Origin: Ramlibacter sp.
Lineage (GTDB): Bacteria > Pseudomonadota > Gammaproteobacteria > Burkholderiales > Burkholderiaceae_C
Assembly (NCBI RefSeq): GCF_028291745.1
Contig: NZ_JAQGNQ010000128.1
Location: 62,001 to 126,000, forward strand
Direction of reading: 5' to 3'
DNA length: 64,000 nucleotides
The stretch's first letter is position 1, and the number at the start of each line of letters is the position of its first letter. This document shows positions 1 to 64,000 of the stretch, piece by piece. The notes under the pieces were generated by a model. The model did not search any database and was not told where the DNA came from. It saw only the letters and a list, made by a program, of their open reading frames with translations. Made by a program: the position numbers and the translations under genes.

Positions 1-110
1 GTAGCGCTCCCGGGTGCATGGCTCTATGCGCGGAGCCGATGAATGCCACGGTTGCTGGCGCAAGCGCTGCCGCGCCTAGAATCGCCGCAGCCGATCCGCC
101 CGGGACCCGA

Positions 111-1052
111 ATGTCGCGCGAGAACATCAATGACCTGTTTGCCTTCTTCGCGGTCGCCCAGGAGCGCAGCTTCACGCGCGCCGCGGCACGGCTCGGCGTT
201 TCGCAATCCTCGCTGAGCCACACGGTCCGGGCCCTCGAAACCCGCATGGGCGTGCGCCTGCTCACGCGCACCACGCGCAGCGTCTCGCCCACGGACGCCG
301 GCGAGCAGCTGATCCTCACCGTGCAGCCGCGCCTGCAGGAAATCGAGCAGGAGCTGGCGGCCGTCAGCGACCTGGGCGACAAGCCCGCCGGCACCATCCG
401 CATCACCGCGATCGATCACGTCATCGACAGCATCCTGTGGCCCCGCCTGGCCGCGGTGCTGGAGAAGTATCCCGACGTGCGCGTGGAGATGAGCTCGGAG
501 TACCGCCTGGTCGATGTCGCGGCGGAGCGCTTCGACATCGGCGTGCGCCATGGCGACCAGGTCCACAAGGACATGGTCGCCGTGCGGCTGACCCCCGACG
601 TGCGCATGACCATCGTCGGATCCCCGCGCTACTTCCAGACCCACCGCGAGCCGCTGACCGTGCAGGACCTGGCGCGGCACAACTGCATCTCCTTGCGCCT
701 CGCCGGCAGTGGCGGCATCTATGCGTGGGAGCTGCAGCATGAAGGCCGCGCCATCGAGGCGCGCGTCAGCGGCCAGGTGACCTTCAATGGCGCCTACCAG
801 ATCCTGAACGCGTCCTTGAGCGGATACGGCCTGGCCTTCCTGCCGGAAGAAATGACGCAGCCCCATGTGGACGCCGGCCGCTTGCGCAGAGTCATGGAGG
901 ACTGGTGTCCCAGCTTCCCGGGCCTGCATGCGTATTACCCGAGCCGCCGCAATTCCTCGCGCGCGATGCGGCTCGTGATCGACGCGATCCGCGACCAGGG
1001 ACAGGCCGCGCTGCCGTGCCCCACGGGCGACGCGCATGGTCGTAGCATGTGA
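111..1052 (+). CDS. LysR family transcriptional regulator
   Basis: Cytoplasmic DNA-binding regulator of 313 aa. An N-terminal winged helix-turn-helix occupies roughly residues 1-60, with the typical core FTRAAARLGVSQSSLSHTV and the RTTRSVSPTDAG stretch that ends the LysR DNA-binding domain. A periplasmic-binding-protein-like effector domain follows from about residue 90. The frame is open upstream to 18, but the ATG at 111 begins the protein exactly where family members begin (MSRENINDLFAFFAVAQ), so that start was chosen. The next gene on the strand is a dehalogenase-like hydrolase 370 bp downstream, a possible target. The effector cannot be read from sequence. Confidence 0.9.
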   Translation: MSRENINDLFAFFAVAQERSFTRAAARLGVSQSSLSHTVRALETRMGVRLLTRTTRSVSPTDAGEQLILTVQPRLQEIEQELAAVSDLGDKPAGTIRITAIDHVIDSILWPRLAAVLEKYPDVRVEMSSEYRLVDVAAERFDIGVRHGDQVHKDMVAVRLTPDVRMTIVGSPRYFQTHREPLTVQDLARHNCISLRLAGSGGIYAWELQHEGRAIEARVSGQVTFNGAYQILNASLSGYGLAFLPEEMTQPHVDAGRLRRVMEDWCPSFPGLHAYYPSRRNSSRAMRLVIDAIRDQGQAALPCPTGDAHGRSM

Positions 1053-1152
1053 CGACACCGCCTGCATCGGTGCCAACTCATTGGCAGCGCCCCGGCGCTG
1101 CTGGTAATCGCTGCTTGCCTTGCCGCTGCCGCGCGCGTACAACGGGGCGCAG

Positions 1153-1425
1153 ATGGCTCTTGTCTCCTGTGTCTGCGTGCTGCTGGCTGGCTGGTACCTG
1201 TGGCGGTGGGCGCGCCGCAGCCCGGACAAGAACCCGCTCGAGGCCCGCTTTCCGCTGGTGCCGCTGGCAGTCGTTGCGCCGTGGGCTTGCCTGCTACTGC
1301 CCCACGCTCTCGCAGGACTGCCGCCCGGGCGGCCGGCTCGACGAGCGGCTGGCCGATGCGCCCCGGAACCTGCATTGATGCCCCGCATCGCGCCGACGAT
1401 TCGGATCCACCGGGAGACAGCATGA
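1153..1425 (+). CDS. Possible small membrane protein (weak ORF)
   Basis: This is the only candidate gene in the 369-bp gap between the LysR gene and the hydrolase. From the ATG at 1153 it encodes about 90 aa with two hydrophobic segments (around LVSCVCVLLAGWYLW and LVPLAVVAPWACLLL) and an Arg/Pro-rich tail. Its stop overlaps the hydrolase start as ATGA, which would fit translational coupling. No strong ribosome binding site is visible and the tail looks like read-through of GC-rich DNA. It may be a real small gene, a decayed one, or chance; I recognise no family. Confidence 0.22.
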   Translation: MALVSCVCVLLAGWYLWRWARRSPDKNPLEARFPLVPLAVVAPWACLLLPHALAGLPPGRPARRAAGRCAPEPALMPRIAPTIRIHRETA

Positions 1426-2321
1426 GCGAGTATTTCGAGCAGTTCCGCAAGCGATTCACCAGGTCCGTCATCAGGACCAGCGGTGCGGAGATCGTCACCA
1501 CGGTGGGCGGCAGCGGCCCTCCCTTGCTCCTGATGCATGGCAATCCGTTCACGCACCTGTCCTGGCACAAGATCGCGCCGCGCCTGGCCGACGAATTCAC
1601 CGTCGTCTGCACCGACCTGCGGGGCTATGGCGACAGCTCCAAGCCGAAGGGCGGAAGCGCCCACGAAGAGTATTCCTTTCGCGCGATGGCCCAGGACCAG
1701 ATCGAGGTCATGCAGGCGCTTGGCTTCGACCGCTTCCATGCCGCGGGGCATGACCGCGGCGCGCGCGTGCTGCATCGCCTCTGCCTGGACCACGGCGACA
1801 AGGTGCTCAAGGCGGCCTTCCTCGACATGCTGCCGCAGCACCATCTCCTGAACCACATCACGCTGCGCTGGTGCCGGTTCTCGTGGCACTGGAGCTTCAT
1901 GGCGCAGGACTATCCGACCCCGGAAACGATGATGGGAGCCAACCCTGAATTCTTCATCCGCCGCAAGCTGTCCAAGACCGCCGAGGGCACGGCCTTCTTC
2001 GGCCCCGAAGCACTGCAGGAATACATCCGCTGCATTCGGAATCCGGACACCATCCATGCGATGTGTGAGGACTACCGGGCCACCTTCGGCATCGACCTCG
2101 AGATGGACACGGCCGACCACAACGCCGGCCGCCGCGTGCGCAACCCGACGCTGATCCTGTGGGGGGCGCATGGCGGCGTCGGCCGCAACCACAAGGCCGC
2201 GGAGGTCTGGGCCGAGTACGCTACCCGCATCGTCCGGGCCGCGACCGTGCCCTCGGGGCACTACCTGCAGGAGGAGTGCCCCGACGAGACCTATGCGGAG
2301 TTGCGGGGGTTCTTCGCGTAG
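1422..2321 (+). CDS. Fluoroacetate/haloacetate dehalogenase-like alpha/beta hydrolase
   Basis: A cytosolic alpha/beta hydrolase of 299 aa that closely resembles the fluoroacetate dehalogenase of Rhodopseudomonas (RPA1163 type). These enzymes displace halide from haloacetates by attack of an Asp and then hydrolyse the ester. The expected residues are present: nucleophile Asp111 in GHDRGAR, carboxylate-binding Arg112 and Arg115, acid Asp135, base His280 in SGHYLQEE, and the halide-pocket trio His156, Trp157 and Tyr218. The oxyanion-side motif HGNPFTHLSWH is at 39-49. The ATG at 1422 gives a family-length N-terminus. The stop codon lies inside a dispersed repeat that begins at 2318. Some relatives with this active site prefer chloroacetate or act as epoxide hydrolases, so the substrate is inferred. 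Confidence 0.8.
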   Translation: MSEYFEQFRKRFTRSVIRTSGAEIVTTVGGSGPPLLLMHGNPFTHLSWHKIAPRLADEFTVVCTDLRGYGDSSKPKGGSAHEEYSFRAMAQDQIEVMQALGFDRFHAAGHDRGARVLHRLCLDHGDKVLKAAFLDMLPQHHLLNHITLRWCRFSWHWSFMAQDYPTPETMMGANPEFFIRRKLSKTAEGTAFFGPEALQEYIRCIRNPDTIHAMCEDYRATFGIDLEMDTADHNAGRRVRNPTLILWGAHGGVGRNHKAAEVWAEYATRIVRAATVPSGHYLQEECPDETYAELRGFFA

Positions 2322-2389
2322 GGTGGGATGCCGCAGGCACCCCACCATGTAGCGCCGAACGGTGGGTTGCCTGCGGCCACCCACCCTAC
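2318..2389. repeat. Family A palindromic repeat, copy 1
   Basis: A 72-bp imperfect inverted repeat. The left arm starts GTAGGGTGGGATGCCGCAGG and the right arm ends CACCCACCCTAC. Related copies lie at 48416 and 58445. It directly abuts the dehalogenase-like gene and provides that gene's TAG stop (2319-2321). It could fold as a transcript-end hairpin. Confidence 0.8.
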
Positions 2390-2395
2390 TTGTTG

Positions 2396-2740
2396 CTACT
2401 TCTTGCCACGATCGTAGAAATACGAGCTCGCCCCCTTGTCGCCCATTTCGCGGGCCGGGCCGGTGCCCTTGCCGCCGGTGTCCGCGCTGCTGGCGGTGCC
2501 GGCCGCCGTGCCGGAACTTGCGCTGGCAGTCGGGATGCTGTCGTCGCGCGTGGCGTCCGGGTGGACGTACTTGTGTTCTTTCTCGCCGGAGTCGTGCATG
2601 GACTGCGGTGGCATGCCCGCGACCGGACGCACGAGCGAGAACCCCGGCGGGCGCGGTGGCGCAGTCACGGTCTGTGCGGCCGCGGCAAAAGCCGTCCAGG
2701 CCATGCTGGCGGCAACGACCCGCAGTCCGAATGCGCGCAT
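2396..2740 (-). CDS. Hypothetical secreted protein
   Basis: A 114-aa protein of unknown function. Starting at the ATG at 2740 (preceded by GGAGAGA) it opens with a signal-peptide-like segment, MRAFGLRVVAASMAWTAFA followed by AAAQT. The mature part is Pro-, Ser-, Thr- and Gly-rich with low complexity and ends in a Lys/Gly-rich tail (SSYFYDRGKK). It is transcribed toward the repeat at 2318. The signal peptide and ribosome binding site favour a real gene; no domain is recognised. Confidence 0.55.
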   Translation of the reverse strand: MRAFGLRVVAASMAWTAFAAAAQTVTAPPRPPGFSLVRPVAGMPPQSMHDSGEKEHKYVHPDATRDDSIPTASASSGTAAGTASSADTGGKGTGPAREMGDKGASSYFYDRGKK

Positions 2741-2975
2741 CTGATCTCTCCAGGTTCCGGGTTGCAAGGCTCTGCTGCGAATGTGCCCCGGCCGCTCAGC
2801 CGGCAGGAAAGAAGAAGGCTGCTTCTGGCGTAGGAACCTCCTTACGGCAAGTCCTCACCTCAGCGGCCTGGCTTGCGACGCGGCGTCCCCTCCTACACGT
2901 AAATGCGACCCGGATGCCGGTCGCCACCATGGCCCGACCGGGAAATGATGGGCGTTGCCATTGACTGGATGCACC

Positions 2976-4610
2976 ATGAAAGTACTCGTCCGCTACCTTG
3001 TCGTGCTTGCCTGGATGATCTGCATCTGCTGCGTTCCCGCGCAAGCGCAGACACCCCCGCCGCCCAAGGTGCTGGTGCTCTACGACACACCCACTGGCAC
3101 GACCTACGACAAGATCGGGTTCGCTTACTCGATCATGCTGCGCAACCTGCTGGGCCACTTCGATGCGCAGGTCACCCTGGCGCCCGTGGCCGGATACACG
3201 GCGGGCACCGTCAATGCGTACGACGCCACCTTCTACCTCGGATCGGCCTACGACTTCCAGTTGCCGGCGGCCTTTCTCGGCGATGCGGCAAGCACCGCGA
3301 AGACGCTCGTCTGGTTTCGCTACAACATCTGGCAGCTGGCCTGGAACCCGGCCTATAACTTCACCGCGACGCGCGGCGTGTCCTTTAGCGCCCTGCGCGG
3401 AATGAACGCAGCGCCGAGCGCAGCCAATCCCACGCCCGGCTTCTTCGACACGATCCAGTACAAGGGCAAGGCCTTCGTCAAGTACTACACCTTCAACAGC
3501 GACGGCACGGTCAGCGCCGACCCGGACGTCGGGATCACGGCCATTGCCGACCCCACCAAGGCGACCACGCTCGTCACGATGACCAACCCGAAGACCAAGG
3601 AGACGGCTCCCTACGTCGTGCGCTCGGGCAATTTCTGGTACGTGGCCGACGCGCCCCTGAGTTTCATCGGGCCGCGCGACCGTTATCTGGTGCTTGCCGA
3701 CCTGCTGCACGACATGCTGGGCAGCCCCGCCGCCGAGAGCCACAAGGCGATGATCCGCCTCGAGGACGTGAATGCCTGGACCTCCGTGGCGTCGATGAAG
3801 ACGCTTACCGACTACCTGCATGTCAAGGCGATCCCGTTCTCGATCGCCACGATTCCGCACTTCACGGATGCACTCGGCATCTACAACAACGGCGTGCCGC
3901 TCACCATCCCGCTCTCGCAGGCCAGCAATCTCAAGAAGGAATTGAACTACGCACTGGCGCGCGGCGGCGAGGTCGTGATGCACGGCTATACCCACCAGTA
4001 CGCAGCGCTGCGCAACCCCTACGATGCGGTGAGTGGCGACGACTACGAGATGTGGAACATCGTGGCCAACTCGCCGGTGGCGGAAGACTCGCAGGCCTGG
4101 GCGCTCGGCCGCCTGCGCGCCGGCCTGACCGAACTGCAAAGCAACGGCTACACGCCAGTCGCCTGGGAGATGCCGCACTACCAGGGTTCCGCCGCGGCTT
4201 ATCGCGCCACGCCGCAGGTGTTCCCCACCACCTACCAGCGCGTCGTGTACTACACCTCGGACACGCCGAACTTCACGGCGGCCGTCGGGCCGGACATGGC
4301 CGTCGGCCAGTTCTATCCCTACATCATCAACCAGGATTACTACGGCCAGAGAGTGCTGCCGGAAAACCTGGGCAACTTCGAATACGCCCTGCCGGGCGAT
4401 CCGACCGCGAACGTGGTCTACACCGGCAAGGACATCCTGACCAATGCGCAATACGCGCTGACGGTGCGCGACGGCTTCGGCTCCTTCTTCTTCCATCCCT
4501 TCCTGCTGGAACCCGCGTACGGGCTGCCGGCGCTGGCCGACCTCAAGGCCCTGGTCACCGCCATGACCAAACTGGGCTACACCTGGGTGGCGCCGAGCGG
4601 CTTGCGCTGA
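2976..4610 (+). CDS. DUF2334-type (polysaccharide-deacetylase-like) secreted protein
   Basis: A 544-aa exported protein starting at the ATG at 2976 with a clear signal peptide (VRYLVVLAWMICICC, then AQAQ). The N-terminal half resembles a ThuA/glutamine-amidotransferase-like fold (VLVLYDTPTGTTYDKIGFAY). The C-terminal half carries deacetylase-like motifs: MIRLEDVNAW (acidic metal-site region), EVVMHGYTHQY (the His pair of motif 2), and a terminal FHPFLLE. This arrangement matches DUF2334 proteins, which sit in the NodB-like carbohydrate esterase group and are often tied to envelope polysaccharide. No glycosyltransferase or export gene lies nearby, so the substrate is unknown. Confidence 0.72.
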   Translation: MKVLVRYLVVLAWMICICCVPAQAQTPPPPKVLVLYDTPTGTTYDKIGFAYSIMLRNLLGHFDAQVTLAPVAGYTAGTVNAYDATFYLGSAYDFQLPAAFLGDAASTAKTLVWFRYNIWQLAWNPAYNFTATRGVSFSALRGMNAAPSAANPTPGFFDTIQYKGKAFVKYYTFNSDGTVSADPDVGITAIADPTKATTLVTMTNPKTKETAPYVVRSGNFWYVADAPLSFIGPRDRYLVLADLLHDMLGSPAAESHKAMIRLEDVNAWTSVASMKTLTDYLHVKAIPFSIATIPHFTDALGIYNNGVPLTIPLSQASNLKKELNYALARGGEVVMHGYTHQYAALRNPYDAVSGDDYEMWNIVANSPVAEDSQAWALGRLRAGLTELQSNGYTPVAWEMPHYQGSAAAYRATPQVFPTTYQRVVYYTSDTPNFTAAVGPDMAVGQFYPYIINQDYYGQRVLPENLGNFEYALPGDPTANVVYTGKDILTNAQYALTVRDGFGSFFFHPFLLEPAYGLPALADLKALVTAMTKLGYTWVAPSGLR

Positions 4611-4638
4611 GCAACTGCGGCCTTGCCGCGGGCGGCTC

Positions 4639-5040
4639 TCATCGCGGCAGCGCTGCCGCATCGCTGGCGCTTGCGCCCGCCTCGTCCTGGCACTCCCGCT
4701 CGGCCGCGGCGCGCCCCTCGTTGAGGCGGCGGGCGCGGTCCTCGGGGAGCATGCAGTCCGGGGAATCGTCTTCGTCCTGCAGGTCCCAGGCGCGGCGCCG
4801 CCGCTTTTCCGCGGCGACCACCGAACAGGCGCTGGCCCAATAGAGATCGTGGATGACCGCCACGTTCTGCAGGCAGGCGTCGAAGCGCACGCGCGCATTG
4901 CTGCCGGGTGGCGGCAGTCGCGGCAGGGAGGTGGCGGAGAGCAGGTCGCGCCCCGGCCCGTCGCCGCAGAGTGCGAAGAGCGCAACCACTCCCGCCAGCA
5001 GGATGGCTGCCGCGGTGTGGGTGTGATCCCGGATTTGCAT
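4639..5040 (-). CDS. Hypothetical membrane-anchored or secreted protein
   Basis: A 133-aa ORF starting at the ATG at 5040. Residues 10-27 (TAAAILLAGVVALFALCG) form a hydrophobic N-terminal segment suitable as a signal peptide or anchor. The remainder is charged and contains several Cys residues (DACLQNVAVIHDLYWASAC, PDCMLPEDRARRLNEG, ERECQDE), suggesting periplasmic disulfides. It is convergent with the DUF2334 gene and lies downstream of the DUF3443 gene on the same strand. I recognise no family. Confidence 0.5.
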   Translation of the reverse strand: MQIRDHTHTAAAILLAGVVALFALCGDGPGRDLLSATSLPRLPPPGSNARVRFDACLQNVAVIHDLYWASACSVVAAEKRRRRAWDLQDEDDSPDCMLPEDRARRLNEGRAAAERECQDEAGASASDAAALPR

Positions 5041-5128
5041 GCTTCGCGCAAGGCCGCCCGCAACGGCAGTTCAACGCTCCTCGTGATGGCGGCCGGCGGT
5101 CATTCCGGGACCCCGGCCCTTCGCTCGT

Positions 5129-6319
5129 TCAGAAGGCCCAGTACGGTCCCGGTCCCGCCGGTGTGGTGGCGCCACGGATGGCAGAAAACACCGTGCGGCC
5201 GAAGAAGAAAGGCAAGCCCCAGTCGAACAGGCCGGCCCCGAGGCCGCCGGCCAGGTGGCCCACCACCGAATTGCCCGGGAGCTTGGCCGGGTCTTCGACC
5301 TGGAACGGGATGTCCGCCGTCGCGCCGTTGGTGCCCGTGAATGTGGCGTCCAGGGTCAGCGGCGTGGGCGGGCAGTAGAAGCCCGGCGTGCAGGGCAGGG
5401 TCGTGTCGCGGAAGAAGATGCCGTTGGAGCCGCTGTCGACGAAGCCTCTCAGCGAGCGGCCCTTGTAGACCGTCGTGATGTTGCCCTGGCTGTCGGCCGT
5501 GTACACCGTGGCCGCGCCAAGCTGGTTGTCGGCCTGCGTGCCGATGCCGAAGGTCAGGATGCCGGTCACGACCGGCAGGCCGCCAAGCGGGACCTGGGGC
5601 AAGGCGATCGTCACGCCGTTATTGTCGGCGGCGAACAGCGCCACCGGGTTGGTGACTTGCGAGGCCAGCGGCGCGGTCGACGCCGCGCAGGGGGTGCCGG
5701 CCGGGGTGCTCGGGCAGGCGTAATAAAGCGCCGGGGCGGTGCTGTTGAGGCATGCCGCGCCGCAGTCCTGCGTCTCCAGGCCGACCCCGAGGATGCCCTT
5801 GGCACCGGCGCCGACGCCGATCGACGTTCCCGTGTTGCTGCAAGCGGCCGGCACGTTGGGCAAGGCCGGGTCGTCGACCAGCTGCACCGGGATGCTGGCG
5901 GCCTGCTCCCCGGACAGTTGCACGTCCGCGCGTCGCACCGATCCCCACGAGAAGCCGCTGACGAAGCCGGCACATTCGGCCAGCGGGCTGCCATTGGGCG
6001 CGGCCACCTGCGGCAGGGTGACGCCCGTTACTGCGGATGCGGCCAGCCGCAGGCCGAACGAGCCGGTATCGAGCAGCACGTGGTCGATGGTCTGGCAGCT
6101 GGCGGTGCCCGGCTGGCAGACCGTGACCGTCACGTAGGGCGAGTTCACGGACCGGCCGTCGGTGCCCGCGTCGACCCTGATGTCCAGCTGATTGGCGGCC
6201 AAGGACGTCGTCGGCGGCGCAGGCGTGGTCGTGGAGTTGTCCGACCCGCCGCCGCAGCCGGACAGCAACGCGATCAAGGCGATGGCGGCGAGGCTCCGCC
6301 AAGCTGGCTGCCGCTTCAT
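5129..6319 (-). CDS. DUF3443 lipoprotein with pepsin-like aspartyl protease motifs
   Basis: A 396-aa lipoprotein: signal peptide and lipobox LLSGC (Cys22), then a Ser/Thr/Pro linker. Two classic aspartic-protease signatures are visible, LLDTGS at 82-87 and FVDSGS at 293-298, about 210 residues apart. KGILGVG (174-180) resembles the DGILGLG loop of the pepsin family. Length and spacing fit a two-lobed A1-type fold. Several Cys pairs suggest a periplasmic, disulfide-bonded protein. It overlaps the upstream DUF2844 gene as ATGA, a pairing I know from betaproteobacteria. Proteolytic activity is my inference; the family is officially of unknown function. Confidence 0.82.
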   Translation of the reverse strand: MKRQPAWRSLAAIALIALLSGCGGGSDNSTTTPAPPTTSLAANQLDIRVDAGTDGRSVNSPYVTVTVCQPGTASCQTIDHVLLDTGSFGLRLAASAVTGVTLPQVAAPNGSPLAECAGFVSGFSWGSVRRADVQLSGEQAASIPVQLVDDPALPNVPAACSNTGTSIGVGAGAKGILGVGLETQDCGAACLNSTAPALYYACPSTPAGTPCAASTAPLASQVTNPVALFAADNNGVTIALPQVPLGGLPVVTGILTFGIGTQADNQLGAATVYTADSQGNITTVYKGRSLRGFVDSGSNGIFFRDTTLPCTPGFYCPPTPLTLDATFTGTNGATADIPFQVEDPAKLPGNSVVGHLAGGLGAGLFDWGLPFFFGRTVFSAIRGATTPAGPGPYWAF

Positions 6320-6753
6320 TTCATCTCCTCGGGATCGAAGCCGGCGGGCAACTGCGAGGGCAGCCAGGCGCGCCCTTCGAACGCGCCCATGTGGCCGCTC
6401 GACACGACGACCATGTCGCCCGTATCAACGCGCTCGTGCGAGCGGTTGCCGGAGCGCTGGCCCTGGCTCTTCTGGAATTCCTGGAAGTGGCGGCCGAGCA
6501 GTTGCTTCAGGTCCGCCTTGAACGGACCCGACCAGCTCACGGCGAACACGGTGCCGGCGGCATTGGCGAATTCATGCACCTGCGTCTTGTTGCGCAGGGT
6601 GCGGCTGATGTCGGTATAGGCGACGCCGGCCGAAGTGGTGGCTGCCGTCTTCTGCACCGGGGTTGTCGTGGTGGCGTCCATGGGCTGGTCGGCCAGGGCG
6701 GCCAGCGCCAGCCGCGTGGCCAGCAGCAGGCCGACCAGGATGATTCTCTTCAC
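6316..6753 (-). CDS. DUF2844 exported protein
   Basis: A 145-aa protein with an N-terminal signal peptide (IILVGLLLATRLALAAL). The mature domain contains TRTL-like SRTLRNKTQVHEFANAAGTVFAVSWSG, which matches DUF2844, and ends with PSQLPAGFDPEEMK. The GTG at 6753 is preferred as start because it follows a GGAG sequence and begins right at the signal peptide. Its last bases overlap the DUF3443 start, so the two are translated as a pair. The family has no assigned biochemistry; a periplasmic partner for the protease-like DUF3443 protein is a reasonable inference. Confidence 0.8.
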   Translation of the reverse strand: MKRIILVGLLLATRLALAALADQPMDATTTTPVQKTAATTSAGVAYTDISRTLRNKTQVHEFANAAGTVFAVSWSGPFKADLKQLLGRHFQEFQKSQGQRSGNRSHERVDTGDMVVVSSGHMGAFEGRAWLPSQLPAGFDPEEMK

Positions 6754-6842
6754 GATGCGACTCCTGCCCGGAGGGCGAACCGGGCACGCAGCGAAGATAG
6801 CAGTCTTTTGGTTTCCCGGGCCTGCACGCCGTCTGCAAAGAT

Positions 6843-7943
6843 TCACGCGCGGGCGCGGGCCACCACGGCCACCGGACCGCCACCGGCCGGTCCCTGGTGC
6901 TCGGCGCCGCCGGAGACGTAGATGGCCCCGGTGCCCGCCACGCCTGCGATCAGTCCGCCGACGGCCGCGCGCGCGTGTCGCGTCGCGCTGATGTCGGTGT
7001 CGTCGAGCATCGTGTGGCGAAAGCCGCGCACCGCGCCGTCCGGCGAGGGCTCCGCCTTGGCAAAGACATTGACGATGCGCGCTGCGTCGGCGCCATCCTC
7101 GCGCAGCCCGGCGCTGGCGAGGGCCGAACGCACGGCGGCCAGGTCAATGGCGTCGCGCATCACGGCGTGGCCGATCACCAGTTCGCCGGCCGCCGCGCGC
7201 GAATTGCCCATCACCACCACCACGTTGTGCGCGAGCTCGATGCCGGCCGACGTGGAGGCCACCGAGGAATGCAGGTTCCAGTCGGCGAGCACGGCCGAAT
7301 CGGGCACCTCGGGCCCGACTTCGCCCAGGGCAACCGCCACCCCCAGCGCGGAAGCGCCGCGCGACCACGCCATCGAGGCGTACGACTCGCTGGTGACGGG
7401 CTCGCGGCCGCGCTGGCGCGCCTGCTCCACCCGCTCCGCGGTCAGCAGCGGGCACTTCACCTGCACGAAGTGCACGTCCGCCGCCGTTTCGATGCCGGCG
7501 TCGCGCCATGCCGAGCGCACCGCGCGCGCGGTTTCCTCGATCTGCGCCCGGCGACCGAGTTCCTCGGGCAGGAAGTCGCGGGTGTGCGCGACGCCGATCG
7601 CCATGCGCGGCGCGCCGGCGGCGGGCGCTTGCTGCACCGAACGACGCACGAATACCGACGCATGCGGGCTGAGCACGCCTTCGGTGCCGCCGGACATCAC
7701 CAGTGCGATGCGGTGCTCCACTTCGGCCGGCGTGCAGCCGAGGGCCGGCGCCAGCAGGCTGCAGAACGAGGCCGACGCGTATTCGCGCGTGAAGTCGTTG
7801 ACCCCGCCGTTGCCTTCGGTCTTGCCGAGGATCGCCACGATCTCGTGCGCGGCGAATGCACCGTCTTGCAGCAGGCGCTGCAGCCCCGAAATGTCGCCTG
7901 GCCCCCGCATGGGCAGGCGATAGAGATCCACTTGTTGCGCCAT
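6843..7943 (-). CDS. atzD: Cyanuric acid amidohydrolase / barbiturase family (AtzD-like)
   Basis: A 366-aa ring-opening amidohydrolase. The family hydrolyses cyanuric acid to 1-carboxybiuret, or barbiturate to ureidomalonate, using three structurally repeated domains that each supply a Ser-Lys dyad. All three dyads are visible at the AtzD spacing: Lys41 (GKTEGNG) with Ser84 (VMSGGTEG), Lys163 (QVKCPLL) with Ser232 (STSAGIE), and Lys296 (FAKAEPSPDG) with Ser344 (YVSGGAEHQGPAGGGP). Similarity to AtzD from memory is high along the whole length. Start at 7943 (MAQQVDLYRL) is preceded by AAGGA. It is divergent from an ABC/ureide operon. No AtzE/AtzF/biuret hydrolase is present, so cyanurate versus barbiturate cannot be settled; I favour the AtzD label by resemblance. 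Confidence 0.88.
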   Translation of the reverse strand: MAQQVDLYRLPMRGPGDISGLQRLLQDGAFAAHEIVAILGKTEGNGGVNDFTREYASASFCSLLAPALGCTPAEVEHRIALVMSGGTEGVLSPHASVFVRRSVQQAPAAGAPRMAIGVAHTRDFLPEELGRRAQIEETARAVRSAWRDAGIETAADVHFVQVKCPLLTAERVEQARQRGREPVTSESYASMAWSRGASALGVAVALGEVGPEVPDSAVLADWNLHSSVASTSAGIELAHNVVVVMGNSRAAAGELVIGHAVMRDAIDLAAVRSALASAGLREDGADAARIVNVFAKAEPSPDGAVRGFRHTMLDDTDISATRHARAAVGGLIAGVAGTGAIYVSGGAEHQGPAGGGPVAVVARARA

Positions 7944-8057
7944 CTTGCTGTGTCCTTGACTCGATGAAGGACCGCGACCGCAAGTTCCGCGCCTTGCACC
8001 GTTGTCGTGCGCGCGCCCCGCAAGCGGCTGGCACGGCCCGTGCATGTTCGCCCCCAT
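7944..8057. promoter_or_regulatory. Divergent control region with a 13-bp palindrome
   Basis: A 114-bp spacer between the divergent atzD-like gene and the ABC operon must hold both promoters. A perfect palindrome, GCACGG-C-CCGTGC, lies at 8031-8043, only 14 bp before the ABC ATPase start. It could be an operator or a leader hairpin. No convincing -35/-10 pair is seen. No LysR gene such as atzR is adjacent, so the regulator is unknown. Confidence 0.35.
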
Positions 8058-9086
8058 ATGGACGCATCAGCGCCCCTCGTCACGCACGCGATCGAACTGG
8101 TCGCACTCACCAAGCGCTATGCGCCCGGGGTGCCGCCTGCCGTCGATGCAATCGACCTGCGCGTCGCGCGCGGCAGCTACTGCTGCCTGCTCGGACCGTC
8201 GGGCTGCGGCAAGACCACGACCTTGCGCATGATCGCCGGCCACGAAGGCGTGAGCAGCGGCGACATCCTGCTGGAGAACCGCAACATCACGCGGGCGCCG
8301 GCGGCGGCGCGCGGCACCGCGATGATGTTCCAGAGCTTCGCGCTGTTTCCGCATCTCTCGGCGCTGGACAACGTTGCCTTCAGCCTGAAGATGAAGGGCG
8401 TGGCCAAGGCGGAGCGCCATCGCCGCGCGCAGGAACTGCTGGAGCGGGTCGCGATGGGCCAACTCGCGCAACGCAAACCGGGTGAGCTCTCGGGCGGGCA
8501 GCAGCAGCGCGTGGCGCTGGCGCGCGCGCTCATCACGCAGCCGCGCGTGCTGCTGCTCGACGAGCCGCTGTCGGCGCTCGACCCGTTCCTGCGCGTGCAG
8601 ATGCGCGCGGAGCTGCGGCGCTGGCAGCAGGATCTGGACCTCACCTTCATCCACGTCACGCACTCGCAGGAGGAGGCGATGGCGCTGGCCGATTCCATCG
8701 TGGTGATGAACCAGGGCCGCATCGAGCAGGTCGGCGCGCCGCGCGAGTTGTACAACGCGCCGGCCACCGAGTTCATCGCCCGCTTCATGGGCGGCCACAA
8801 CGTGATCGCAACGGCCTTCGGCAAGGTTGCCGTGCGCAACGACCACATGCGCATCGTGCCGGTGGCGCAGGCCGGCGATGCGGCGTTTGCCATTGCGGGC
8901 ACCGTCACCGACGTCGAATACCAGGGCACCTACGTGATGCTGGGCCTGCGGGCGCGCGACGCCGCGGGGGATACCGGCGTCAGCGTGATGCTGCCCGAGG
9001 CGCAGTTCGTGGCGCGCCGCTATGCGCCGGGCGAGCCGGTGCAGCTTTCCTGGGCGCGCGAACACGCGCACCCCCTGCACGCCTGA
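8058..9086 (+). CDS. ABC transporter ATP-binding protein (PotA-type)
   Basis: A 342-aa inner-membrane-associated ATPase energising the import system of this operon. Visible motifs are Walker [11 protein letters not shown]-loop [20 protein letters not shown], signature LSGGQQQR, Walker [12 protein letters not shown], and the switch His in [13 protein letters not shown]-terminal TOBE-like regulatory domain follows [19 protein letters not shown]. This is the spermidine/putrescine and iron(III) class of importer ATPase. ATG at 8058 was chosen over an upstream in-frame codon at 8007 because it leaves a normal-length N-terminus. It is the first gene of an operon running to 16751. Confidence 0.92.
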
Positions 9087-9121
9087 AGCCCCCACCGATT
9101 CCCACTGAAGGAGCTCTCCCC

Positions 9122-10396
9122 ATGTCCGACAACGATCCCAAGCACGCCGACACCGGCCTGCAGCGCCGCTCCCTCCTCAAGGGCACCGCCGGCATCCTGG
9201 CCACCGGCCTGGCGCCCGCGATCCACGCGCAGGACAAGCCCGTGCTGCGCTACCTGGGCACGGCCGTGAACCAGGACAAGGAGATCGCGGACAAGTTCAA
9301 GGCCGACACCGGCATCACGATCCAGTACGTGGCGGTGACCACCGACGACGTCACCAAGCGCGCCGTGACGGCCCCCAACAGCTTCGACCTTCTGGATTCC
9401 GAATTCTTCTCGCTCAAGAAGATCGTGCCCACCGGCAACCTGAAGGGCATCGATGTCAAGCGGGTGAAGAACGCCGGCAAGATCGCGTCCGTCTTCACGC
9501 GCGGCGAGGTCGCCGGCAAGAAGGTCGGCGACCAGGGCACGGCGCCCAAGAAGGTGATCTTCCTGGAAGGCGAGAAGAGCAAGACCTTCGCGAAATCGCC
9601 GACGCAGTGGATGTCGCTGATCCCGACGACCTACAACGCCGACACGCTGGGCATCCGGCCCGACCTGATCAAGCGGCCGATCACCACCTGGGCCGAGCTG
9701 CTCAATCCCGAATTCAAAGGCAAGGCCTCGATCCTCAACATCCCCTCCATCGGCATCATGGACGGCGCCATGGTGGTCGAGTCCATGGGCAGGTACAAGT
9801 ACCCCGACAAGGGGAACATGACGAAGAAGGAGATCGACCTCACGATCGCTACGCTGATCGAAGCCAAGAAGGCCGGCCAGTTCCGCTCGTTGTGGAAGGA
9901 CTTCAACGAGTCGGTCAACCTGATGTCCTCGGGCGAGGTGGTGATCCAGTCGATGTGGTCGCCGGCCGTGACGGCGGTGCGCACCAAGGGCATCGATTGC
10001 GTGTACCAGCCGCTCAAGGAGGGCTACCGCGCCTGGGCCTCCGGCTTCGGCCTGCCGGCGACGCTGCAAGGCAGGAAGCTCGATGCGGCCTACGAGTTCA
10101 TCAACTGGTTTCTCGACGGCTGGGCCGGTGCCTACCTCAATCGCCAGGGCTACTACAGCGCGGTGCTGGAGACGGCCAAGGCGAAGATGGAGCCTTACGA
10201 GTGGGCCTACTGGATGGAAGGCAAGCCGGCTGCGCAGGACATCAAGAGCCCGCACGGCGACCTGCTGGCCAAGGCGGGTTCGGTGCGCGACGGCGGCAGC
10301 TACGAACAGCGCATGGGTTCGATCGCCTGCTGGAACGCGGTGATGGACGAGAACGAATACATGGTCCGCAAGTGGAACGAGTTTGTCGCGGCATGA
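9122..10396 (+). CDS. ABC transporter substrate-binding protein (PotD-like, Tat-type signal)
   Basis: A 424-aa periplasmic receptor. The N-terminus has a twin-arginine-like signal (RRSLLKG at 15-21, hydrophobic stretch, AIHAQ). The mature protein has the type II binding-protein organisation of spermidine/putrescine receptors (ADTGITIQYV, TTWAELLNPEFKGKASI, YLNRQGYYSAV). It follows the ATPase gene by 35 bp with an AAGGAG ribosome binding site, and its stop overlaps the first permease gene. By context the ligand is likely a nitrogen-rich ring compound or ureide rather than a polyamine, but no binding residues can be assigned. Confidence 0.88.
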   Translation: MSDNDPKHADTGLQRRSLLKGTAGILATGLAPAIHAQDKPVLRYLGTAVNQDKEIADKFKADTGITIQYVAVTTDDVTKRAVTAPNSFDLLDSEFFSLKKIVPTGNLKGIDVKRVKNAGKIASVFTRGEVAGKKVGDQGTAPKKVIFLEGEKSKTFAKSPTQWMSLIPTTYNADTLGIRPDLIKRPITTWAELLNPEFKGKASILNIPSIGIMDGAMVVESMGRYKYPDKGNMTKKEIDLTIATLIEAKKAGQFRSLWKDFNESVNLMSSGEVVIQSMWSPAVTAVRTKGIDCVYQPLKEGYRAWASGFGLPATLQGRKLDAAYEFINWFLDGWAGAYLNRQGYYSAVLETAKAKMEPYEWAYWMEGKPAAQDIKSPHGDLLAKAGSVRDGGSYEQRMGSIACWNAVMDENEYMVRKWNEFVAA

Positions 10397-11282
10397 GCCC
10401 GGCCTGCTGAAGACGGTTGCCGCCTGGTGGCAGGCGGGGCCGTTCGCGTTCGTGTTCCTGCTGTTCTTCCTGCTGCCGCTGGCGCTGGTGCTGGCGGTCA
10501 GCTTCTGGAACTTCAACGAGTACGAGTTGCTGCCCGCCTTCACCGGGCGCAACTACCTCGCGATCTTCGAGGGCTGCGGCGGCCTCAATGCGCGCGGGGA
10601 CCTGTGCGTCACCTTCGCCACCTATCTGTCGACACTGAAGTTCTGCCTGCTGGTGTGGGCCGCGACGCTGGGGCTGGGATTCGCCGTTGCCTATTTCCTG
10701 GCCTTCCACGTGCGCTCGCCCTCGGTGCAGACCGCGCTGTTCGTGCTGTGCACGATCCCGTTCTGGACCTCCAACGTGATCCGCATGATCTCGTGGGTGC
10801 CGCTCCTGGGGCGCAACGGCCTGGTCAACGACCTGCTCGTGGGAGCGCACCTGGTGCGACAGCCGGTGGAGTGGCTGCTGTTCTCCAGCTTCTCGGTGGT
10901 GCTGGCCTTCGTGCATCTCTACACGATGTTCATGATCGTGCCGATCTTCAATAGCATGATGCGCATCGACCGCAGCCTGCTGGAAGCGGCCAGCGATGCC
11001 GGCGCTTCCGCCTGGCAGACGCTGTGGAACGTGGTGGTGCCCCTGTCGCGCACCGGCATCCTGATCGGCTCGATCTTCGTCATCACCATCGTGATGGGCG
11101 ACTTCGTGACGGTCGGCGTGATGGGCGGCCAGCAGATCGCCTCGGTCGGCAAGATCATCCAGGTGCAGACCTCCTACCTGCAGTTCCCGCTGGCCGCGGC
11201 CAACGCGGTGATCCTGCTGGCGGTGGTGCTGATGATCATCTGGGGCCTGACGCGGCTGGTCGACATCCGCCGGGAGCTTTGA
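10383..11282 (+). CDS. ABC transporter permease (PotB-like)
   Basis: A 299-aa integral membrane permease with about six hydrophobic segments and the EAA loop that contacts the ATPase (LLEAASDAGASAWQTLWNVVVPLSRTG). The best start is a TTG at 10383, overlapping the receptor gene by 14 bp; no ATG occurs before the first membrane segment (FAFVFLLFFLLPLALVLAVSF), so an alternative start nearby is possible. It pairs with the next gene to form the heterodimeric channel. Confidence 0.88.
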   Translation: MSRHEPGLLKTVAAWWQAGPFAFVFLLFFLLPLALVLAVSFWNFNEYELLPAFTGRNYLAIFEGCGGLNARGDLCVTFATYLSTLKFCLLVWAATLGLGFAVAYFLAFHVRSPSVQTALFVLCTIPFWTSNVIRMISWVPLLGRNGLVNDLLVGAHLVRQPVEWLLFSSFSVVLAFVHLYTMFMIVPIFNSMMRIDRSLLEAASDAGASAWQTLWNVVVPLSRTGILIGSIFVITIVMGDFVTVGVMGGQQIASVGKIIQVQTSYLQFPLAAANAVILLAVVLMIIWGLTRLVDIRREL

Positions 11283-11283
11283 C

Positions 11284-12177
11284 ATGCAAGCCCGGGTCTC
11301 CGATTCCCGCGCCCCCGGCTTCTGGCCGCTGGCGATGGTGTTCGCCCTCTTCGTGCTGTTCCTCTACGGCCCGATGCTCACGATCGTCGTCCTGAGTTTC
11401 CAGGGGCCGGAGGGCGGACTGACCTTTCCCTTGCGCGGCGTGTCGCTGCACTGGTTCGCGCAACTGGCCCGAGGCCTGGGCACCGTGGACATCGCCGCGG
11501 CCTTTCGCCGATCGCTGCTGCTGGGGGCGGTGGTGATGGGCTGCACGATCGTGCTGTCGCTGCTGGCGGGGCTGGCGTTTCGCAAGCGGCTGCGCGGCGG
11601 CGACGCGCTGTTCTACGTCGCGATCGCGAGCCTGATCATGCCCTCGATCATCGTGTCGCTCGGCATCGGCCTGGAGTTCCGGCTGCTCGATGGCGGCATC
11701 AAGAATGCGCTGACCGCCCTCGGAGCGGAAGGCGTGCTGGAGAACTACGGCACGGCGCTGGGGCTGCTCACCTCCGCGCTCGGCGCGCACCTCACATGGA
11801 CCTTGCCCTTCGGCCTGCTGATCATGTTCGCGGTGTTCAACCGCTTCGATCCGGCCTACGAGGAGGCCGCGCGCGATCTCGGCGCCACGCCGTGGCAATC
11901 GTTCCGGCACGTGGTGCTGCCGCTGATCGCACCCTCGGTGGTGGGGATCGGCATGTTCGGCTTCACCCTGAGCTGGGATGAAATCGCGCGAACGTCGCAG
12001 GCGATCGGCGACGTCAACACGCTGCCGCTGGAACTGCAAGCCCTGACCTCCACCGTCACCACGCCGGCGATCTACGCGCTGGGCACCGTGACGACCATCG
12101 TCTCCTTCCTGGTGATGGGCGCGACGCTGGCGCTGGTGCTGTGGCTTGGCAGGCGGCAGAAGCGGAGCCGACCGTGA
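11284..12177 (+). CDS. ABC transporter permease (PotC-like)
   Basis: The second permease subunit, 297 aa, starting 1 bp after the previous stop. It has about six membrane segments, the first being WPLAMVFALFVLFLYGPMLTIVVL, and an EAA loop (YEEAARDLGATPWQSFRHVVLPLIAPS). The stop overlaps the GTG start of the racemase gene by 4 bp, so importer and catabolic genes are translationally linked, a strong sign that the importer serves the downstream enzymes. Confidence 0.9.
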   Translation: MQARVSDSRAPGFWPLAMVFALFVLFLYGPMLTIVVLSFQGPEGGLTFPLRGVSLHWFAQLARGLGTVDIAAAFRRSLLLGAVVMGCTIVLSLLAGLAFRKRLRGGDALFYVAIASLIMPSIIVSLGIGLEFRLLDGGIKNALTALGAEGVLENYGTALGLLTSALGAHLTWTLPFGLLIMFAVFNRFDPAYEEAARDLGATPWQSFRHVVLPLIAPSVVGIGMFGFTLSWDEIARTSQAIGDVNTLPLELQALTSTVTTPAIYALGTVTTIVSFLVMGATLALVLWLGRRQKRSRP

Positions 12178-12917
12178 ACACCGTGCGCGACTTGCTCGTG
12201 ATCAATCCGAACACAACCGAGGCGATCACAAGGCTCCTGCAGGAGCACGTGCAGCGAGAGGTCGGCTCGGGCTTCGTCGTGCGTGCAGTCACCGCGCGTT
12301 TCGGCGCGCCCTACATCGCCGACGAGGCGAGCTACGCAGTGGCGGCCCATGCCGTGCTCGATGTCTTGCTCCCTCCCCCTCCGGGGGAGGGCTGGGGTGG
12401 GGGCGCTGCGGCGTTCACTGCGCCCGGAGCGCCCCCATCCCCACCTTCCCCCGGAGGGGGAAGGAGCAAAGCGGCCGATGCCGTGTTGATCGGCTGCTTC
12501 GGCGACCCGGGCCTGTTCGCGCTGCGAGAGAGCAGCCCCGTGCCGGTCACCGGCCTCGCCGAAGCATCGTTCATCGAAGCCGCGCGTCACGGCCGGTTCG
12601 CGATCGTGACCGGCGGCGCCCGCTGGGAGCCGATGCTGCGGCGACTCGCCCAGGCGCTCGGTTTCGACGCCGCGCTGGCGGGCATCCACACCGTGGCGCC
12701 GACGGGCGCCGAACTCGCGGCGGATCGGGACGGCGCGCGTGCGTTGCTGGCCCAGGCTTGTGCAGAGGCGACGCGCCGCTTCGACGCCCGTGCCGTCATC
12801 GTCGGCGGTGCGGCGCTGGCCGGCATGGCGGCCGAACTGCAAGGGCGTTGCGCAGTGCCGCTGATCGACAGCGTGGCTGCGGGCGCGCGCCGCATCGCCG
12901 CGGCCTTGCGCGACTGA
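12174..12917 (+). CDS. Hydantoin / Asp-Glu racemase family protein carrying an in-frame repeat insertion
   Basis: A 247-aa cytosolic protein of the cofactor-independent Asp/Glu/hydantoin racemase superfamily. The start motif LLVINPNTTEAIT (7-19) and the first catalytic Cys region IGCFGDPG (Cys108) are intact. The second cysteine site usually found near the end is replaced by GGAALAGMA (211-219), as in members whose function is less clear. Residues about 66-99 are a Pro/Gly-rich stretch encoded by a 100-bp palindromic repeat; the family pattern resumes on both sides in the same frame. GTG at 12174 overlaps the permease stop. Context suggests racemisation of a hydantoin or ureido-acid intermediate; whether the insertion is tolerated is unknown. 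Confidence 0.8.
   Translation: MNTVRDLLVINPNTTEAITRLLQEHVQREVGSGFVVRAVTARFGAPYIADEASYAVAAHAVLDVLLPPPPGEGWGGGAAAFTAPGAPPSPPSPGGGRSKAADAVLIGCFGDPGLFALRESSPVPVTGLAEASFIEAARHGRFAIVTGGARWEPMLRRLAQALGFDAALAGIHTVAPTGAELAADRDGARALLAQACAEATRRFDARAVIVGGAALAGMAAELQGRCAVPLIDSVAAGARRIAAALRD
12368..12467. repeat. Family C palindromic repeat inserted inside the racemase gene
   Basis: Two 40-bp arms, 12368-12407 and 12428-12467, are inverted repeats of each other with only a few mismatches, separated by 20 bp. The left arm begins GCTCCCTCCCCCTCCGGGGG. A single left arm of the same family lies at 55100-55138 downstream of another gene. Here the element is translated in frame as a Pro/Gly-rich segment. Confidence 0.85.
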
Positions 12918-12976
12918 CACTGCTGCGATGCGTAGCGCCCGCTGTTCCGGCGCGACCCAGAACCCGGAGACCTCCC

Positions 12977-13885
12977 ATGAAAGCCCCTTACGAGTTGCGC
13001 AGCCACGGCCGCTTCGACTATTCCGCCATCACGCAGCGCCCCGACTACACGTGGCCGCAAGGCAGGCGGCTCGCCGTGTACGTCGCATTGAACCTGGAGC
13101 AGTTCTCCTTCGGCGACGGCCTCGGCGCCTCGCTGGCGCCGCCGCAGCCGCAGCCCGACGTGCTCAATCACGCCTGGCGCGAATGGGGCAACCGGGTCGG
13201 CGCCTGGCGGCTGCTGGAGCTGTTCGACGAGCTGCGGCTGCCGGTCGCGGCGCTGGTCAACACCGCTTTGCTCGATCACTGTCCGACGCTGGTGCAGGCG
13301 TGCGTGGAGCGCGGTTACGAAATCGTCGGCCACGGCCACACCAACGCGCAACGCCAGGGCGAGATGGACGAGGACGAGGAGGCGCGGCTGCTGCGCTATT
13401 GCCGCGAGCGGCTGGCGGCCGCGGCTGGCATCGCGCCGGCGGGCTGGCTCTCGCCCTGGATTTCGGAAAGCGCCCGGACGCCGGACCTGCTGGTGGAAGC
13501 GGGCTACCGGTACACCCTCAACTGGTGCCATGACGACCAGCCGGTCGCGATGCACACGCGCGGCGGCCAGCCGCTGTGGTCGATCCCCTATCCGCAGGAA
13601 TTGAACGACATCCCGGCCATGATGGCGCGGCTGATGACCGGCTGCGACTTCGCCGACATGATCGTCGACCAGTTCGACGAGATGCTGCGGCAATGCGAGC
13701 GACAGCCGCTGGTGATGGGCATCGCGCTGCACCCGTACATCGTCGGCCAGCCGCACCGGCTGCTGCACCTGCGACGCGCCTTGCGGCACGTGGCGGCGCA
13801 TGCGCCCGAGCGCACCTGGTGGACCACGCCGGGGCAGGTATTCGCCGCGGTGAGCGGCGCATCGAGCGGCACGCGCCTTGCATGA
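12977..13885 (+). CDS. Polysaccharide deacetylase family protein, PuuE/allantoinase-like
   Basis: A 302-aa NodB-fold protein of the type named PuuE or cofactor-independent allantoinase in purine-ureide pathways. Features are GRFDYSAITQRPDYTWPQG near the N-terminus, a LNLEQF segment where metal-dependent deacetylases have TFDD, EIVGHGHTN, GWLSPWISES, and LHPYIVGQPHRL near the end. The missing NodB Asp pair fits amide hydrolysis rather than sugar deacetylation. It starts 59 bp after the racemase. In this operon it is a candidate for opening a hydantoin-like ring or trimming a ureide; the exact substrate is inferred. Confidence 0.82.
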   Translation: MKAPYELRSHGRFDYSAITQRPDYTWPQGRRLAVYVALNLEQFSFGDGLGASLAPPQPQPDVLNHAWREWGNRVGAWRLLELFDELRLPVAALVNTALLDHCPTLVQACVERGYEIVGHGHTNAQRQGEMDEDEEARLLRYCRERLAAAAGIAPAGWLSPWISESARTPDLLVEAGYRYTLNWCHDDQPVAMHTRGGQPLWSIPYPQELNDIPAMMARLMTGCDFADMIVDQFDEMLRQCERQPLVMGIALHPYIVGQPHRLLHLRRALRHVAAHAPERTWWTTPGQVFAAVSGASSGTRLA

Positions 13886-13892
13886 GCCCGGC

Positions 13893-14060
13893 ATGCACCG
13901 GCTTGTCGTGCTCCTGAATCGCCAGCAGCTCGAACTGCTGGATCGCACCATCGCGCGCGGCCTCGCACCGGACCGCGCGGCGTTGCTCAAGCTCGCCTTG
14001 CGCGAACATGCGCAACGCGCGCAGCCGCAGCCCGCGCAGCCGCGGGAGCCTCGCACGTGA
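13893..14060 (+). CDS. Small operon protein, ribbon-helix-helix-like
   Basis: A 55-aa protein read from the ATG at 13893, 7 bp after the deacetylase stop, with its own stop overlapping the next GTG start (GTGA). This tight placement argues it is real. The sequence LLDRTIARGLAPDRAALLKLALREHA resembles the helix-turn-helix of CopG/Arc-type proteins, and the tail is Gln/Pro/Arg-rich. It may be a local autoregulator or a subunit of a neighbouring enzyme (compare the small AtzG partner of AtzE). Neither role is proven by sequence. Confidence 0.55.
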   Translation: MHRLVVLLNRQQLELLDRTIARGLAPDRAALLKLALREHAQRAQPQPAQPREPRT

Positions 14061-15013
14061 GCGCCCGCGCCGTCGTCGCCGAATGGATCCTGCAACCCGG
14101 CACCGGCAAGGCGATCGAACTGCGGGCGGGGCAGGTGTTGCGCATCGAGCAGGTGGAGGGCGGCCAGTGCGTCGACTTCAATGCCTTCAACCTGCACGAT
14201 TACAAGGAATTCATGCACTGCGGCCGCACGCGCACGGTGCATGGCTTCAACCCGACGACGGGCTCCTTCCTGTGGTCGGCACCGCCGCGCGAGCGCGCCA
14301 TGTTCTACATCCTGGCGGATAGCGTCGGCCGCAACGACGTGCTGTTCCCGCGCTGCAGCGCCTACGTCTACGAGAGCACCTACGGCTTTCACGCGCATAC
14401 CAACTGCCACGACATCCAGGCCGAGGCGCAGCGCGAGTACGGCCTGACGCCGGACGACGTGCACGACAGCTTCAACCTGTTCATGTTCACGGAGGTGCAG
14501 GCGGGCGGCGCCGTGAAGATCACCCGGCAGGACACCGTGGCGGGCGACTACATCGAGCTGCTGGCGCTGGTCGACACGCTGGCCGTTCCCAATGTCTGCG
14601 GCGCCGACGTCATGCGCACCAGCAACTTCTTCTTGAAGCCGATCAAGGTGCAGGTGCTCGAGGCGGCCGAGGCCGACCTGGCACGCGTGCCGCGCCTGCC
14701 GGTGCTGGCCAGCCAGCGCACGCCGCGCGACTTCCGCAACCCGACGATCAAGGCCGACCGCGAACTGCGGCGCGACAAGGGCTACGAGCCGCAGTTCCTC
14801 AATACGCCGCTCACCGTGGCCGAGGTGGTGGTCGAACTCGATGACGCGGAGCTCGCGGCCTTGCAGGGGTACGAGCACCGGGCCTTGTATGCCGACGACC
14901 TGGGGGCGGCGTTGCGCGACCTGTTCTTCTCCTGGTGGGAAGAGCGGTTCGTCACCAGCCCCAACGGCGCACCCACGGTTTCCTCCACTCCCGACGAAGG
15001 CCTCACGCCATGA
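14057..15013 (+). CDS. DUF1989 / urea carboxylase-associated family protein
   Basis: A 318-aa cytosolic protein of the DUF1989 family. Conserved features are GGQCVDFNAFN (Cys38), MHCGRTRTV (Cys55), RCSAYVYESTYGFHAHTNC with Cys100, His112, His114 and Cys117, and NVCGADV (Cys181), a likely metal and catalytic centre. Relatives accompany urea carboxylase, and a pair of them (CgdAB) has been described as carboxyguanidine deiminase, which removes ammonia from a carboxylated amidine. A single protein here, next to an AtzD-like enzyme whose product is a carboxylated biuret or a ureido acid, could perform an analogous deamination; that is inference. It overlaps both neighbours by 4 bp. Confidence 0.8.
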   Translation: MSARAVVAEWILQPGTGKAIELRAGQVLRIEQVEGGQCVDFNAFNLHDYKEFMHCGRTRTVHGFNPTTGSFLWSAPPRERAMFYILADSVGRNDVLFPRCSAYVYESTYGFHAHTNCHDIQAEAQREYGLTPDDVHDSFNLFMFTEVQAGGAVKITRQDTVAGDYIELLALVDTLAVPNVCGADVMRTSNFFLKPIKVQVLEAAEADLARVPRLPVLASQRTPRDFRNPTIKADRELRRDKGYEPQFLNTPLTVAEVVVELDDAELAALQGYEHRALYADDLGAALRDLFFSWWEERFVTSPNGAPTVSSTPDEGLTP

Positions 15014-16116
15014 CCGATTCCTCGCCTCGTTCCCGCCGCCACTTCCTCGCGCAGGCCGCGGCCGGCGCCAGCGCCCTGGTGGCCGGACTGCCGCGCGCCG
15101 CCCACGCCGCCAACGTCACGGTCGGCATCATCTATGTCGGCCCGCGCGACGACTACGGCTGGAACCAGGCACACGCGGTGGCCGCCAAGGCGCTGGCCAA
15201 GGTGCCGGGCGTCAAGGTGGTCGAGGAGGAGAACGTGCCGGAGACGGTGGCGGTGCGCAAGACACTCGACGCGATGGTGCAGTCCGACGGCGCCTCGCTG
15301 GTGTTCGGCACCTCCTTCGGCTACTTCGATCCGTACATGATCGAGGCGGCCAGGAAGTATCCGCAGGTGCAGTTCCGCCATCCCACCTCGCTGTGGTCGG
15401 CCGACAAGCACCCGATGAACCTGGGCGGCTACTTCTGCTACCTCGACCAGGCGCACTACGTCAACGGCGTCGCCGCGGGGCTCTCGACCACCAGCAACAA
15501 GATCGGCTACGTCGCCGCCAAGCCGATCGCGATCGTCCTGCGCAACATCAATGCCTTCACCATGGGCGTGCGCAAGGTCAATCCGAAAGCCACCGTGCAG
15601 GTGATCATGACCGGCGACTGGTCGCTGCCGGTGCGCGAAGCGGAAGCGACCAACGCGCTGATCACCGCCGGCTGCGACGTGATCGCGTGCCATGTGGACA
15701 GCCCCAAGGTCGTGATCGAAACCGCCGACCGCAAGGACATCAAGACGCTCGGCCACAACGCGTCGCAAGCCAGGCTCGCGCCGCGTGCCTTCATCACCGG
15801 CGCCGAGAACAAGTGGGAGACGGTCTACACGTCCTTCGCCACCTCGATCGGCCGCGGCGAGAAGCTGCCCAACACCTTCTTCGGCGGCTACGACAAGGAC
15901 ATGGTGCAGAGCACGCCGTTCGGCCCCGGCGCGAGCGACAAGGCGCGCAACGCCGCCACCATGGCCATGGCCGATCTCAGGGCGGGCAAACCGATTTTCG
16001 TCGGCCCGGTGAAGAGCAACACGGGCAAGCTCGTGATCGACCGGAGCTACGGCAACTACGACCCCTACCTGGATCGCATGGACTACCTGATCGAAGGCGT
16101 GGTGGGCTCGGTCTGA
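15010..16116 (+). CDS. BMP family ABC transporter substrate-binding protein
   Basis: A 368-aa periplasmic binding protein with a twin-arginine-like signal (RRHFLAQ at 9-15). The mature part has the BMP/PnrA pattern (VGIIYVGPRDDYGWNQAH, GTSFGYFDPYMIEAARKYP, the NFGYFCY-like LGGYFCYLDQAHY, AGCDVIACHVDSPKV). BMP receptors bind nucleosides, purines or related ring compounds, and AtzT of the Pseudomonas cyanuric acid cluster belongs to this group, as I recall. It is a second receptor in the operon and no BMP-type permease is present, so it must use a distant permease, use the Pot-type channel, or act in sensing. Starts as ATGA overlap. Confidence 0.85.
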   Translation: MTDSSPRSRRHFLAQAAAGASALVAGLPRAAHAANVTVGIIYVGPRDDYGWNQAHAVAAKALAKVPGVKVVEEENVPETVAVRKTLDAMVQSDGASLVFGTSFGYFDPYMIEAARKYPQVQFRHPTSLWSADKHPMNLGGYFCYLDQAHYVNGVAAGLSTTSNKIGYVAAKPIAIVLRNINAFTMGVRKVNPKATVQVIMTGDWSLPVREAEATNALITAGCDVIACHVDSPKVVIETADRKDIKTLGHNASQARLAPRAFITGAENKWETVYTSFATSIGRGEKLPNTFFGGYDKDMVQSTPFGPGASDKARNAATMAMADLRAGKPIFVGPVKSNTGKLVIDRSYGNYDPYLDRMDYLIEGVVGSV

Positions 16117-16751
16117 TGGACGTCGACTTCGCCACGCTCACGGAGTACCAGCGCTACAAGCTGATGGCCAGCCTGATCGTGCCACGGCCGATCGCGCTGG
16201 TCACGACGCTGGGCGAGGGCGGGGTGGTGAACGCAGCGCCCTTCAGCATGTTCAACATGCTGGGTGAAGAGCCGCCGATCGTGATGCTCAGCATCAACCG
16301 GCTGGAGGGCGGCGGCCTGAAGGACACCGCGGCCAATATCGTGCGCAGCCGCGAGTTCGTGGTGCACCTGACCGACGAAGCGATGGCCGAGCAGATGCAC
16401 CGCTGCGGCGAGCGGCTGCCCGCGCACGAAAGCGAACTCGCGCGCGTGGGCCTGCACACGCAGCCCTCGCGCGCGGTGAAGCCGCCGCGCATCGCCGAGG
16501 CGCCGGTCGCCTTCGAGTGCAATCTGTGGGAATTGCTGGAAACGGCGAGCCGGCAGATCTTCATCGGCCGCGTGTTGTGGCTGCACGCCCGCGAAGGCCT
16601 GGTCGACCCGCAGACCTGGCGCGTGCGGCTGCAGGATTACCATCCGGTAGGCCGCTTCGGCGCCAGCTTCTACGTGCGCACGCGGGAGCGGTTCGCGCTG
16701 GGCGAGGGCGCCGCGGCACCGGAGACTCGTACGGGGATTGACGAGATGTAG
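16116..16751 (+). CDS. Flavin reductase-like FMN-binding split-barrel protein
   Basis: A 211-aa protein starting in a TGATG overlap with the BMP gene, the last gene of the operon. It has the flavin-reductase-like domain: YKLMASLIVPRPIALVTT, NAAPFSMFNMLGEEPPIVMLSI, NIVRSREFVVHLTDEAMAEQ and GRVLWLHAREG. Such proteins bind FMN and either supply reduced flavin to a monooxygenase or catalyse small reductions. No monooxygenase lies in the operon, so a direct reductase role, or a partner elsewhere, must be assumed. Confidence 0.82.
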   Translation: MDVDFATLTEYQRYKLMASLIVPRPIALVTTLGEGGVVNAAPFSMFNMLGEEPPIVMLSINRLEGGGLKDTAANIVRSREFVVHLTDEAMAEQMHRCGERLPAHESELARVGLHTQPSRAVKPPRIAEAPVAFECNLWELLETASRQIFIGRVLWLHAREGLVDPQTWRVRLQDYHPVGRFGASFYVRTRERFALGEGAAAPETRTGIDEM

Positions 16752-16779
16752 TGGCTTGGGGCGATGGCTCGATGCTGCG

Positions 16780-16883
16780 ATGTCATTGCGGGCTTGACCC
16801 GCAATCCACGACAGCGGTGGCACGAGCGCCGCCTGGATCCCGGGTCGAGCCCGGGATGACATCCTTTGGCGCGGGATGACATC
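16780..16883. repeat. Family B palindromic repeat with a partial second unit
   Basis: The main unit, 16780-16862, runs from ATGTCATTGCGGGCTTGAC to CCCGGGATGACAT, an inverted arrangement; a partial repeat GCGGGATGACATCC follows. It lies 28 bp after the last gene of the ureide operon and before the convergent aldo/keto reductase gene, so it may help separate the two transcripts. Other copies are at 23365, 29240 and 47950. Confidence 0.75.
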
Positions 16884-16895
16884 CTCTGGCTGACC

Positions 16896-17891
16896 TCAGC
16901 GCTCCGAATCCAGGTGCGCGAGCTGTTCCGGCGCATAGCGGCCGCCCTGCGCTGCTCCCTTGGGCACGGCCCGCGCGATCTCCGCGAGGTCGGCGTCCGT
17001 GAGTTGCAGCGCCAATGCGCCGAGCGCCTCCTGCAAGCGGTCGCGCCGGCGTGCGCCTATCACTGGCACGATGTCCGCTCCCTGCGCCAGCACCCAGGCA
17101 ATCGCGACCTGCGCCACCGTCACGCCCCGGCGTTGCGCGAACTGCCGCAGGGACTCGACCAGTCGCAGGTTGCTCTCGACGTTGCCTTGCGCAAAGCGCG
17201 GCGTCATCGTGCGGAAGTCGCCCGGCGCGCGCTCGCCCGGATTCCAGTGGCCGCTGATCAGGCCGCGCGAGAGCACGCCGTAGGCCGTGATGCCGATGCC
17301 GAGTTCGCGGCATGCGGCCAGGATGCCGTTGTCCTCGATGCTGCGCGAGATCAGCGAGTACTCGATCTGCAGGTCGGCGATCGGGTGCACGGCGGCGGCG
17401 CGGCGGATGGTGGCCGCGCCCACCTCGGACAGGCCGATGTGGCGCACGTACCCCGCCTTCACCATGTCCGCGATCGCGCCGACGGTGTCCTCGATCGGCA
17501 CCTCCGGGTCGAGCCGCGCGGGCCGGTAGATGTCGATGTGATCGACGCGCAGACGCTGCAAGGTATAGGCGAGGAAATTCTTCACCGCCGCCGGCCGCGC
17601 GTCGTAGCCGTTCCAGCGGTGCGCGGCGTCCCGCAAGGCGCCGAACTTGACGCTGAGGAGGACACTGTCGCGTGGGCGGCCGGCGATCGCTTCGGCGATC
17701 AGCATCTCGTTGTGCCCCATGCCGTAGAAGTCGCCGGTGTCCAGCAGGTTGATGCCGGAATCCAGGGCCGCGTGAATGGTCGCGACGCTCTCGCCGCGCT
17801 CCGCCGGGCCGTACATGCCCGACATTCCCATGCATCCCAGCGCGATCCGCGAAACCTCCGGGCCGCTGCGCCCGAGCTTGCATTTGTCCAT
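16896..17891 (-). CDS. Aldo/keto reductase
   Basis: A 331-aa NADPH-dependent oxidoreductase of the AKR (alpha/beta)8-barrel family. GCMGMSG, NLLDTGDFYGMGHNE (catalytic Asp and Tyr) and LLSVKFGAL (catalytic Lys) are present, and VIGARRRDRLQEAL forms the cofactor-phosphate loop. In the strand that normally carries the catalytic His the sequence reads IYRPARLDP, so that His is missing; I know a subgroup with this substitution, so reduced or altered activity is possible. Start at 17891 (MDKCKLG) was chosen over the longer frame. It follows the DapA-like gene by 55 bp on the same strand, probably in one transcript. Confidence 0.88.
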   Translation of the reverse strand: MDKCKLGRSGPEVSRIALGCMGMSGMYGPAERGESVATIHAALDSGINLLDTGDFYGMGHNEMLIAEAIAGRPRDSVLLSVKFGALRDAAHRWNGYDARPAAVKNFLAYTLQRLRVDHIDIYRPARLDPEVPIEDTVGAIADMVKAGYVRHIGLSEVGAATIRRAAAVHPIADLQIEYSLISRSIEDNGILAACRELGIGITAYGVLSRGLISGHWNPGERAPGDFRTMTPRFAQGNVESNLRLVESLRQFAQRRGVTVAQVAIAWVLAQGADIVPVIGARRRDRLQEALGALALQLTDADLAEIARAVPKGAAQGGRYAPEQLAHLDSER

Positions 17892-17946
17892 GCGGGAACG
17901 GTACACGATTCGCGGCGAGGTGTGTGCCGGGACAGCCAGCTGTGGC

Positions 17947-18846
17947 TCAGGCGATGCCGAGCTCGCGGCACACGGCAAGCGCACGCTCCTGGGTGCCGCC
18001 GGGCGCGGCGGGCAAGGGCAGGCGGCACACTCCGGCGTCCAGCCCCAGGAGGGGAAGCAAGGCCTTGATCGCCATCGGAAACACGCAGTCGTCGCTGTTC
18101 ACGTAGGCAAAGGAAGGCTGCAGCCGCGCATTGATCGCGCGCGCCTGCGCCAGCTCTCCGCGGCGCATTGCGCTGATCATCGAAGCGAACAGCGCTGCGG
18201 TCCAATGCGTGGTGGTGCCGACCACGCCGACTGCGCCCACGGCCAGCAGCGGCAAGGTGCAGGCGTCGTCGCCGGAATACAGGTCGAAGTCGGCGTCGGC
18301 CAGCAATGCGGCAGAGGCGGCCGGGTCTGCGGTCGCATCCTTGAGGGCGACGATGTTCGGTACCTCGCGAAGCAGTCGCAGCAGCACCTCGCGGGCAATG
18401 CGTCGCCCGGTGCGCAGCGGCACGTCGTACAGCATCACCGGCAGCGGCGTCGCCTCGGCGATCGCGCGAAAGTGTGCTTCGATGCCCGCCTGCGGTGGGC
18501 GGCTGTAGTACGGGCTGACGGCGATCACTCCGGCGGCGCCGAGCTCCTTCGCCCTTCGTGTGAGCACGACGCTGTGCTGCGTGTCGTTGCTGCCCGTGCC
18601 GGCGACCACCGGAATGGTCACCGCCGCGCAGACGGCGCGGATCAGGTCCAGCCGCTCGGAGTCGCAGAGGACTGTCGCCTCGCCGGTGGTCGCCGCCACC
18701 ACCAGGCCTTCGCTGCCATGCTCCTGCAGCCACCGCGCCAGCTTGCGGGCGCTCTCCAGGTCGAGGTCGCCCCTGGCGTCGAAGGGCGTGACCATCGCGG
18801 TCAGGACGGCGCCCCAATGGCGCGGAGCGGGAATCTGGTCGGGCAT
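17947..18846 (-). CDS. DapA-family (dihydrodipicolinate synthase-like) lyase
   Basis: A 299-aa class I aldolase superfamily member. The Schiff-base Lys is in IVALKDATAD, the Tyr in VMLYDVPLRTGR, the substrate carboxylate loop is VAATTGEATVL, and AGTGSNDTQ is the usual GTGSN motif. The family includes lysine biosynthetic DapA and many catabolic aldolases/dehydratases for sugar acids and keto acids. Placement beside an aldo/keto reductase and away from lysine genes favours a catabolic role. Start 18846 (MPDQIPAPRHWGAV) gives the family-typical length. Confidence 0.82.
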   Translation of the reverse strand: MPDQIPAPRHWGAVLTAMVTPFDARGDLDLESARKLARWLQEHGSEGLVVAATTGEATVLCDSERLDLIRAVCAAVTIPVVAGTGSNDTQHSVVLTRRAKELGAAGVIAVSPYYSRPPQAGIEAHFRAIAEATPLPVMLYDVPLRTGRRIAREVLLRLLREVPNIVALKDATADPAASAALLADADFDLYSGDDACTLPLLAVGAVGVVGTTTHWTAALFASMISAMRRGELAQARAINARLQPSFAYVNSDDCVFPMAIKALLPLLGLDAGVCRLPLPAAPGGTQERALAVCRELGIA

Positions 18847-18955
18847 GGAACGGGCGATGGTAGGCAGGGCGCCTGCCGCCATTGATGCAAAAAGAAGGCA
18901 GCATTGATGCGATCGGTCCGCGCCTGGCGCATTCCGCGGTGCGATCTCTGCATTC

Positions 18956-18970
18956 CATCGCAATGCGATG
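18956..18970. promoter_or_regulatory. 15-bp palindrome, possible operator
   Basis: CATCGCA-A-TGCGATG has perfect 7-bp arms around one central base, 64 bp upstream of the dienelactone-hydrolase-like gene in the 188-bp divergent spacer with the DapA-like gene. It has the shape of a dimeric repressor site. No adjacent regulator gene is available to bind it. Confidence 0.3.
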
Positions 18971-19034
18971 CATGCCGCCTTGCGCCTGCGGGAGACTCGC
19001 GATCCGGAGTTGCCGAATTGCCAATCAGGAGATC

Positions 19035-19958
19035 ATGACCATGCATTCGACCCAGCGCCTCGTTGCCGGCAGCGCCATCCTGCTGGCAGCCATGCTCGCA
19101 GCGTCTGCCTCGTTCGCCGCCGGTATCCAGGCGCTGAATGTGCCGGCCGATGCTTCGTCGCCGGCCATGTCCGGGGCGGTGTGGTATCCCTGCGCGCTGC
19201 CGCCCACGCAGTTGCGGCTGGGCCCATTTCTCGTATCGGCCGCCAGGGACTGCCCGCTTGCAGGTACGAAGTTGCCATTGATCGTGATGTCGCACGGCCG
19301 CGCCGGGACCTTCCTCGGCCATCGCGACACCGCGCAGGCCTTGGCCGACGCCGGATTCATCGTGGCGGCCATTTCGCACCCCGGCGACAACGCGCAGGAC
19401 AGCAGTTCCTCCAACGAGGTGTCGGCGTTCATCCAGCGCCCGGCCGACATCAAGCGGCTGGTCGACCACCTGCTTGGCGCCTGGCCGTCCGCGTCCGTCG
19501 TTGCTGCCGACCGCATCGGCTTCTTCGGTTTTTCGCGCGGCGGCTATACCGGGCTCGTGCTGGCCGGTGCCGTTCCCCGCTTGCGCGAGGGCCAGCCCAC
19601 GCCTGTGGCGCACGACCCCCGCATCAAGGCGGCCGTGATCGCCGATCCCCTGACTCTCTTCTTTGCGCCAGACGCGTTTGGCGCGGTCGGCATCCCGATC
19701 CAGCTCTGGCGCTCCGAGCAGGGCGGCGACGGTGTCACGCCCGAGGGCGTGGCCGCCGTGGCCGTCGGCTTGCCTGCGAAGCCCGACCTTCATACGGTTG
19801 CGGCGGCCGGCCACTTCGCCTTCCTGCCTCCGTGTCCGGAGGCGCTCCGGCAGTCGGCGCGCGAGATCTGTACCGACGCGCCGGGCTTCGACCGCCAGGC
19901 CTTCCACGATGCATTCAACGCGCAGGTGGTGGAGTTCTTCCGGCGCACGCTTCATTGA
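19035..19958 (+). CDS. Dienelactone hydrolase-like secreted alpha/beta hydrolase
   Basis: A 307-aa exported protein with a signal peptide (LVAGSAILLAAMLAASASFAA). The alpha/beta hydrolase core shows LPLIVMSHGRAGTFLGH (oxyanion region) and the nucleophile elbow FFGFSRGGYTG with a Ser nucleophile; AAGHFAFLPP supplies the likely His. It resembles predicted dienelactone-hydrolase-type lipases and esterases (COG4188) rather than the Cys-type dienelactone hydrolase. ATG at 19035 follows a CAGGAGA ribosome binding site. Substrate unknown. Confidence 0.75.
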   Translation: MTMHSTQRLVAGSAILLAAMLAASASFAAGIQALNVPADASSPAMSGAVWYPCALPPTQLRLGPFLVSAARDCPLAGTKLPLIVMSHGRAGTFLGHRDTAQALADAGFIVAAISHPGDNAQDSSSSNEVSAFIQRPADIKRLVDHLLGAWPSASVVAADRIGFFGFSRGGYTGLVLAGAVPRLREGQPTPVAHDPRIKAAVIADPLTLFFAPDAFGAVGIPIQLWRSEQGGDGVTPEGVAAVAVGLPAKPDLHTVAAAGHFAFLPPCPEALRQSAREICTDAPGFDRQAFHDAFNAQVVEFFRRTLH

Positions 19959-20027
19959 CGGTGGCGGACCGCCTCAGAGCAGTGTGGCGGTACCGTCCAG
20001 ATCGTCGCGCTGTCGAGGCGCTGCTTC

Positions 20028-20813
20028 CTACCTCACCGCCGACAGCCCCTGCACGCCGTTGGCCGCGATCGAACGCGCGATGAAGCCCGCACCCACCAGG
20101 TCCGTCACGAAGGCCTGCAGCCAGGCCGCTGCCGCCGGCCGGCCGCGCGGCGTGCCGAGGCCGTGATTGACGATCATGAAGTTGCCTTCGACCATGCGCG
20201 CGTCGTGCAACAGCGCCACCGACTCCAGCAACTGCGGCTTCAGGGCGGCGATGGCATCGGCGCCGCGGCCGTTGAACAGTTCGATCCCCGCCGGCAGGCC
20301 CTTGGTGCGGATCAGGGTTGCGGCGCGCACGGTGCGCGTGAGGTACAGCTCGTACCCCGCCTTCTCGGCCACCGCGATGCGCACACCGGCGCCGTCGACG
20401 TCCGCAGCGGCATGCAATGGCGAATCCTTGTGGACGACGTAGGTGGCCTCGATCTCGGTCATCGGCGGTGAGAAGGCAATGGTGCGCGAGCGCGCCTGCT
20501 CGATGGCGAGCACGGCGACATCCCACGCGTTCGATTCCGCCGCGTCGGCCACTTGCCCGGGGGTGTCGTAGACCACGAACTCCACCGGCACGCCGAGTCG
20601 GGCGCCGAGCTCGCGCATCAGGTCGGCGCTCACCCCGCGCAAGGCGCCGGTGGCCGGGTCCTTCTGGGTGAACAGGGCATTCCCCAGATTCATGCCCGCG
20701 CGCAGCTTGCCCGCTGGGGCAAGTTCAGCGCGGACGGCGTCGGTGAGCGGAGGAGGGGCGGCGTGCAGGGAGGTGAGTGTCATGGCGAGTGCGAGGATAA
20801 GGAGTTTCAGCAT
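20028..20813 (-). CDS. Polar amino-acid-type periplasmic binding protein
   Basis: A 261-aa protein of the bacterial extracellular solute-binding family 3. Signal peptide LKLLILALAMTLTSLHAA is followed by KLRAGMNLGNALFTQKDP, GVSADLMRELGARLGVPVEFVVYD, WDVAVLAIEQARSRTIAFSPPM and VRIAVAEKAGYELYLTRTV, all standard for this fold. No ABC permease or ATPase is adjacent, so it either feeds a distant transporter or is an orphan sensor/receptor. Start 20813 matches the signal peptide. Confidence 0.82.
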   Translation of the reverse strand: MLKLLILALAMTLTSLHAAPPPLTDAVRAELAPAGKLRAGMNLGNALFTQKDPATGALRGVSADLMRELGARLGVPVEFVVYDTPGQVADAAESNAWDVAVLAIEQARSRTIAFSPPMTEIEATYVVHKDSPLHAAADVDGAGVRIAVAEKAGYELYLTRTVRAATLIRTKGLPAGIELFNGRGADAIAALKPQLLESVALLHDARMVEGNFMIVNHGLGTPRGRPAAAAWLQAFVTDLVGAGFIARSIAANGVQGLSAVR

Positions 20814-20904
20814 GGGCGAGCCTCCGTGATCGGATCCGGCGCAGTATTGCGCTTGCGCGGCCGGCACGCAATGCGCGTGGCATGCCTTGCACAAGGCGCC
20901 GAGC

Positions 20905-22578
<1,674 letters not shown>

Positions 22579-22746
22579 GACTCGGTCTCCGGAATGGCGC
22601 AGGTCGCCAGAATAGGACGGGAGCAGGTGGGCGCGGTGCGGTGTTGTCCCGGGGCTGGCAGGCCGTGCGTTGTTTGCAAGCGACCCCCCTGCGACCCAGC
22701 CAGTCCGCCGACTGAGCAGTTCTTCACGTGATTGCCTGCAAACGAA

Positions 22747-22766
22747 GGTAAACGCAAGTGTTTACC
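22747..22766. promoter_or_regulatory. Inverted repeat upstream of the Cache-domain gene
   Basis: GGTAAAC-GCAAGT-GTTTACC, with 7-bp perfect arms, sits 95 bp before the Cache gene within an unusually AT-rich patch (GAAATATTTGGATAC follows). This is the likely promoter/operator region of that gene. The regulator is unknown. Confidence 0.4.
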
Positions 22767-22861
22767 GATTGAAATATTTGGATACATCCGCCAGGATCAC
22801 TTTCGGTGCGGCCCATTCGACGTCCTTGGCCGGCGCTGTTTCCAATCCTCGAGGAGAGTGA

Positions 22862-23347
22862 ATGAGCAAGACTCTGAAGACCTGCGTGGCTGCGGCCCTG
22901 TTCGCCGGCGTCCACGTTTTCACCGCGGCCGCGGCCGCTGCTTCGCCGCACGGCAATGACGCCGAGGCGCAGGAGATGGTGAAGAAAGCCGTCGCCCTGG
23001 TCAATTCGGCCGGCCCGGAGAGCGCCTACAAGACCTTCACCGACCACCCGGGCGGGGCCTTCAAGGACCGCGACCTCTATGTCTTCGTCTATGACTTCGA
23101 TGGCAACTGCCTGGCGCAGGGCGCCAACCCGAAGATGGTGGGCAAGAACCTCATCGGGCTGAGGGACTTCGACGGCAACGAGATGATCAAGGGCCAGGTT
23201 GCCTTGGTGAAGACCAAGGGCAGCGGCTGGTCCGGCCCGTACAAGTTCAACAACCCGGTGACGAACATCGTCGAGGTGAAGAAGGCGTACTGCCAGCGCG
23301 GCGCCGGCGAGACCATCGTGTGCTCAGGGGTTTATTCCGGCCAGTAA
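22862..23347 (+). CDS. Periplasmic single-Cache-domain protein
   Basis: A 161-aa exported protein. The signal peptide LKTCVAAALFAGVHVFTAAAA precedes a Cache-type ligand-binding domain: EMVKKAVALVNSAGPESAYKTF, FKDRDLYVFVYDFDGNCLAQGANPKMVGKNL, and MIKGQVALVKTKGSGWSGPYKF. Cache domains usually sense small molecules in chemoreceptors and kinases; here the domain stands alone without membrane or signalling parts, as in stand-alone periplasmic proteins of many proteobacteria. GAGGAGA lies ahead of the ATG at 22862. Ligand and partner unknown. Confidence 0.8.
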   Translation: MSKTLKTCVAAALFAGVHVFTAAAAAASPHGNDAEAQEMVKKAVALVNSAGPESAYKTFTDHPGGAFKDRDLYVFVYDFDGNCLAQGANPKMVGKNLIGLRDFDGNEMIKGQVALVKTKGSGWSGPYKFNNPVTNIVEVKKAYCQRGAGETIVCSGVYSGQ

Positions 23348-23364
23348 GCGGTTCGGCCGGCAAT

Positions 23365-23497
23365 ATGTCATTGCGGGTTGACCCGCAATTCAGGCCGGAT
23401 GCGCGCACCCAATCATGTCATTGCGGGCTCGACCCGCAATCCACGCCCGATGCGCGTACCCGCTGTCGTGGATCCCGGGTCAAGCCCGGGATGACAT
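23365..23497. repeat. Family B palindromic repeat, tandem units
   Basis: Two units begin ATGTCATTGCGGG at 23365 and 23415; the block ends CCCGGGATGACAT at 23497. It begins 18 bp after the Cache gene and lies before the convergent Liv operon end, a position suited to transcript termination or stability. Confidence 0.78.
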
Positions 23498-23555
23498 CCG
23501 CCGAGACATCCGCCGAGGCATCCGCCGACATCGCCGATCGGCGAAGCAGCCGATC

Positions 23556-25025
23556 TCAAAGGTACATCTCCGCCGCCTCTTCCTCGAAGCGCTCGGGTGC
23601 GCCTTCCCACGCGATCTTGCCGTGGTCCATCACGTAGAGGCGGTCTGCGTGCGGCAATGCGAAGGTGACGTTCTGTTCGCCGAGCAGCACCGTCAGCCCC
23701 GCGTCGCTGCGCAGCCGATGCAGGGCCTTCGACAAGGTCTCCAGGATCACCGGCGCCAGTCCGAGCGTCGGCTCGTCGAGGATCAGCAGGCGCGGCTTCA
23801 TCATCAGCGCGCGCGCGATCGCCAGCATCTGCTGCTCGCCGCCACTGAGCGTGCGCGCGACCTGCGTGGCGCGGTCCCGCAGGATGGGAAAAAGGTCGAA
23901 CAGCCACTCGCGCCGCTCGGTAAGCGCAGCCGGGGCCAGGGCGTGGCCGCCGAGGTCGAGGTTCTCGCGTACGGTCATGTCGCCGAACAGCTCGCGGGTC
24001 TCGGGACACTGCACGATGCCGCCGCGCGCGATCGCGGCAGCGGTCAGCCCGGCGAGCGGCGCGCCGCTCCAGCGCACCTCGCCCGAGTAACGCACCAGGC
24101 CCGAGATCGCATTGAAGAGCGTCGTCTTGCCGGCGCCGTTCAGCCCCACCAGCGCCACGAATTCGCCCTCGCGCACCTGCAGCGACACGCCCTGCACGGC
24201 CAGCGCCTTGCCGTAGCGCACCTCGACGTCGCGCACCTCCAGCAGCGGCGGACCTTCGGCGCTGCGCTCGGGCGCGCGCTCGGCGCGCATCAGGGCGCCA
24301 CCCAGGTAGACGCGCCGCACGGTCTCGTCGCGCATCACCTCGGTGGCCGTCCCCTCCGCGATCTTCTCGCCCAGGTACATGGCCACCGCGCGATCCACGA
24401 GGGCGGCGACGCTCTTGACGTTGTGATCGACCAGCAGCACCGCGCGGCCCTCGGCGCGAAACCCGGAGATCAGCTCGGAGAAGCCGGCGACCTCGGAAGC
24501 GGTGAGGCCCGCGAAGGGCTCGTCGACCAGCAGCAGCTTGGGATGCAGCGCGATGGCCTTGGCGAGTTCCAGCCGGCGCAGGTCGGCGAAGGCCAGGGTC
24601 GGCGGCTTGCGATCGAGCACGCCGCCAAGACCGACGCGCTGCGCGATGGCGCGCGCCTGCTCGGCGACCTCGGCGCTGTGGAAGATCATGCTCAGGCGAT
24701 CGGGGATGAGGGCGACCTGGATGTTCTCCACCACGGTCTGGCGATTGAGCGGCCGCGAATGCTGGAACACCAGCCCGACGCCCAGCCGCGCCACCTTGTG
24801 CGAGGGCAAGCCGGCGATCTCGCGCCCCTCGAAGCGCACCGACCCCGACGTGGGCGGGTCGACGCCCATCACGCTGCGCATCGCGGTGGACTTGCCCGAG
24901 CCGTTCGGACCGATCAGGCCGAGGATCTCGCCGCCCCGGATGGAGAAGCTCAGGTCCTTCACGGCGACCAGGCCGCCGAAGCGCTTGGTCAGTTGCGAGA
25001 CTTCCAGCATCGGCGTCTCAGCCAC
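23556..25025 (-). CDS. Fused branched-chain-type ABC ATPase (LivG-LivF in one polypeptide)
   Basis: A 489-aa protein with two complete ABC ATPase domains. Domain 1 (about 6-247) is LivG-like: Walker A GPNGSGKST at 39-47, Q-loop VFQHSRPL, Walker B LLLVDEP at 164-170. Domain 2 (about 261-489) is LivF-like: Walker A GLNGAGKTT at 294-302, signature LSGGEQQ at 393-399, Walker B LLILDEP at 413-419. The first domain's signature reads LAFADLRRLE instead of the usual LS-GQ-type motif, so that composite ATP site may be weak. In most Liv systems these are separate genes. It overlaps livM by 8 bp. Confidence 0.88.
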   Translation of the reverse strand: MAETPMLEVSQLTKRFGGLVAVKDLSFSIRGGEILGLIGPNGSGKSTAMRSVMGVDPPTSGSVRFEGREIAGLPSHKVARLGVGLVFQHSRPLNRQTVVENIQVALIPDRLSMIFHSAEVAEQARAIAQRVGLGGVLDRKPPTLAFADLRRLELAKAIALHPKLLLVDEPFAGLTASEVAGFSELISGFRAEGRAVLLVDHNVKSVAALVDRAVAMYLGEKIAEGTATEVMRDETVRRVYLGGALMRAERAPERSAEGPPLLEVRDVEVRYGKALAVQGVSLQVREGEFVALVGLNGAGKTTLFNAISGLVRYSGEVRWSGAPLAGLTAAAIARGGIVQCPETRELFGDMTVRENLDLGGHALAPAALTERREWLFDLFPILRDRATQVARTLSGGEQQMLAIARALMMKPRLLILDEPTLGLAPVILETLSKALHRLRSDAGLTVLLGEQNVTFALPHADRLYVMDHGKIAWEGAPERFEEEAAEMYL

Positions 25026-25956
25026 GGTCCCCCCTGCCCTGGAGCATGCCGAGGAAGCCGTTCGGGAAGAACAGCACCACCAGCAGCGCCGCCACCGACA
25101 CCAGCAGCGTGGCCAGTTCGCCGAGCGGCCGCAGCGCCTCGCCGGCGCTGATCAGGAACACGGCGCCGATCGCCGCGCCGATGACCGTGCGGCGCCCACC
25201 CAGCACTGCGGCGACGATGATCTGCACGCCGATCGAGATGTCCACGAAGGTGCCGACGGAGGCCGTGCCCATGTAGAAGACCATCAGCGCGCCAGCCAGC
25301 CCCGAGAAGAAGGCGCTGACGATGAAGGCGAAGAGCTTGTGCTTGGTGACGTTGAAGCCGAGCGCGCCGGCCTGCACCGGGTCTTGCCCGCTCGCCTGCA
25401 GCACCAGGCCGACCGGTGAGCGCGAGAGGCCGTACAGGATGGCGCCGCTCACGGCCATGAAGCCGAAGGCGATCCAGTAGTTGGTGGTCGCGCTCACCGA
25501 GATCACGTCGGGCACCGACAAGCCGATCTCGCCACCGGTGAGGCCGGCAAACACCACGATCATGTTTTGCAGCATCAGCACGGCCACCAGGGTGGTCAGG
25601 CCGAAGTACGGGCCGCGCACGCGCAGCGCGGGCAAGGCCAGCACGACCCCGCCGATCACCGCGGCCACCGCGCCGGCCACGACGCACAGCCACAGCGAGA
25701 CGCCGGGCGACAGGCGCGCATCGAGAATGCCCGCCGTGTACGCACCCAGCCCGATCAGGAAGGTGGGGCCGAAATTCACCTCGCCGGCAAAGCCGAACAG
25801 CAGGTCCCACGACATCGCGAACACCGCCGTGTAGAAGGCGACCGTCAGCAGGCCCAGCACGTAGCCGGAGCCCACGAGAGGGACGCAGGCACCGATCGCC
25901 AGCAGCACCAGGCCGGCGAGCACGGGACGCGATTGCAGCCAGGCCGGTCGCGCCAT
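25018..25956 (-). CDS. Branched-chain amino acid-type ABC permease (LivM-like)
   Basis: A 312-aa integral membrane subunit with about 8-10 hydrophobic segments. The LivM signatures AMSWDLLFGFAGEVNFG and RGPYFGLTTLVAVLMLQN are present, as is the cytoplasmic loop GLVLQASGQDPVQAGALGFNV that contacts the ATPase. The start (MARPAWLQSRP) overlaps the LivH stop. It is part of the compact set receptor - LivH - LivM - fused ATPase on the minus strand. Confidence 0.9.
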   Translation of the reverse strand: MARPAWLQSRPVLAGLVLLAIGACVPLVGSGYVLGLLTVAFYTAVFAMSWDLLFGFAGEVNFGPTFLIGLGAYTAGILDARLSPGVSLWLCVVAGAVAAVIGGVVLALPALRVRGPYFGLTTLVAVLMLQNMIVVFAGLTGGEIGLSVPDVISVSATTNYWIAFGFMAVSGAILYGLSRSPVGLVLQASGQDPVQAGALGFNVTKHKLFAFIVSAFFSGLAGALMVFYMGTASVGTFVDISIGVQIIVAAVLGGRRTVIGAAIGAVFLISAGEALRPLGELATLLVSVAALLVVLFFPNGFLGMLQGRGDRG

Positions 25957-26831
25957 CAACGCCTTCCGAACAGGCCTTGCGGCCGCAGGTACATCACGAC
26001 GACCAGCAGCAGCAGCGAGGGGATGAAGCGGTAGGCCGGCGACACGAGATAGGCGGTGACCGTCTCCAGGTAGCCCACCACATAGGCCGCGATCAGCGAT
26101 CCGGTGACACTGCCCAGCCCGCCCAGCACCACGATCGAAAACGCGCTCGCCGTGAGCGGCCCGACGCTGTACGAGCTGACGCCGAGGAACATCCCGAGCA
26201 GGATGCCGGCGATGCTGGCCAGCAAGCCGTAGATCAACCAGACGGCCAGGTGGATGCGCGTGAGCTCGATGCCCAGCAAGGTCACGCCCCGCGGGTTCAT
26301 GGAGGCGGCCAGCACCGCCTTGCCGTGGCGCGTCTTGTTCACCAGCACCCACAGCGCGCCGATCGCCAGCCAGCAGATCACCGCGGTGAAGTACTCGTTG
26401 GTCGGCGTGCGCACACCGACCACCGTGACCACGCCTTCCACGATCGGCAAGACGGTCTTGGCGTTGTTGGTGAAGAAGTAGGCGACCGTCTCGGAGATGA
26501 TGATCCCCCACAGCAGCGTGGCGGTGAGGATGAAGATTTCCTTCTCCGCCTCGGCCACGCGCGGCGAACGCTGGATCGGCCGCACCGTGATGAAGTAGGT
26601 GAGCATCGTCAGCACCACGCCGAACACGACGCCTCCGACCGCCGACAGGTAGGGGCCGGCATTCAGCAGCCCGGCCAGCGCCCACGAGGCCACGGCCGCC
26701 GCGACCATGATGGCGCCGTGCGAGAGGTTCAGCACCCCGGACACGCCGAAGATCAGCGTGAAGCCGGTCGCCCCGAGGGCGTAGAGCGAGCTGATGGCGA
26801 AGCCGTCGATCAGGATCTGCCAGAAGAGCAT
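25956..26831 (-). CDS. Branched-chain amino acid-type ABC permease (LivH-like)
   Basis: A 291-aa membrane subunit. LivH features: ILIDGFAISSLYALGATGFTLIFGVSGVLNLSHGA near the N-terminus, a coupling loop TRHGKAVLAASMNPRGVTLLGIEL, and VVLGGLGSVTGSLIAAYVVG. Forms the translocation pore with LivM. The receptor gene lies 76 bp upstream. The transported compound is not necessarily an amino acid; such systems also carry amides, ureides and aromatic acids. Confidence 0.9.
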   Translation of the reverse strand: MLFWQILIDGFAISSLYALGATGFTLIFGVSGVLNLSHGAIMVAAAVASWALAGLLNAGPYLSAVGGVVFGVVLTMLTYFITVRPIQRSPRVAEAEKEIFILTATLLWGIIISETVAYFFTNNAKTVLPIVEGVVTVVGVRTPTNEYFTAVICWLAIGALWVLVNKTRHGKAVLAASMNPRGVTLLGIELTRIHLAVWLIYGLLASIAGILLGMFLGVSSYSVGPLTASAFSIVVLGGLGSVTGSLIAAYVVGYLETVTAYLVSPAYRFIPSLLLLVVVMYLRPQGLFGRR

Positions 26832-26907
26832 GGAGCAGGCGCCGGCGTCTAGCGGGGGTGGCGGGACGCCGGCTGCATCACCCGCTGCAGGTGGACGCGA
26901 TCCAAGA

Positions 26908-28152
26908 TCAGCGCGCGGACGACAGCTTGATGAAGGCGGGGAACTTCATCTGTCCGGAAGCGAGGTTCTTCGGCCAGATGTTCACCTGCTTGCCGTCCTG
27001 CCACTGCAGCATCAGGCCCGTGATGTAGCCGGGGCCGGTGCGCAGGCCGTGCACGTGCGGGTCGCCCTTGGGCTTGAAGGCCACGCGGCCGATGGTGCCG
27101 ACGTAGTCGGTCTTCTCCATCGCGGCCACCAGCTTGTCGCTGTCGGTGGAGCCGGCCTTGCGCACGGCCTCGGCGATCATGTAGACCTCGTCGTACGAGG
27201 TGTAGCCCGAGTACGAGGGGTTGTTGCCGAACTTCTTGACATAGGCGGCGACGAAGGGCAGCGTCTTCGGCGTGACCGCCACGCCGGGGCCGGACACGGC
27301 CTGGTACAGCACGCCTTCGGTGGCGCCGTTGGTGTCCTTCCAGAACGTGGAGTTGGTCGCCTGCGAGGAGATGCCGAACATCGGGATCGGCACCTGCTGG
27401 CTCTTCCACTGCACGGTGGGCTGGGTGCCCACGTGCGAGATGCCGGTAATCATCACGTCGGGCTTCTGCGCTTCGATCTTGCTGAAGATCGGCGTGAAGT
27501 CCGTGGTGTCCGGCGAGAAGCGGATGTGGTCCAGCACCTTCAGGCCGGTCTTGGGCAGGCACTGCTCGTAGCCGGCATCCAGCGGCGTCGTCCAGGCGGC
27601 GTCCTCGCTGACGATGATGGCGGTCTTCATCTTGTGCTGGGTGACCAGCAGGTCCTTGGCGGCGTCGCACACCAGCTCCGCCAGCGAGCTGGAAGTGAGA
27701 TAGCCGTGGAAGGTGTACTTGTTGTGCTCGTAATCCTTGGCGATGTTCTGCGTGATCACGTCCGAGGCGGCGCCCGGCGTGATCATCACCGTCTTGAGCC
27801 GGCCGGCCCAGGGCTCGAGCGCCAGCACCACCTCGGAGATGTAGCTGGCGATGACGGCATTGACCTTGTCTTCGTTCACCGCGCGCTGGAAGGCGCGCAC
27901 CGATTCGGCGGCGGAGGCGTGGTTGTCGTAGACAACGATTTCCACCTTGCGGCCGTTCACGCCGCCCTTGGCATTGATCTCCTCGGCGGCGAGTTGCGCG
28001 GCCGGGCCGATCGAGGAGCCGGCGACCGCCTGCGCCTCGGAGATGACCCCGATCCTGATCGGGGGGTCGGCCGCGAGGGCCAGGGTGGGCGCGAGAGTGG
28101 CGAGACAGGCGCTCGCGACGGTCGAAGAAAGACGTAGCAGGTGTTGACGCAT
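26908..28152 (-). CDS. Branched-chain amino acid-type ABC substrate-binding protein
   Basis: A 414-aa periplasmic receptor, first gene of this Liv-type operon. From the ATG at 28152 (GGAGG 6 bp upstream) it opens with a signal peptide ending LAPTLALAAD. The type I binding-protein pattern is clear: IRIGVISEAQAVAGSSIGPAAQLAAEEIN (first lobe), KVNAVIASYISEVVLALEP, IIVSEDAAWTTPLDAGYEQCLP, PMFGISSQATNSTFW, GYTSYDEVYMIAEAVRKAG. It differs from canonical LivK in the ligand loop; the ligand is unknown. Confidence 0.9.
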   Translation of the reverse strand: MRQHLLRLSSTVASACLATLAPTLALAADPPIRIGVISEAQAVAGSSIGPAAQLAAEEINAKGGVNGRKVEIVVYDNHASAAESVRAFQRAVNEDKVNAVIASYISEVVLALEPWAGRLKTVMITPGAASDVITQNIAKDYEHNKYTFHGYLTSSSLAELVCDAAKDLLVTQHKMKTAIIVSEDAAWTTPLDAGYEQCLPKTGLKVLDHIRFSPDTTDFTPIFSKIEAQKPDVMITGISHVGTQPTVQWKSQQVPIPMFGISSQATNSTFWKDTNGATEGVLYQAVSGPGVAVTPKTLPFVAAYVKKFGNNPSYSGYTSYDEVYMIAEAVRKAGSTDSDKLVAAMEKTDYVGTIGRVAFKPKGDPHVHGLRTGPGYITGLMLQWQDGKQVNIWPKNLASGQMKFPAFIKLSSAR

Positions 28153-28382
28153 GGAACCTCCAGCGGAAGAAGGGCGCGGCACGTGCTGCAGCCCGGACGA
28201 CAACATTTCGGCAGGCCATTGTTCCGGCGACCGCGCCGCACCCGCTGCAGACAATCACCAATCGACAGCGTGTTTTTCCGCTGATAAACGTGAGGGCAGC
28301 TCGACGGCAGCGCTTCACGCCGGCGTCTTCGGCCCGAGCCTTGCGACAGCAGCGTGAAGCCGCCGCGCTCGTGCAGCCAGAG

Positions 28383-29180
28383 CTAGTGCCCGCCCGCCCG
28401 CGGCACGAGCCCGGTAGCGCGGATCACCGCCGAATTGCTGGTCGCCGAGAGGTAGGCCACGAACTTGCGGGCTTCGGCGCTGTGGGCGCTGCCCGCCACC
28501 ACCGCCGCCGAGAATTCGGTGACGTACTGGACTTCATCGGGCAGGTCGCCCACGATGTCGATGCCCGCGATGGGGAGCAATTCGCTGCGCTGCTGGCAGC
28601 CGAAATCGGCTTCGTGCCGCGCGACGATCTCGCCCACCGGCGTAGCCGGAATCTTGTGGCCCTTGGCGCGCACGGCATCGGCCACGCCCAGTTTCTGCAG
28701 CATTTCCTTTTCGATGTACTCGCCGCTGGCACTGTCGGACCATGCCACCGAATGCGCTGCGAGCAGCGCCGCCTTGAGGCCCTGGACGTCATGGATGTCG
28801 GGATGCGCGGCGCCCTGCGGCACCGCGCAGGCGATGCGCGAGTCGGCCAGCACGACCTTGCTGCCGGGGGCCAGCTGCCCGGCGGCCATCAGCTTGTCGA
28901 GCGAGTCGCCGACCATGATCACGACATCGATGGGCTCATGACGGGCGAGCCGTGCCGGGATCGCATTGACGGTCTGGCCCATGGACGGCCCCCATTCGGC
29001 GTGCACCTGCTGGCCGGATTCGCGCTCGTACTGCGCCGCGAGCTTCTTGTACGCGGCAGCGAAGCCGCCGGAGGAGACGACATTCAGCGGGTCGGCGCAG
29101 GCGGCGCCGGCGAACAGCAGGGCCGAGAGGATGGTGGCCGCGCGGGCCACGAACGTGGGGGAGGAAAGCTTGGGCATCAT
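28383..29180 (-). CDS. ModA-like periplasmic substrate-binding protein
   Basis: A 265-aa exported protein similar to the molybdate-binding (ModA) and related receptors: signal peptide ILSALLFAGAACA, then LNVVSSGGFAAAYKKLAAQYERESGQ, IDVVIMVGDSLDKLMAAGQL, SRIACAVPQGAAHPDI, SEEF-like SELLPIAGIDIVGDLPDEVQYVTEFSAAV. No modB, modC or molybdenum-cofactor gene adjoins it. The Mo-dependent hydroxylase at 45 kb is too far to link. Two adjacent ATGs (29180, 29177) are possible starts. Proteins of this type also bind organic anions. Confidence 0.78.
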   Translation of the reverse strand: MMPKLSSPTFVARAATILSALLFAGAACADPLNVVSSGGFAAAYKKLAAQYERESGQQVHAEWGPSMGQTVNAIPARLARHEPIDVVIMVGDSLDKLMAAGQLAPGSKVVLADSRIACAVPQGAAHPDIHDVQGLKAALLAAHSVAWSDSASGEYIEKEMLQKLGVADAVRAKGHKIPATPVGEIVARHEADFGCQQRSELLPIAGIDIVGDLPDEVQYVTEFSAAVVAGSAHSAEARKFVAYLSATSNSAVIRATGLVPRAGGH

Positions 29181-29239
29181 GTTGGGGCTCGCCGGGGATG
29201 GGGGCGACATGATGGCACGGCGGCGGCGCGCTCCAGGGC

Positions 29240-29279
29240 ATGGATGGCCGGCCAAGCCCGGTCACGCCCGCAATGACAT
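29240..29279. repeat. Family B repeat, degenerate copy
   Basis: A short remnant with a right half ending GCCCGCAATGACATG, matching the reverse arm of family B. It lies in the gap between the M20 peptidase gene end and the ModA-like gene start. Confidence 0.5.
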
Positions 29280-29293
29280 GCTGCGTCGAACGC

Positions 29294-30595
29294 CTATCGC
29301 GCGCCCACCTTCCCCCGCGCAATGTCCATCACCGTCCGCACCACCAGGTACAGCCGCGGCTCGATGGAATCGAGCACCACGTACTCGGCGTCGCTGGAAT
29401 GGGCGCCGAAGCCGACCAGCCCGTAACGCTCCACCACGCCGGGCTTGCCGGACAGGCCGGCGAAAGCGGCATCGGTGCCACCGCCCGCGACGCGATCGTC
29501 CGCGCCCAGCGGGCGACCGAGTTCGGCATAGATCTGCTGCGATCGGCGTGCCAGCGCCAGCCCTGCCGCGTTCGATTCCAGCGGCGGGCGGCGCCGCTCG
29601 TAAGTCAATTCCACCTTCGCTTCGGGCACCAATTGCAGGCGCGTGCGTTGCTGCAACAGGCGCTCGAGGCGATCGAAGTCGGCCACGCGCGTGACCCGCG
29701 CATCCGCGGTGGCCGTCGCATCGGCGGGGATCACGTTGCGGTTCGTGCCCGCCTGCGCGACCGTCCAGTTCAGCTTCATGCCGGTGGCGGGATCGGACAG
29801 GTCGCGCGCATTGAGGACCTGGTGCGCCAGTTCGTACAGGGCGTTGACGCCGCGCTCCGGCGCCGCGCCCGCGTGCGACGCCCGGCCCTTGACGTGGATG
29901 GTGGCCGAGGCAATGCCGGCCGTGGCGAGGGACAGCTTGTCGTCGGTGAGGCTCGCGCCTTCGTGCGACAGGACGAAGTCATGCTCGGAGGCGAGCTTCG
30001 TGATCATCGCGCGCGAACCCGGCGAGCTGATTTCCTCATCGCCGTTGATCAGCACCGTGAGCTGGCCGTACTCCTTGAAGTCCAGCGCCTGCAACACCGC
30101 CAGCGCATGCAGGATCACTGCGATGCCCTGCTTGTCGTCGGCGATGCCTAGCCCATAGGCCTTGTCGCCGTCGACCCGGAACGGCTGCCTGGCCAGCATG
30201 CCCTTCAGGTACACCGTGTCCATGTGGGCGATCAGCATGATCTTCTTGCTGCCCGTGCCGCGGAAGGTGGCGCGCACCATCGGGCCGATCTTCTCGGGCG
30301 TGTCTTCCATGCGGTAGACGTCGGGCGAGGCGGGGCTTCCCGGCTGCAGGATCTGCACCTCGCCTCCGAGCGCCGCGAGCTTGTCGGCGATGAGCGCCGC
30401 GAGCCGGCTCAGTCCCTCGTAGTCGCGGCTGCCGCTCTCGATGCCGACGAATTGCGACAGGGAGTCGAGGAACGGCTGCCTTTGCCGGGCCGCCAGTTGC
30501 GCAATGCGCGCGTCGGCGCCCTGCGCGAGCGCGCCGCTGGCGGCGATGCTCAGGCAGGCGAGCAGGAGGGCGGCAGGGACAAACCTGGTGGGCAT
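29294..30595 (-). CDS. M20 family zinc carboxypeptidase (glutamate carboxypeptidase-like), exported
   Basis: A 433-aa exported metallopeptidase resembling carboxypeptidase G2. Signal peptide: AALLLACLSIAASGALAQ. Co-catalytic zinc ligands and catalytic acids are visible: His124 and Asp126 (AHMDTVY), Asp153 (GIADDKQG), Glu187-Glu188 (GDEEISS), Glu212 (SHEGAS), and a C-terminal His in GFGAHSSDAE. The dimerisation lid domain contains IHVKGRASHAGAAPERGVNALYEL. CPG2-type enzymes remove C-terminal glutamate from folates and peptides. It is divergent from a Bug receptor across 174 bp. Confidence 0.88.
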   Translation of the reverse strand: MPTRFVPAALLLACLSIAASGALAQGADARIAQLAARQRQPFLDSLSQFVGIESGSRDYEGLSRLAALIADKLAALGGEVQILQPGSPASPDVYRMEDTPEKIGPMVRATFRGTGSKKIMLIAHMDTVYLKGMLARQPFRVDGDKAYGLGIADDKQGIAVILHALAVLQALDFKEYGQLTVLINGDEEISSPGSRAMITKLASEHDFVLSHEGASLTDDKLSLATAGIASATIHVKGRASHAGAAPERGVNALYELAHQVLNARDLSDPATGMKLNWTVAQAGTNRNVIPADATATADARVTRVADFDRLERLLQQRTRLQLVPEAKVELTYERRRPPLESNAAGLALARRSQQIYAELGRPLGADDRVAGGGTDAAFAGLSGKPGVVERYGLVGFGAHSSDAEYVVLDSIEPRLYLVVRTVMDIARGKVGAR

Positions 30596-30769
30596 GCGGC
30601 GAAATCCTCGGAGTGGAACGGTCAGCTTTGGCAGGGCGGCATTGTGGCAGGGGAACCGAGGTTCCGCCCCCCCGGAACCAAGGTCGCGATCTGCGCCTCC
30701 TCCTCCCTTCGCCTGATCACACGCGGACGGTGTCACGCTACATTGCTTCATCCACAGCAGGCGGAAGCG

Positions 30770-31738
30770 ATGAAACGGATCCTCGGTGTGATGGCGCTGG
30801 CCCTCGTGCTGGGGGCGCCGGTCGAACAGGCCGCGGATGTGCCGCGCCCGCCGATCCACATCATCGTGCCGTTTGCGCCCGGTACCGCGGGCGACCTCGT
30901 CTCCCGACTGGTCGCCGAGGAACTCAGGGCCACCCTGGGCCAGCCGGTGGTGATCGAGCACCAGATCGGCGCAGCCGGCCGGGTGGGGGTCGGCAGCCTG
31001 GCGCGCGCGCCCGCCGACGGCTCCGTGATCGGGATGGGCAACGAGTCCACCCACGTCACGCTGCCACTGCTGACCGTCCGGACGGCCTACGACCCGGTGC
31101 GCGATTTCACGCCGCTCACGCTTGCTGCGCGCACCACCATGGCCGTTGCCGTGAACCCCGTGCTCTTGCCGGTGGAGACGCTGGCGCAATTGCTCGCGGT
31201 GGCGAAGACGCGGCCCATCGCCTTCGGCTCGCCCGGCGAGGGTTCGCCGCAGCAGTTGATCGGCCTGCTGCTCGCGCAGCGCTCGGGGGGCAGCTTCGAA
31301 CACGTGCCGCAGCCGGGCGCCGCCGCCACGGCCCGCGAGCTGGCCGAAGGCCGCCTGCCGATGGCGATCACCACGCTGTCGGCGCTGATGGCGTATCCGG
31401 GCAAGGTGCGCATCCTGGCCATCGGCGACGCCACGCGCCGTCCGGCCCTGCCGGATGTGCCGACGCTCAGCGAAACCTGGCCGGGCGTCGTGGTCACCGG
31501 CTGGCTCGCCTACTTCGCGCCGGCCGGCATGCCGCAGCCGGCGCACGCGCGACTCACCACGGCCGTGCGGGCGGCGCTTGCCAAGCCGCGGGTGATCGCG
31601 GCATTGCGCGAGCAGGGGCTGGACCCGGTGGGCGGTCCGGCCGAAGAACTGGGCGAACTCGTGCGCGCCGGGCTCGAGGCCTGGAAGCCGCAGATTCGCA
31701 GGGCGTCGGCTGCTCAGCCCTCGACCGCATCGAGGTAG
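30770..31738 (+). CDS. Bug family (TctC-like) tripartite tricarboxylate receptor
   Basis: A 322-aa periplasmic receptor. Signal peptide ILGVMALALVLGAPVEQAAD precedes the Bug signature IHIIVPFAPGTAGDLVSRLVAEEL (the family usually has VPF.PGG..D; here the second Gly is Thr). Further features: QPVVIEHQIGAAGRVGVGSLARAPADG, YDPVRDFTPLTLAAR, and the C-terminal ALREQGLDPVGGPAEELGELVR. Bug proteins bind carboxylated or aromatic metabolites; most have no adjacent TctAB permease, as here. The 3' end overlaps the convergent SSS symporter gene by 25 bp. Confidence 0.88.
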   Translation: MKRILGVMALALVLGAPVEQAADVPRPPIHIIVPFAPGTAGDLVSRLVAEELRATLGQPVVIEHQIGAAGRVGVGSLARAPADGSVIGMGNESTHVTLPLLTVRTAYDPVRDFTPLTLAARTTMAVAVNPVLLPVETLAQLLAVAKTRPIAFGSPGEGSPQQLIGLLLAQRSGGSFEHVPQPGAAATARELAEGRLPMAITTLSALMAYPGKVRILAIGDATRRPALPDVPTLSETWPGVVVTGWLAYFAPAGMPQPAHARLTTAVRAALAKPRVIAALREQGLDPVGGPAEELGELVRAGLEAWKPQIRRASAAQPSTASR

Positions 31739-33264
31739 TCTTCCGGTCGCGTGCGGTCTTCGGCGTGCGCCAGCCCGGCGAGGCGCACTGCGAGGCTGAC
31801 GAGGATCGCCACCACGAGATTGACGACGAGCGACCACACCGCGGCATAACCCGGGATGGCCATCCCGAGCAAGTGGATCGTGTAGGTCGAGCCGGCGAGC
31901 TTGAGCGAGACCGCCATCCACGTGCCCAGGACGATGCCCGCTGCCCAGCCGACCAGCAGGCCGCGGTATTCGAGCACGCGTGTGTAGAGGCCCAGCACGA
32001 TGGCCGGCAGGGTCTGGATGATCCAGATGCCCCCCAGCAGCTGCAGCTGGATCGCATACGTCAGCGGCAGGCCGAGGATGAAGACCAGCGCGCCGAACTT
32101 CACGACCAGCGAGACGAGCTTGGCGACCTTCGTTTCCTCCGAGGGCTGCAGCTTGCGGTTGACGAATTCCTTGTGGATGTTGCGCGTGTAGAGATTGGCC
32201 GCCGCGATCGACATGATGGCCGCCGGCACCAGCGCGCCGATGCCGATGGCCGCAAACGCCACGCCCACGAACCACGGCGGGAAGAAGTGCAGGAACAGCG
32301 CCGGCACCGCGAAGTTCGGGCCGAAGGCCTTGAAGTAGGGCGCGAACTCCGGCATGTCCTTCACGCCCGCCGCCAGGGCCATGTACCCGAGCAGCGCCAG
32401 CAGCCCGAGGAGCAGCGAGTAGGCCGGCAGCAGCGCGGTGTTGCGGCGAATCGTGTTGCCCGAAGACGATGCGAAGAGCGCCGTGATCGAGTGCGGGTAG
32501 AGGAACAGTGCAAGCGCCGAGCCCACGGCCAGCGTCGCGTAGGCGCTGTAGCCGTTCAGGCTCTCCGCATCCGGCGGCTTCAGCAGCAGGTTCTTGGCTG
32601 GCACCGCGGCGAAGATGTGGCCGAAGCCACCCAGTTGCCCCGGAATGACGAACATGGCGACGATGATCGTCAGGTAGATCAGCAGGTCCTTGACGATCGC
32701 GATCATCGCGGGAGCGCGCAGCCCCGAGGTGTAGGTGTACGCGGCGAGGATCACGAAGGCGATGATCAGCGGCAGGTCGCCGACGAAGCCGCCGGTCTTG
32801 AAGCCGAGCGCCCCGATCACCACCTCGATGCCCACCAGCTGCAGCGCAATGTAGGGCATGGTCGCGACGATCCCCGTGACGGCCACTGCCAGTCCGAGCA
32901 TGCGGCTGCCGTGGCGCGCGGTGACGAAGTCCGCGGCCGTCACGTAGCCGTGGCGCTTGGCAACCGTCCACAGCTTGGGGAACACCATGAAGGCAAACGG
33001 ATAGATCAGCACGGTGTACGGCAAGGCGAAGAAGCCGGTCGCCCCGGCGCCGAAGACCAGGGCCGGCACCGCGACGAAGGTGTAGGCCGTGTAGAGGTCA
33101 CCGCCGAGCAGGAACCAGGTGACGAGCGTGCCGAAGCGCCGGCCGCCCAGGCCCCACTCGTGCAGGTGTGCCAGGTCCCCCTGGCGCCAGCGCGCCGCGA
33201 AGAAACCCAGCACCGTCACGAACACGAACAGCAGCACGAAGACGGTGGTGGCGGTGGCGTTCAT
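31714..33264 (-). CDS. Sodium:solute symporter (SSS family)
   Basis: A 516-aa integral membrane symporter with about 13 hydrophobic segments. SSS features: EWGLGGRRFGTLVTWFLLGGDLYTAYTF near the start, ALQLVGIEVVIGALGF, AAIGIGALVPAAIMSIAAANLYTRNI (the conserved family motif of helix 8), and LLVGWAAGIVLGTWMAV. It is co-transcribed with the preceding DUF3311 gene (ATGA overlap), an association typical for carboxylate or amino acid symporters of this group. The substrate is probably a monocarboxylate or amino acid; not determined. Confidence 0.88.
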   Translation of the reverse strand: MNATATTVFVLLFVFVTVLGFFAARWRQGDLAHLHEWGLGGRRFGTLVTWFLLGGDLYTAYTFVAVPALVFGAGATGFFALPYTVLIYPFAFMVFPKLWTVAKRHGYVTAADFVTARHGSRMLGLAVAVTGIVATMPYIALQLVGIEVVIGALGFKTGGFVGDLPLIIAFVILAAYTYTSGLRAPAMIAIVKDLLIYLTIIVAMFVIPGQLGGFGHIFAAVPAKNLLLKPPDAESLNGYSAYATLAVGSALALFLYPHSITALFASSSGNTIRRNTALLPAYSLLLGLLALLGYMALAAGVKDMPEFAPYFKAFGPNFAVPALFLHFFPPWFVGVAFAAIGIGALVPAAIMSIAAANLYTRNIHKEFVNRKLQPSEETKVAKLVSLVVKFGALVFILGLPLTYAIQLQLLGGIWIIQTLPAIVLGLYTRVLEYRGLLVGWAAGIVLGTWMAVSLKLAGSTYTIHLLGMAIPGYAAVWSLVVNLVVAILVSLAVRLAGLAHAEDRTRPEDYLDAVEG

Positions 33265-33491
33265 GGCTCCCCCGCTGCGGGCACGCCGGGCCTCGTCATG
33301 AAGTAGACCAGCGCCGTGATCACCGCGCTGATCAGCACCCAGAGCAGCTGGTACCAGTAGAAGAAGGGGAAGCCCCACAACTGCGGCTCGATGCGGTTGT
33401 AGGAGGGGACCCAGATCATGGCGATCCAGGGCAGCAGCAGCAGCCAGAGCCAATGCCGGTTCGACTGCCGCGAAGCAGAGTCCTTGCTCAT
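33261..33491 (-). CDS. DUF3311 small membrane protein
   Basis: A 76-aa protein with two hydrophobic segments (HWLWLLLLPWIAMIWVPSYN and YWYQLLWVLISAVITALVYF), matching DUF3311 subunits that sit immediately upstream of SSS symporters. Its stop overlaps the symporter start, indicating coupled translation. It likely supports assembly or function of the symporter. Start 33491 gives the family length. Confidence 0.85.
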   Translation of the reverse strand: MSKDSASRQSNRHWLWLLLLPWIAMIWVPSYNRIEPQLWGFPFFYWYQLLWVLISAVITALVYFMTRPGVPAAGEP

Positions 33492-33622
33492 GTGTTCACC
33501 TCGCGCGACCCGCAAGTCTTGCACGAAAGCCCAGGGTCCGGGGGAGCCGCGCCGGACCCTGAGTTCGACCCTTGGCGCGGCGGGGCGCATCCCTACAATG
33601 GCTCATCACTCCTGGAGAAGCC

Positions 33623-34393
33623 ATGCGCCTTGCCTGCCTGTTCGCCGCTCTTGCGACTCTTCTCCTGCCCTTGCAGGGGCTCGCGCAGGACGCCTCCCGC
33701 CTGGACACGGTGCAGAAGCTTGGCAGGCTGCGCGTGTGCACGCCGGGCGACTACAAACCCTTCAGCCTGGCGCGCGCCGATGGCGCCTTCGAGGGACTGG
33801 ACGTCGACCTGGTGCAATCCGCGGCCAAGGCCCTGGGCGCCCGGGTGGAGTTCGTCAAGTCCGCGTGGCCCACGCTGATGAAGGACTTCGTCGAGAAGTG
33901 CGATGTCGCGGTCGGCGGCATCTCGGTGACGCTGGAGCGGCAGAAGACCGCCTTCTTCAGCGCCCCCTACATGGTCAACGGCAAGGCGCCCATCACGCGC
34001 TGCGAGAACGTGGCGAAGTTCCAGAGCGTGGCCGACATCGACAAGCCCACCGTGACCGTGATCGAGAACCCCGGCGGCAGCAACGAGCGCTTTGCGCGGG
34101 CCAACTTCCGCACGGCGAAGATCGTCATCTTCAACGACAACACGACGATCTTCGACGAGATCCTCCAGGGCCGCGCCGACGTGATGATCTCGGAATCGGT
34201 CGAGACGCTGGCGCAGCAGAAAGCGCGTCCGGGCCTGTGTGCCGTCAACCCCGACAAGCCGCTGCAGTACGGCGAGATGGCCTGGCTGCTGCCGCGTGGC
34301 GATGCCGCTTTCAAGGCGTGGATGGACCAGTGGCTGCACCTGGCCAAGGCCACGGGCGAATACGACGCGGTGCTGGCGCGCTGGGTGCGCTGA
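33623..34393 (+). CDS. pheC: Periplasmic cyclohexadienyl dehydratase-like protein (PheC family)
   Basis: A 256-aa exported protein of the solute-binding fold that aligns well with PheC of Pseudomonas aeruginosa: RLDTVQKLGRLRVCTPGDYKPFS, FVKSAWPTLMKDFVEKCDVAVGGISVTLERQ, APYMVNGKAPITRCE, VTVIENPGGSNERFARANF, DEILQGRADVMISESVE, and DQWLHLAKATGEYD. PheC dehydrates and decarboxylates prephenate or arogenate to phenylpyruvate or phenylalanine in the periplasm. The binding-protein ancestor and the enzyme are very alike, so it may only bind a ligand. It stands alone, with its signal peptide LACLFAALATLLLPLQGLAQ. Confidence 0.72.
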   Translation: MRLACLFAALATLLLPLQGLAQDASRLDTVQKLGRLRVCTPGDYKPFSLARADGAFEGLDVDLVQSAAKALGARVEFVKSAWPTLMKDFVEKCDVAVGGISVTLERQKTAFFSAPYMVNGKAPITRCENVAKFQSVADIDKPTVTVIENPGGSNERFARANFRTAKIVIFNDNTTIFDEILQGRADVMISESVETLAQQKARPGLCAVNPDKPLQYGEMAWLLPRGDAAFKAWMDQWLHLAKATGEYDAVLARWVR

Positions 34394-34397
34394 GGCA

Positions 34398-35609
34398 TCA
34401 GCCGGTTCGCGTTTGCAGCCCCAGGCGCGCAAACGCCGCCAGGCCGATGACGCCCAGTCCGAAGCCGATCGCCGTGGCGTGCAGGTTGCCCGTCGCGGCA
34501 ACGATCGCGCCGGCTGCGACCGCAGGCAGGCCCATCGCGAGATAGGACAGCACGAACAGCACCGACAGGGCACCGGCGCGGTCCGCCACCGACGCCGCGG
34601 CGAGCACCGAGCGCACGCCGCCCTGGAAGCTGGCGCCGAAGCCGGCGCCGGCCACGATCGAGGCGGCCAGGTACGCGAAGGCCGACCCTGCCTGTAGCGC
34701 GAGCAGCATGCCGGCCATGCCGGCCAGCAAGGCGGTGGCGCCGAACGACAGCAGCGTCTTCTCGTCCGACCGGCGCAGGACGAGCACGGCGGCGCCGGCG
34801 CTGCCGGCCAGCGCGAACAGCGCCAGGCCGCCACCCAGCGAGGGGTCGAGCGCCAACTCGCGCTTGACGAGCGCCGGGCCCAGTGAAGCGGCGAAACCGG
34901 CGAGCGACCAGCCCGCGAGCACCGTCGGGGCGGCGCTGCGCAAGGCCGCGCGTGCCTGCGGGGAGGCGCCAAAGCGCGGGCGCAGCGATGCCAGCGCACC
35001 CGGCACGCGGCGGCCCGGCTCCGGCATCAGGGCGACGCCCACGGCCTGCAGCAGGTAGATGGCGCCCAGCACGCCGTACACGAGGTGCGTCGGCTGCGGC
35101 AGCCAGTGCACCAGCACCCCCGAAAGCACCGCGCCGGAGGCCGTGCCCAGCGCGGGCGCGACCGCATTCGCGAGCGTGCCCTTGCGTCCGTCCAGGTCCA
35201 GCATGGCAGCGCCGATCGCGGCGATCGCCGCGCCGGTTGCGAAGCCCTGCACGATGCGCGCAAGGAACAGCGCCGACGTGTCCGGCGCCGACGCGAACAC
35301 GGCCATGGCCGCCACCTGCACGAGCGCGGCCGCCACGATCACCGGCCGCCGGCCGACATGGTCGCTCAGGCGCCCGAGCACCAGCAGGGCGGCGAGCAGC
35401 ACCAGGGCATAGGTCGCGAAGATGGCGGCGACGGTCAGCGGCGCGAAGCCCCACATCGCCTGGTACACGGGGTAGAGGGGCGTGGGCGCGCTGGACCCGG
35501 CCAGGAAGCTGATCGTCACCGATGCCAGCAGGTAGAAGTGGCGGCGGCTGGTCACGCCATCGGCAAGCGGATGCACGGACGCAGGGAGCGCGGCGGCGGG
35601 GCAGTTCAT
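34398..35609 (-). CDS. MFS transporter, likely drug/metabolite efflux, controlled by adjacent TetR
   Basis: A 403-aa integral membrane protein with 12 predicted segments. MFS hallmarks are GRLSDHVGRRPVIVAAALVQ (the loop 2-3 motif) and ARIVQGFATGAAIAAIGAAMLD in helix 4. It is divergent from a TetR gene across a 70-bp spacer holding two palindromic sites, the classic layout of a TetR-repressed exporter. The exported compound is unknown. The C-terminal end lies 4 bp from the convergent PheC-like gene. Confidence 0.88.
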   Translation of the reverse strand: MNCPAAALPASVHPLADGVTSRRHFYLLASVTISFLAGSSAPTPLYPVYQAMWGFAPLTVAAIFATYALVLLAALLVLGRLSDHVGRRPVIVAAALVQVAAMAVFASAPDTSALFLARIVQGFATGAAIAAIGAAMLDLDGRKGTLANAVAPALGTASGAVLSGVLVHWLPQPTHLVYGVLGAIYLLQAVGVALMPEPGRRVPGALASLRPRFGASPQARAALRSAAPTVLAGWSLAGFAASLGPALVKRELALDPSLGGGLALFALAGSAGAAVLVLRRSDEKTLLSFGATALLAGMAGMLLALQAGSAFAYLAASIVAGAGFGASFQGGVRSVLAAASVADRAGALSVLFVLSYLAMGLPAVAAGAIVAATGNLHATAIGFGLGVIGLAAFARLGLQTRTG

Positions 35610-35626
35610 GGGGCCTCCTGGAATGA

Positions 35627-35667
35627 ACAGACCGATCTGTCTGCTTGAACTATACAGACCGGTCTGT
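35627..35667. promoter_or_regulatory. Two TetR-type operators in the MFS/TetR divergon
   Basis: Site 1, ACAGACCGATCTGT (35627-35640), and site 2, ACAGACCGGTCTGT (35654-35667), are 14-bp palindromes; the second is perfect and the first differs by one base. Their centres are 27 bp apart. They fill most of the spacer between the divergent starts at 35609 and 35680, so bound repressor would block both promoters. ACAGACCGGTCTGT-like sites are typical of one TetR subgroup. Confidence 0.88.
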
Positions 35668-35679
35668 TAAAGTCAAGGC

Positions 35680-36279
35680 ATGGCCACTGCAACTCTTTCG
35701 CCACCCGCCAAGGGCGACCGGCGGCCGGTGCGCGAGCGGCTGCTCGCCTCGGCCGGCGAGCTCTTCTACCGGGACGGCATCAACAACGTCGGCATCGACC
35801 GCATCCTGGAGCACGCCGGCGTGGCGAAGGCGTCGCTCTACGCCACCTTCGGCAGCAAGGACGAACTGGTACGCGCCTACCTGGAGCAACGCCACGGCAT
35901 GCGGCGCGCGCGCATCGAGCGCCACATGGCCGGCAGGCGTTCGCCGCGCGAAAGGCTGCTTGCCATCTTCGACGCGCAGTCGGAGGCGATGGCCGAGCCG
36001 GGCTTTCGCGGCTGCCCGTTCCTCATGGCCAGTGCCGAACAGCCGGGCGAGTCCCGCGGCAAGCCGGTCTGCGACGACTACCGCGACTGGATTCGCGCGC
36101 TGCTCGTGCAACTGGTGAAGGAGAACGGCGTGCGCCGGCCCGATGCGCTCGCGCGGCAATTGCTGCTGCTCTACGACGGAGCGGCGGTCGCGGCGCAGAT
36201 GGATGGCCGCGGGCCCGAAGCTGCGGCGGTGGCGCGGGCGACGGCGGCTGTGCTGCTCGACGCGGCGACGAAGACCTGA
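35680..36279 (+). CDS. TetR family repressor
   Basis: A 199-aa one-component repressor. The N-terminal HTH reads RERLLASAGELFYRDGINNVGIDRILEHAGVAKASLYATFGSKDELV, nearly canonical. The C-terminal ligand domain contains RGCPFLMASAEQPG and LLLLYDGAAVAAQ. ATG at 35680 follows the operator pair closely. It should repress itself and the divergent MFS gene until a ligand binds. Confidence 0.92.
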   Translation: MATATLSPPAKGDRRPVRERLLASAGELFYRDGINNVGIDRILEHAGVAKASLYATFGSKDELVRAYLEQRHGMRRARIERHMAGRRSPRERLLAIFDAQSEAMAEPGFRGCPFLMASAEQPGESRGKPVCDDYRDWIRALLVQLVKENGVRRPDALARQLLLLYDGAAVAAQMDGRGPEAAAVARATAAVLLDAATKT

Positions 36280-36321
36280 GCTGCCTGCGGCAGAATCCGG
36301 CCACGCTGCCGGAGGACACAG

Positions 36322-37701
36322 ATGGAAATCGCCGAGTCGCTGGTCGGGTTGCAGACCGTGGGTTGGACCGCGACCGAGATTGCGCAGCGCGTGCGCTCAG
36401 GCGCGCTCTCCCCGGTCGACGTGGTGCGCCAGCACCTTCAGCACATCGAGGCGCACGACGGACGCATAGGCGCCTTTCAATGCGTGCGCAGGGAAGCCGC
36501 CTTGCGCGAGGCGGCCGCGCTGGCCGACGATCCGCGCCTGGCGTCACTGCCGCTGGCCGGGGTTCCGGTGGCGATCAAGGACAACATCCCCGTCGCCGGC
36601 GAGCCGATGCGGTCCGGCTCCGCGGCCAGCTCGCCAGCGCCCAGTGCCAGCGACCACGAGGTGGTGCGCCGGCTGCGCGCCGCGGGCGCCATCGTGGTGG
36701 GACTCACGCGGGTGCCGGAGCTTTCGCTGTGGCCGTTCACCGACGGCGCGCTGGGCACGGCCCGCAATCCATGGAACGTCGAACGCACGCCGGGCGGCTC
36801 CTCCGGTGGCAGCGCCGCGGCCGTCGCGGCGGCCATGGTGCCGATCGCGCATGGCAACGACGCCCTCGGCTCGGTGCGCATTCCGGCGGCCGCATGCGGG
36901 CTGGTGGGCTGGAAGCCGGGCGATGGCGTGGTTCCGGCCGATGTCGGCAAGGGCTCCTGGTTCGGCATGTCCGCCAACGGCGTACTCGCCACCACGGCGG
37001 CCGACGCTGCGCTCATGGCCAGCGTGATGGCCGGCCGCGCGGAGCTTGCGTCGCTCGGGCGACCCGGTGCGCTGCGCATCGCGCTGGCGACGGCCAGCCC
37101 GGTACCCGGTGCGCGAACGGACAGCGCCGTCGTGGCGGCGGTGGAGCAGGTCGCGAGCGTGCTCCGCGCCTTGGGACACAGCGTGCAAGCCATGCGCCTG
37201 CAGGCGCCCACGGGTGTCGCCCTGGCGGTCTTCGCACACTGGTTCGCGGCGGCGGCGCTGGATGCCGATGCGCTGGTCGAGCCCGCGCGCATGTTGCCCA
37301 GTACCCGGCGGCACGTGGCGATCGGGCGCCTCATGACACGGCTGAAGCTGGTGCGGCCCGGTGCGCGCGAGCGTTGGCGCGAACGTTTCGAAGCCATGCT
37401 CGCAGACTCCGACCTGCTGCTGACACCCACGACGGCCAGTACCGCGATCGCCGCGGACGGATGGATGCAAAAGGGGTGGGGCGCGCACGTGCGGTCCGCG
37501 CTCGCGTTTGCGCCGTTCACGGGCACCGCGAACTTCGCGGGGCTGCCGGCGATCTCGGTGCCGGCGGGCATGCACGAGGGCTTGCCCGTCGGCGCTCAGT
37601 TCGTTGGCCGCGCGGGATCCGAGGCATTGCTGCTCGCGATCGCGCAGGAGATCGAGCGCGAGCGGCCGTGGCCGCGGCATGCGCTGGCTCTTCGCGAATA
37701 A
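36322..37701 (+). CDS. Amidase signature family hydrolase
   Basis: A 459-aa enzyme of the amidase signature family, which hydrolyses linear amides using a Ser-cisSer-Lys triad. Lys86 lies in VAIKDNIPV, the Ser pair 160-161 in TPGGSSGGSAAA, and the nucleophile Ser183 in HGNDALGSVRIPAA. The C-terminal FTGTANFAGLPAISVP completes the family pattern. No GatB/GatC genes adjoin, so it is a catabolic amidase, not part of tRNA amidation. It follows the TetR gene by 42 bp but has its own likely promoter. Confidence 0.88.
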   Translation: MEIAESLVGLQTVGWTATEIAQRVRSGALSPVDVVRQHLQHIEAHDGRIGAFQCVRREAALREAAALADDPRLASLPLAGVPVAIKDNIPVAGEPMRSGSAASSPAPSASDHEVVRRLRAAGAIVVGLTRVPELSLWPFTDGALGTARNPWNVERTPGGSSGGSAAAVAAAMVPIAHGNDALGSVRIPAAACGLVGWKPGDGVVPADVGKGSWFGMSANGVLATTAADAALMASVMAGRAELASLGRPGALRIALATASPVPGARTDSAVVAAVEQVASVLRALGHSVQAMRLQAPTGVALAVFAHWFAAAALDADALVEPARMLPSTRRHVAIGRLMTRLKLVRPGARERWRERFEAMLADSDLLLTPTTASTAIAADGWMQKGWGAHVRSALAFAPFTGTANFAGLPAISVPAGMHEGLPVGAQFVGRAGSEALLLAIAQEIERERPWPRHALALRE

Positions 37702-37787
37702 GCACATCCCAACTCTGTCTGAGCCCGCGCCTTTTCGGGTGCTATCTTCGGCCGCCTGTACCACCCCGCAGCCAAGGAAACAGGCCC

Positions 37788-38678
37788 ATGCAAAGCGCAG
37801 CCGCAATCGATCGTCCCGCCACCCTGGCCGTGAAGCCCACCGGCGCGCCACTTGGTGCGGACATCGAAGGCCTGGACATGAATCGCCCGCTGGGTGAGGC
37901 GGAGGCCAACACGCTGAAGGAGGCCTGGGCGCGCCACCAGGTGCTGCGCTTTCGCGGCCAGCAGGGGCTCACGCTCGACGGGCTCGCGCAATTTTCCCGC
38001 TCTTTCGGCGCCCTCGACAAGCGGCCCACACCCAGCAAGCCGATGAGCCGCGAGTACGAGCAACTGCCGCCGGAGATCGCGGTGATCTCCAACGTGAAGG
38101 TGGAGGGCAAGGCGCTCGGCGCGCTGGGCGACGGCGAAGCCGCGTGGCACACCGACATGACGTACAACGAGATCCCGCCCAAGGGGGCCTGCCTGTACGC
38201 CGTCGAAGTGCCTCCGGCTGGCGGCAACACGCAGTTCGCCAACATGTATGCCGCCTACGAGACGCTGCCCGAAGCACTGAAGCAGCGGATCCAGGGACTG
38301 CGTTGCATCCATGACGCCAGCCGCAACAGCGCCGGCGAGCTGCGCATCGGCTACGAGGAAGTCACCGATCCGCGGCAGACGCGCGGTGCCGTGCAGCCGC
38401 TCGTGTCCACGCATGCAGTCACCGGCCGGCAGTGCCTGCTGCTGGGGCGCCGCCGCAATGCCTACATCGTGGGACTGCCGGTGCAGGAGAGCGAAGCCCT
38501 GCTCGATACGCTGTGGGCGCACGCCACGCGGCCGGAATTGACGTGGACCCAGGTGTGGCAGGTGGGCGACGTGGTGATGTGGGACAACACGTGCACCATG
38601 CACAGACGCGATGCCTTCGATCCGTCGACCCGCCGCCTCATGTACCGGACGCAGATCGCCGGCATCGTGGCCCTCTGA
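37788..38678 (+). CDS. TauD/TfdA-type 2-oxoglutarate-dependent dioxygenase
   Basis: A 296-aa non-haem iron oxygenase. The iron facial triad is His121, Asp123 (AWHTDMTY) and His272 (CTMHRRDAF), and Arg283 is positioned to bind 2-oxoglutarate. The N-terminus LAVKPTGAPLGADIEGLDMNRPL is typical for TauD/TfdA. Family members hydroxylate taurine, aryloxyalkanoates, sulfonates and other carboxylates. It is followed 15 bp later by a Bug receptor, so receptor and oxygenase probably address the same substrate; the identity is open. Confidence 0.88.
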   Translation: MQSAAAIDRPATLAVKPTGAPLGADIEGLDMNRPLGEAEANTLKEAWARHQVLRFRGQQGLTLDGLAQFSRSFGALDKRPTPSKPMSREYEQLPPEIAVISNVKVEGKALGALGDGEAAWHTDMTYNEIPPKGACLYAVEVPPAGGNTQFANMYAAYETLPEALKQRIQGLRCIHDASRNSAGELRIGYEEVTDPRQTRGAVQPLVSTHAVTGRQCLLLGRRRNAYIVGLPVQESEALLDTLWAHATRPELTWTQVWQVGDVVMWDNTCTMHRRDAFDPSTRRLMYRTQIAGIVAL

Positions 38679-38693
38679 GCGAAGGACGCACAC

Positions 38694-39683
38694 GTGAAAG
38701 CCTCGATCCGCATCGCCGGAGTGGCCGTGCTCGCCTCGGCCGCACTGCTGGCAGCGAAGGCACAGGTGCACAACACCGGCACCTGGCCCGAACGGCCGGT
38801 GAACATCGTGGTGGCCGGGCCGCCGGGCGGCGGCACCGACGCGATCGCGCGCATCGTCGCGGCCGACCTGCACGAGTCGCTGCACCAGACCGTCGTCGTC
38901 GATAACCGCGCGGGCGCAGGCGGCATCATCGGCACCAGGTACGTGGCTGGCGCGGCGCCCGATGGCAACACGCTGTTGCTGGGGCAGGTGTCCACCAACG
39001 CGATCGTGCCGGCGCTGGTGCGTCCGCGTCCCTACGACCCGGTGAAGGACTTCGTCGCGATCGGCATCGTCGGCACCGCGCCCGACGTGCTCGTGGTGGC
39101 CGCCAACAGCGGCATCCACAGTTTCGCGGAACTGCTGGCCAAGGCGAAGGCCTCACCCAAGCCCCTGAGCTACGGCTCGCCGGGCGTGGGCCTGTCGCAG
39201 CACATCGCCGGCTTCGCGCTGGCCAAGGCCGCCGGCGTGAACATGCTGCACGTGCCTTACCGCGGCAGCGCACCGGCGCTGACGGATCTTCTGGGCGGCC
39301 AGATCTCGATGATGTTCGTCACGCCGGGGGCCGCGGTGCCGTTCCTGAAGTCCGGCCAGCTGCGCGCGTTGGCCGTCACCTCGCACCGGCGCAGCCGCTT
39401 CCTCCCCGAGGTGCCAACGGTCGCCGAGCTGGGTTATCCCGGCGTGGAGGAAACGGGCTGGTTCGGACTGTTCGCCCCGGCCGGCACGCCGCCCGAGGTC
39501 GTGCAGACGTTGCGCACGCAACTGCGCGAAGCGGTCGCCAGGCCGCAGAACCACGCGAGGTTCGAAGCGCTGTATCTCGAGACGGCGCCCGATGCCGCGA
39601 CCCGGGACTTCCCTTCGTTCGTGCAATCGGAATTCGGCAAGTGGGAGCGCGCCATCCAGCAACTGGGTGTCACGAGCGAGTAA
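38694..39683 (+). CDS. Bug family tripartite tricarboxylate receptor
   Basis: A 329-aa periplasmic receptor beginning with GTG at 38694, 15 bp after the dioxygenase. Signal region IRIAGVAVLASAALLAAKAQ; Bug signature VNIVVAGPPGGGTDAIARIVAADL; VVDNRAGAGGIIGTRYVAGAAPDGNTLL; YDPVKDFVAIGIVG. The operon link suggests binding of the dioxygenase substrate. No permease genes are close by. Confidence 0.9.
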   Translation: MKASIRIAGVAVLASAALLAAKAQVHNTGTWPERPVNIVVAGPPGGGTDAIARIVAADLHESLHQTVVVDNRAGAGGIIGTRYVAGAAPDGNTLLLGQVSTNAIVPALVRPRPYDPVKDFVAIGIVGTAPDVLVVAANSGIHSFAELLAKAKASPKPLSYGSPGVGLSQHIAGFALAKAAGVNMLHVPYRGSAPALTDLLGGQISMMFVTPGAAVPFLKSGQLRALAVTSHRRSRFLPEVPTVAELGYPGVEETGWFGLFAPAGTPPEVVQTLRTQLREAVARPQNHARFEALYLETAPDAATRDFPSFVQSEFGKWERAIQQLGVTSE

Positions 39684-39867
39684 GCAGTCGGTGCCGGACT
39701 CCCGGGAGCAGCTCGACGGAGATTCTTCTCGCGCAAGCCGGCACACTGGCTCTCTGGCGCGTAGACTGGGCCTTCACAGCCCCACACCAGTCGGCTATCC
39801 CTAGTGCTTCTAGTCGACGAGTATCTGCTCAGGGCTTGCTGTCTGCGCACTTTCTACCGGTGCAGCC

Positions 39868-40194
39868 ATGCAGTACCCAGCCGCCCAGGCGGCGCCCGGC
39901 ACTCCCCTTCTCGAGCGATGGCGGGCAGCCGAAGCCGCCGCGGATCTCGCCAGCCACGACCTGTTCAATGCCACCATCGCGTTTGCGCAAGGTCACGGTT
40001 GCGCGCCTTCACAGCGACAGCGCGACGAAGCCAGGGAACTCCGGCTGCGGGCGAACACCCTGTTCAAGCTGGCGATACTGTTCGGGCCGAGCGCCAGCGA
40101 GGTGCGGGCAGCGGCGTGGCATGGCGACGAGCCTCCGGGTTCGCGGGAGTCCGGGTGTGCGCCGGGCGGCCAGCAGGGAAGGTGGGCGCCATGA
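39868..40194 (+). CDS. Hypothetical protein coupled to a response regulator
   Basis: A 108-aa protein with no recognised domain. The middle is helical in character (LLERWRAAEAAADLASHDLFNATIAFAQGHG, QRDEARELRLRANTLFKLAILFG) and the last 25 residues are disordered-looking. The stop overlaps the response-regulator start as ATGA. The helix pair could mediate interaction with a sensor, but it carries no kinase motif. Confidence 0.5.
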   Translation: MQYPAAQAAPGTPLLERWRAAEAAADLASHDLFNATIAFAQGHGCAPSQRQRDEARELRLRANTLFKLAILFGPSASEVRAAAWHGDEPPGSRESGCAPGGQQGRWAP

Positions 40195-40823
40195 TCCGCA
40201 TCGGCATCATCGATGACCACGCGATCGTCCGCGCCGGCCTGAAGGATTACTTCGCGCAGCAGCCGGACTTCCAGGTGGTGGGCGAAGGCGGCTCCGGGCG
40301 GGAAGCGATCGACCTGGTGCGCAACACACCGCTGGACGTGCTGCTGATGGACTTGTCGATGCCCGGGCAAAGCGGCATCGACGCGATCGCGATGATCCGC
40401 GCCAAGGCTCCCGACGTGGGGATCCTGATCCTTTCCGGTTATGCGGAGGAACAGTACGCCGTCAGCCTGATTCGCCACGGTGCCAGCGGCTATCTTGGCA
40501 AGCAATGCGAGCCGGGCGAGATCGCCGACGCCATCCGCACCATCGCGCTGGGTCGCCGCTACTTCTCGGCGGCCGTGTCGGAGCTGCTGGCCAGCCAATT
40601 GACCTGCAAGCACGACGGCGAGCCGCACCAGGCACTCTCCGAGCGGGAGTTCCAGGTCTTCCTGCGGCTGTGCCGCGGCGAAACTGCCAGCGCCATTGCG
40701 CAGGATCTTTCATTGAGCGTGAAGACCGTCAGCACCTACCGCAGCCGCCTGATGGAGAAGATGGACCTGGCGTCGAACAGCGACCTGACCTACTACGCGC
40801 TGAAGCACAAATTGATCGACTGA
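40191..40823 (+). CDS. NarL/LuxR-type response regulator
   Basis: A 210-aa two-component regulator. The receiver domain has the acidic pair Asp8-Asp9, phospho-acceptor Asp54 (LLMDLSMPG), Ser82 in the switch position and Lys104. The C-terminal LuxR helix-turn-helix reads LSEREFQVFLRLCRGETASAIAQ, then SLSVKTVSTYRSRLMEKM. ATG at 40191 is preceded by a Gly/Ala-rich region belonging to the upstream ORF. No histidine kinase gene is adjacent, so the partner must be elsewhere. Confidence 0.92.
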   Translation: MIRIGIIDDHAIVRAGLKDYFAQQPDFQVVGEGGSGREAIDLVRNTPLDVLLMDLSMPGQSGIDAIAMIRAKAPDVGILILSGYAEEQYAVSLIRHGASGYLGKQCEPGEIADAIRTIALGRRYFSAAVSELLASQLTCKHDGEPHQALSEREFQVFLRLCRGETASAIAQDLSLSVKTVSTYRSRLMEKMDLASNSDLTYYALKHKLID

Positions 40824-40895
40824 CAGGGAAAGCACCGACGCGTTGCCGCGCGCGGGGCGCTAACTTGGCGGCCCATGCTGCACAAGGGGACCGCG

Positions 40896-41873
40896 ATGTG
40901 GATTGCTGCGATACGAATGCTTGCCTTGGCCGCCGTGCTGGCGGCGCCCACGGCCCGGGCCCTGGCCGACGACTATCCCAGTCACTCCATCGCGCTGGTG
41001 GTGCCGTTCGCCGCCGGCGGGCCCACGGACACCCTGGGGCGCATCCTGGCGGAGCGCATGTCACGCACGCTGGGCCACACCGTGCTGGTCGAGAACGTCA
41101 CCGGCGCCGGCGGCACCATCGCCAACAGCAAGGTCATCAAGGCTGCGCCCGACGGCTACACGGCGATCATCGGCCACCTCGGCACGCACGTGCTGGCACC
41201 CGCCGTGCAGGGCCTCACCACCGACTACCTCAAGGACTTCGATCCGGTGGCCGTGGTCGCGACCAACCCGGAAGTGATCCTGTCGCGCAACGATGTGCCG
41301 GCGAAGAACCTGCAGGAGCTCGTGGCCTGGGTGAAGGCGAATCCGGGCAAGGTGACGTATGCCAGCGGCGGCGCGGGCACGCCCTCGCACATCATGGCCG
41401 CCGACTTCAGCCAGAAGATCGCGCCGCTCAACATCGTGCACTACCGCGGCGCCGCGCCCGCCATGCAGGACGTGGTGGCGGGCCACGTCGACATCTCCTT
41501 CGACCAGGCGGCCACGGGACTGAACTTCGCCCGCTCCGGCAAGGTGCGCGCCTATGCGGTCACGTCCGCCACGCGGGTGCCCTCCGCGCCCGATATTCCC
41601 ACCGTCGACGAAGCCGGCCTGCCGGGTTTCTACATGTCCGTGTGGCACGGCATCTGGGTGCCGCGCGGAACACCGCCGGAGATCGTCGCCAAGCTGAGTG
41701 CCGCCGTGCGCGAGGCGCTCCTGGATCCCGAGGTGCGCAAGCGCTTCGCGGACCTCGGCCAGGAAATCCCGCCGCCCGAACAGCAGACACCGCGCGGCCT
41801 CGCCGCCCTGCACAAGGCCGAAACGGAGAAGTGGGTGCCCATCATCAAGGCCGCGAATATCCGCGCCAATTGA
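40896..41873 (+). CDS. Bug family tripartite tricarboxylate receptor
   Basis: A 325-aa periplasmic receptor. The ATG at 40896 is preferred over one at 40875 because AAGGGGA precedes it and it starts right at the signal peptide (MWIAAIRMLALAAVLAAP). Bug signature: IALVVPFAAGGPTDTLGRILAERM; VENVTGAGGTIANSKVIKAAPDGYTAI; PSHIMAADFSQKIAPLNIVHYRGAAPAMQDVVAGHVDI. It follows the response regulator by 72 bp, which may control it. No enzyme gene is attached, so its ligand is unguessable. Confidence 0.9.
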   Translation: MWIAAIRMLALAAVLAAPTARALADDYPSHSIALVVPFAAGGPTDTLGRILAERMSRTLGHTVLVENVTGAGGTIANSKVIKAAPDGYTAIIGHLGTHVLAPAVQGLTTDYLKDFDPVAVVATNPEVILSRNDVPAKNLQELVAWVKANPGKVTYASGGAGTPSHIMAADFSQKIAPLNIVHYRGAAPAMQDVVAGHVDISFDQAATGLNFARSGKVRAYAVTSATRVPSAPDIPTVDEAGLPGFYMSVWHGIWVPRGTPPEIVAKLSAAVREALLDPEVRKRFADLGQEIPPPEQQTPRGLAALHKAETEKWVPIIKAANIRAN

Positions 41874-41884
41874 CCGACTGAAAG

Positions 41885-41903
41885 GGCCGGCGCAACGCCG
41901 GCC
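41885..41903 (+). terminator. Strong hairpin after the Bug gene
   Basis: GGCCGGCG-CAA-CGCCGGCC forms an 8-bp perfect stem 11 bp after the Bug stop codon. There is no U-rich tail, so it may be a Rho-dependent or 3'-end-stabilising structure instead of a classical intrinsic terminator. Confidence 0.45.
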
Positions 41904-42137
41904 GTCGCGGTTCACAAAACGGGCGCGGTGCGCGGGCCGGACGCCGTCGGTCCTGCTCAGCCCGCCGCGCATCCGGCAGCCGCCGCGACACGTAAGTCTC
42001 CGTTACATTGCTCATCCGTAGCGCGGCTGTTCCGCCTGCGATGCGCCCGGAGTGGGCGTTGCGGCGTCCGCCCGCGCCATCCACCCGTCATTGCACAACC
42101 CTCGGCGGGCCGGGCCCGCCGCCATCGAAAACACGAC

Positions 42138-43838
42138 ATGAAGAACAAGGCTTCCCGCGGCACCGGTGCCGTGCGGCTGCTCACCATCCGTGCGCGCCTG
42201 ATCCTCGCTTTCGGCTCGCTGATCCTGCTGCTGGCCGCGATGGCCGGCGTCGGCGCCTGGCGGCTCGCGCAACTCGATCAGCGCGCCACCGAAATGGCGA
42301 CGGTCAGCGTGCGCATCGAGCGCGTGCTGAGCGACTGGCTCGCCGAGTCGCGCGTGAACATGCTGCGCCGCCTGGTCGTGACGCGCACCGACGACCCCGC
42401 GCTGCTGCAATTGCTGGCGCCGGGACTCATCGCCAGCACGAAGCGCATCAACGAGCAGCAGCAGGAAGTGGAGTCGCTCGTGCACATCCCGGCGGGCGAG
42501 GCCTTGCTGCATGCCGGCGAGGCAAAGCGCCAGGCCTTCCTGGCCGTGCGCCTCGCGGTTGAAGAGAAGAAGAAGGCGGGTGACAACGCCGGCGCCATGG
42601 CCCTGCTGGAAAGCACCATGCTTCCCGCGCAGGACGCTTACATCGGTGGCGTGCAGGCCGTGCGCGACTTCTACACCGAGCAGGTGGCACGCGATGCCGC
42701 TGGCGCCGCGGAGAGCGCGCGCAGCGGCCGCATGCTGCTGGGCGGCTTCTGCGTCGCAGGCATCCTGCTGGCGCTGCTCGCATCGTGGCTGATCGCCCGT
42801 TCCATCACCCAGCCGATCGACGAGGCGGTGCGCGGCGCGCGCCGCGTGGCCGATGGCGACCTGAGCACCGACCTGCAAACGGGCGGCCGCGACGAGATGG
42901 CGCAGCTGCTGCAGGCGGTGGCGGACATGACCTCGCGCTTGCGCGCGCTGGTCGGTGAAGTGGCCCAGGGCGCACGCACGGTGGCGGACACCAGCGTGCA
43001 GATCGCACAAGGCAATGCGGACCTGTCGCAGCGCACCGAGGAACAGGCAAGCACGCTGGAGGAAACGGCCAGTTCGATGGAGGAGCTGACTTCCACCGTT
43101 TCGCAGAACGCGGAGAACGCGCGCGTTGCCAAGGAGCTTGCCGCGGGCGCAGCGGCGGTGGCGCGCGAAGGCGGTACCGCGGTGGGCCAGGTGGTGGCCA
43201 CCATGAACGGCATCTCGGGTTCGTCGAAGAAGATCGCCGAGATCATCGGCGTGATCGACGGCATCGCCTTCCAGACCAACATCCTCGCGCTGAACGCCGC
43301 GGTGGAGGCGGCGCGTGCCGGCGAGCAGGGCCGCGGCTTCGCGGTGGTCGCGGCGGAAGTGCGCACGCTGGCGCAGCGCAGTGCCCAGGCCGCCAAGGAA
43401 ATCAAGGCGCTGATCGGCGAGTCGGTGGCGCAGGTGGCAGCCGGTACCAACCAGGTGGACGTGGCCGGCCGCAAGATGCAGGACATCGTGCAGTCGGTCT
43501 CCAGGGTCAGCGAACTGATCGCGGAGATTGCATCGGCCAGCCAGGAACAGAGCAGCGGCATCGAGCAGATCAACACCGCGGTGACGCAGATGGACCAGGT
43601 GGTGCAGCAGAACGCCTCGCTGGTCGAAGAAGCGGCTGCCGCCACGGAATCGATGAAGGGCGAGGCCGAGAGTCTGTTGCAGGCCGTCGGCCGCTTCCGG
43701 CTCGCCGAATCCACGGCAGCTCCGGCAGCGGCGATCGCGCCGATCCAGTACGTGCGCAGCAATGCGGCGGCTGCGAGCGCGGACCGTCCGGCGCTGCCGG
43801 GGCGCAATCGCGCGCAGCAGGAGTGGCGCACGTACTGA
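42138..43838 (+). CDS. Methyl-accepting chemotaxis protein
   Basis: A 566-aa inner-membrane chemoreceptor. Membrane segments at about 19-40 and 199-220 flank a periplasmic four-helix-bundle sensor (roughly 41-198). A HAMP domain follows ([21 protein letters not shown]). The cytoplasmic hairpin has its conserved tip at about 373-405 ([20 protein letters not shown] then [19 protein letters not shown]). Gln/Glu pairs in [20 protein letters not shown] are methylation sites. The C-terminus QQEWRTY resembles the xWxxF/Y pentapeptide that tethers CheR/CheB. No che genes adjoin. Confidence 0.93.
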
Positions 43839-43872
43839 TCCACGCCGGGCAGCGCGGTTCATAGCGTATTGC

Positions 43873-44160
43873 TCCCTCCCTTCCGTGCGGGAGCTGGACG
43901 TGCCGGACATCACGCTGCTGGGTGGCCGCGTCGACTACGTGCAGGGTCGCAGGGTGGCGGTCCTGGTCTATGGCTACCGCAAGCACATCGTCGATCACTA
44001 CATGTGGCCCGCCGAGGGGCGCGACACGGGCGTGGACGTGCAGGAGGTGCGCGGTTTCAAGATGGCGCAATGGCGCCAGGGCGGCCTGGCCCATCGCGTC
44101 GTCTCCGACATGAACGGCCAGGAGCTGGACGCGGTCGTCAAGGCCTGCCGCGCAGGATGA
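43873..44160 (+). pseudogene. Anti-sigma factor C-terminal remnant
   Basis: This stretch encodes LPSVRELDVPDITLLGG, then VDYVQGRRVAVLVYGYRKHI, MWPAEGR, and GFKMAQWRQGGLAHRVVSDMNGQEL, matching the C-terminal periplasmic part of transmembrane zinc-finger anti-sigma factors (GGRVDYVDGR...VYRRRQHVI...WTRGGMAFWAVSDLN). The zinc-finger and membrane segment are absent and no ECF sigma gene is upstream. A GTG at 43885 could still start a 91-aa product. Truncation seems to have occurred beside the MCP gene. Confidence 0.55.
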
Positions 44161-44242
44161 CACGCGAAGCTTGACCCCGGAGGTCATCGCTTGAACGGCC
44201 CGGACATGGGACAACAGCGTCCTCAACACAAGGAGCTTCCTC

Positions 44243-44623
44243 ATGGTTCAAGCTGTTTCCACTCCGGGTGAATTGGCCGTCCGCTACCTGCAGGCCTGGA
44301 ACGAATCGGATCCGCAGCGGCGGCGCGCGCTGGTGGCCGAGGTGCTTTCGGACGACGCCAGCTATGTCGATCCCCTGGCCGAGGTCGCCGGCCACGAAGG
44401 GCTGTGTGCATTGATCGGCGGCATGCAGGCGAAGTTCGCCGGCGCGCGCTTCAGCTTGAAGGGCACGCCCGAAGGCCACCACGATCGGATCCGATTCTCG
44501 TGGACCCTGGCCGTGGACGGCAAGAAGCTGGCGGAGGGTACGGACGTCGCGCTGCTGGCGCCCGACGGCAGGCTCGAGGCGGTGACCGGATTCCTCGACT
44601 ACGTGGATCCCGGTCTGGCGTGA
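44243..44623 (+). CDS. SnoaL-like / NTF2-fold protein
   Basis: A 126-aa cytosolic protein with a small cone-shaped NTF2-like fold: PGELAVRYLQAWNESDPQRRRALVAEVLSDDASYVDPLAEVAGHEG, RFSLKGTPEGHHDRIRFSWTLAV, GTDVALLAPDGRLEAVTGFLD. Proteins of this kind can be isomerases, cyclases, or ligand binders; no catalytic residues are diagnostic. AAGGAG precedes the ATG at 44243. No operon partner is evident. Confidence 0.75.
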   Translation: MVQAVSTPGELAVRYLQAWNESDPQRRRALVAEVLSDDASYVDPLAEVAGHEGLCALIGGMQAKFAGARFSLKGTPEGHHDRIRFSWTLAVDGKKLAEGTDVALLAPDGRLEAVTGFLDYVDPGLA

Positions 44624-44665
44624 TCGCGGCCCCCGCAGGACAATCGCCGCACGCGGAGGTCTGCG

Positions 44666-44947
44666 ATGCGAATGCTCCAACTGGCGACGGTGTGCGCGGC
44701 GCTTGCGGCATGCGCCGGCGTGCCGGTTGGCAGCGGCGGCCGGGACGAGATCGTCTTTGCGGCGGCCGACACGATCCGCATCCGGTGGAATCCGAAAGTC
44801 ACCAACGCGGCCCGCGTGCGCGCCGAGGCGATCGCGTATTGCGGCGGTCGCCCGGTCGACGAAGTGGCTGCGTCACTGGCCAGCGAGGCCAGCGGCTTGC
44901 TGTCCAGCACCTGGCAGTGCCGGCCAAGCAGCGGAGCCGGGATGTAG
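44666..44947 (+). CDS. Small putative lipoprotein
   Basis: A 93-aa protein starting at the ATG at 44666 (GGAGG upstream) with a signal peptide and lipobox (CAALAACAG). The mature part has VTNAARVRAEAIAYCGGRPVDEV and STWQCRP, with two Cys that could pair. Length and shape resemble small envelope lipoproteins of unknown function in related bacteria. Confidence 0.6.
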   Translation: MRMLQLATVCAALAACAGVPVGSGGRDEIVFAAADTIRIRWNPKVTNAARVRAEAIAYCGGRPVDEVAASLASEASGLLSSTWQCRPSSGAGM

Positions 44948-45122
44948 CGCAATGCAAGTGACGCCTGCACACAAAGGCACTGCCTCAGCAGGGTCTCATC
45001 CGCTCATTGCCCGAGCGCTTGCCGCGGGCGCATGATCCCCCGCTGTGCTTGTTGGCTCGGCGATGGGCGACACCTGAGCCGTCGCGCGCCGTTCGCTTGC
45101 TGGTATTGACGAGGAGAACGAT

Positions 45123-45590
45123 GTGACCACGCTTCAGATCAACGGGAAGTCGACCACGGTCGACGCGCCGGGAGACACTCCACTGTTGTGGGTGCTGCGC
45201 GACCACGTCGGCCTGACCGGCACGAAGTTCGGTTGCGGCATGGCGCTGTGCGGCGCCTGCACCGTTCACCTCGATGGCCAGGCGGTGCGTTCGTGCCAGA
45301 CGCCGCTCTCGGCCGCGGCGGACAAGAAGGTCACCACCATCGAAGGCGTCGGCGCCACCCGCATCGGCAAGGCCGTGCAGACGGCGTGGCTGCAGGTCGG
45401 CGTGCCGCAGTGCGGTTACTGCCAGGCCGGCCAGATCATGAGCGCCTGCGCGCTGCTGCAAAGCAAGAGCAAACCCAGCGACGCCGATATCGAAGGCGCG
45501 ATGAGCGGCAACATCTGCCGCTGCGGCACCTACACGCGCATCCGCACGGCGATCAAGCGCGCCGCCGGCATGCGGGAGGAAAGCGTATGA
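45123..45590 (+). CDS. iorA: Isoquinoline 1-oxidoreductase-like small subunit, 2x[2Fe-2S]
   Basis: A 155-aa iron-sulfur subunit of a molybdenum hydroxylase. The plant-type [2Fe-2S] cluster ligands are Cys38, Cys43, Cys46 and Cys58 ([14 protein letters not shown]); the second cluster uses Cys97, Cys100, Cys132 and Cys134 ([21 protein letters not shown]). It passes electrons from the Mo centre in the large subunit. GTG start at 45123; its stop overlaps the next ATG. Annotated as isoquinoline-type by architecture; substrates in this family include N-heterocycles and aldehydes. Confidence 0.85.
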
Positions 45591-47947
45591 CCAACCCCGC
45601 CACGCTCCCGGCCGGCATCGCCGCCGCTGCGTCCCTCGCCGCCGGCATGGACCTTGCCGAAGCCACCGGGGCTGGCGCGCTGAAGCGCCGTACCTTGCTC
45701 AAGGGCGTTCCGCTCGCCGGCCTCGTGCTCTCCGTCGGCCTGCCGCTCGCGGGGCGCGCCGAAGAGCCGCAGAAATACGGCGGCGACGGCATGCCGCAGG
45801 GGCTGCGCGAGAGCCCGCTGGTGTTCGTCTCGATCGCGCCGGACGGCCTGGTGCACATCGTCTGCAGCCGCTCCGAAATGGGGCAGGGCGTGCGTACCAG
45901 CATCCCGAAGATCCTCGCCGACGAGCTGGAAGCCGACTGGAAGCACGTGCGCGTCGTGCAAGCCGAAGGCAACGAGGCGAAGTACGGCAACCAGGACACC
46001 GACGGCTCGCGCTCCACCCGCCACTGGTTCGACCCGATGCGCCGCTGCGGCGCCGCCGCCCGCCAGATGCTGGAGCAGGCCGCCGCCAATCGCTGGAAGG
46101 TGCCGGTCGCGCAGGTCGAGGCGCGCAACCACGAGGTGATCCACAAGGCCACGGGCCGCAAGCTCGGTTATGGTGCGCTTGCCGTCGCGGCCGCGAAGCT
46201 CGAGGTGCCGCCGGCCGCGAAGCTGCGGCTGAAGGACCCGTCCCGCTTCCGCTACATCGGCAAGACCGATACCTTCCTCACCGACGGCGAAGCCATCGTC
46301 ACCGGCAAGACGCAGTACGGCATCGACACGCGCCTGCCCGGCATGCTCTACGCCGTGATCGCGCGGCCGCCGGTGCTGGGCGGCAAGGTGCGCTCCGTGG
46401 ACATGAGCGAGGCGCAGAAGGTGCCCGGCGTCGTCAAGATCTTCCAGCTCGAGGGCACGCCGCCGCCCTCGGAGTTCCAGCCGGTCGGCGGCGTGGTGGT
46501 CGTGGGCCGCGACACCTGGGCCGCGATCAAGGGCCGCAGCCTGCTGAAGATCGACTGGGACGACGGCCCGCACGCGAGCTACGACTCCGACGCATTTCGC
46601 CTCGAACTGGAGCAGGCGGTGCTCAAGACCGGTGGCAAGGTGGTGCGCAACGATGGCGATGCGGCCGCTGCCCTGGCCGGTGCGGCAAAGCGGATCGAGG
46701 CCAACTATTACGTGCCGCACTATGCGCACGCATCCATGGAATGCCCGGCGGCCACCGCCCGCATCCAGAACGGTGTCTGCGAAGTGTGGGCGCCGACGCA
46801 ATCGCCGCAGGCCGCGCACGACCGGCTGGTGAAGCGGCTCGGACTCGCGCCGGAGAAGGTCACCGTCAACGTCACGCTGCTGGGCGGCGGCTTCGGGCGC
46901 AAGTCCAAGCAGGACTTCGTGCTGGAAGCAGCGCTCGTCTCGAAGGAGATGGGCGGCCAGCCGGTGAAGCTGACGTGGACGCGCGAGGACGACCTGCACA
47001 ACGACTACTTCCACGCCGTGTCGGCCCAGCACGTCGAGGCGGGGCTGGACGCCAACGGCAAGGTGGTCGCCTGGCTGCAGCGCACGGCCGAACCCACGAT
47101 CACCTCGATCTTCGGACCCGACCCGAAGCAGCTCGCGCCCTTTGAGCTGGGCCTGGGCCTGGTCGGCCTGCCTTACCAGATCCCCAACGTGCGGATCGAA
47201 AACCCCGCGGCCACCGCGCACACGCGCATCGGCTGGCTGCGCTCGGTGAACAACATCCAGCATGCGTTTGCCTCGCAGTCTTTCGTCGCGGAGCTGGCGC
47301 AGGCGCAGGGCAAGGACCATCGAGACTACCTGCTGGAGCTGCTCGGCCCCGACCGGATGATCGATCCGCGCAAGATCGGCGAAGGCTGGAACCACGGCGA
47401 GTCGCCCGAGCGTTATCCGATCAACACGGGGCGGCTGCGCCAAGTGGTGCTGAGGGCCACCAAGGAAGCGGGATGGGGCAAGAAGCTGCCGGCCGGCCAG
47501 GGGCTGGGGCTCGCGGCGCATTACAGCTTCGTGAGCTACATCGCGGCCGTGGTGCACGTGGAGGTCAGCCCCAAGGGCGACATCACCATCCCGCGCGTGG
47601 ACATTGCCGTGGACTGCGGGCCGACGGTCAATCCCGACCGCGTGCGCTCGCAGATGGAAGGCGCCTGCGTGATGGGAGTGAGCCAGGCGATGCTGAGCCA
47701 GATCACCTTCAAGAAAGGCCGCGCCGAGCAGGACAACTTCCACCAGTTCGAGGTGGCGCGCATGAACCTCGCACCGAAGAAGATCGTCGTGCACATCATG
47801 CCCTCGACGTATGACGTGCCCCTGGGCGGCGCCGGCGAACCGGGCGTGCCGGTGATCGCACCGGCGCTGATGAACGCGATCCACGCGGCTACCGGCAGGC
47901 GCATCCGCGCACTGCCGTTGCGCAACCAGCTGTCGCCGCCGGTGTAG
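45587..47947 (+). CDS. iorB: Isoquinoline 1-oxidoreductase-like large (molybdopterin) subunit
   Basis: A 786-aa Mo-binding subunit of the xanthine-oxidase superfamily. The N-terminus has a twin-arginine signal (KRRTLLKG), so the complex is likely exported to the periplasm, as in the IorAB group. Motifs include [45 protein letters not shown] and the active-site Glu in [18 protein letters not shown]. The FAD subunit is absent and a cytochrome acceptor is not adjacent. A family B repeat begins 3 bp after the stop. Confidence 0.88.
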
Positions 47948-47949
47948 CG

Positions 47950-48078
47950 CGTGGATTGCGGGGCGAGCCCGCAATGACATCCGAAAGAACTCTTCGGAGG
48001 TCATCCGCGGCTCGAGCCGGCAATGACATCCGAAAAGTCTTCGGATGTCGTCCCGGGCTTGACCCGGGATCCACGACG
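47950..48078. repeat. Family B palindromic repeat block
   Basis: Several units: GGATTGCGGGGCGAGCCCGC with CAATGACATCCGAAA, again CAATGACATCCGAAA, then GATGTCGTCCCGGGCTTGAC with CCGGGATCCACG. The block starts 3 bp after the iorB-like stop and opens a decayed region. Confidence 0.75.
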
Positions 48079-48125
48079 GCCTCTCCACCAGCGCTGCGCG
48101 CGATGAGCGATCGGATGCGATCCGC

Positions 48126-48300
48126 TCAGTCGAGAAACCGCCCGCTCGCGCCCACCGGCGGCAGCATGCACATCTCGCTGCGGCCGAAGATGCGATAGCG
48201 GCGGCGGGCCACCGAACGGTAGGCGGCGTCGCGGATCGGGGCGGGGACGATCCAGCCGGCCCATGCGAGTTTCCAGGGCCAGCAGGCTGCCGTATCGGCA
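48126..48300 (-). pseudogene. DUF393 (DCC thiol-disulfide oxidoreductase-like) C-terminal fragment
   Basis: On the minus strand the frame ending at 48126 reads WPWKLAWAGWIVPAPIRDAA, then YRSVARRRYRIFGRSEMCMLPP, the typical C-terminus of DUF393 proteins. The N-terminal half with the DxxCxxC motif is absent: the frame closes at a stop near 48330 and no start codon is usable. The rest of the 466 bp between the family B block and the MarR gene contains another short open piece ending at 48411 (YLVRPVDVAQVASLVEELL), a family A repeat and the promoter region. I see no intact gene in it. Confidence 0.5.
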
Positions 48301-48415
48301 TGACGGTCGCAACGTGCTGTTCGATACGGCTATCTCGTGCGGCCGGTCGACGTGGCGCAGGTGGCCAGCCTCGTCGAGGAACTGCTGCGCAAACGCGCAG
48401 GGTACACGTGACCTC

Positions 48416-48489
48416 GTAGGGTGGGACGCCGCAGGCGCCCCACCGTTTCCCGCGTGCGCAGGTGGGATGCCTGCGGCAATCCACCCTAC
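48416..48489. repeat. Family A palindromic repeat, copy 2
   Basis: A 74-bp inverted repeat: left arm GTAGGGTGGGACGCCGCAGG, right arm ending ATCCACCCTAC. It lies upstream of the MarR gene, between decayed sequence and its promoter. Confidence 0.8.
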
Positions 48490-48498
48490 TTGGCAATA

Positions 48499-48513
48499 CG
48501 AAGGTAAACTTCG
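48499..48513. promoter_or_regulatory. Inverted repeat upstream of MarR, possible autoregulatory operator
   Basis: CGAAG-GTAAA-CTTCG lies about 30 bp before the TTG start of the MarR gene. MarR proteins commonly bind short palindromes at this position in their own promoter. Assignment rests on position and symmetry only. Confidence 0.35.
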
Positions 48514-48544
48514 CAGTCATCCTTCGACCGCGCGCCCCACCGTC

Positions 48545-49021
48545 TTGACCGCCCCCAGCCCCGACTTCGCCGCCAGCCTGGCGGTCGAACTGCACGATAT
48601 CGTCGGCAAGCTGCGCCGACGCATGCGCGAACAGGCCGATGCCGGCGACTTGCCGCCCTCGCAGGTGACGGTGCTGCGCCGGCTGGAAAGCGAAGGTCCT
48701 CTCACCGTCAGCGGTCTCGCGCGCGGCGCCGGCATGCGTTCGCAGTCGATGGGCGCCACGATCGCCGCGCTGCAGGCGGCGGGCCTCGTCGCTGGTGCGC
48801 CCGATCCCGCCGACGGCCGCCAGACCCTGCTGTCGCTCACGCCGGCCTGCCGCAAATGGATCCGCCAGACCCGCGCGGCCAAGCACGACTGGCTGTCGCG
48901 CGCGATCGCCTCGGAGCTCGGCGCCCGCGAGCAGCAGGAGCTGGCCCGCGCGCTCGCACTGCTGCAGCGTGTGATCGCCGCGCAGCCCGCGGCGCCCGCC
49001 GCGAAGGACCGCGCGCAGTGA
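48545..49021 (+). CDS. MarR family transcriptional regulator
   Basis: A 158-aa winged-helix regulator. AASLAVELHDIVGKLRRRMRE forms the dimerisation helix, PPSQVTVLRRLESEGPLTVSGLARGAGMRSQSMGATIAALQAAGLV the DNA-binding core, and DPADGRQTLLSLTPACR the wing. No ATG occurs in frame near the fold start; TTG at 48545 fits best. Its stop overlaps the GTG start of the MFS gene (GTGA), so both form one unit and MarR probably represses the transporter. Confidence 0.85.
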   Translation: MTAPSPDFAASLAVELHDIVGKLRRRMREQADAGDLPPSQVTVLRRLESEGPLTVSGLARGAGMRSQSMGATIAALQAAGLVAGAPDPADGRQTLLSLTPACRKWIRQTRAAKHDWLSRAIASELGAREQQELARALALLQRVIAAQPAAPAAKDRAQ

Positions 49022-50241
49022 GGACCACCTTCCGCTCGCTGGTCAACTTCAACTACCGGCTGTGGGCGGCCGGCGCGCTGGTGTCGAACATCGGCACCTG
49101 GATGCAGCGCACCGCGCAGGACTGGATCGTGCTGACGCAGCTGACGCAGCACGACGCCACCTCGGTGGGCATCGTGATGAGCCTGCAGTTCGGCCCGCAG
49201 TTCCTGCTGCTGCCGCTCACCGGCTACGCGGCCGACCGCTTCGACCGCCGCCGCCTGCTGGTCTTCACGCAATCGGCGATGGGCCTGCTTGCGCTCGGAC
49301 TCGGCATCCTCACGCTCACCGGCGCCGTGCACCTCTGGCAGGTCTACCTCTTCGCCTTCCTGCTCGGATGCGTCACCGCCTTCGATGCGCCGACGCGCCA
49401 GAGCTTCGTGGCCGAACTGGTCGGCGATGCGCACTTGTCGAATGCGGTGGCGCTCAACTCCACGTCCTTCAATGCGGCCCGCATGATCGGGCCCGCCGTC
49501 GCCGGCGTGCTGATCGCGATCATCGGCAGCGGCTGGGTGTTCGTGCTCAATGCGCTGTCCTTTGCGGCGGTGCTCGCGGCACTCGCATTCCTGCGGCCGG
49601 CCGAATTCCACGCGCGCGTCGCCACGGGTGGCAAGGGCCGCGGCGTGGCGGACGGCATGCGCCATGTGTGGGGCCGGCCCGACCTGCGCGCGGTGCTGGT
49701 GATGTTCTTCCTGATCGGCACCTTCGGCATCAACTTCCCGATCTACATCTCGTCCATGTCGGTCTCGGTGTTCCACGTCGGGGCCGGACAGTTCGGCCTG
49801 CTGACGTCGGCGATGGCGGTCGGTTCGGTCACGGGCGCGCTGCTTGCCGCCGGGCGCGAGAAGCCGCGGATGGCGCTGCTGCTCGGTGCCGCGCTGGCGT
49901 TCGGGCTGGCGCTGATGATCGCCGCGGCGATGCCCACCTATCGCCTGTTCGCCGTGGCGCTGTTCTTCGTCGGCCTGGCGACGCAGACCTTCACCACCAC
50001 GGCGCACAGCGCGGCGCAACTCTGGAGCGATCCGTCGCTGCGGGGACGCGTCATCGCGCTGGTGCTCGCCGTGTCGGCGGGGAGCACGCCGCTGGGGGCG
50101 CCCCTCATCGGCTTCATCGCGGACACGCTCGGCCCCCGCTGGTCGCTGGTGGCCGGCGCCAGTTCCGGCTTCTTCGCGGCGGCGGTGGGTGTGCTGGCGT
50201 TCGTGCGGCAACGCCGCGGCGCGATCGCGGCTGCCGCCTGA
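49018..50241 (+). CDS. MFS transporter (EntS-like group)
   Basis: A 407-aa membrane transporter with about 12 segments. FNYRLWAAGALVSNIGTWMQRTAQDWIVL is the characteristic start of the EntS/MFS_3-like group; GYAADRFDRRRLLVFTQ is the loop 2-3 motif; DAPTRQSFVAELVG is also typical. These proteins export siderophores, drugs or other small molecules. Cotranscribed with the preceding MarR gene. Confidence 0.88.
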   Translation: MRTTFRSLVNFNYRLWAAGALVSNIGTWMQRTAQDWIVLTQLTQHDATSVGIVMSLQFGPQFLLLPLTGYAADRFDRRRLLVFTQSAMGLLALGLGILTLTGAVHLWQVYLFAFLLGCVTAFDAPTRQSFVAELVGDAHLSNAVALNSTSFNAARMIGPAVAGVLIAIIGSGWVFVLNALSFAAVLAALAFLRPAEFHARVATGGKGRGVADGMRHVWGRPDLRAVLVMFFLIGTFGINFPIYISSMSVSVFHVGAGQFGLLTSAMAVGSVTGALLAAGREKPRMALLLGAALAFGLALMIAAAMPTYRLFAVALFFVGLATQTFTTTAHSAAQLWSDPSLRGRVIALVLAVSAGSTPLGAPLIGFIADTLGPRWSLVAGASSGFFAAAVGVLAFVRQRRGAIAAAA

Positions 50242-50337
50242 GGCTCCGCTACCATTTCAGGCTTCGTGCATTGCGCGCGCGCCGGCGCGCCACGGGACCG
50301 CCGTCCGGCCGTCCCGATATTTCTTGCAAGGACACCC

Positions 50338-51294
50338 ATGCAACGTAGAGAGCTGCTCATGGCCGGCGCCGCACTTCCGGTGCTGGCGCGCGCGCAGTCG
50401 TTTTCCAGGAAGCCGATCCGCATCGTCGTTCCCTTCGGTCCCGGCGGCGTCGCCGATCTGACGGCCCGCGCAGTCGCCGCCAAGCTGGGCGAGAACATGG
50501 GCCAGACCGTGATCATCGACAACCGGCCGGGCGCCGGCGGCATCGCGGCTGCGCAAGCCGTGATCCAGTCGCAGCCGGACGGCCACACCCTGCTCCTCAC
50601 GAGCAACGGCACGGCCGTGAGCGCGGGCTTGTTCAAGGCGCTGCCCTATGACCCGGTGAAGGACTTCGTGTCCATCTCCACCCTCGGCTACTTCGACATC
50701 GCGGTGCTCGCGTCGGCCAAGGGAAAATTCCGGAGCGTGAAGGACCTGATCGCCTATGCCAAGGCCAATCCCGGCAAGCTGAACGTGGCAACGATCGCCC
50801 TGGGCAGCACCCAGCACCTGGCCGCGGAGTTGCTGAAGATCCAGGCCGGCCTGAACTTCACGGTGGTGCCCTACAACGCGACGCCGGCGGTGGTCACGGC
50901 CTTGCAGGCGGGCGACGTCGACGTGGCGGTGGAGATCGTGCCGCCGGTGATCGGCCAGATCGCAGCGAAGACGCTGCGGCCGCTGGCGGTGATGGGCGCC
51001 AGGCGCTCGGCCACGCTGCCCGACGTGCCGACGCTCGCGGAAAGCGGCGTCGCCGGCTTCGACGCCTCGTCCTGGAACGCGCTGTCGGCACCCGCGCGCA
51101 CGCCGCCCGACGTGGTGGCGCTGCTCAATCGCGAGGTGCTCAAGGCGCTGGATGCGCCACAACTGCGCCAGCAACTGCTGGCGCTGGGCGTCGCGGCGCG
51201 CGGCAGCACCCCGCAGCAGCTCACGACCCTGCTCACCACGGAAACGAAGCGCTGGAGCGACGTGATCGTGCGCAGCAAGGTCGCGCGCCAGTAA
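50338..51294 (+). CDS. Bug family tripartite tricarboxylate receptor
   Basis: A 318-aa periplasmic receptor: signal MQRRELLMAGAALPVLARAQ with a short twin-arginine-like start; Bug signature IRIVVPFGPGGVADLTARAVAAKL; IIDNRPGAGGIAAAQAVIQSQPDGHTLL; YDPVKDFVSISTLGYFDIAVL; AAELLKIQAGLNFTVVPYNATPAVVTALQAGDVDV. It is convergent with a LigJ-like gene and could deliver aromatic-acid substrates for it, but no direct operon link exists. Confidence 0.9.
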   Translation: MQRRELLMAGAALPVLARAQSFSRKPIRIVVPFGPGGVADLTARAVAAKLGENMGQTVIIDNRPGAGGIAAAQAVIQSQPDGHTLLLTSNGTAVSAGLFKALPYDPVKDFVSISTLGYFDIAVLASAKGKFRSVKDLIAYAKANPGKLNVATIALGSTQHLAAELLKIQAGLNFTVVPYNATPAVVTALQAGDVDVAVEIVPPVIGQIAAKTLRPLAVMGARRSATLPDVPTLAESGVAGFDASSWNALSAPARTPPDVVALLNREVLKALDAPQLRQQLLALGVAARGSTPQQLTTLLTTETKRWSDVIVRSKVARQ

Positions 51295-51298
51295 GCCA

Positions 51299-51317
51299 CG
51301 GCGTCCGCAAGACGCCG
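51299..51317. terminator. Hairpin between convergent genes
   Basis: CGGCGTC-CGCAA-GACGCCG, a 7-bp stem and 5-nt loop, lies exactly between the convergent Bug and LigJ-like stops (51294 and 51326). It is a candidate bidirectional transcript end. There is no clear U tract on either side. Confidence 0.5.
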
Positions 51318-51325
51318 CTTGGCGC

Positions 51326-52360
51326 TCAGCGTTGCGCGCAGCGCGGATGCAGGCGCAGGCGCGGATAAACGCCCAGCGCGTTGTCCGCGAAGATGCGGGC
51401 CTTCTCGTCCTCGCCGACCGAGGGGGAGTCCGCCACATAGCGGCGCGTGTCGTCGAAGTGGTGGCCGGTGCGCGGATCCACGCCTTGCACCGCGCCGAAG
51501 GTTTCCGACGCGAACAGCACGTTGGCCGCCGGCACCACCCGCAGCAGCAGGTCGATGCCGGCCTGGTGATAGACGCAGGTGTCGAAGTACACGTTCTTCA
51601 GCACCTTGTCTTCCAGCGGCGGCAGGCCCAGGTCCTGCGCCAGGCCGCGGTAGCGCCCCCAGTGGAAGGGAGCCGCGCCGCCGCCGTGCGGGATGATGAA
51701 CTTCAGCGTCGGGAAGTCCTTCAGGATGTCCGACGTGAGGAACTGGACGAAGGCCGTCGTGTCGCCGTTGATGTAGTGCGTGGCCACCGCATCGAAGTGC
51801 GGATTGCACGAGCCGCTGACGTGGATCATCGCGGGGATGTCCAGCTCCACGAGCTTCTCGTACAGCGGGTACCACCAGGTGCGGTCATGCAGCGGCGGGT
51901 CCGCCCAGCGGCCGCCGGTAGGATCCGGGTTCACGTTGGCGGCGACGAAGCCGTACTCGTTGACGCAACGTTCCAGTTCCTCGAACACGCGCGCACCGGG
52001 CGCCACGCCAGGCGCCTGCGGCAGCTGGCAGGCGCCGGCGAACTGTTGCGGGAAGAGCCGGCAGACACGATCGATCAGGGCGTTGTTGAAGCGCGCCCAG
52101 GCCACGTTCGTGGCCTCGTCGCCGCGATGGTGGTCCATGGCCACCGCCTTGGGCGAGAAGATCGTGAGGTCCACGCCGCGCTCCTGCATGCGGCGCAGTT
52201 GCTGGCCGGAGATGGCCGCGCGGATCTCGTCGTCCGAGACGGCGGGGGCGGCGATGTGATCGGCCCGCCCGGTGGCGTCGAATTCAGCGAGCTGGCGCTT
52301 GCGGTAGTCGGCAACCTGCGGCGGCGCCGTGGTGAAGTGTCCGTGGCAATCGATGATCAT
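51326..52360 (-). CDS. ligJ: 4-oxalomesaconate hydratase-like amidohydrolase (LigJ family)
   Basis: A 344-aa zinc enzyme of the ACMSD/amidohydrolase_2 group that matches LigJ of Sphingobium closely: MIIDCHGHFTT (His6, His8), ISGQQLRRMQERGVDLTIFSP, ERCVNEYGFVAANVNPDP, PAMIHVSGSCNP (His180), FIIPHGGGAAPFHWGRYRGL (His225), FDTCVYHQAGIDLL and LFASETFGAVQGVDP (Glu286). LigJ hydrates 4-oxalomesaconate in the 4,5-cleavage pathway of protocatechuate and gallate. No other lig/gal gene is in the window, so the pathway must be split or the substrate altered. Followed upstream by an MFS gene on the same strand. Confidence 0.85.
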   Translation of the reverse strand: MIIDCHGHFTTAPPQVADYRKRQLAEFDATGRADHIAAPAVSDDEIRAAISGQQLRRMQERGVDLTIFSPKAVAMDHHRGDEATNVAWARFNNALIDRVCRLFPQQFAGACQLPQAPGVAPGARVFEELERCVNEYGFVAANVNPDPTGGRWADPPLHDRTWWYPLYEKLVELDIPAMIHVSGSCNPHFDAVATHYINGDTTAFVQFLTSDILKDFPTLKFIIPHGGGAAPFHWGRYRGLAQDLGLPPLEDKVLKNVYFDTCVYHQAGIDLLLRVVPAANVLFASETFGAVQGVDPRTGHHFDDTRRYVADSPSVGEDEKARIFADNALGVYPRLRLHPRCAQR

Positions 52361-52374
52361 GGCAGTAGGAATCT

Positions 52375-53709
52375 TCAGCGCGCCGGCCGGGCCGGCGCCA
52401 CCTTCATGGAGGCGGCGATCGCCGCGGCAAGCACCAGGAAGCCCGCGACCACCATCAGCGCGATCGAGAAGCTGCCGGTGCGCGTCTTCACGAGCCCGAT
52501 CAGCCACGGGCCGATGAGGCCGCCGAACTGCGCGATCGTGTTCACCACCGCGATCGACACGGCCGCCGCTGCGCCGGTCATGAACGAGGCGTTGAGGCTC
52601 CAGAACAGCGAGTTGCCCGAGTTCATGCCGAGGCCGGCGATGCACAGGAACACATAAGCCCACACCGGCTCGTGCACCAGCGCACTCCCGGCCATGCCGA
52701 TGGCGCCGATCACGTAGACGAGCGCCAGGTGCCACTTGCGGTCGCCGGTGCGGTCGGAGCTCGCGCTGATCAGGATCGTGCCGATCACGCCCAGCAGCGG
52801 CGGCACGGCCGACAGGAAGCCGATCTCCAGGTAGCTCAGCTTGCCCATGCTCTTGATGATCAGGGGCAGCCACATCAGCATGCCGTAGATGCCCACCAGC
52901 GCGCAGCCGAACAGGATGGCCAGCAGCCACACGCGCGGGTCGCGCAGCGAGTCGAACAGCGAACCCTTGCCGCTCGCCTGCAGCTCCGTGCGCTCGGCGC
53001 GCAGCTCGGACTCGAGCCACTGCTTCTCGTCGCTGGTCAGCCACTTGGCCTGCGCGGGCGTGTTGGGCAGGTACACCAGGGTGAAGAATCCGAGCAGCAC
53101 GGTCGGCACGCCCTCGATGATGAACATCCACTGCCAGCCGTGCAGGCCGCCGACGTCGTTGGCATACGTGATCAGCGCGCTCGACACCGGCCCGCCCAGG
53201 ATGGCGGCGAAGGCGCCGGCGGTGATGTAGCCGCCCACCGCTCGCGCCCGGTACTGGCGCGGGAACCAGAAGGTCACGTAGAGCGCCATGCCGGGCAGCA
53301 CGCCGGCCTCGGTGAGACCGAGCAGGAAGCGCAGCGCGTCGAAGCTCCACTCGTTCCAGATGAAGGCGGTGACGGTCGCGACCGCGCCCCACGCAATCAG
53401 CAGCAGGCCGAGCCAGAACTTCGCGCCGAAGCGAAAGAGCGCGAGGTTGCTGGGGATCTGCGGGATCATGTAGCCGACGAAGAACACGCTGGCGCCGAAG
53501 CCGAAGACCGCGGGGCTGAAGCCCAGGTCCTGGTTCATCTGCAAGCCGGCGAAGCCGAGATTGATGCGATCCAGGTAGTTGAAGAACATCATCAGGAAGA
53601 GCAGCGGCACGAGCCGCAGGTAGATCTTCCGGACGGTGCTGTCCTGGGGATGGGCCGGGGTTTGTGTCCCGTTCAGGACGGTGGTACTGCTCACTTTGTC
53701 ACCTCGCAT
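52375..53709 (-). CDS. MFS transporter, anion:cation symporter (ACS) family
   Basis: A 444-aa 12-segment transporter with ACS hallmarks: LVPLLFLMMFFNYLDRINLGFAGLQMN, FGASVFFVGYMIPQIPSNL, RFLLGLTEAGVLPGMALYVTFWFP and a long central loop (PAQAKWLTSDEKQWLESEL). ACS members import aromatic acids, phthalate, hexuronates or tartrate. The 14-bp spacing to ligJ shows a shared transcript, which makes uptake of an aromatic or oxo-dicarboxylic acid likely. A GTG at 53694 is an alternative start. Confidence 0.88.
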   Translation of the reverse strand: MRGDKVSSTTVLNGTQTPAHPQDSTVRKIYLRLVPLLFLMMFFNYLDRINLGFAGLQMNQDLGFSPAVFGFGASVFFVGYMIPQIPSNLALFRFGAKFWLGLLLIAWGAVATVTAFIWNEWSFDALRFLLGLTEAGVLPGMALYVTFWFPRQYRARAVGGYITAGAFAAILGGPVSSALITYANDVGGLHGWQWMFIIEGVPTVLLGFFTLVYLPNTPAQAKWLTSDEKQWLESELRAERTELQASGKGSLFDSLRDPRVWLLAILFGCALVGIYGMLMWLPLIIKSMGKLSYLEIGFLSAVPPLLGVIGTILISASSDRTGDRKWHLALVYVIGAIGMAGSALVHEPVWAYVFLCIAGLGMNSGNSLFWSLNASFMTGAAAAVSIAVVNTIAQFGGLIGPWLIGLVKTRTGSFSIALMVVAGFLVLAAAIAASMKVAPARPAR

Positions 53710-53905
53710 TTTTTCCCTGGTATGCGGGCGTCCAGGCAGGACGGCCCTGACCCACTATTGTGATCGACCATCCGTTCGTCGTTCGCTGCCTCGGGTGCTG
53801 TGCTCCGCCCGGTGGCGGCGCGGCGCACGCGCAAGCAGCCCTGTGGCTGCGCTAAGCTCACCGGGCGGTTCTTTCTCTCCAATTCCGAACGAGGAGCACT
53901 CCATC

Positions 53906-55090
53906 ATGATCTGCAAGAAATTCGTGGTCCCCGCGGCCGTTGCCGTCTGCGCAGCGGCGGCGGCCCTGACCGCGGTGCCGGCGGCAGCGGCCGATCCGAT
54001 CAAGATCGGGCTGATCCTGCCCATGACGGGTCCCTTCTCGTACATGGGGCGGCAGGTCAGCGCCGGCGTGCAGCTGTACCTGGCGGAGCACGGCGACACC
54101 GTGGCGGGCCGCAAGATCGAGATCCTGCTGAAGGACGACGCCGGCACGCCCGACACCTCGCGCCGGCTGGCGCAGGAAATGGTGGTGAACGACAAGGTGA
54201 CGGTGCTGGCCGGATTCGGCCTCACGCCGCAAGCCTTCGCCACCGCGCCGATCGCCACCCAGGGCAAGACACCGATGGTGCTCATGCAGGCCGCCACGTC
54301 CTCGGTGACCGAGAAGTCGCCGTACATCGTGCGCACCAGCATGACGCTGCCGCAGGTGACCGTGCCCGTGGCGGAATGGGCTGCGCGCAACAACATCCAC
54401 AAGGTCGTGACGCTGGTCTCGGACTACGCGCCCGGCATCGACGCCGAGACGGCCTTCAAGAGCCGCTTCACCGCCAAGGGCGGCGAGGTCACCGCCTCCC
54501 TGCGCATGCCGATGATCACCAATGATTTCTCGCCCTACCTGCAGCGCGTGCGCGACGCCAAGCCGGACGCCGTGTTCGTGTTCGTTCCGGCGGGCGATTC
54601 GGCCGCCGTGTTCATGAAGCAGTTCGCCGAGCGCGGCCTCGACAAGGCCGGCGTCAAGCTGCTGGGCACGGGCGACATCGTGGACGATGACGTGCTCGGG
54701 AACATGGGCGACGTGGCGCTGGGCACGATCACCTCGCACCACTACTCCGCGGCGCATCCGTCGGCGGCCAACAAGAAGTTCGTCGCGGCCATCGAGAAGG
54801 CCAACAAGGGCATGCGACCGAGCTTCATGGCCGTGGGTGGCTACGACGGCATGCGCGTGATCATGGAGGGGCTCAAGGCCACCAACGGCGCTGGCGGCGA
54901 AGCGCTGGTGAACGCGATGAAGGGCCAGAAGTTCGAAAGCCCGCGCGGCCCGGTGCTGATCGACCCGCAGACCCGCGACATCGTGCAGGACGTCTACATC
55001 CGCAAGGTCGAACGCGTGAACGGCAAGTTGTTCAACGTGGAATTCGATGTCGAGAAAGCCGTGAAGGACCCGGGCAAGGCGGCGAAGTAA
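53906..55090 (+). CDS. Branched-chain amino acid-type ABC substrate-binding protein
   Basis: A 394-aa periplasmic receptor, with GAGGAG upstream of the ATG at 53906. Signal peptide VPAAVAVCAAAAALTAVPAAAA; mature type I fold starting DPIKIGLILPMTGPFSYMGRQVSAGVQLYLAEHGD; VVNDKVTVLAGFGLTPQAFATAPIA; PMVLMQAATSSVTEKSPYIVRTSMTLPQ; VFVPAGDSAAVFMKQFAERGLDKAGVKLLG. No transporter partner adjoins. Divergent from the ACS/LigJ pair across 196 bp, so it may serve the same aromatic-acid catabolism. Confidence 0.88.
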   Translation: MICKKFVVPAAVAVCAAAAALTAVPAAAADPIKIGLILPMTGPFSYMGRQVSAGVQLYLAEHGDTVAGRKIEILLKDDAGTPDTSRRLAQEMVVNDKVTVLAGFGLTPQAFATAPIATQGKTPMVLMQAATSSVTEKSPYIVRTSMTLPQVTVPVAEWAARNNIHKVVTLVSDYAPGIDAETAFKSRFTAKGGEVTASLRMPMITNDFSPYLQRVRDAKPDAVFVFVPAGDSAAVFMKQFAERGLDKAGVKLLGTGDIVDDDVLGNMGDVALGTITSHHYSAAHPSAANKKFVAAIEKANKGMRPSFMAVGGYDGMRVIMEGLKATNGAGGEALVNAMKGQKFESPRGPVLIDPQTRDIVQDVYIRKVERVNGKLFNVEFDVEKAVKDPGKAAK

Positions 55091-55099
55091 ACGGGTCTT

Positions 55100-55138
55100 G
55101 CTCCCTCCCCTCCGGGGGAGGCTTGGGGTCGGCGCGCT
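55100..55138. repeat. Family C repeat, single left arm
   Basis: GCTCCCTCCCCTCCGGGGGA and the following GGCTTGGGG segment match the left arm of the element inside the racemase gene (12368). It sits 9 bp after the receptor gene and just before the convergent hydrolase gene end. Confidence 0.7.
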
Positions 55139-55145
55139 CCCGCTT

Positions 55146-56288
55146 TCACCTCGCTTCTGAATACCCCATCCGCAACACGCCCCGGCTCGTCCCGTTCACC
55201 TTCCCGTCCCGCAGCCAGTCGATCGTGGCCTGGAACAGCAGCTGCCGGTTGCGCTCCCACATGGCGTTGTGCGAGGAGCAGGCGAGGTCGATCAGCACCT
55301 TGTTGTCGCCACCCCAATCCTCGTACAGCTCGCGCACGCGCCGCGGATCGACCTGCTTGTCGTGCTCGCCGGTGATCATCAGGAAGGGAATGCGCTCGCC
55401 GGCCACCGTCTCGCGGTTGAATCCCCAGGTCGGCACCGACGGCGCGCGCCGCACGCCGGGGGCCCATCTCGCGCCGACGGGGTCCGACTCCAGCATCTCG
55501 TCGAAGATGTCCTTGGCCACGGCCGCGTCGTACTGGCCGGGGCAGCCGACCTGCCGGTCCCAGTTGGCGATGAAGTCGGTGCGCGACTGCACGGTCAGCG
55601 CGCCATCGATGCGCGGCAGCGACGCGGGTGCCGACAGGGCGGAGTCGCGCGTATAGGCAGGCGCGAGCACCGCAATCCGCTCGACTTTCTCCGGGTGCCG
55701 CGCCGTGTAGCCGGCGATGCGCGGGCCGCCCTGTGACCAGCCGACCAGCGAGACGCGCTCCACCCCGCGCAAGGCGCGAACGAAATCCACGGCTGCATCG
55801 ATGTCCTTCCAGTCGGAGTCCATGGTGGTGATCGCGGTGGCTTGCGACGGCTCGCAGGCTGCCGGAATCACCCCGGGGACGAAGCGCGCCTGCTGCTGCC
55901 TGGCCAGGTTGCACGCATCGTTCATCGCCGGCGGCCGGCTCGAGCGGCCGTAGCCCGTCATGTCGACGGCGAACGTGTCGAAGCCGGCGCGCGCCACGGC
56001 GTCGAGCCAGCTGTAGTCCGCGCGGCGCGAGTCGAAGGAGACCTCGGCCGGCGTGCCCGCGCCGTGCACGAACAGGACCACCGGTCGTGCGCCGCGCTCG
56101 GCAGCGGCGGCCGGCGCCACCTCGCGCAGATAGAGCTGGGCCTGCTGACCCGCGAGGCCGGGGGCCGAAGAGACCACGTTGACGCGATGCTCCCGTGCGA
56201 CCAGGCCCGCAGGCGCCTGCGGCGAAGAGGACGCACAGGCGGCGACGAGGAAGCTCGCGGCAAGGCACGCCGGCAGGTAAAGGCGCAT
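55146..56288 (-). CDS. Lipoprotein alpha/beta hydrolase
   Basis: A 380-aa lipid-anchored hydrolase: signal peptide and lipobox LVAACASSS. The catalytic core shows PVVLFVHGAGTPAEVSFD (oxyanion hole), TFAVDMTGYGRSSRP, the nucleophile elbow VSLVGWSQGGPRIAGY (Ser) and a C-terminal DLACSSHNAMWE (His), with PFLMITGEHDKQVDPRR giving the acid Asp. Start at 56288 is chosen because it begins with the signal peptide. The substrate is not evident; esterase or epoxide-hydrolase-like action is likely. Confidence 0.82.
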   Translation of the reverse strand: MRLYLPACLAASFLVAACASSSPQAPAGLVAREHRVNVVSSAPGLAGQQAQLYLREVAPAAAAERGARPVVLFVHGAGTPAEVSFDSRRADYSWLDAVARAGFDTFAVDMTGYGRSSRPPAMNDACNLARQQQARFVPGVIPAACEPSQATAITTMDSDWKDIDAAVDFVRALRGVERVSLVGWSQGGPRIAGYTARHPEKVERIAVLAPAYTRDSALSAPASLPRIDGALTVQSRTDFIANWDRQVGCPGQYDAAVAKDIFDEMLESDPVGARWAPGVRRAPSVPTWGFNRETVAGERIPFLMITGEHDKQVDPRRVRELYEDWGGDNKVLIDLACSSHNAMWERNRQLLFQATIDWLRDGKVNGTSRGVLRMGYSEAR

Positions 56289-56414
56289 GGAAGGCTCCTG
56301 GTGTGATGCCGGACGAAGCTTTCCGGCCACGCACGCCGGTGTCATCGGTACAAACGTGCACCCGTTTGCGCGCACCGATGGCATGCCCGGGCCGCCCGCG
56401 CTACAGCGATACCG

Positions 56415-57647
56415 TCAGGGCCTGGGCCGCGCCGGCCGGTTCTGGCGCACCGCGCGCAGCACCCACGCAGCCAGTGCCGCGCTCGCCAGGGTTGCCACGG
56501 CAAGATCGGGCCAGATCGTCACCACCTGCACGTGCGCGGCGGAGGCAAGCTCGTGCGTGAGGAAGTAGAGACCCGTCATGCCGGTGACAGCCATCAGGAA
56601 GAGGCTGCACAGGTCGATCGCTTGCCACGCCGCGTGCTCCGGCAGCCGGCGCGGCAGGCGGTTGCGCGTGGTCGCCAGGATGAACAGGGGGAACAGCATC
56701 GGCAGGTGGCCGATCGCATCCACCGCGCCCACCGCAGGAATCGCGGCCACCAGCATGAAGAACAGCACGGCGGCCGCCACCTGCGACGACACGCCGCCAA
56801 ACAGCATCAGGAAGGCGAGCGCCACCTCGATGAAGCCGGCCGCCATCGCCCAGAAGTTCGGGGCCAGACCCATGGCCAGCGTGGGCAGCTGGTTGCGCAG
56901 GATGTCGCAGGTCCACTCGGGGTAGAGCCACTTCTCGATGCCCACCCACAGGAAGCTGGTGGCGACCATGAGGCGCAGCACGAGCAGGCCGTCGGCCGCG
57001 CCGTGCCGCTGCGAGAGGCGATCCAGCGAGAGGAACACGCAGACCCCGAGGAACAGCTGGTAGTCCATCAGGTGCACGATGCCGTACACGTGGGCCGAAT
57101 AGAGGTACAGCAGCACCACGCCTGCGCAAGCCGGGATCACGCCGGCGCGGAACAGCATGCCGGCGGCAATCGCCAGTTGCAGCGGCAGCACCCACGAGGT
57201 CGGCGACTTGAGCTCCGGCGTGAGCGTGATCGGCTGGTCGCGGTAGTAGATGGCGATCGCAGCGAAGAACAACGCGCAGCCGATGCGCAGCACCGGGGCG
57301 GCGGCTTGCGACATGCGACTGTCGATGCGTCGCAGCAGGTGCATCAAGCGGCTGTTGCCTTCGGCGAGCCGCACGTCGATGCCGCGCACGCCGCCGACCA
57401 CCACCAGGGCGAGCAGCAGGAGCGCGACGAAAAAGGGTGAAGTGAGAAGCGTCGTCAGCGCCTGCGGAGCGACGTTGTCGGCCGCCACCTGGCTGAACCA
57501 GCGGACATGGGCCTGGGCCAATCCGGGCAACATGATGGTCACGGCGCAAGCCGCGAGATGCCAGGAGGAACATCGTTTAGCGCGCCTCCCGATCGCGGAT
57601 TCGATCCCGCATGCGCGCCCACGATCCGCCTGGAATGGCTGGTCCAT
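56415..57647 (-). CDS. Polytopic membrane protein, DoxX-like
   Basis: A 410-aa integral membrane protein with about 10 hydrophobic segments. It begins, after a short Arg-rich tail, with LAACAVTIMLPGLAQAHVRWFSQ, resembling a signal anchor, and later contains RLMVATSFLWVGIEKWLYPEW and APNFWAMAAGFIEVALAFLMLFGGVSS, which fit DoxX/TQO-type membrane modules. AGGAGGGAATTG precedes the ATG at 57647; a longer frame reaches 57722. Function unknown; relatives are linked to quinone or redox functions. Confidence 0.7.
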   Translation of the reverse strand: MDQPFQADRGRACGIESAIGRRAKRCSSWHLAACAVTIMLPGLAQAHVRWFSQVAADNVAPQALTTLLTSPFFVALLLLALVVVGGVRGIDVRLAEGNSRLMHLLRRIDSRMSQAAAPVLRIGCALFFAAIAIYYRDQPITLTPELKSPTSWVLPLQLAIAAGMLFRAGVIPACAGVVLLYLYSAHVYGIVHLMDYQLFLGVCVFLSLDRLSQRHGAADGLLVLRLMVATSFLWVGIEKWLYPEWTCDILRNQLPTLAMGLAPNFWAMAAGFIEVALAFLMLFGGVSSQVAAAVLFFMLVAAIPAVGAVDAIGHLPMLFPLFILATTRNRLPRRLPEHAAWQAIDLCSLFLMAVTGMTGLYFLTHELASAAHVQVVTIWPDLAVATLASAALAAWVLRAVRQNRPARPRP

Positions 57648-57904
57648 CAATTCCCTCCTGCTCGGCGCACGGTGCGCCAATCCCTCACGACCGATCGGTG
57701 TCGGCCGGCCTGCTGCGATCAACGCCGCACGGATCGCGCCACGGCGCGCGCCGCGCAGTCGTTGCGCTCCGGCGAGAGGCGCCGGAAAAGATCACGCAGC
57801 ACAGGGGGTTCGCTGCAGGAAAGCGCGGGGCGCGGTGGGGAATCGTCCCCACGTTCGGGGGCGCGGCACCGGGGTACCCGCGGCCGCTTGCGCGCGCAAG
57901 ACGG

Positions 57905-58411
57905 CTATTCGCCTTGCCAGTAGTCGACGTTGTCCTCTTGCCGACCGACATGCCGGAAGCCTTGCGGGCCCATGCCATCGAGCACGGCCAACTTGCCGGT
58001 GTCGGGGTACTGGCAGACTTCCGGCTGCAGCATCGTGCTGACGGCCAGGTACTTCAGCGCAGACGTGCCGGTATTCACGAACTGGTGGGCGACCTCCGGT
58101 CCGCCCGGCGCACACGACACCACGTCGCCCGCCCGCACGGGAAAGGCCTGGTCGCCGAAGCGCAGCTCGCCGTCCCCTTCGATCACGAAGAACAGTTCCT
58201 CGTTGGAACGGTGGCTGTGAAACGGAAAGGCGCGCTTGCCGGGCGCCACCTCCGTCACGTTGCATCCCAGCTTCTTCGCGCCCAGCGGCCGGCCCAGGGG
58301 CGCCATGCGGCCGCCGAAGCGCGCGGCCGGCAATTCGCTGCCCATCATGCGCGACAGGTCCGCCAGGTCGGTGTAGCTCGCATCGGCGATATTCAGGATC
58401 GGATTGGCCAT
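57905..58411 (-). CDS. Cupin domain protein
   Basis: A 168-aa single-cupin protein. Motif 1 is FPFHSHRSNEELFFVIEGDGEL (His pair and Glu for metal) and motif 2 GPEVAHQFVNTGTSALKYLAVS; GCNVTEVAPGKRAF precedes. Such proteins bind Fe, Mn or Zn and act as small dioxygenases, isomerases or ligand-binding proteins. The 257 bp between this gene and the next one on the strand hold no convincing gene. Start 58411. Confidence 0.85.
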   Translation of the reverse strand: MANPILNIADASYTDLADLSRMMGSELPAARFGGRMAPLGRPLGAKKLGCNVTEVAPGKRAFPFHSHRSNEELFFVIEGDGELRFGDQAFPVRAGDVVSCAPGGPEVAHQFVNTGTSALKYLAVSTMLQPEVCQYPDTGKLAVLDGMGPQGFRHVGRQEDNVDYWQGE

Positions 58412-58444
58412 CTGCTTCCTTCAGGAATTGGCTAGGTCACGAAT

Positions 58445-58514
58445 GTAGGGTCGGGTGCCGCAGGCACCGCACCGTTGCGCACGGAGGTGGTATGCCTGCG
58501 GCACCCCAGCCTAC
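58445..58514. repeat. Family A palindromic repeat, copy 3
   Basis: A 70-bp diverged inverted repeat: left arm GTAGGGTCGGGTGCCGCAGG, right arm TGCGGCACCCCAGCCTAC. It lies in the divergent spacer between the cupin gene and the 697-aa hydrolase gene. Confidence 0.75.
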
Positions 58515-58603
58515 AAGGATGCAGTGCCGTACCGCCCCGGGCAGCCACCCTTGTGCCCCGCCAGCGGGCTGGCTAGCATCGCGGCCTTCCCTGGAGGGCT
58601 GCC

Positions 58604-60697
58604 ATGCTCCGCTGCCGTTTCCCTTGCGCGCTGCTCGCGCTGGCGCTTGCCGCGCCCCTGGCGCACGCGCGCGTCACGCGCATCGTGATCGACGAGACGC
58701 TCCCTTTGCCGGCCTCCGAGTCAGGGGGTGTCGCCAGCGAGCGCATCGCCGGACGCGCCTTCGGTGAACTCGACCCGGCAGTGAGCGTCAACGCGATCAT
58801 CAACGACCTGCCGCTGGCGCGCGATGCCGACGGCCGGGTGCGCTACGTCGCCACCTTCGTGATCACGCGGCCCGTGGACCTGGCGCGCGCCAGCGGCCTG
58901 ATGTGGCACGAGGTGCCCAACCGCGGACTGCGCCGGCCCAACGTGCCGGCGGAGCGCGCCAACGGCGACATCGATCTCACCAGCGCCTGGCAGGGCGACA
59001 ACGCCGGTGCGACCGCCGTGCGCGCCACCGCGGCCGTCGACCAGCCGCACTGGCTGAAGCTGCCGATCGCGCACAACGGCGACGGCTCGCCCGTTACCGG
59101 CGAAGTCTTCGGCCGCATCGTCAATCGCAGCGGCGCCGACTCGCAGCCGCTGATCGTGCAGACCAACCCGGTGCCCTACCGGCCGGTCTCGCTGGATACG
59201 CGCGCGTCGCGCCTGGTCTCGCGGGTGGCCGAGTCCACGCGCGGGGAGGTGATCGGCGAGACCGCGATCGCGCCCGGCGACTGGGCCTGGGCCCGCTGCG
59301 ATGCCTCGCATCCCTTCCCCGGCACGCCGGACCCCACGCAGATCTGCCTGCGCAATGGCTTCGATGCGCATCGTCTCTACCAGGTCGTCTTCCGCTCCGC
59401 CGACGCCTACGTGCTGGGCGTCGGCTTCGCAGCGTGGCGCGATGTCGGCGTGTTCTTCAAGACGGCGCGCGCGGACGACGCCGGCACGCCCAATCCCGTT
59501 GCCGGTGCGGTCACGCACAGCATAGGACGAGGCGTCTCGCAGTCCGGCAACTTCCTGCGCGGCTGGCTGCACCTGGGCTTCAACCAGGACGAGGCGGGCC
59601 GCCAGGTGCATGACGGCCTGTGGCCCATCATCGCCGGGCGCCGCATCGCCCTGAACTTCCGTTGGGCCCAGCCCGATGGCGTGCTGGAGCTCTATCAGGC
59701 CGGCAGCGAAGGCCCGCAGTGGTGGCTGCCGCAGGCCGACCCGGTGCGCGGCGTCGCGGCCGCGGGCCTGCTGGATCGCTGCCTGGCCACGCGCACCTGC
59801 CCGAAGATCATCGAGCACTTCGGCGCGGCGGAGGTGTGGGCCCTGAAGCTCACGCCGGAATGGGTGGGCACCGACGCGCGTGCCGACCTGCCGCTGCCGC
59901 CCAACGTGCGCCGCTACTACATCGCGAGCAGCACCCACGGCGGTGGCGCCGGCGGCTTCGACAGCAGCGTGCCCGGCGCGGGCCTGCCCACGCAGGGGCC
60001 GACCTGCCCCGGCAACAACTACGGCACCGGCCTGCTGCCCGCCAACCCGATGCCGCACACCGAGACGGTGAATGCGCTGCGCGTGCACTTTCGCAACTGG
60101 GTGATGCGCGGCATCGAGCCGCCACCGAGCCAGTGGCCCACGCTCGCCGCGGGCACGCTGGTGCCCGCTCACAAGCTGGCGCTGGGATTCCCCTCGCTGC
60201 CGCAGCTACGGCCCACGGTGCCGGAGCCCGACTTCATCATGCCGGTGCTCGATTACGAATGGGGCGAGCGCTTCAGTGCGGTCGACGGCTCCGGCATCCC
60301 GGCGAACGCGCCGCCCGCGATCCGGCAGGTGCTGGCCATGCTCGCGCCCAAGGTCGATGCCGACGGCAACGAACTCGGCGGCGTGCCGGTGGTGCTGCGC
60401 GATGCGCCGCTGGGCACGTATCTCGGTTGGAACGTCACCGCCGGCGGCGCGCGCCCCTTCCACCAGGGCCAGATCTGCAATTACGTGGGCGGCATGGTGC
60501 CGTTCGCGCGCACCCGGGCCGAGCGCGTCGCACTGGCCGATCCGCGGCTTTCGCTGGAGGAGCGCTACGGAACGCACGAGGGCTATGTCGAGGCGGTGCG
60601 CAAGGCAGCGGACCGCGCCATGGGCGCGGGCTTCCTGCTGCGCGAGGATGCGCAGCGGCTGGTGCGCGAGGCCGAAGGCAGCCGGGTGCTGCGATGA
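58604..60697 (+). CDS. Secreted alpha/beta hydrolase-domain protein (697 aa)
   Basis: A large exported hydrolase: signal peptide ALLALALAAPLAHA, then a long N-terminal beta-rich region (VTRIVIDETLPL...). The nucleophile region reads GRGVSQSGNFLRGW, and STHGGGAGGF and PAHKLALGFPSLPQLRP match the alpha/beta hydrolase domain family used in long secreted proteins (Abhydrolase_10 type). Full length and intact frame suggest a working enzyme on a polymeric or envelope ester. No paralog or exporter gene is next to it. Confidence 0.78.
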   Translation: MLRCRFPCALLALALAAPLAHARVTRIVIDETLPLPASESGGVASERIAGRAFGELDPAVSVNAIINDLPLARDADGRVRYVATFVITRPVDLARASGLMWHEVPNRGLRRPNVPAERANGDIDLTSAWQGDNAGATAVRATAAVDQPHWLKLPIAHNGDGSPVTGEVFGRIVNRSGADSQPLIVQTNPVPYRPVSLDTRASRLVSRVAESTRGEVIGETAIAPGDWAWARCDASHPFPGTPDPTQICLRNGFDAHRLYQVVFRSADAYVLGVGFAAWRDVGVFFKTARADDAGTPNPVAGAVTHSIGRGVSQSGNFLRGWLHLGFNQDEAGRQVHDGLWPIIAGRRIALNFRWAQPDGVLELYQAGSEGPQWWLPQADPVRGVAAAGLLDRCLATRTCPKIIEHFGAAEVWALKLTPEWVGTDARADLPLPPNVRRYYIASSTHGGGAGGFDSSVPGAGLPTQGPTCPGNNYGTGLLPANPMPHTETVNALRVHFRNWVMRGIEPPPSQWPTLAAGTLVPAHKLALGFPSLPQLRPTVPEPDFIMPVLDYEWGERFSAVDGSGIPANAPPAIRQVLAMLAPKVDADGNELGGVPVVLRDAPLGTYLGWNVTAGGARPFHQGQICNYVGGMVPFARTRAERVALADPRLSLEERYGTHEGYVEAVRKAADRAMGAGFLLREDAQRLVREAEGSRVLR

Positions 60698-60859
60698 CGG
60701 TCCTTCGCCCTGGGGCTCGATCCCTGCCGCCGCAGGGTGAGATCACCTGCTCCTGAGCTTCACATCACAGGGTAGCTATTTGCGTCCTGTTGCCGCGCGT
60801 TCACCGCGTTGTGCCGATGGTCAGCACCTCTGCGGACACTGGCGAGAGACAATTCGCCA

Positions 60860-61084
60860 ATGCGAGTCACTTATGCCAGCGAGTCCTGGCCGGATACCAC
60901 GTACGAAATCGAGACGGACCGGTTCGGGAATTACACCATCAGAGCGGGGGGAAGGGTTGTCAAGCGCGTGACCTCGGTCACCGACTACGTCGGCAAGCCG
61001 AAGTGGGGCAGCAAGAAGCTGGAACTGAGTGCGATCGACGACGCCAAGGCGGCCATCGCCCAGTTCAGGTCGGCCTTCGGCTAG
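60860..61084 (+). CDS. Small conserved-looking hypothetical protein
   Basis: A 74-aa protein from the ATG at 60860: YASESWPDTTYEIETDRFGNYTIRAGGRVVKRVTSVTDYVGKPKWGSKKL then ending KAAIAQFRSAFG. Its beta-rich, charged nature looks like a real small domain rather than GC-rich noise. No family is recognised. Its stop is 5 bp before the convergent GST stop. Confidence 0.6.
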   Translation: MRVTYASESWPDTTYEIETDRFGNYTIRAGGRVVKRVTSVTDYVGKPKWGSKKLELSAIDDAKAAIAQFRSAFG

Positions 61085-61089
61085 GGCCT

Positions 61090-61746
61090 TCAGTCGCGAT
61101 CCGGCGCCCCCAAGGGGAAGTACGGGCGGAATGGCCGAGCTTCCTCGACGGCGCGCGCGAAGGAAGGGCGGGCCAGCAAACGGTCACGATAGGCGCGCAG
61201 CACGGGGCACGCCTGCGGGATCCGGTGCGTCCAGTCCGCGTAGAAGAGCGATGGCGCAGCGGCGCAGTCGGCCAGCGTGAAGTCGCTGCCTGCCGCCCAT
61301 GTCCGGTTCGCAAGCCGCTGCTCCAGCCATGCGTAGGCCCGCTCCAGCTGCTCTTGCGCAAGCGCCAGGCCGTCCTTTCGCTTGCCGGGGTCGCCACTCA
61401 AGGCCCCGCCCACGGCGTGCTGCACCGGCGTCATGACGTGCAGATCGAAAAAGCGATCCAGGAAGCGGACATCGAGTGCCGCCATCGGGTCCGCGGGCAG
61501 CAAGCGCACCGGGCCCGGATGAACGAGCTGCAGGTACTCGATGATGATGCTCGTCTCGGCGACGTCGCGCTCGCCATCCACGAGCAAGGGGAACTTGCGC
61601 ATGGGCCAGCGCTGCAGCCACTCGGCCGAGTGCCGCGGGTTGCCCTCGAGCGTGCGGAACTCGAAGGGGATGCCGTTCTCGTACAGCGCAATCAGGACCT
61701 TCTGCGTGTACGAGGAAAACGGATGACCGTAAAGGGCGAGCGACAT
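61090..61746 (-). CDS. Glutathione S-transferase family protein
   Basis: A 218-aa cytosolic GST. The thioredoxin-like N-domain reads ALYGHPFSSYTQKVLIALYENGIPFEFRTLEG, with FPLLVDGERDVAETSIIIEYL holding the cis-Pro and glutathione gamma-Glu site. The C-terminal helical domain has WAAGSDFTLADCAAAPSLFYADW. Probably conjugates or isomerises electrophiles. Start 61746 gives a normal N-terminus. Confidence 0.88.
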   Translation of the reverse strand: MSLALYGHPFSSYTQKVLIALYENGIPFEFRTLEGNPRHSAEWLQRWPMRKFPLLVDGERDVAETSIIIEYLQLVHPGPVRLLPADPMAALDVRFLDRFFDLHVMTPVQHAVGGALSGDPGKRKDGLALAQEQLERAYAWLEQRLANRTWAAGSDFTLADCAAAPSLFYADWTHRIPQACPVLRAYRDRLLARPSFARAVEEARPFRPYFPLGAPDRD

Positions 61747-61885
61747 GGCAGGGGCTCCTGGTTCAGGCGTGGCAGCTTGCCGATGGGCAATGCCGCCCAT
61801 TATGTTGGAGCTGCCTTGAAAATCATCGCTTGCGGGCGGAACGCGCTCGCTATCGTCGCGCCCTGTCCAACAACCTTGCCAGACA

Positions 61886-63088
61886 ATGAACCGCCGCGAC
61901 TTCCAGTTCCGACTCGCCGCCATCGGTGCGGCCGCCGCATCGCTGCCGGTCGCTGAATGCGCCCGCGCTGCAGGCGGCAACGCCCCCCGGTTCCTGCAAA
62001 CGGCGGTGGATGATGCCGTGCGCCCCGTCCTGCAGAAGAACGCGGTGCCTGGAATGGCCGTGGCCGTCATCGTGGGCGGCAGGCAATTCTTCTTCAACTA
62101 CGGCGTCACGGCGCCGGAAGGCGCGCAGCCCGTGACCGCGGACACGATCTTCGAAATCGGCTCGCTCAGCAAGACTTTCACGGCCACGCTCGCTTCCTAC
62201 GCGCGGGAGATCGGCGCGCTCTCGTTCTCGGACCCGGCAAGTGCGCATTGGTCCGCGCTGGCGGGTAGCACCTTCGACCGCATCACGCTCCTGGAACTTG
62301 GAACCTACTCGGCGGGTGGCCTGCCGCTGCAGTTTCCGGACAGCGTCACGGACGAAGCCGGCATGCTCGCGTACTTCAGGGACTGGCGCCCGGCGTTCGA
62401 GCCGGGCACGCAGCGCGTCTATTCCAACCCCAGCATGGGTTTGTTCGCTCACCTGGCGGCCGCGAGCCTGGGCGCTCCCTTCCCGGAATTGATGGAGAAA
62501 AAGCTGTTCCCGATGCTGGGCCTGGCAGGCAGCTACATCCAGGTGCCGCAAGCGCGGATGCGTGACTATGCGTGGGGCTGTTCGAAGGACAACCGGCCGA
62601 TTCGGGTCACTCCCGGCGTCTTCGATGCGCCGGCCTATGGCGTGAAGACGAGCGCGCGCGACATGATCCGTTTCGTGCAGTTGAACATGGACGGCGGGCA
62701 ACTGCCCGAAGCACTGCGTCGCGCCGTGAGGGGCACGCACACCGGCTACTTCCAGGTCGGCGACATGACGCAGGGACTGGGATGGGAGATGTACGCGTAT
62801 CCCACGCCGCTCGACCGGCTGCTGGCCGGCAACTCCGACCAGATGGCGTTGAGGGCCCACAAGGAGACGCGCCTCGATCCACCGCGCGCGCCCCGCGCTG
62901 ACGTCCTGATCGACAAGACGGGATCCACCAACGGCTTCGGTGCCTATGCGGCGTTCGTGCCCGCGAGGCAGACGGGCGTCGTGTTGTTGGCGAACCGGAA
63001 CTATCCGAATCGGGACCGCGTGACGGCGGCGTACCGGATCCTGCAGGCGCTGGAGAGTCGGCCGCGAGGCCTCGCCATCGCTGAATAA
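61886..63088 (+). CDS. Class C beta-lactamase-family serine hydrolase (AmpC-like)
   Basis: A 400-aa exported serine beta-lactamase/penicillin-binding-type enzyme. The N-terminus MNRRDFQFRLAAIGAAAASL is twin-arginine-like. The three hallmark motifs of class C enzymes are intact: SLSK with Ser93 and Lys96, YSN at 179-181, and KTGSTNGFG at 344-352, plus the AGSYIQVP region. The order and spacing fit AmpC closely, more so than D-aminopeptidase or esterase relatives. No AmpR regulator gene adjoins, so expression may be constitutive. Actual drug spectrum cannot be read. Confidence 0.85.
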   Translation: MNRRDFQFRLAAIGAAAASLPVAECARAAGGNAPRFLQTAVDDAVRPVLQKNAVPGMAVAVIVGGRQFFFNYGVTAPEGAQPVTADTIFEIGSLSKTFTATLASYAREIGALSFSDPASAHWSALAGSTFDRITLLELGTYSAGGLPLQFPDSVTDEAGMLAYFRDWRPAFEPGTQRVYSNPSMGLFAHLAAASLGAPFPELMEKKLFPMLGLAGSYIQVPQARMRDYAWGCSKDNRPIRVTPGVFDAPAYGVKTSARDMIRFVQLNMDGGQLPEALRRAVRGTHTGYFQVGDMTQGLGWEMYAYPTPLDRLLAGNSDQMALRAHKETRLDPPRAPRADVLIDKTGSTNGFGAYAAFVPARQTGVVLLANRNYPNRDRVTAAYRILQALESRPRGLAIAE

Positions 63089-63152
63089 ATCCGCTGGAAG
63101 GAGCAAGTGCAGGAATGCTCCGTATCATCGGCTCCGATTACCCGCGGAGCCT

Positions 63153-63785
63153 GTGATTTTGCGCACTGTTCGTTTCCCTGTCCTCGTAGCTGTCGTCCTG
63201 GGCCTGGCCCTCACCAGCGGCACCGCGCTCGCCAAACGCAAGCCCAAGGGCCTGATCGAACAGGTGGAGCAGTCCCTCGCGGAGCACCACTCCTACCAGG
63301 TACCCGCCGCGGGCACGCTGGAAGTCGCCTTCTCGCCCGACGAGGGCAGCGAGAACCTGGTGCTCAAGGTGATTGGCTCCGCGCACCGCGAGATCCGCAT
63401 GCTCTCGTACAGCTTCACGAGCGCGCCGGTGGCGCGCGCGCTGCTCGAGGCAAGGAAGCGCGGCGTGGACGTGAAGATCGTGGCGGACCAGAAGAACAAC
63501 ACCTCGGAGGACCGCAGCGGCAAGGCGCGGGCGGCGCTGTCGCTGCTGGCCGAGGCAGGCGCAGACGTGCGGCTTATCCATGTCTACCCGATCCACCACG
63601 ACAAGGTGCTGATCGCCGACGGCGAAACGGTGGAACTGGGCAGCTTCAACTATTCCGAGGCCGCGGCGCATCGCAACAGCGAGAACGTGCTGGTGAACTG
63701 GAAGAACCCGCAACTCGCCAAGGTGTACCTGGAACACTTCGCACGCAATTACCGGCAGGCTGCGCCCTACCAGCAGCAATACTGA
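63153..63785 (+). CDS. Phospholipase D-like exported endonuclease (Nuc family)
   Basis: A 210-aa protein with a GTG start at 63153 and signal peptide VRFPVLVAVVLGLALTSGTALA. It has one HKD motif, His149-x-Lys151 with Asp156 (HDKVLIADGETV) and a GSFNYSEAA site at 163-171, matching bacterial Nuc-type PLD endonucleases that dimerise to form the active site. EIRMLSYSFTSAPVARALLEARKRGVDVKIV is the usual N-terminal core. Likely a secreted or periplasmic nuclease. Confidence 0.87.
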   Translation: MILRTVRFPVLVAVVLGLALTSGTALAKRKPKGLIEQVEQSLAEHHSYQVPAAGTLEVAFSPDEGSENLVLKVIGSAHREIRMLSYSFTSAPVARALLEARKRGVDVKIVADQKNNTSEDRSGKARAALSLLAEAGADVRLIHVYPIHHDKVLIADGETVELGSFNYSEAAAHRNSENVLVNWKNPQLAKVYLEHFARNYRQAAPYQQQY

Positions 63786-63828
63786 GCTGCGGCCATCCTT
63801 CGCTTAAGCTGCCGCCGCGACCGACACA

Positions 63829-64000
63829 ATGACCGCAGCGACCATTGCACCGTATTGGCTCTATCTGCTCGAATGCGAGGGGGGCGTCTACTACACCGGC
63901 ATTGCCCTGGACGTGGAGCAGCGTTTCTACCGGCACCTGTTCGGTGTGGGCGCAAAGTTCACGCGAGCGAGGCCGCCTCTGCGGGTGCTGGCCGCCCGAG
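63829..64000 (+). CDS. GIY-YIG nuclease domain protein, truncated by the window end
   Basis: The final 172 bp begin a gene at ATG 63829: PYWLYLLECEGGVYYTGIALDVEQRFYRHLFGVGAKFTRARPP. This matches the small GIY-YIG-type UPF0213/YhbQ proteins (VYLL.C.DGS.YTGIT.DLERR...H). The window ends before the usual C-terminus, so only part is visible. It follows the nuclease gene by 43 bp. Confidence 0.75.
   Translation, partial: MTAATIAPYWLYLLECEGGVYYTGIALDVEQRFYRHLFGVGAKFTRARPPLRVLAAR

Follow-up and report, generated by a model that had tools for sequence, protein, structure and literature searches.

In Pseudomonas sp. ADP, the plasmid pADP-1 carries the genes atzDGEHF, where a BMP-ABC importer adjoins atzD. 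UAAP1 and UAAP2 are urea amidolyase associated DUF1989 proteins (carboxyguanidine deiminase), and in hydantoin/allantoin racemases both Cys residues are catalytic. A biuret-route pathway for cyanurate and triuret was reportedly described for Herbaspirillum in a 2020 AEM paper. According to excerpts of PMC7948467 and PMC12625717, this Herbaspirillum route consists of AtzD, TrtA, TrtB, BiuH and AtzF, where TrtB is named in these excerpts without a protein family; the excerpt of PMC7948467 also states that cyanuric acid can arise from uric acid oxidation. For the Polaromonas sp. E10S plasmid pE10SP1, the excerpt of PMC6015842 names the respective genes singly, not as one pathway, and annotates the importer as a polyamine system.

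We compared these systems with a locus within a window of 64,000 nucleotides from Ramlibacter sp., i.e., the whole stretch of DNA that was analysed. Its features are listed in Table 1. A first-pass annotation had placed an AtzD-family gene divergently to a ten-gene operon, and all eleven genes were confirmed in place, i.e., atzD on the minus strand and ten close-packed genes on the plus strand (8058-16751). The operon had been called mostly overlapping, which holds for five of its nine junctions (SBP/permease, permease/racemase, small protein/DUF1989, DUF1989/BMP and BMP/flavin reductase), while the remaining four are gaps of 35, 1, 59 and 7 bases. On one side, the island borders on DUF2844/DUF3443 genes; the opposite flank carries aldo/keto reductase and DHDPS-family genes. 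The atzD start was placed at 7943 and not at 8057. Within the intergenic region between atzD and the operon, we found one imperfect 13-nt palindrome (8002-8023) and no clear operator candidate. No match to a sigma-70-like promoter was observed in 6700-17100, and no Rfam family exceeded its gathering score within 6000-17500.

Table 1. Features of the island (positions refer to the window)
Feature	Position	Strand	Basis
AtzD-type cyanuric acid hydrolase (probable), 366 aa	6843..7943	-	PF09663, NF052395, Ser-Lys dyads, R195, PDB ranking
Divergent intergenic region, 114 bp; presumably controls both atzD and the ten-gene operon	7944..8057	.	gene map
ABC ATPase, PotABCD-type importer	8058..9086	+	PF00005, TOBE_2; PotA models matched below cut-off
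Periplasmic solute-binding protein (SBP), PotD-like	9122..10396	+	PF13416
ABC permease 1, TTG start, overlaps SBP gene	10383..11282	+	PF00528
ABC permease 2	11284..12177	+	PF00528
Asp/Glu/hydantoin racemase-like protein, single catalytic Cys	12174..12917	+	PF01177, 140 bits (same frame, earlier start)
Interspersed GC-rich palindromic repeat, in frame within racemase-like gene	12370..12470	.	assembly copies, alignment gap
PuuE-like (NodB-fold) hydrolase	12977..13885	+	PF01522 (longer frame 12146-13885), TIGR03212 below cut-off
55-aa protein, putative CopG/ribbon-helix-helix-type family, most relatives with LNQQQ motif	13893..14060	+	RHH_1 matches in family
DUF1989 protein, 318 aa, complete predicted metal site	14057..15013	+	PF09347, 157 bits
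Orphan BMP-type receptor, DUF1989-module clade	15010..16116	+	PF02608, 116 bits; tree
Flavin-reductase-like protein	16116..16751	+	PF01613, 94 bits; best PDB match 4z85

First, we consider the AtzD protein, which is probably a cyanuric acid hydrolase of a seemingly ordinary kind. It reaches 509 bits for PF09663 (cut-off 25), a family matched at this single place of the assembly, and 529 bits for the NCBIfam model of cyanuric acid amidohydrolase (NF052395, cut-off 360). All three Ser-Lys dyads noticed in the first pass were recovered (K41/S84, K163/S232, K296/S344), together with the active-site arginines R53, R195 and R325; the sites were transferred by alignment and spacing from excerpts of PMC4051656 and PMC6557486. 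Barbiturase has a non-Arg residue (Gln in the literature) at the position of A. caulinodans R188, which is Arg (R195) in the island protein and Asn in five Acidimicrobiia homologues. The Acidimicrobiia homologue L100 has barbiturase as its best PDB match and yet passes the NF052395 cut-off (416.7 bits), such that this score alone cannot separate cyanuric acid hydrolase from barbiturase. For the island protein, the top PDB matches are cyanuric acid hydrolases and barbiturase ranks lower; on R195 and this ranking, a barbiturase function was rejected. Among 8000 candidates taken in a homologue search, at least 7988 were scored with E-values of 1e-30 or below; relatives with 75-80% identity come from metagenome contigs. 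In a quick tree, the island protein shares a clade with a protein that has the source name Herbaspirillum sp. CAH-3 (66% identity); long-branch warnings were given for L217 and for the barbiturase group (L039 among others), and the two clades used here are not among them.

Next, we searched for the partners of the described cyanurate routes. Among the island genes scanned, neither AtzG/E/H/F nor biuret-route partners were found beside atzD. The first-pass claim that known partners are absent thus describes the island correctly but not the genome, i.e., the same assembly holds AtzE (689 vs. a cut-off of 426 bits), the biuret hydrolase BiuH on contig C81 (416 vs. 370 bits) and an allophanate hydrolase on contig C31 (742 vs. 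511 bits). Since these three lie in the same assembly, the described cyanurate-to-biuret route appears to be complete but dispersed, with C81 and C31 being separate contigs and assembly contamination estimated at 4.74%. A single plus-strand run on C81 comprises a Bmp receptor, two BPD_transp_2 permeases, a formamidase-like protein, BiuH, a double ABC ATPase and a BiuH paralogue. The latter is TrtA-like and may be TrtA, while naming the formamidase-like gene TrtB would be a guess by elimination.

With these enzymes found by the genome search, a new pathway can no longer be deduced from missing partners. It could still be argued that the whole set forms one new pathway, in which an AtzD-like protein opens a cyclic ureide other than cyanurate and the products pass to the PuuE-like, racemase-like, DUF1989 and flavin-reductase proteins. 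The divergent and partly overlapping gene layout would agree with this, as would the uncharacterised enzymes in the set and the fact that some of its genes are found again with AtzD or barbiturase elsewhere. We nevertheless consider it improbable given that AtzD exceeds the equivalog cut-off of cyanuric acid hydrolase and carries the respective Arg, that the assembly also encodes AtzE, BiuH and allophanate hydrolase, and that the remaining genes are modular and mostly found without AtzD. The first two of these observations also speak against the former interpretation that the gene set stands in place of described pathways.

The importer was compared with the curated Pot models, all of which are matched below cut-off (PotA 314 vs. 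482, PotD 31 vs. 582, PotB 124.5 vs. 348 and PotC 95.7 vs. 326 bits). Whole-length matches of its SBP among genomes of the same family show 79-89% identity. The racemase-like gene is present in 15/17 importer loci, and the importer run of Sulfitobacter continues into an N-carbamoyl-D-amino-acid hydrolase and a dihydropyrimidinase. These observations and the low Pot scores argue against a true polyamine transporter that is accompanied by a degenerate racemase-like passenger, where only the DUF1989, BMP and flavin-reductase proteins would act on nitrogen compounds. Such a scenario is highly improbable, even though all four Pot models are distantly matched, the pE10SP1 copy was published as a polyamine system and the racemase-like gene contains a repeat.

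For the presumed hydantoin-type racemase, the family assignment (PF01177) stands, but one of the two catalytic Cys is missing. When aligned to 3qvj and 5lfd, the protein shows the first catalytic Cys, whereas the second is replaced. This replacement is found in 15/21 aligned family members (the window copy and 14 relatives), while 6/21 keep both Cys. The repeat covers about 34 codons in frame and falls into a gap of the other 20 aligned proteins; compared to the relative L181, the protein is 26 residues longer there. In total, the repeat has 79 matches in the assembly, including itself and counting the two strands of one copy separately. A candidate second racemase gene near C81:76190 was discarded, given that the match coincides with a copy of this repeat (C81:76185-76227). 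The PuuE-like protein, formerly called a deacetylase, is indeed homologous to PuuE, with the PuuE allantoinase 3cl6 as best PDB match, but it scores far below the allantoinase cut-off of TIGR03212 (104.7 vs. 424.6 bits).

We also studied the second half of the operon. Of 40 submitted members of the small protein's family, 26 match RHH_1 with E-values not above 1, the best being 1.4e-6, while the window copy itself is without a match; a search of the family profile against the PDB returned one match at E 0.62, which is not meaningful. A separate gene for the small protein was detected in 48 of 68 DUF1989 loci, a fusion with DUF1989 (as in Variovorax) in 7 and neither in 13. The DUF1989 protein was aligned to Tdm (TMAO demethylase), using the Zn-binding sites given in an excerpt of PMC12560246. 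Residues C100, C117, C181, H114, D40 and D184 are kept in 68-69 of 69 proteins, i.e., the full predicted metal site with its putative Zn-binding Cys triad and His/Asp appears to be retained. With respect to curated families, the protein stays below the cut-offs of UAAP1 (70.4 vs. 205.95 bits), UAAP2 (69.2 vs. 284.7 bits) and Tdm (88 vs. 1100 bits). DUF1989 occurs at three further places of the assembly, of which two lie side by side on C31, close to the allophanate hydrolase. A plasmid search with DUF1989 gave no match at 1e-30. The flavin-reductase-like protein reaches 13.5 bits for RutF (cut-off 254.75). In the library searched, no paper was found that pairs an RHH protein with urea carboxylase/UAAP, and DUF1989 by itself is named in 3. 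The putative RHH-type family with its fusions to DUF1989, the DUF1989 metal site, and the single-Cys nature and in-frame repeat of the racemase-like protein go beyond the first-pass annotation.

The island BMP receptor was also considered as a counterpart of the cyanurate-operon BMP. This was rejected, as it groups with the receptors of DUF1989 modules, while the C81 receptor groups with those of L029, L031 and L032 (quick tree, SH-aLRT support only).

To relate the parts to each other, we compared gene neighbourhoods in other genomes, with mechanical gene calls and at most 10 kb of flanking sequence on either side, less where a contig ends early. An AtzD/barbiturase-family gene is found in 7/68 DUF1989 loci, 6 of which come from one barbiturase-like group (L097 ends at the contig end), and is missing from the flanks of the other 61. 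The importer SBP (at least 40% identity) occurs in none of the 68, and none of the 17 importer loci holds an AtzD gene. The flanks of 11/68 DUF1989 loci contain relatives of BiuH or its TrtA-like paralogue BiuH2 (at least 45% identity, aligned length above 150 aa), compared to 0/17 importer loci examined likewise; the 11 loci are not independent (five Bradyrhizobium, two sister Rhodocyclales MAGs) and the 17 controls stem from other genomes. BMP receptors accompany 47 DUF1989 loci (45 when requiring 45% identity), and PuuE-like matches 5, four at only 25-37% and one at 45% or more. The latter locus (L082) unites AtzD (73% identity), DUF1989 (65%), the small protein (65%), BMP (61%) and the PuuE-like gene (67%). 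AtzD-family genes also adjoin parts of the island set in L112 and in Acidimicrobiia. The complete combination is absent from every other locus examined, where only overlapping parts of it recur. This partly agrees with a lack of conserved linkage, which the first pass had named as an argument against its own reading.

Together, the ten-gene operon is a composite of two modules found apart elsewhere. Module 1 consists of the PotABCD-type importer and the racemase-like protein, sometimes with the PuuE-like hydrolase, and module 2 of the small protein, DUF1989, the orphan BMP receptor and the flavin reductase. Gene identities, AtzD residues, assembly partners and module recurrence are all read from sequence.

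The island could also be a set of chance neighbours. That is, AtzD would be a stand-alone cyanurate hydrolase feeding the C81/C31 enzymes, while the operon serves an unrelated compound, e.g., a hydantoin or a polyamine-like amide. The SBP is matched in 89/399 genomes of the same family compared to 17/399 for PF09663, most DUF1989 loci are without AtzD, and the same-family relatives L031/L032 hold AtzD next to AtzE, allophanate hydrolase, BMP and BiuH/BiuH2 relatives without importer or DUF1989. These frequencies and the lack of the SBP and, mostly, of AtzD in the DUF1989 loci also do not support the earlier view of the ten genes as one pathway. On the other hand, L082 combines genes of both sides, and on pE10SP1 an AtzD of another clade is likewise divergent to the same importer and a racemase-like gene. 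We thus regard chance neighbourhood as possible, if on the unlikely side.

We favour the interpretation, with a probability of roughly 0.5, that the island contributes ring opening and accessory uptake to a nitrogen-scavenging system for ureides and cyanurate whose genes are dispersed. Here, AtzD would convert cyanuric acid to carboxybiuret, and carboxybiuret and biuret would then be handled by AtzE and by BiuH on C81, together with the BMP-ABC importer, the TrtA-like hydrolase and the formamidase-like protein found there, while allophanate would go to the hydrolase on C31. Module 1, whose racemase-like protein has a single catalytic Cys and which includes the PuuE-like protein in some genomes, would deal with a cyclic ureide. 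Module 2 would couple the small RHH-type protein to the DUF1989 metalloenzyme, accompanied by the orphan receptor and the flavin reductase; in some genomes it adjoins BiuH/TrtA-like, formamidase-like, barbiturase or AtzD genes. AtzD and the operon may thereby serve the same or related substrates. The operon's substrate is probably a ureide, i.e., its genes would provide uptake and breakdown of nitrogen-rich ring compounds. The AtzD score, residues and PDB ranking, the partner enzymes and the C81 run, the joint loci L031/L032, the arrangements on pE10SP1 and in L082 and the BiuH relatives near DUF1989 favour this interpretation. Against it stand the absence of the complete combination elsewhere, the lack of AtzD in the 17 importer loci and its scarcity in DUF1989 loci, five further genomes of this genus with neither PF09663 nor the SBP, the separate contigs in an assembly with estimated contamination, and the negative promoter and operator searches. 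Because the SBP is found in 0/68 DUF1989 loci, the scattered-system explanation becomes slightly weaker and that by chance neighbours slightly stronger.

The general theme of cyclic-ureide nitrogen catabolism, already proposed in the first pass, is backed by the recurrence of AtzD and by the neighbours of island-type genes in related loci, i.e., dihydropyrimidinase, N-carbamoyl-D-amino-acid hydrolase, hydantoinase A/B, ureidoglycolate lyase, barbiturase, biuret hydrolase and a formamidase-like gene. DUF1989, PuuE-like and racemase-like proteins may contribute chemistry to ureide breakdown. The RHH-type protein, which is closely coupled to DUF1989 in the majority of genomes and sometimes fused to it, might regulate or assemble with it. 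A more specific idea is that both constitute a so far undescribed unit of ureide catabolism, either enzyme plus regulator or an enzyme assembly, which would act on a ureide arising close to the ring-opening step and also sense it. The RHH-type protein would then be the island's only candidate DNA-binding protein, and AtzD, the PuuE-like protein and the racemase-like protein, perhaps a decarboxylase or an isomerase, would act on the same compound family; in this full form the idea is speculative and unlikely. Recurring neighbourhoods connect a probable AtzD with a ureide-type importer and with an uncharacterised DUF1989/RHH module, which in some genomes adjoins barbiturase-like and biuret/triuret genes. 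This would give a DUF1989 subfamily a possible role, and a single ureide network linking the use of cyanurate, biuret/triuret and barbiturate becomes testable with few proteins.

Finally, we relate the island to the known systems. The AtzD homologue of pADP-1 shows 58% identity over 93% of the query, and AtzE and allophanate hydrolase exist in both; however, the island atzD is without AtzG/E/H/F beside it and faces a PotABCD-type operon instead, and the BMP receptors belong to different clades. With the biuret route, the island shares the AtzD clade of the CAH-3 protein, and BiuH, a possible TrtA and a BMP-ABC importer on C81 as well as the allophanate hydrolase on C31 complete the likeness, whereas atzD lies outside the C81 run and no TrtB was identified in this assembly. 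The pE10SP1 region comes with the same divergent layout of atzD, importer and racemase-like gene and an adjoining PuuE-like gene. Its AtzD belongs to another clade (quick tree), its 24.9-kb stretch has no DUF1989, small protein, BMP or flavin reductase match, and it contains a ureidoglycolate lyase and a dihydropyrimidinase. Compared to the racemases 3qvj and 5lfd, the island protein is of the same family and shares the first Cys region of 3qvj, but shows a non-Cys residue at the second position and the in-frame repeat. UAAP1/UAAP2 and Tdm have the DUF1989 domain and the three putative Zn-binding Cys in common with the island protein, which is much shorter than Tdm (318 vs. 793 aa) and, unlike all of them, coupled, in some relatives even fused, to an RHH-type protein.

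The gene map agrees with the gene set and layout described in the first-pass annotation, i.e., atzD on the minus strand and a divergent operon of ten plus-strand genes, which overlap at 5/9 junctions. The island lies on contig C73 of a 5.49 Mb assembly (148 contigs, 99.36% complete, 4.74% contaminated), with DUF2844/DUF3443 genes on one side and aldo/keto reductase and DHDPS-family genes on the other. The DUF3443 and DUF2844 genes are directly downstream of atzD and share its strand. No regulator family was matched among the scanned island genes, no step in GC content is seen at the island edges, and both a PF09663 gene and the importer's solute-binding protein (SBP) are absent from the five other same-genus genomes of our sample.

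Locations of the island features and of related genes on contigs C81 and C31 of the same assembly
Feature	Location	Strand	Source
atzD	window 6843-7943	-	gene map
Ten-gene operon	window 8058-16751	+	gene map
DUF3443 and DUF2844 genes	window 5129-6846	-	
Palindromic repeat in racemase-like gene	window 12370-12470		
RHH-type small protein and adjoining DUF1989	window 13893-15013		
AtzE	C81:70316-71584		
BiuH	C81:76270-76938		
BiuH paralogue	C81:78581-79219		
Triuret/biuret-type run (L220, L171)	C81:68000-90000		
Allophanate hydrolase	C31:14362-15951		
Allophanate hydrolase and DUF1989 pair (L219)	C31:8000-22000		

AtzD, the only PF09663 place in the assembly, reaches 529 bits (cut-off 360) with the NCBIfam cyanuric acid amidohydrolase model. 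This score alone is not decisive, since the barbiturase-like homologue of locus L100 passes too (417 bits). Among solved structures, cyanuric acid hydrolases lead (best four sequences 444 to 427 bits; 4nq3 324), while barbiturase reaches 302. The protein keeps K41/S84, K163/S232 and K296/S344 as well as R53, R195 and R325. At the position matching A. caulinodans 188 it has Arg; PMC4051656 describes this Arg as retained except in two subgroups, with Gln in its place in barbiturase.

For the described downstream partners, seven of the assembly's 16 PF01425 amidase places were scanned with NCBIfam, and one, on C81, exceeds the cut-offs of the two AtzE models (689 vs. 425.75 and 650 vs. 461 bits). 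The same contig codes for BiuH (416 vs. 370 bits) and a BiuH paralogue below the cut-off (260 bits), which may be TrtA, because TrtA is reported in PMC7948467 to cluster with biuH. The genes between AtzE and this paralogue share their strand and encode a BMP receptor with 52% identity to that of the window, a pair of BPD_transp_2 permeases, a formamidase-like protein (551 vs. 406 bits), BiuH and a double ABC ATPase. The surrounding run is of triuret/biuret type, and its AtzE-BMP interval is without AtzD, unlike in the related loci L031 and L032. An allophanate hydrolase (742 vs. 511 bits) is found on C31, with two adjacent DUF1989 genes nearby on the opposite strand; this region is possibly a urea/guanidine carboxylase cluster. 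In related genomes, all three loci L029, L031 and L032 combine relatives of allophanate hydrolase, BMP, BiuH and the BiuH paralogue with AtzD, and 2/3 also hold an AtzE relative (57-59%). Given AtzE and BiuH on C81 and allophanate hydrolase on C31, the described cyanurate/biuret route therefore appears complete in the assembly yet dispersed over three contigs. The earlier proposal of a pathway without known partners thus fails at the genome level, and AtzD, judged by its sequence, is probably a cyanuric acid hydrolase; the downstream route encoded in this assembly is an ordinary one.

The operon joins two modules. The first comprises the importer and the racemase-like gene, with or without the PuuE-like gene. 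SBP matches (E up to 1e-60) occur in 89/399 family genomes, with whole-length matches of 79-89% identity and a few partial ones. For 17 of these, the locus was inspected with wide flanks: all 17 hold the four importer genes, 15/17 hold a racemase-like gene (11 at at least 48%; 4 at 31-32%), and 0/17 hold AtzD or a PuuE-like gene at at least 45%. A racemase-family gene also follows the importer in five of the six plasmid regions opened (Polaromonas, Microvirga, Azospirillum, Sulfitobacter and Comamonadaceae bacterium OTU4NAUVB1, the latter with an intervening GntR gene). The Sulfitobacter run continues with PuuE-like, N-carbamoyl-D-amino-acid hydrolase and dihydropyrimidinase genes, with hydantoinase A/B on the opposite strand. 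The Paraburkholderia region pairs the importer with PuuE-like (66%), GntR and flavin reductase (74%) genes, without racemase or AtzD.

Both Cys residues are catalytic in the racemase family. We aligned 21 racemase-like proteins (the window's and relatives from 20 of the 24 loci given): 15/21, including the window's, have only the first catalytic Cys and 6/21 have both, the loss mapping to the second Cys when aligned to 3qvj and 5lfd. The window protein is thus, judged by its residues, not a canonical racemase; a single-Cys decarboxylase or isomerase is possible, with arylmalonate decarboxylase as a precedent. Its gene contains, in frame, a 101-bp GC-rich palindromic interspersed repeat (79 matches in the assembly, the two strands of one copy counted apart), where the protein exceeds its L181 relative by 26 residues within a variable-length loop.

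The second module comprises the small RHH-type protein, DUF1989, BMP receptor and flavin reductase. A short-pattern search for close DUF1989 relatives in contigs of 84,980 species gave 68 loci. Within their flanks, we find the small protein in 55/68, the BMP receptor in 47/68 (45 at at least 45%), flavin reductase in 31/68, a GntR/FCD-type cluster in 36/68, an AtzD-family gene in 7/68 and a PuuE-like match in 5/68 (one, L082, at at least 45%); neither the racemase-like gene at at least 45% nor the SBP at at least 40% is found in any. The small protein is a separate gene in 48 loci, is fused in frame to the DUF1989 N terminus in 7 (L071, L075, L077, L078, L083, L087, L109) and was not detected in 13. 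It carries a conserved LNQQQ-type motif (LNRQQ in the window). A set of 40 small proteins, consisting of the window's and 39 of the 48 encoded by separate genes, contains 26 with an RHH_1 match (E up to 1, best 1.4e-6); the window's copy is without this match, and no Pfam family was found for it. Residues C100, C117, C181, H114, D184 and D40 of the window's DUF1989 correspond, in the alignment, to the Cys that bind Zn in TMAO demethylase and to the residues proposed for its Fe site in PMC12560246, to whose numbering the chain was fitted by residue spacing. The window's BMP clusters with DUF1989-adjoining receptors, apart from the C81/cyanurate-operon BMP (quick tree, SH-aLRT only).

The search for the same gene combination, suggested at first pass, found overlapping parts of it but in no other examined locus the complete set. 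On the Polaromonas sp. E10S plasmid pE10SP1, whose genes are listed one by one in PMC6015842, atzD (53%) is transcribed away from the importer genes (73-83%) and the racemase-like gene (51%), with a PuuE-like gene (63%) adjoining. L082, a betaproteobacterial MAG locus, combines AtzD (73%) with DUF1989 (65%), small protein (65%), BMP (61%) and PuuE-like (67%) genes. In a quick tree (49 rows), the pE10SP1 AtzD groups with L025/L218; the group of the window's AtzD contains L082 and further relatives, among them a Herbaspirillum sp. CAH-3 protein. On the other hand, the family search gave 21 other whole AtzD places, and the 20 fetched with wide flanks show neither SBP nor DUF1989 (BMP at about 50% in three); both are also absent from 10 further AtzD loci of an order search (ABC ATPase 34-40%, one permease 42%). 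In two family loci a PuuE-like gene adjoins divergent AtzD homologues (L042 55%, L043 49%). These homologues have Ala and Phe at 2/3 active-site Ser positions. BiuH or its paralogue has relatives at at least 45% in 11/68 DUF1989 loci, which are not independent because five are Bradyrhizobium, and in 0/17 importer loci, which come from other genomes; a formamidase-like gene occurs in 7/68 DUF1989 loci.

Five Acidimicrobiia loci and L097 (i.e., L097, L100, L101, L103-L105) hold an AtzD homologue, amidase, RidA, DUF1989 and molybdenum-hydroxylase subunits, with an RHH-type protein in 5/6. The Acidimicrobiia homologues are barbiturase-like (PDB match for L100; Asn in 5/5), and the set is possibly an oxidative pyrimidine pathway. 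An FMN-oxidoreductase is also beside the barbiturase-like homologue in these loci. A Klebsiella quasipneumoniae plasmid (L222) carries a ring-opening amidohydrolase with FdrA, DUF1116, carbamate kinase, allophanate hydrolase and a BMP protein, which is another, distinct AtzD neighbourhood.

We propose that the PotABCD-type importer would take up a ureide, with a possible second path via the BMP receptor sharing a permease. Cyanurate, if present, would be opened by AtzD, for which the sequence argues strongly; by homology, carboxybiuret and biuret would pass to AtzE and BiuH, and allophanate to allophanate hydrolase. Judging from gene neighbourhoods, related ureides would be processed by the PuuE-like, racemase-like, DUF1989 and flavin-reductase proteins. 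Possible roles of the RHH-type protein are control of the operon and complex formation with DUF1989; the combination of an enzyme and an RHH domain has a precedent in PutA. Worth pursuing are the RHH-coupled DUF1989 module and the recurring pairing of AtzD/barbiturase with parts of both modules. The operon beside atzD is composite, i.e., a new version of ureide-catabolic gene sets.
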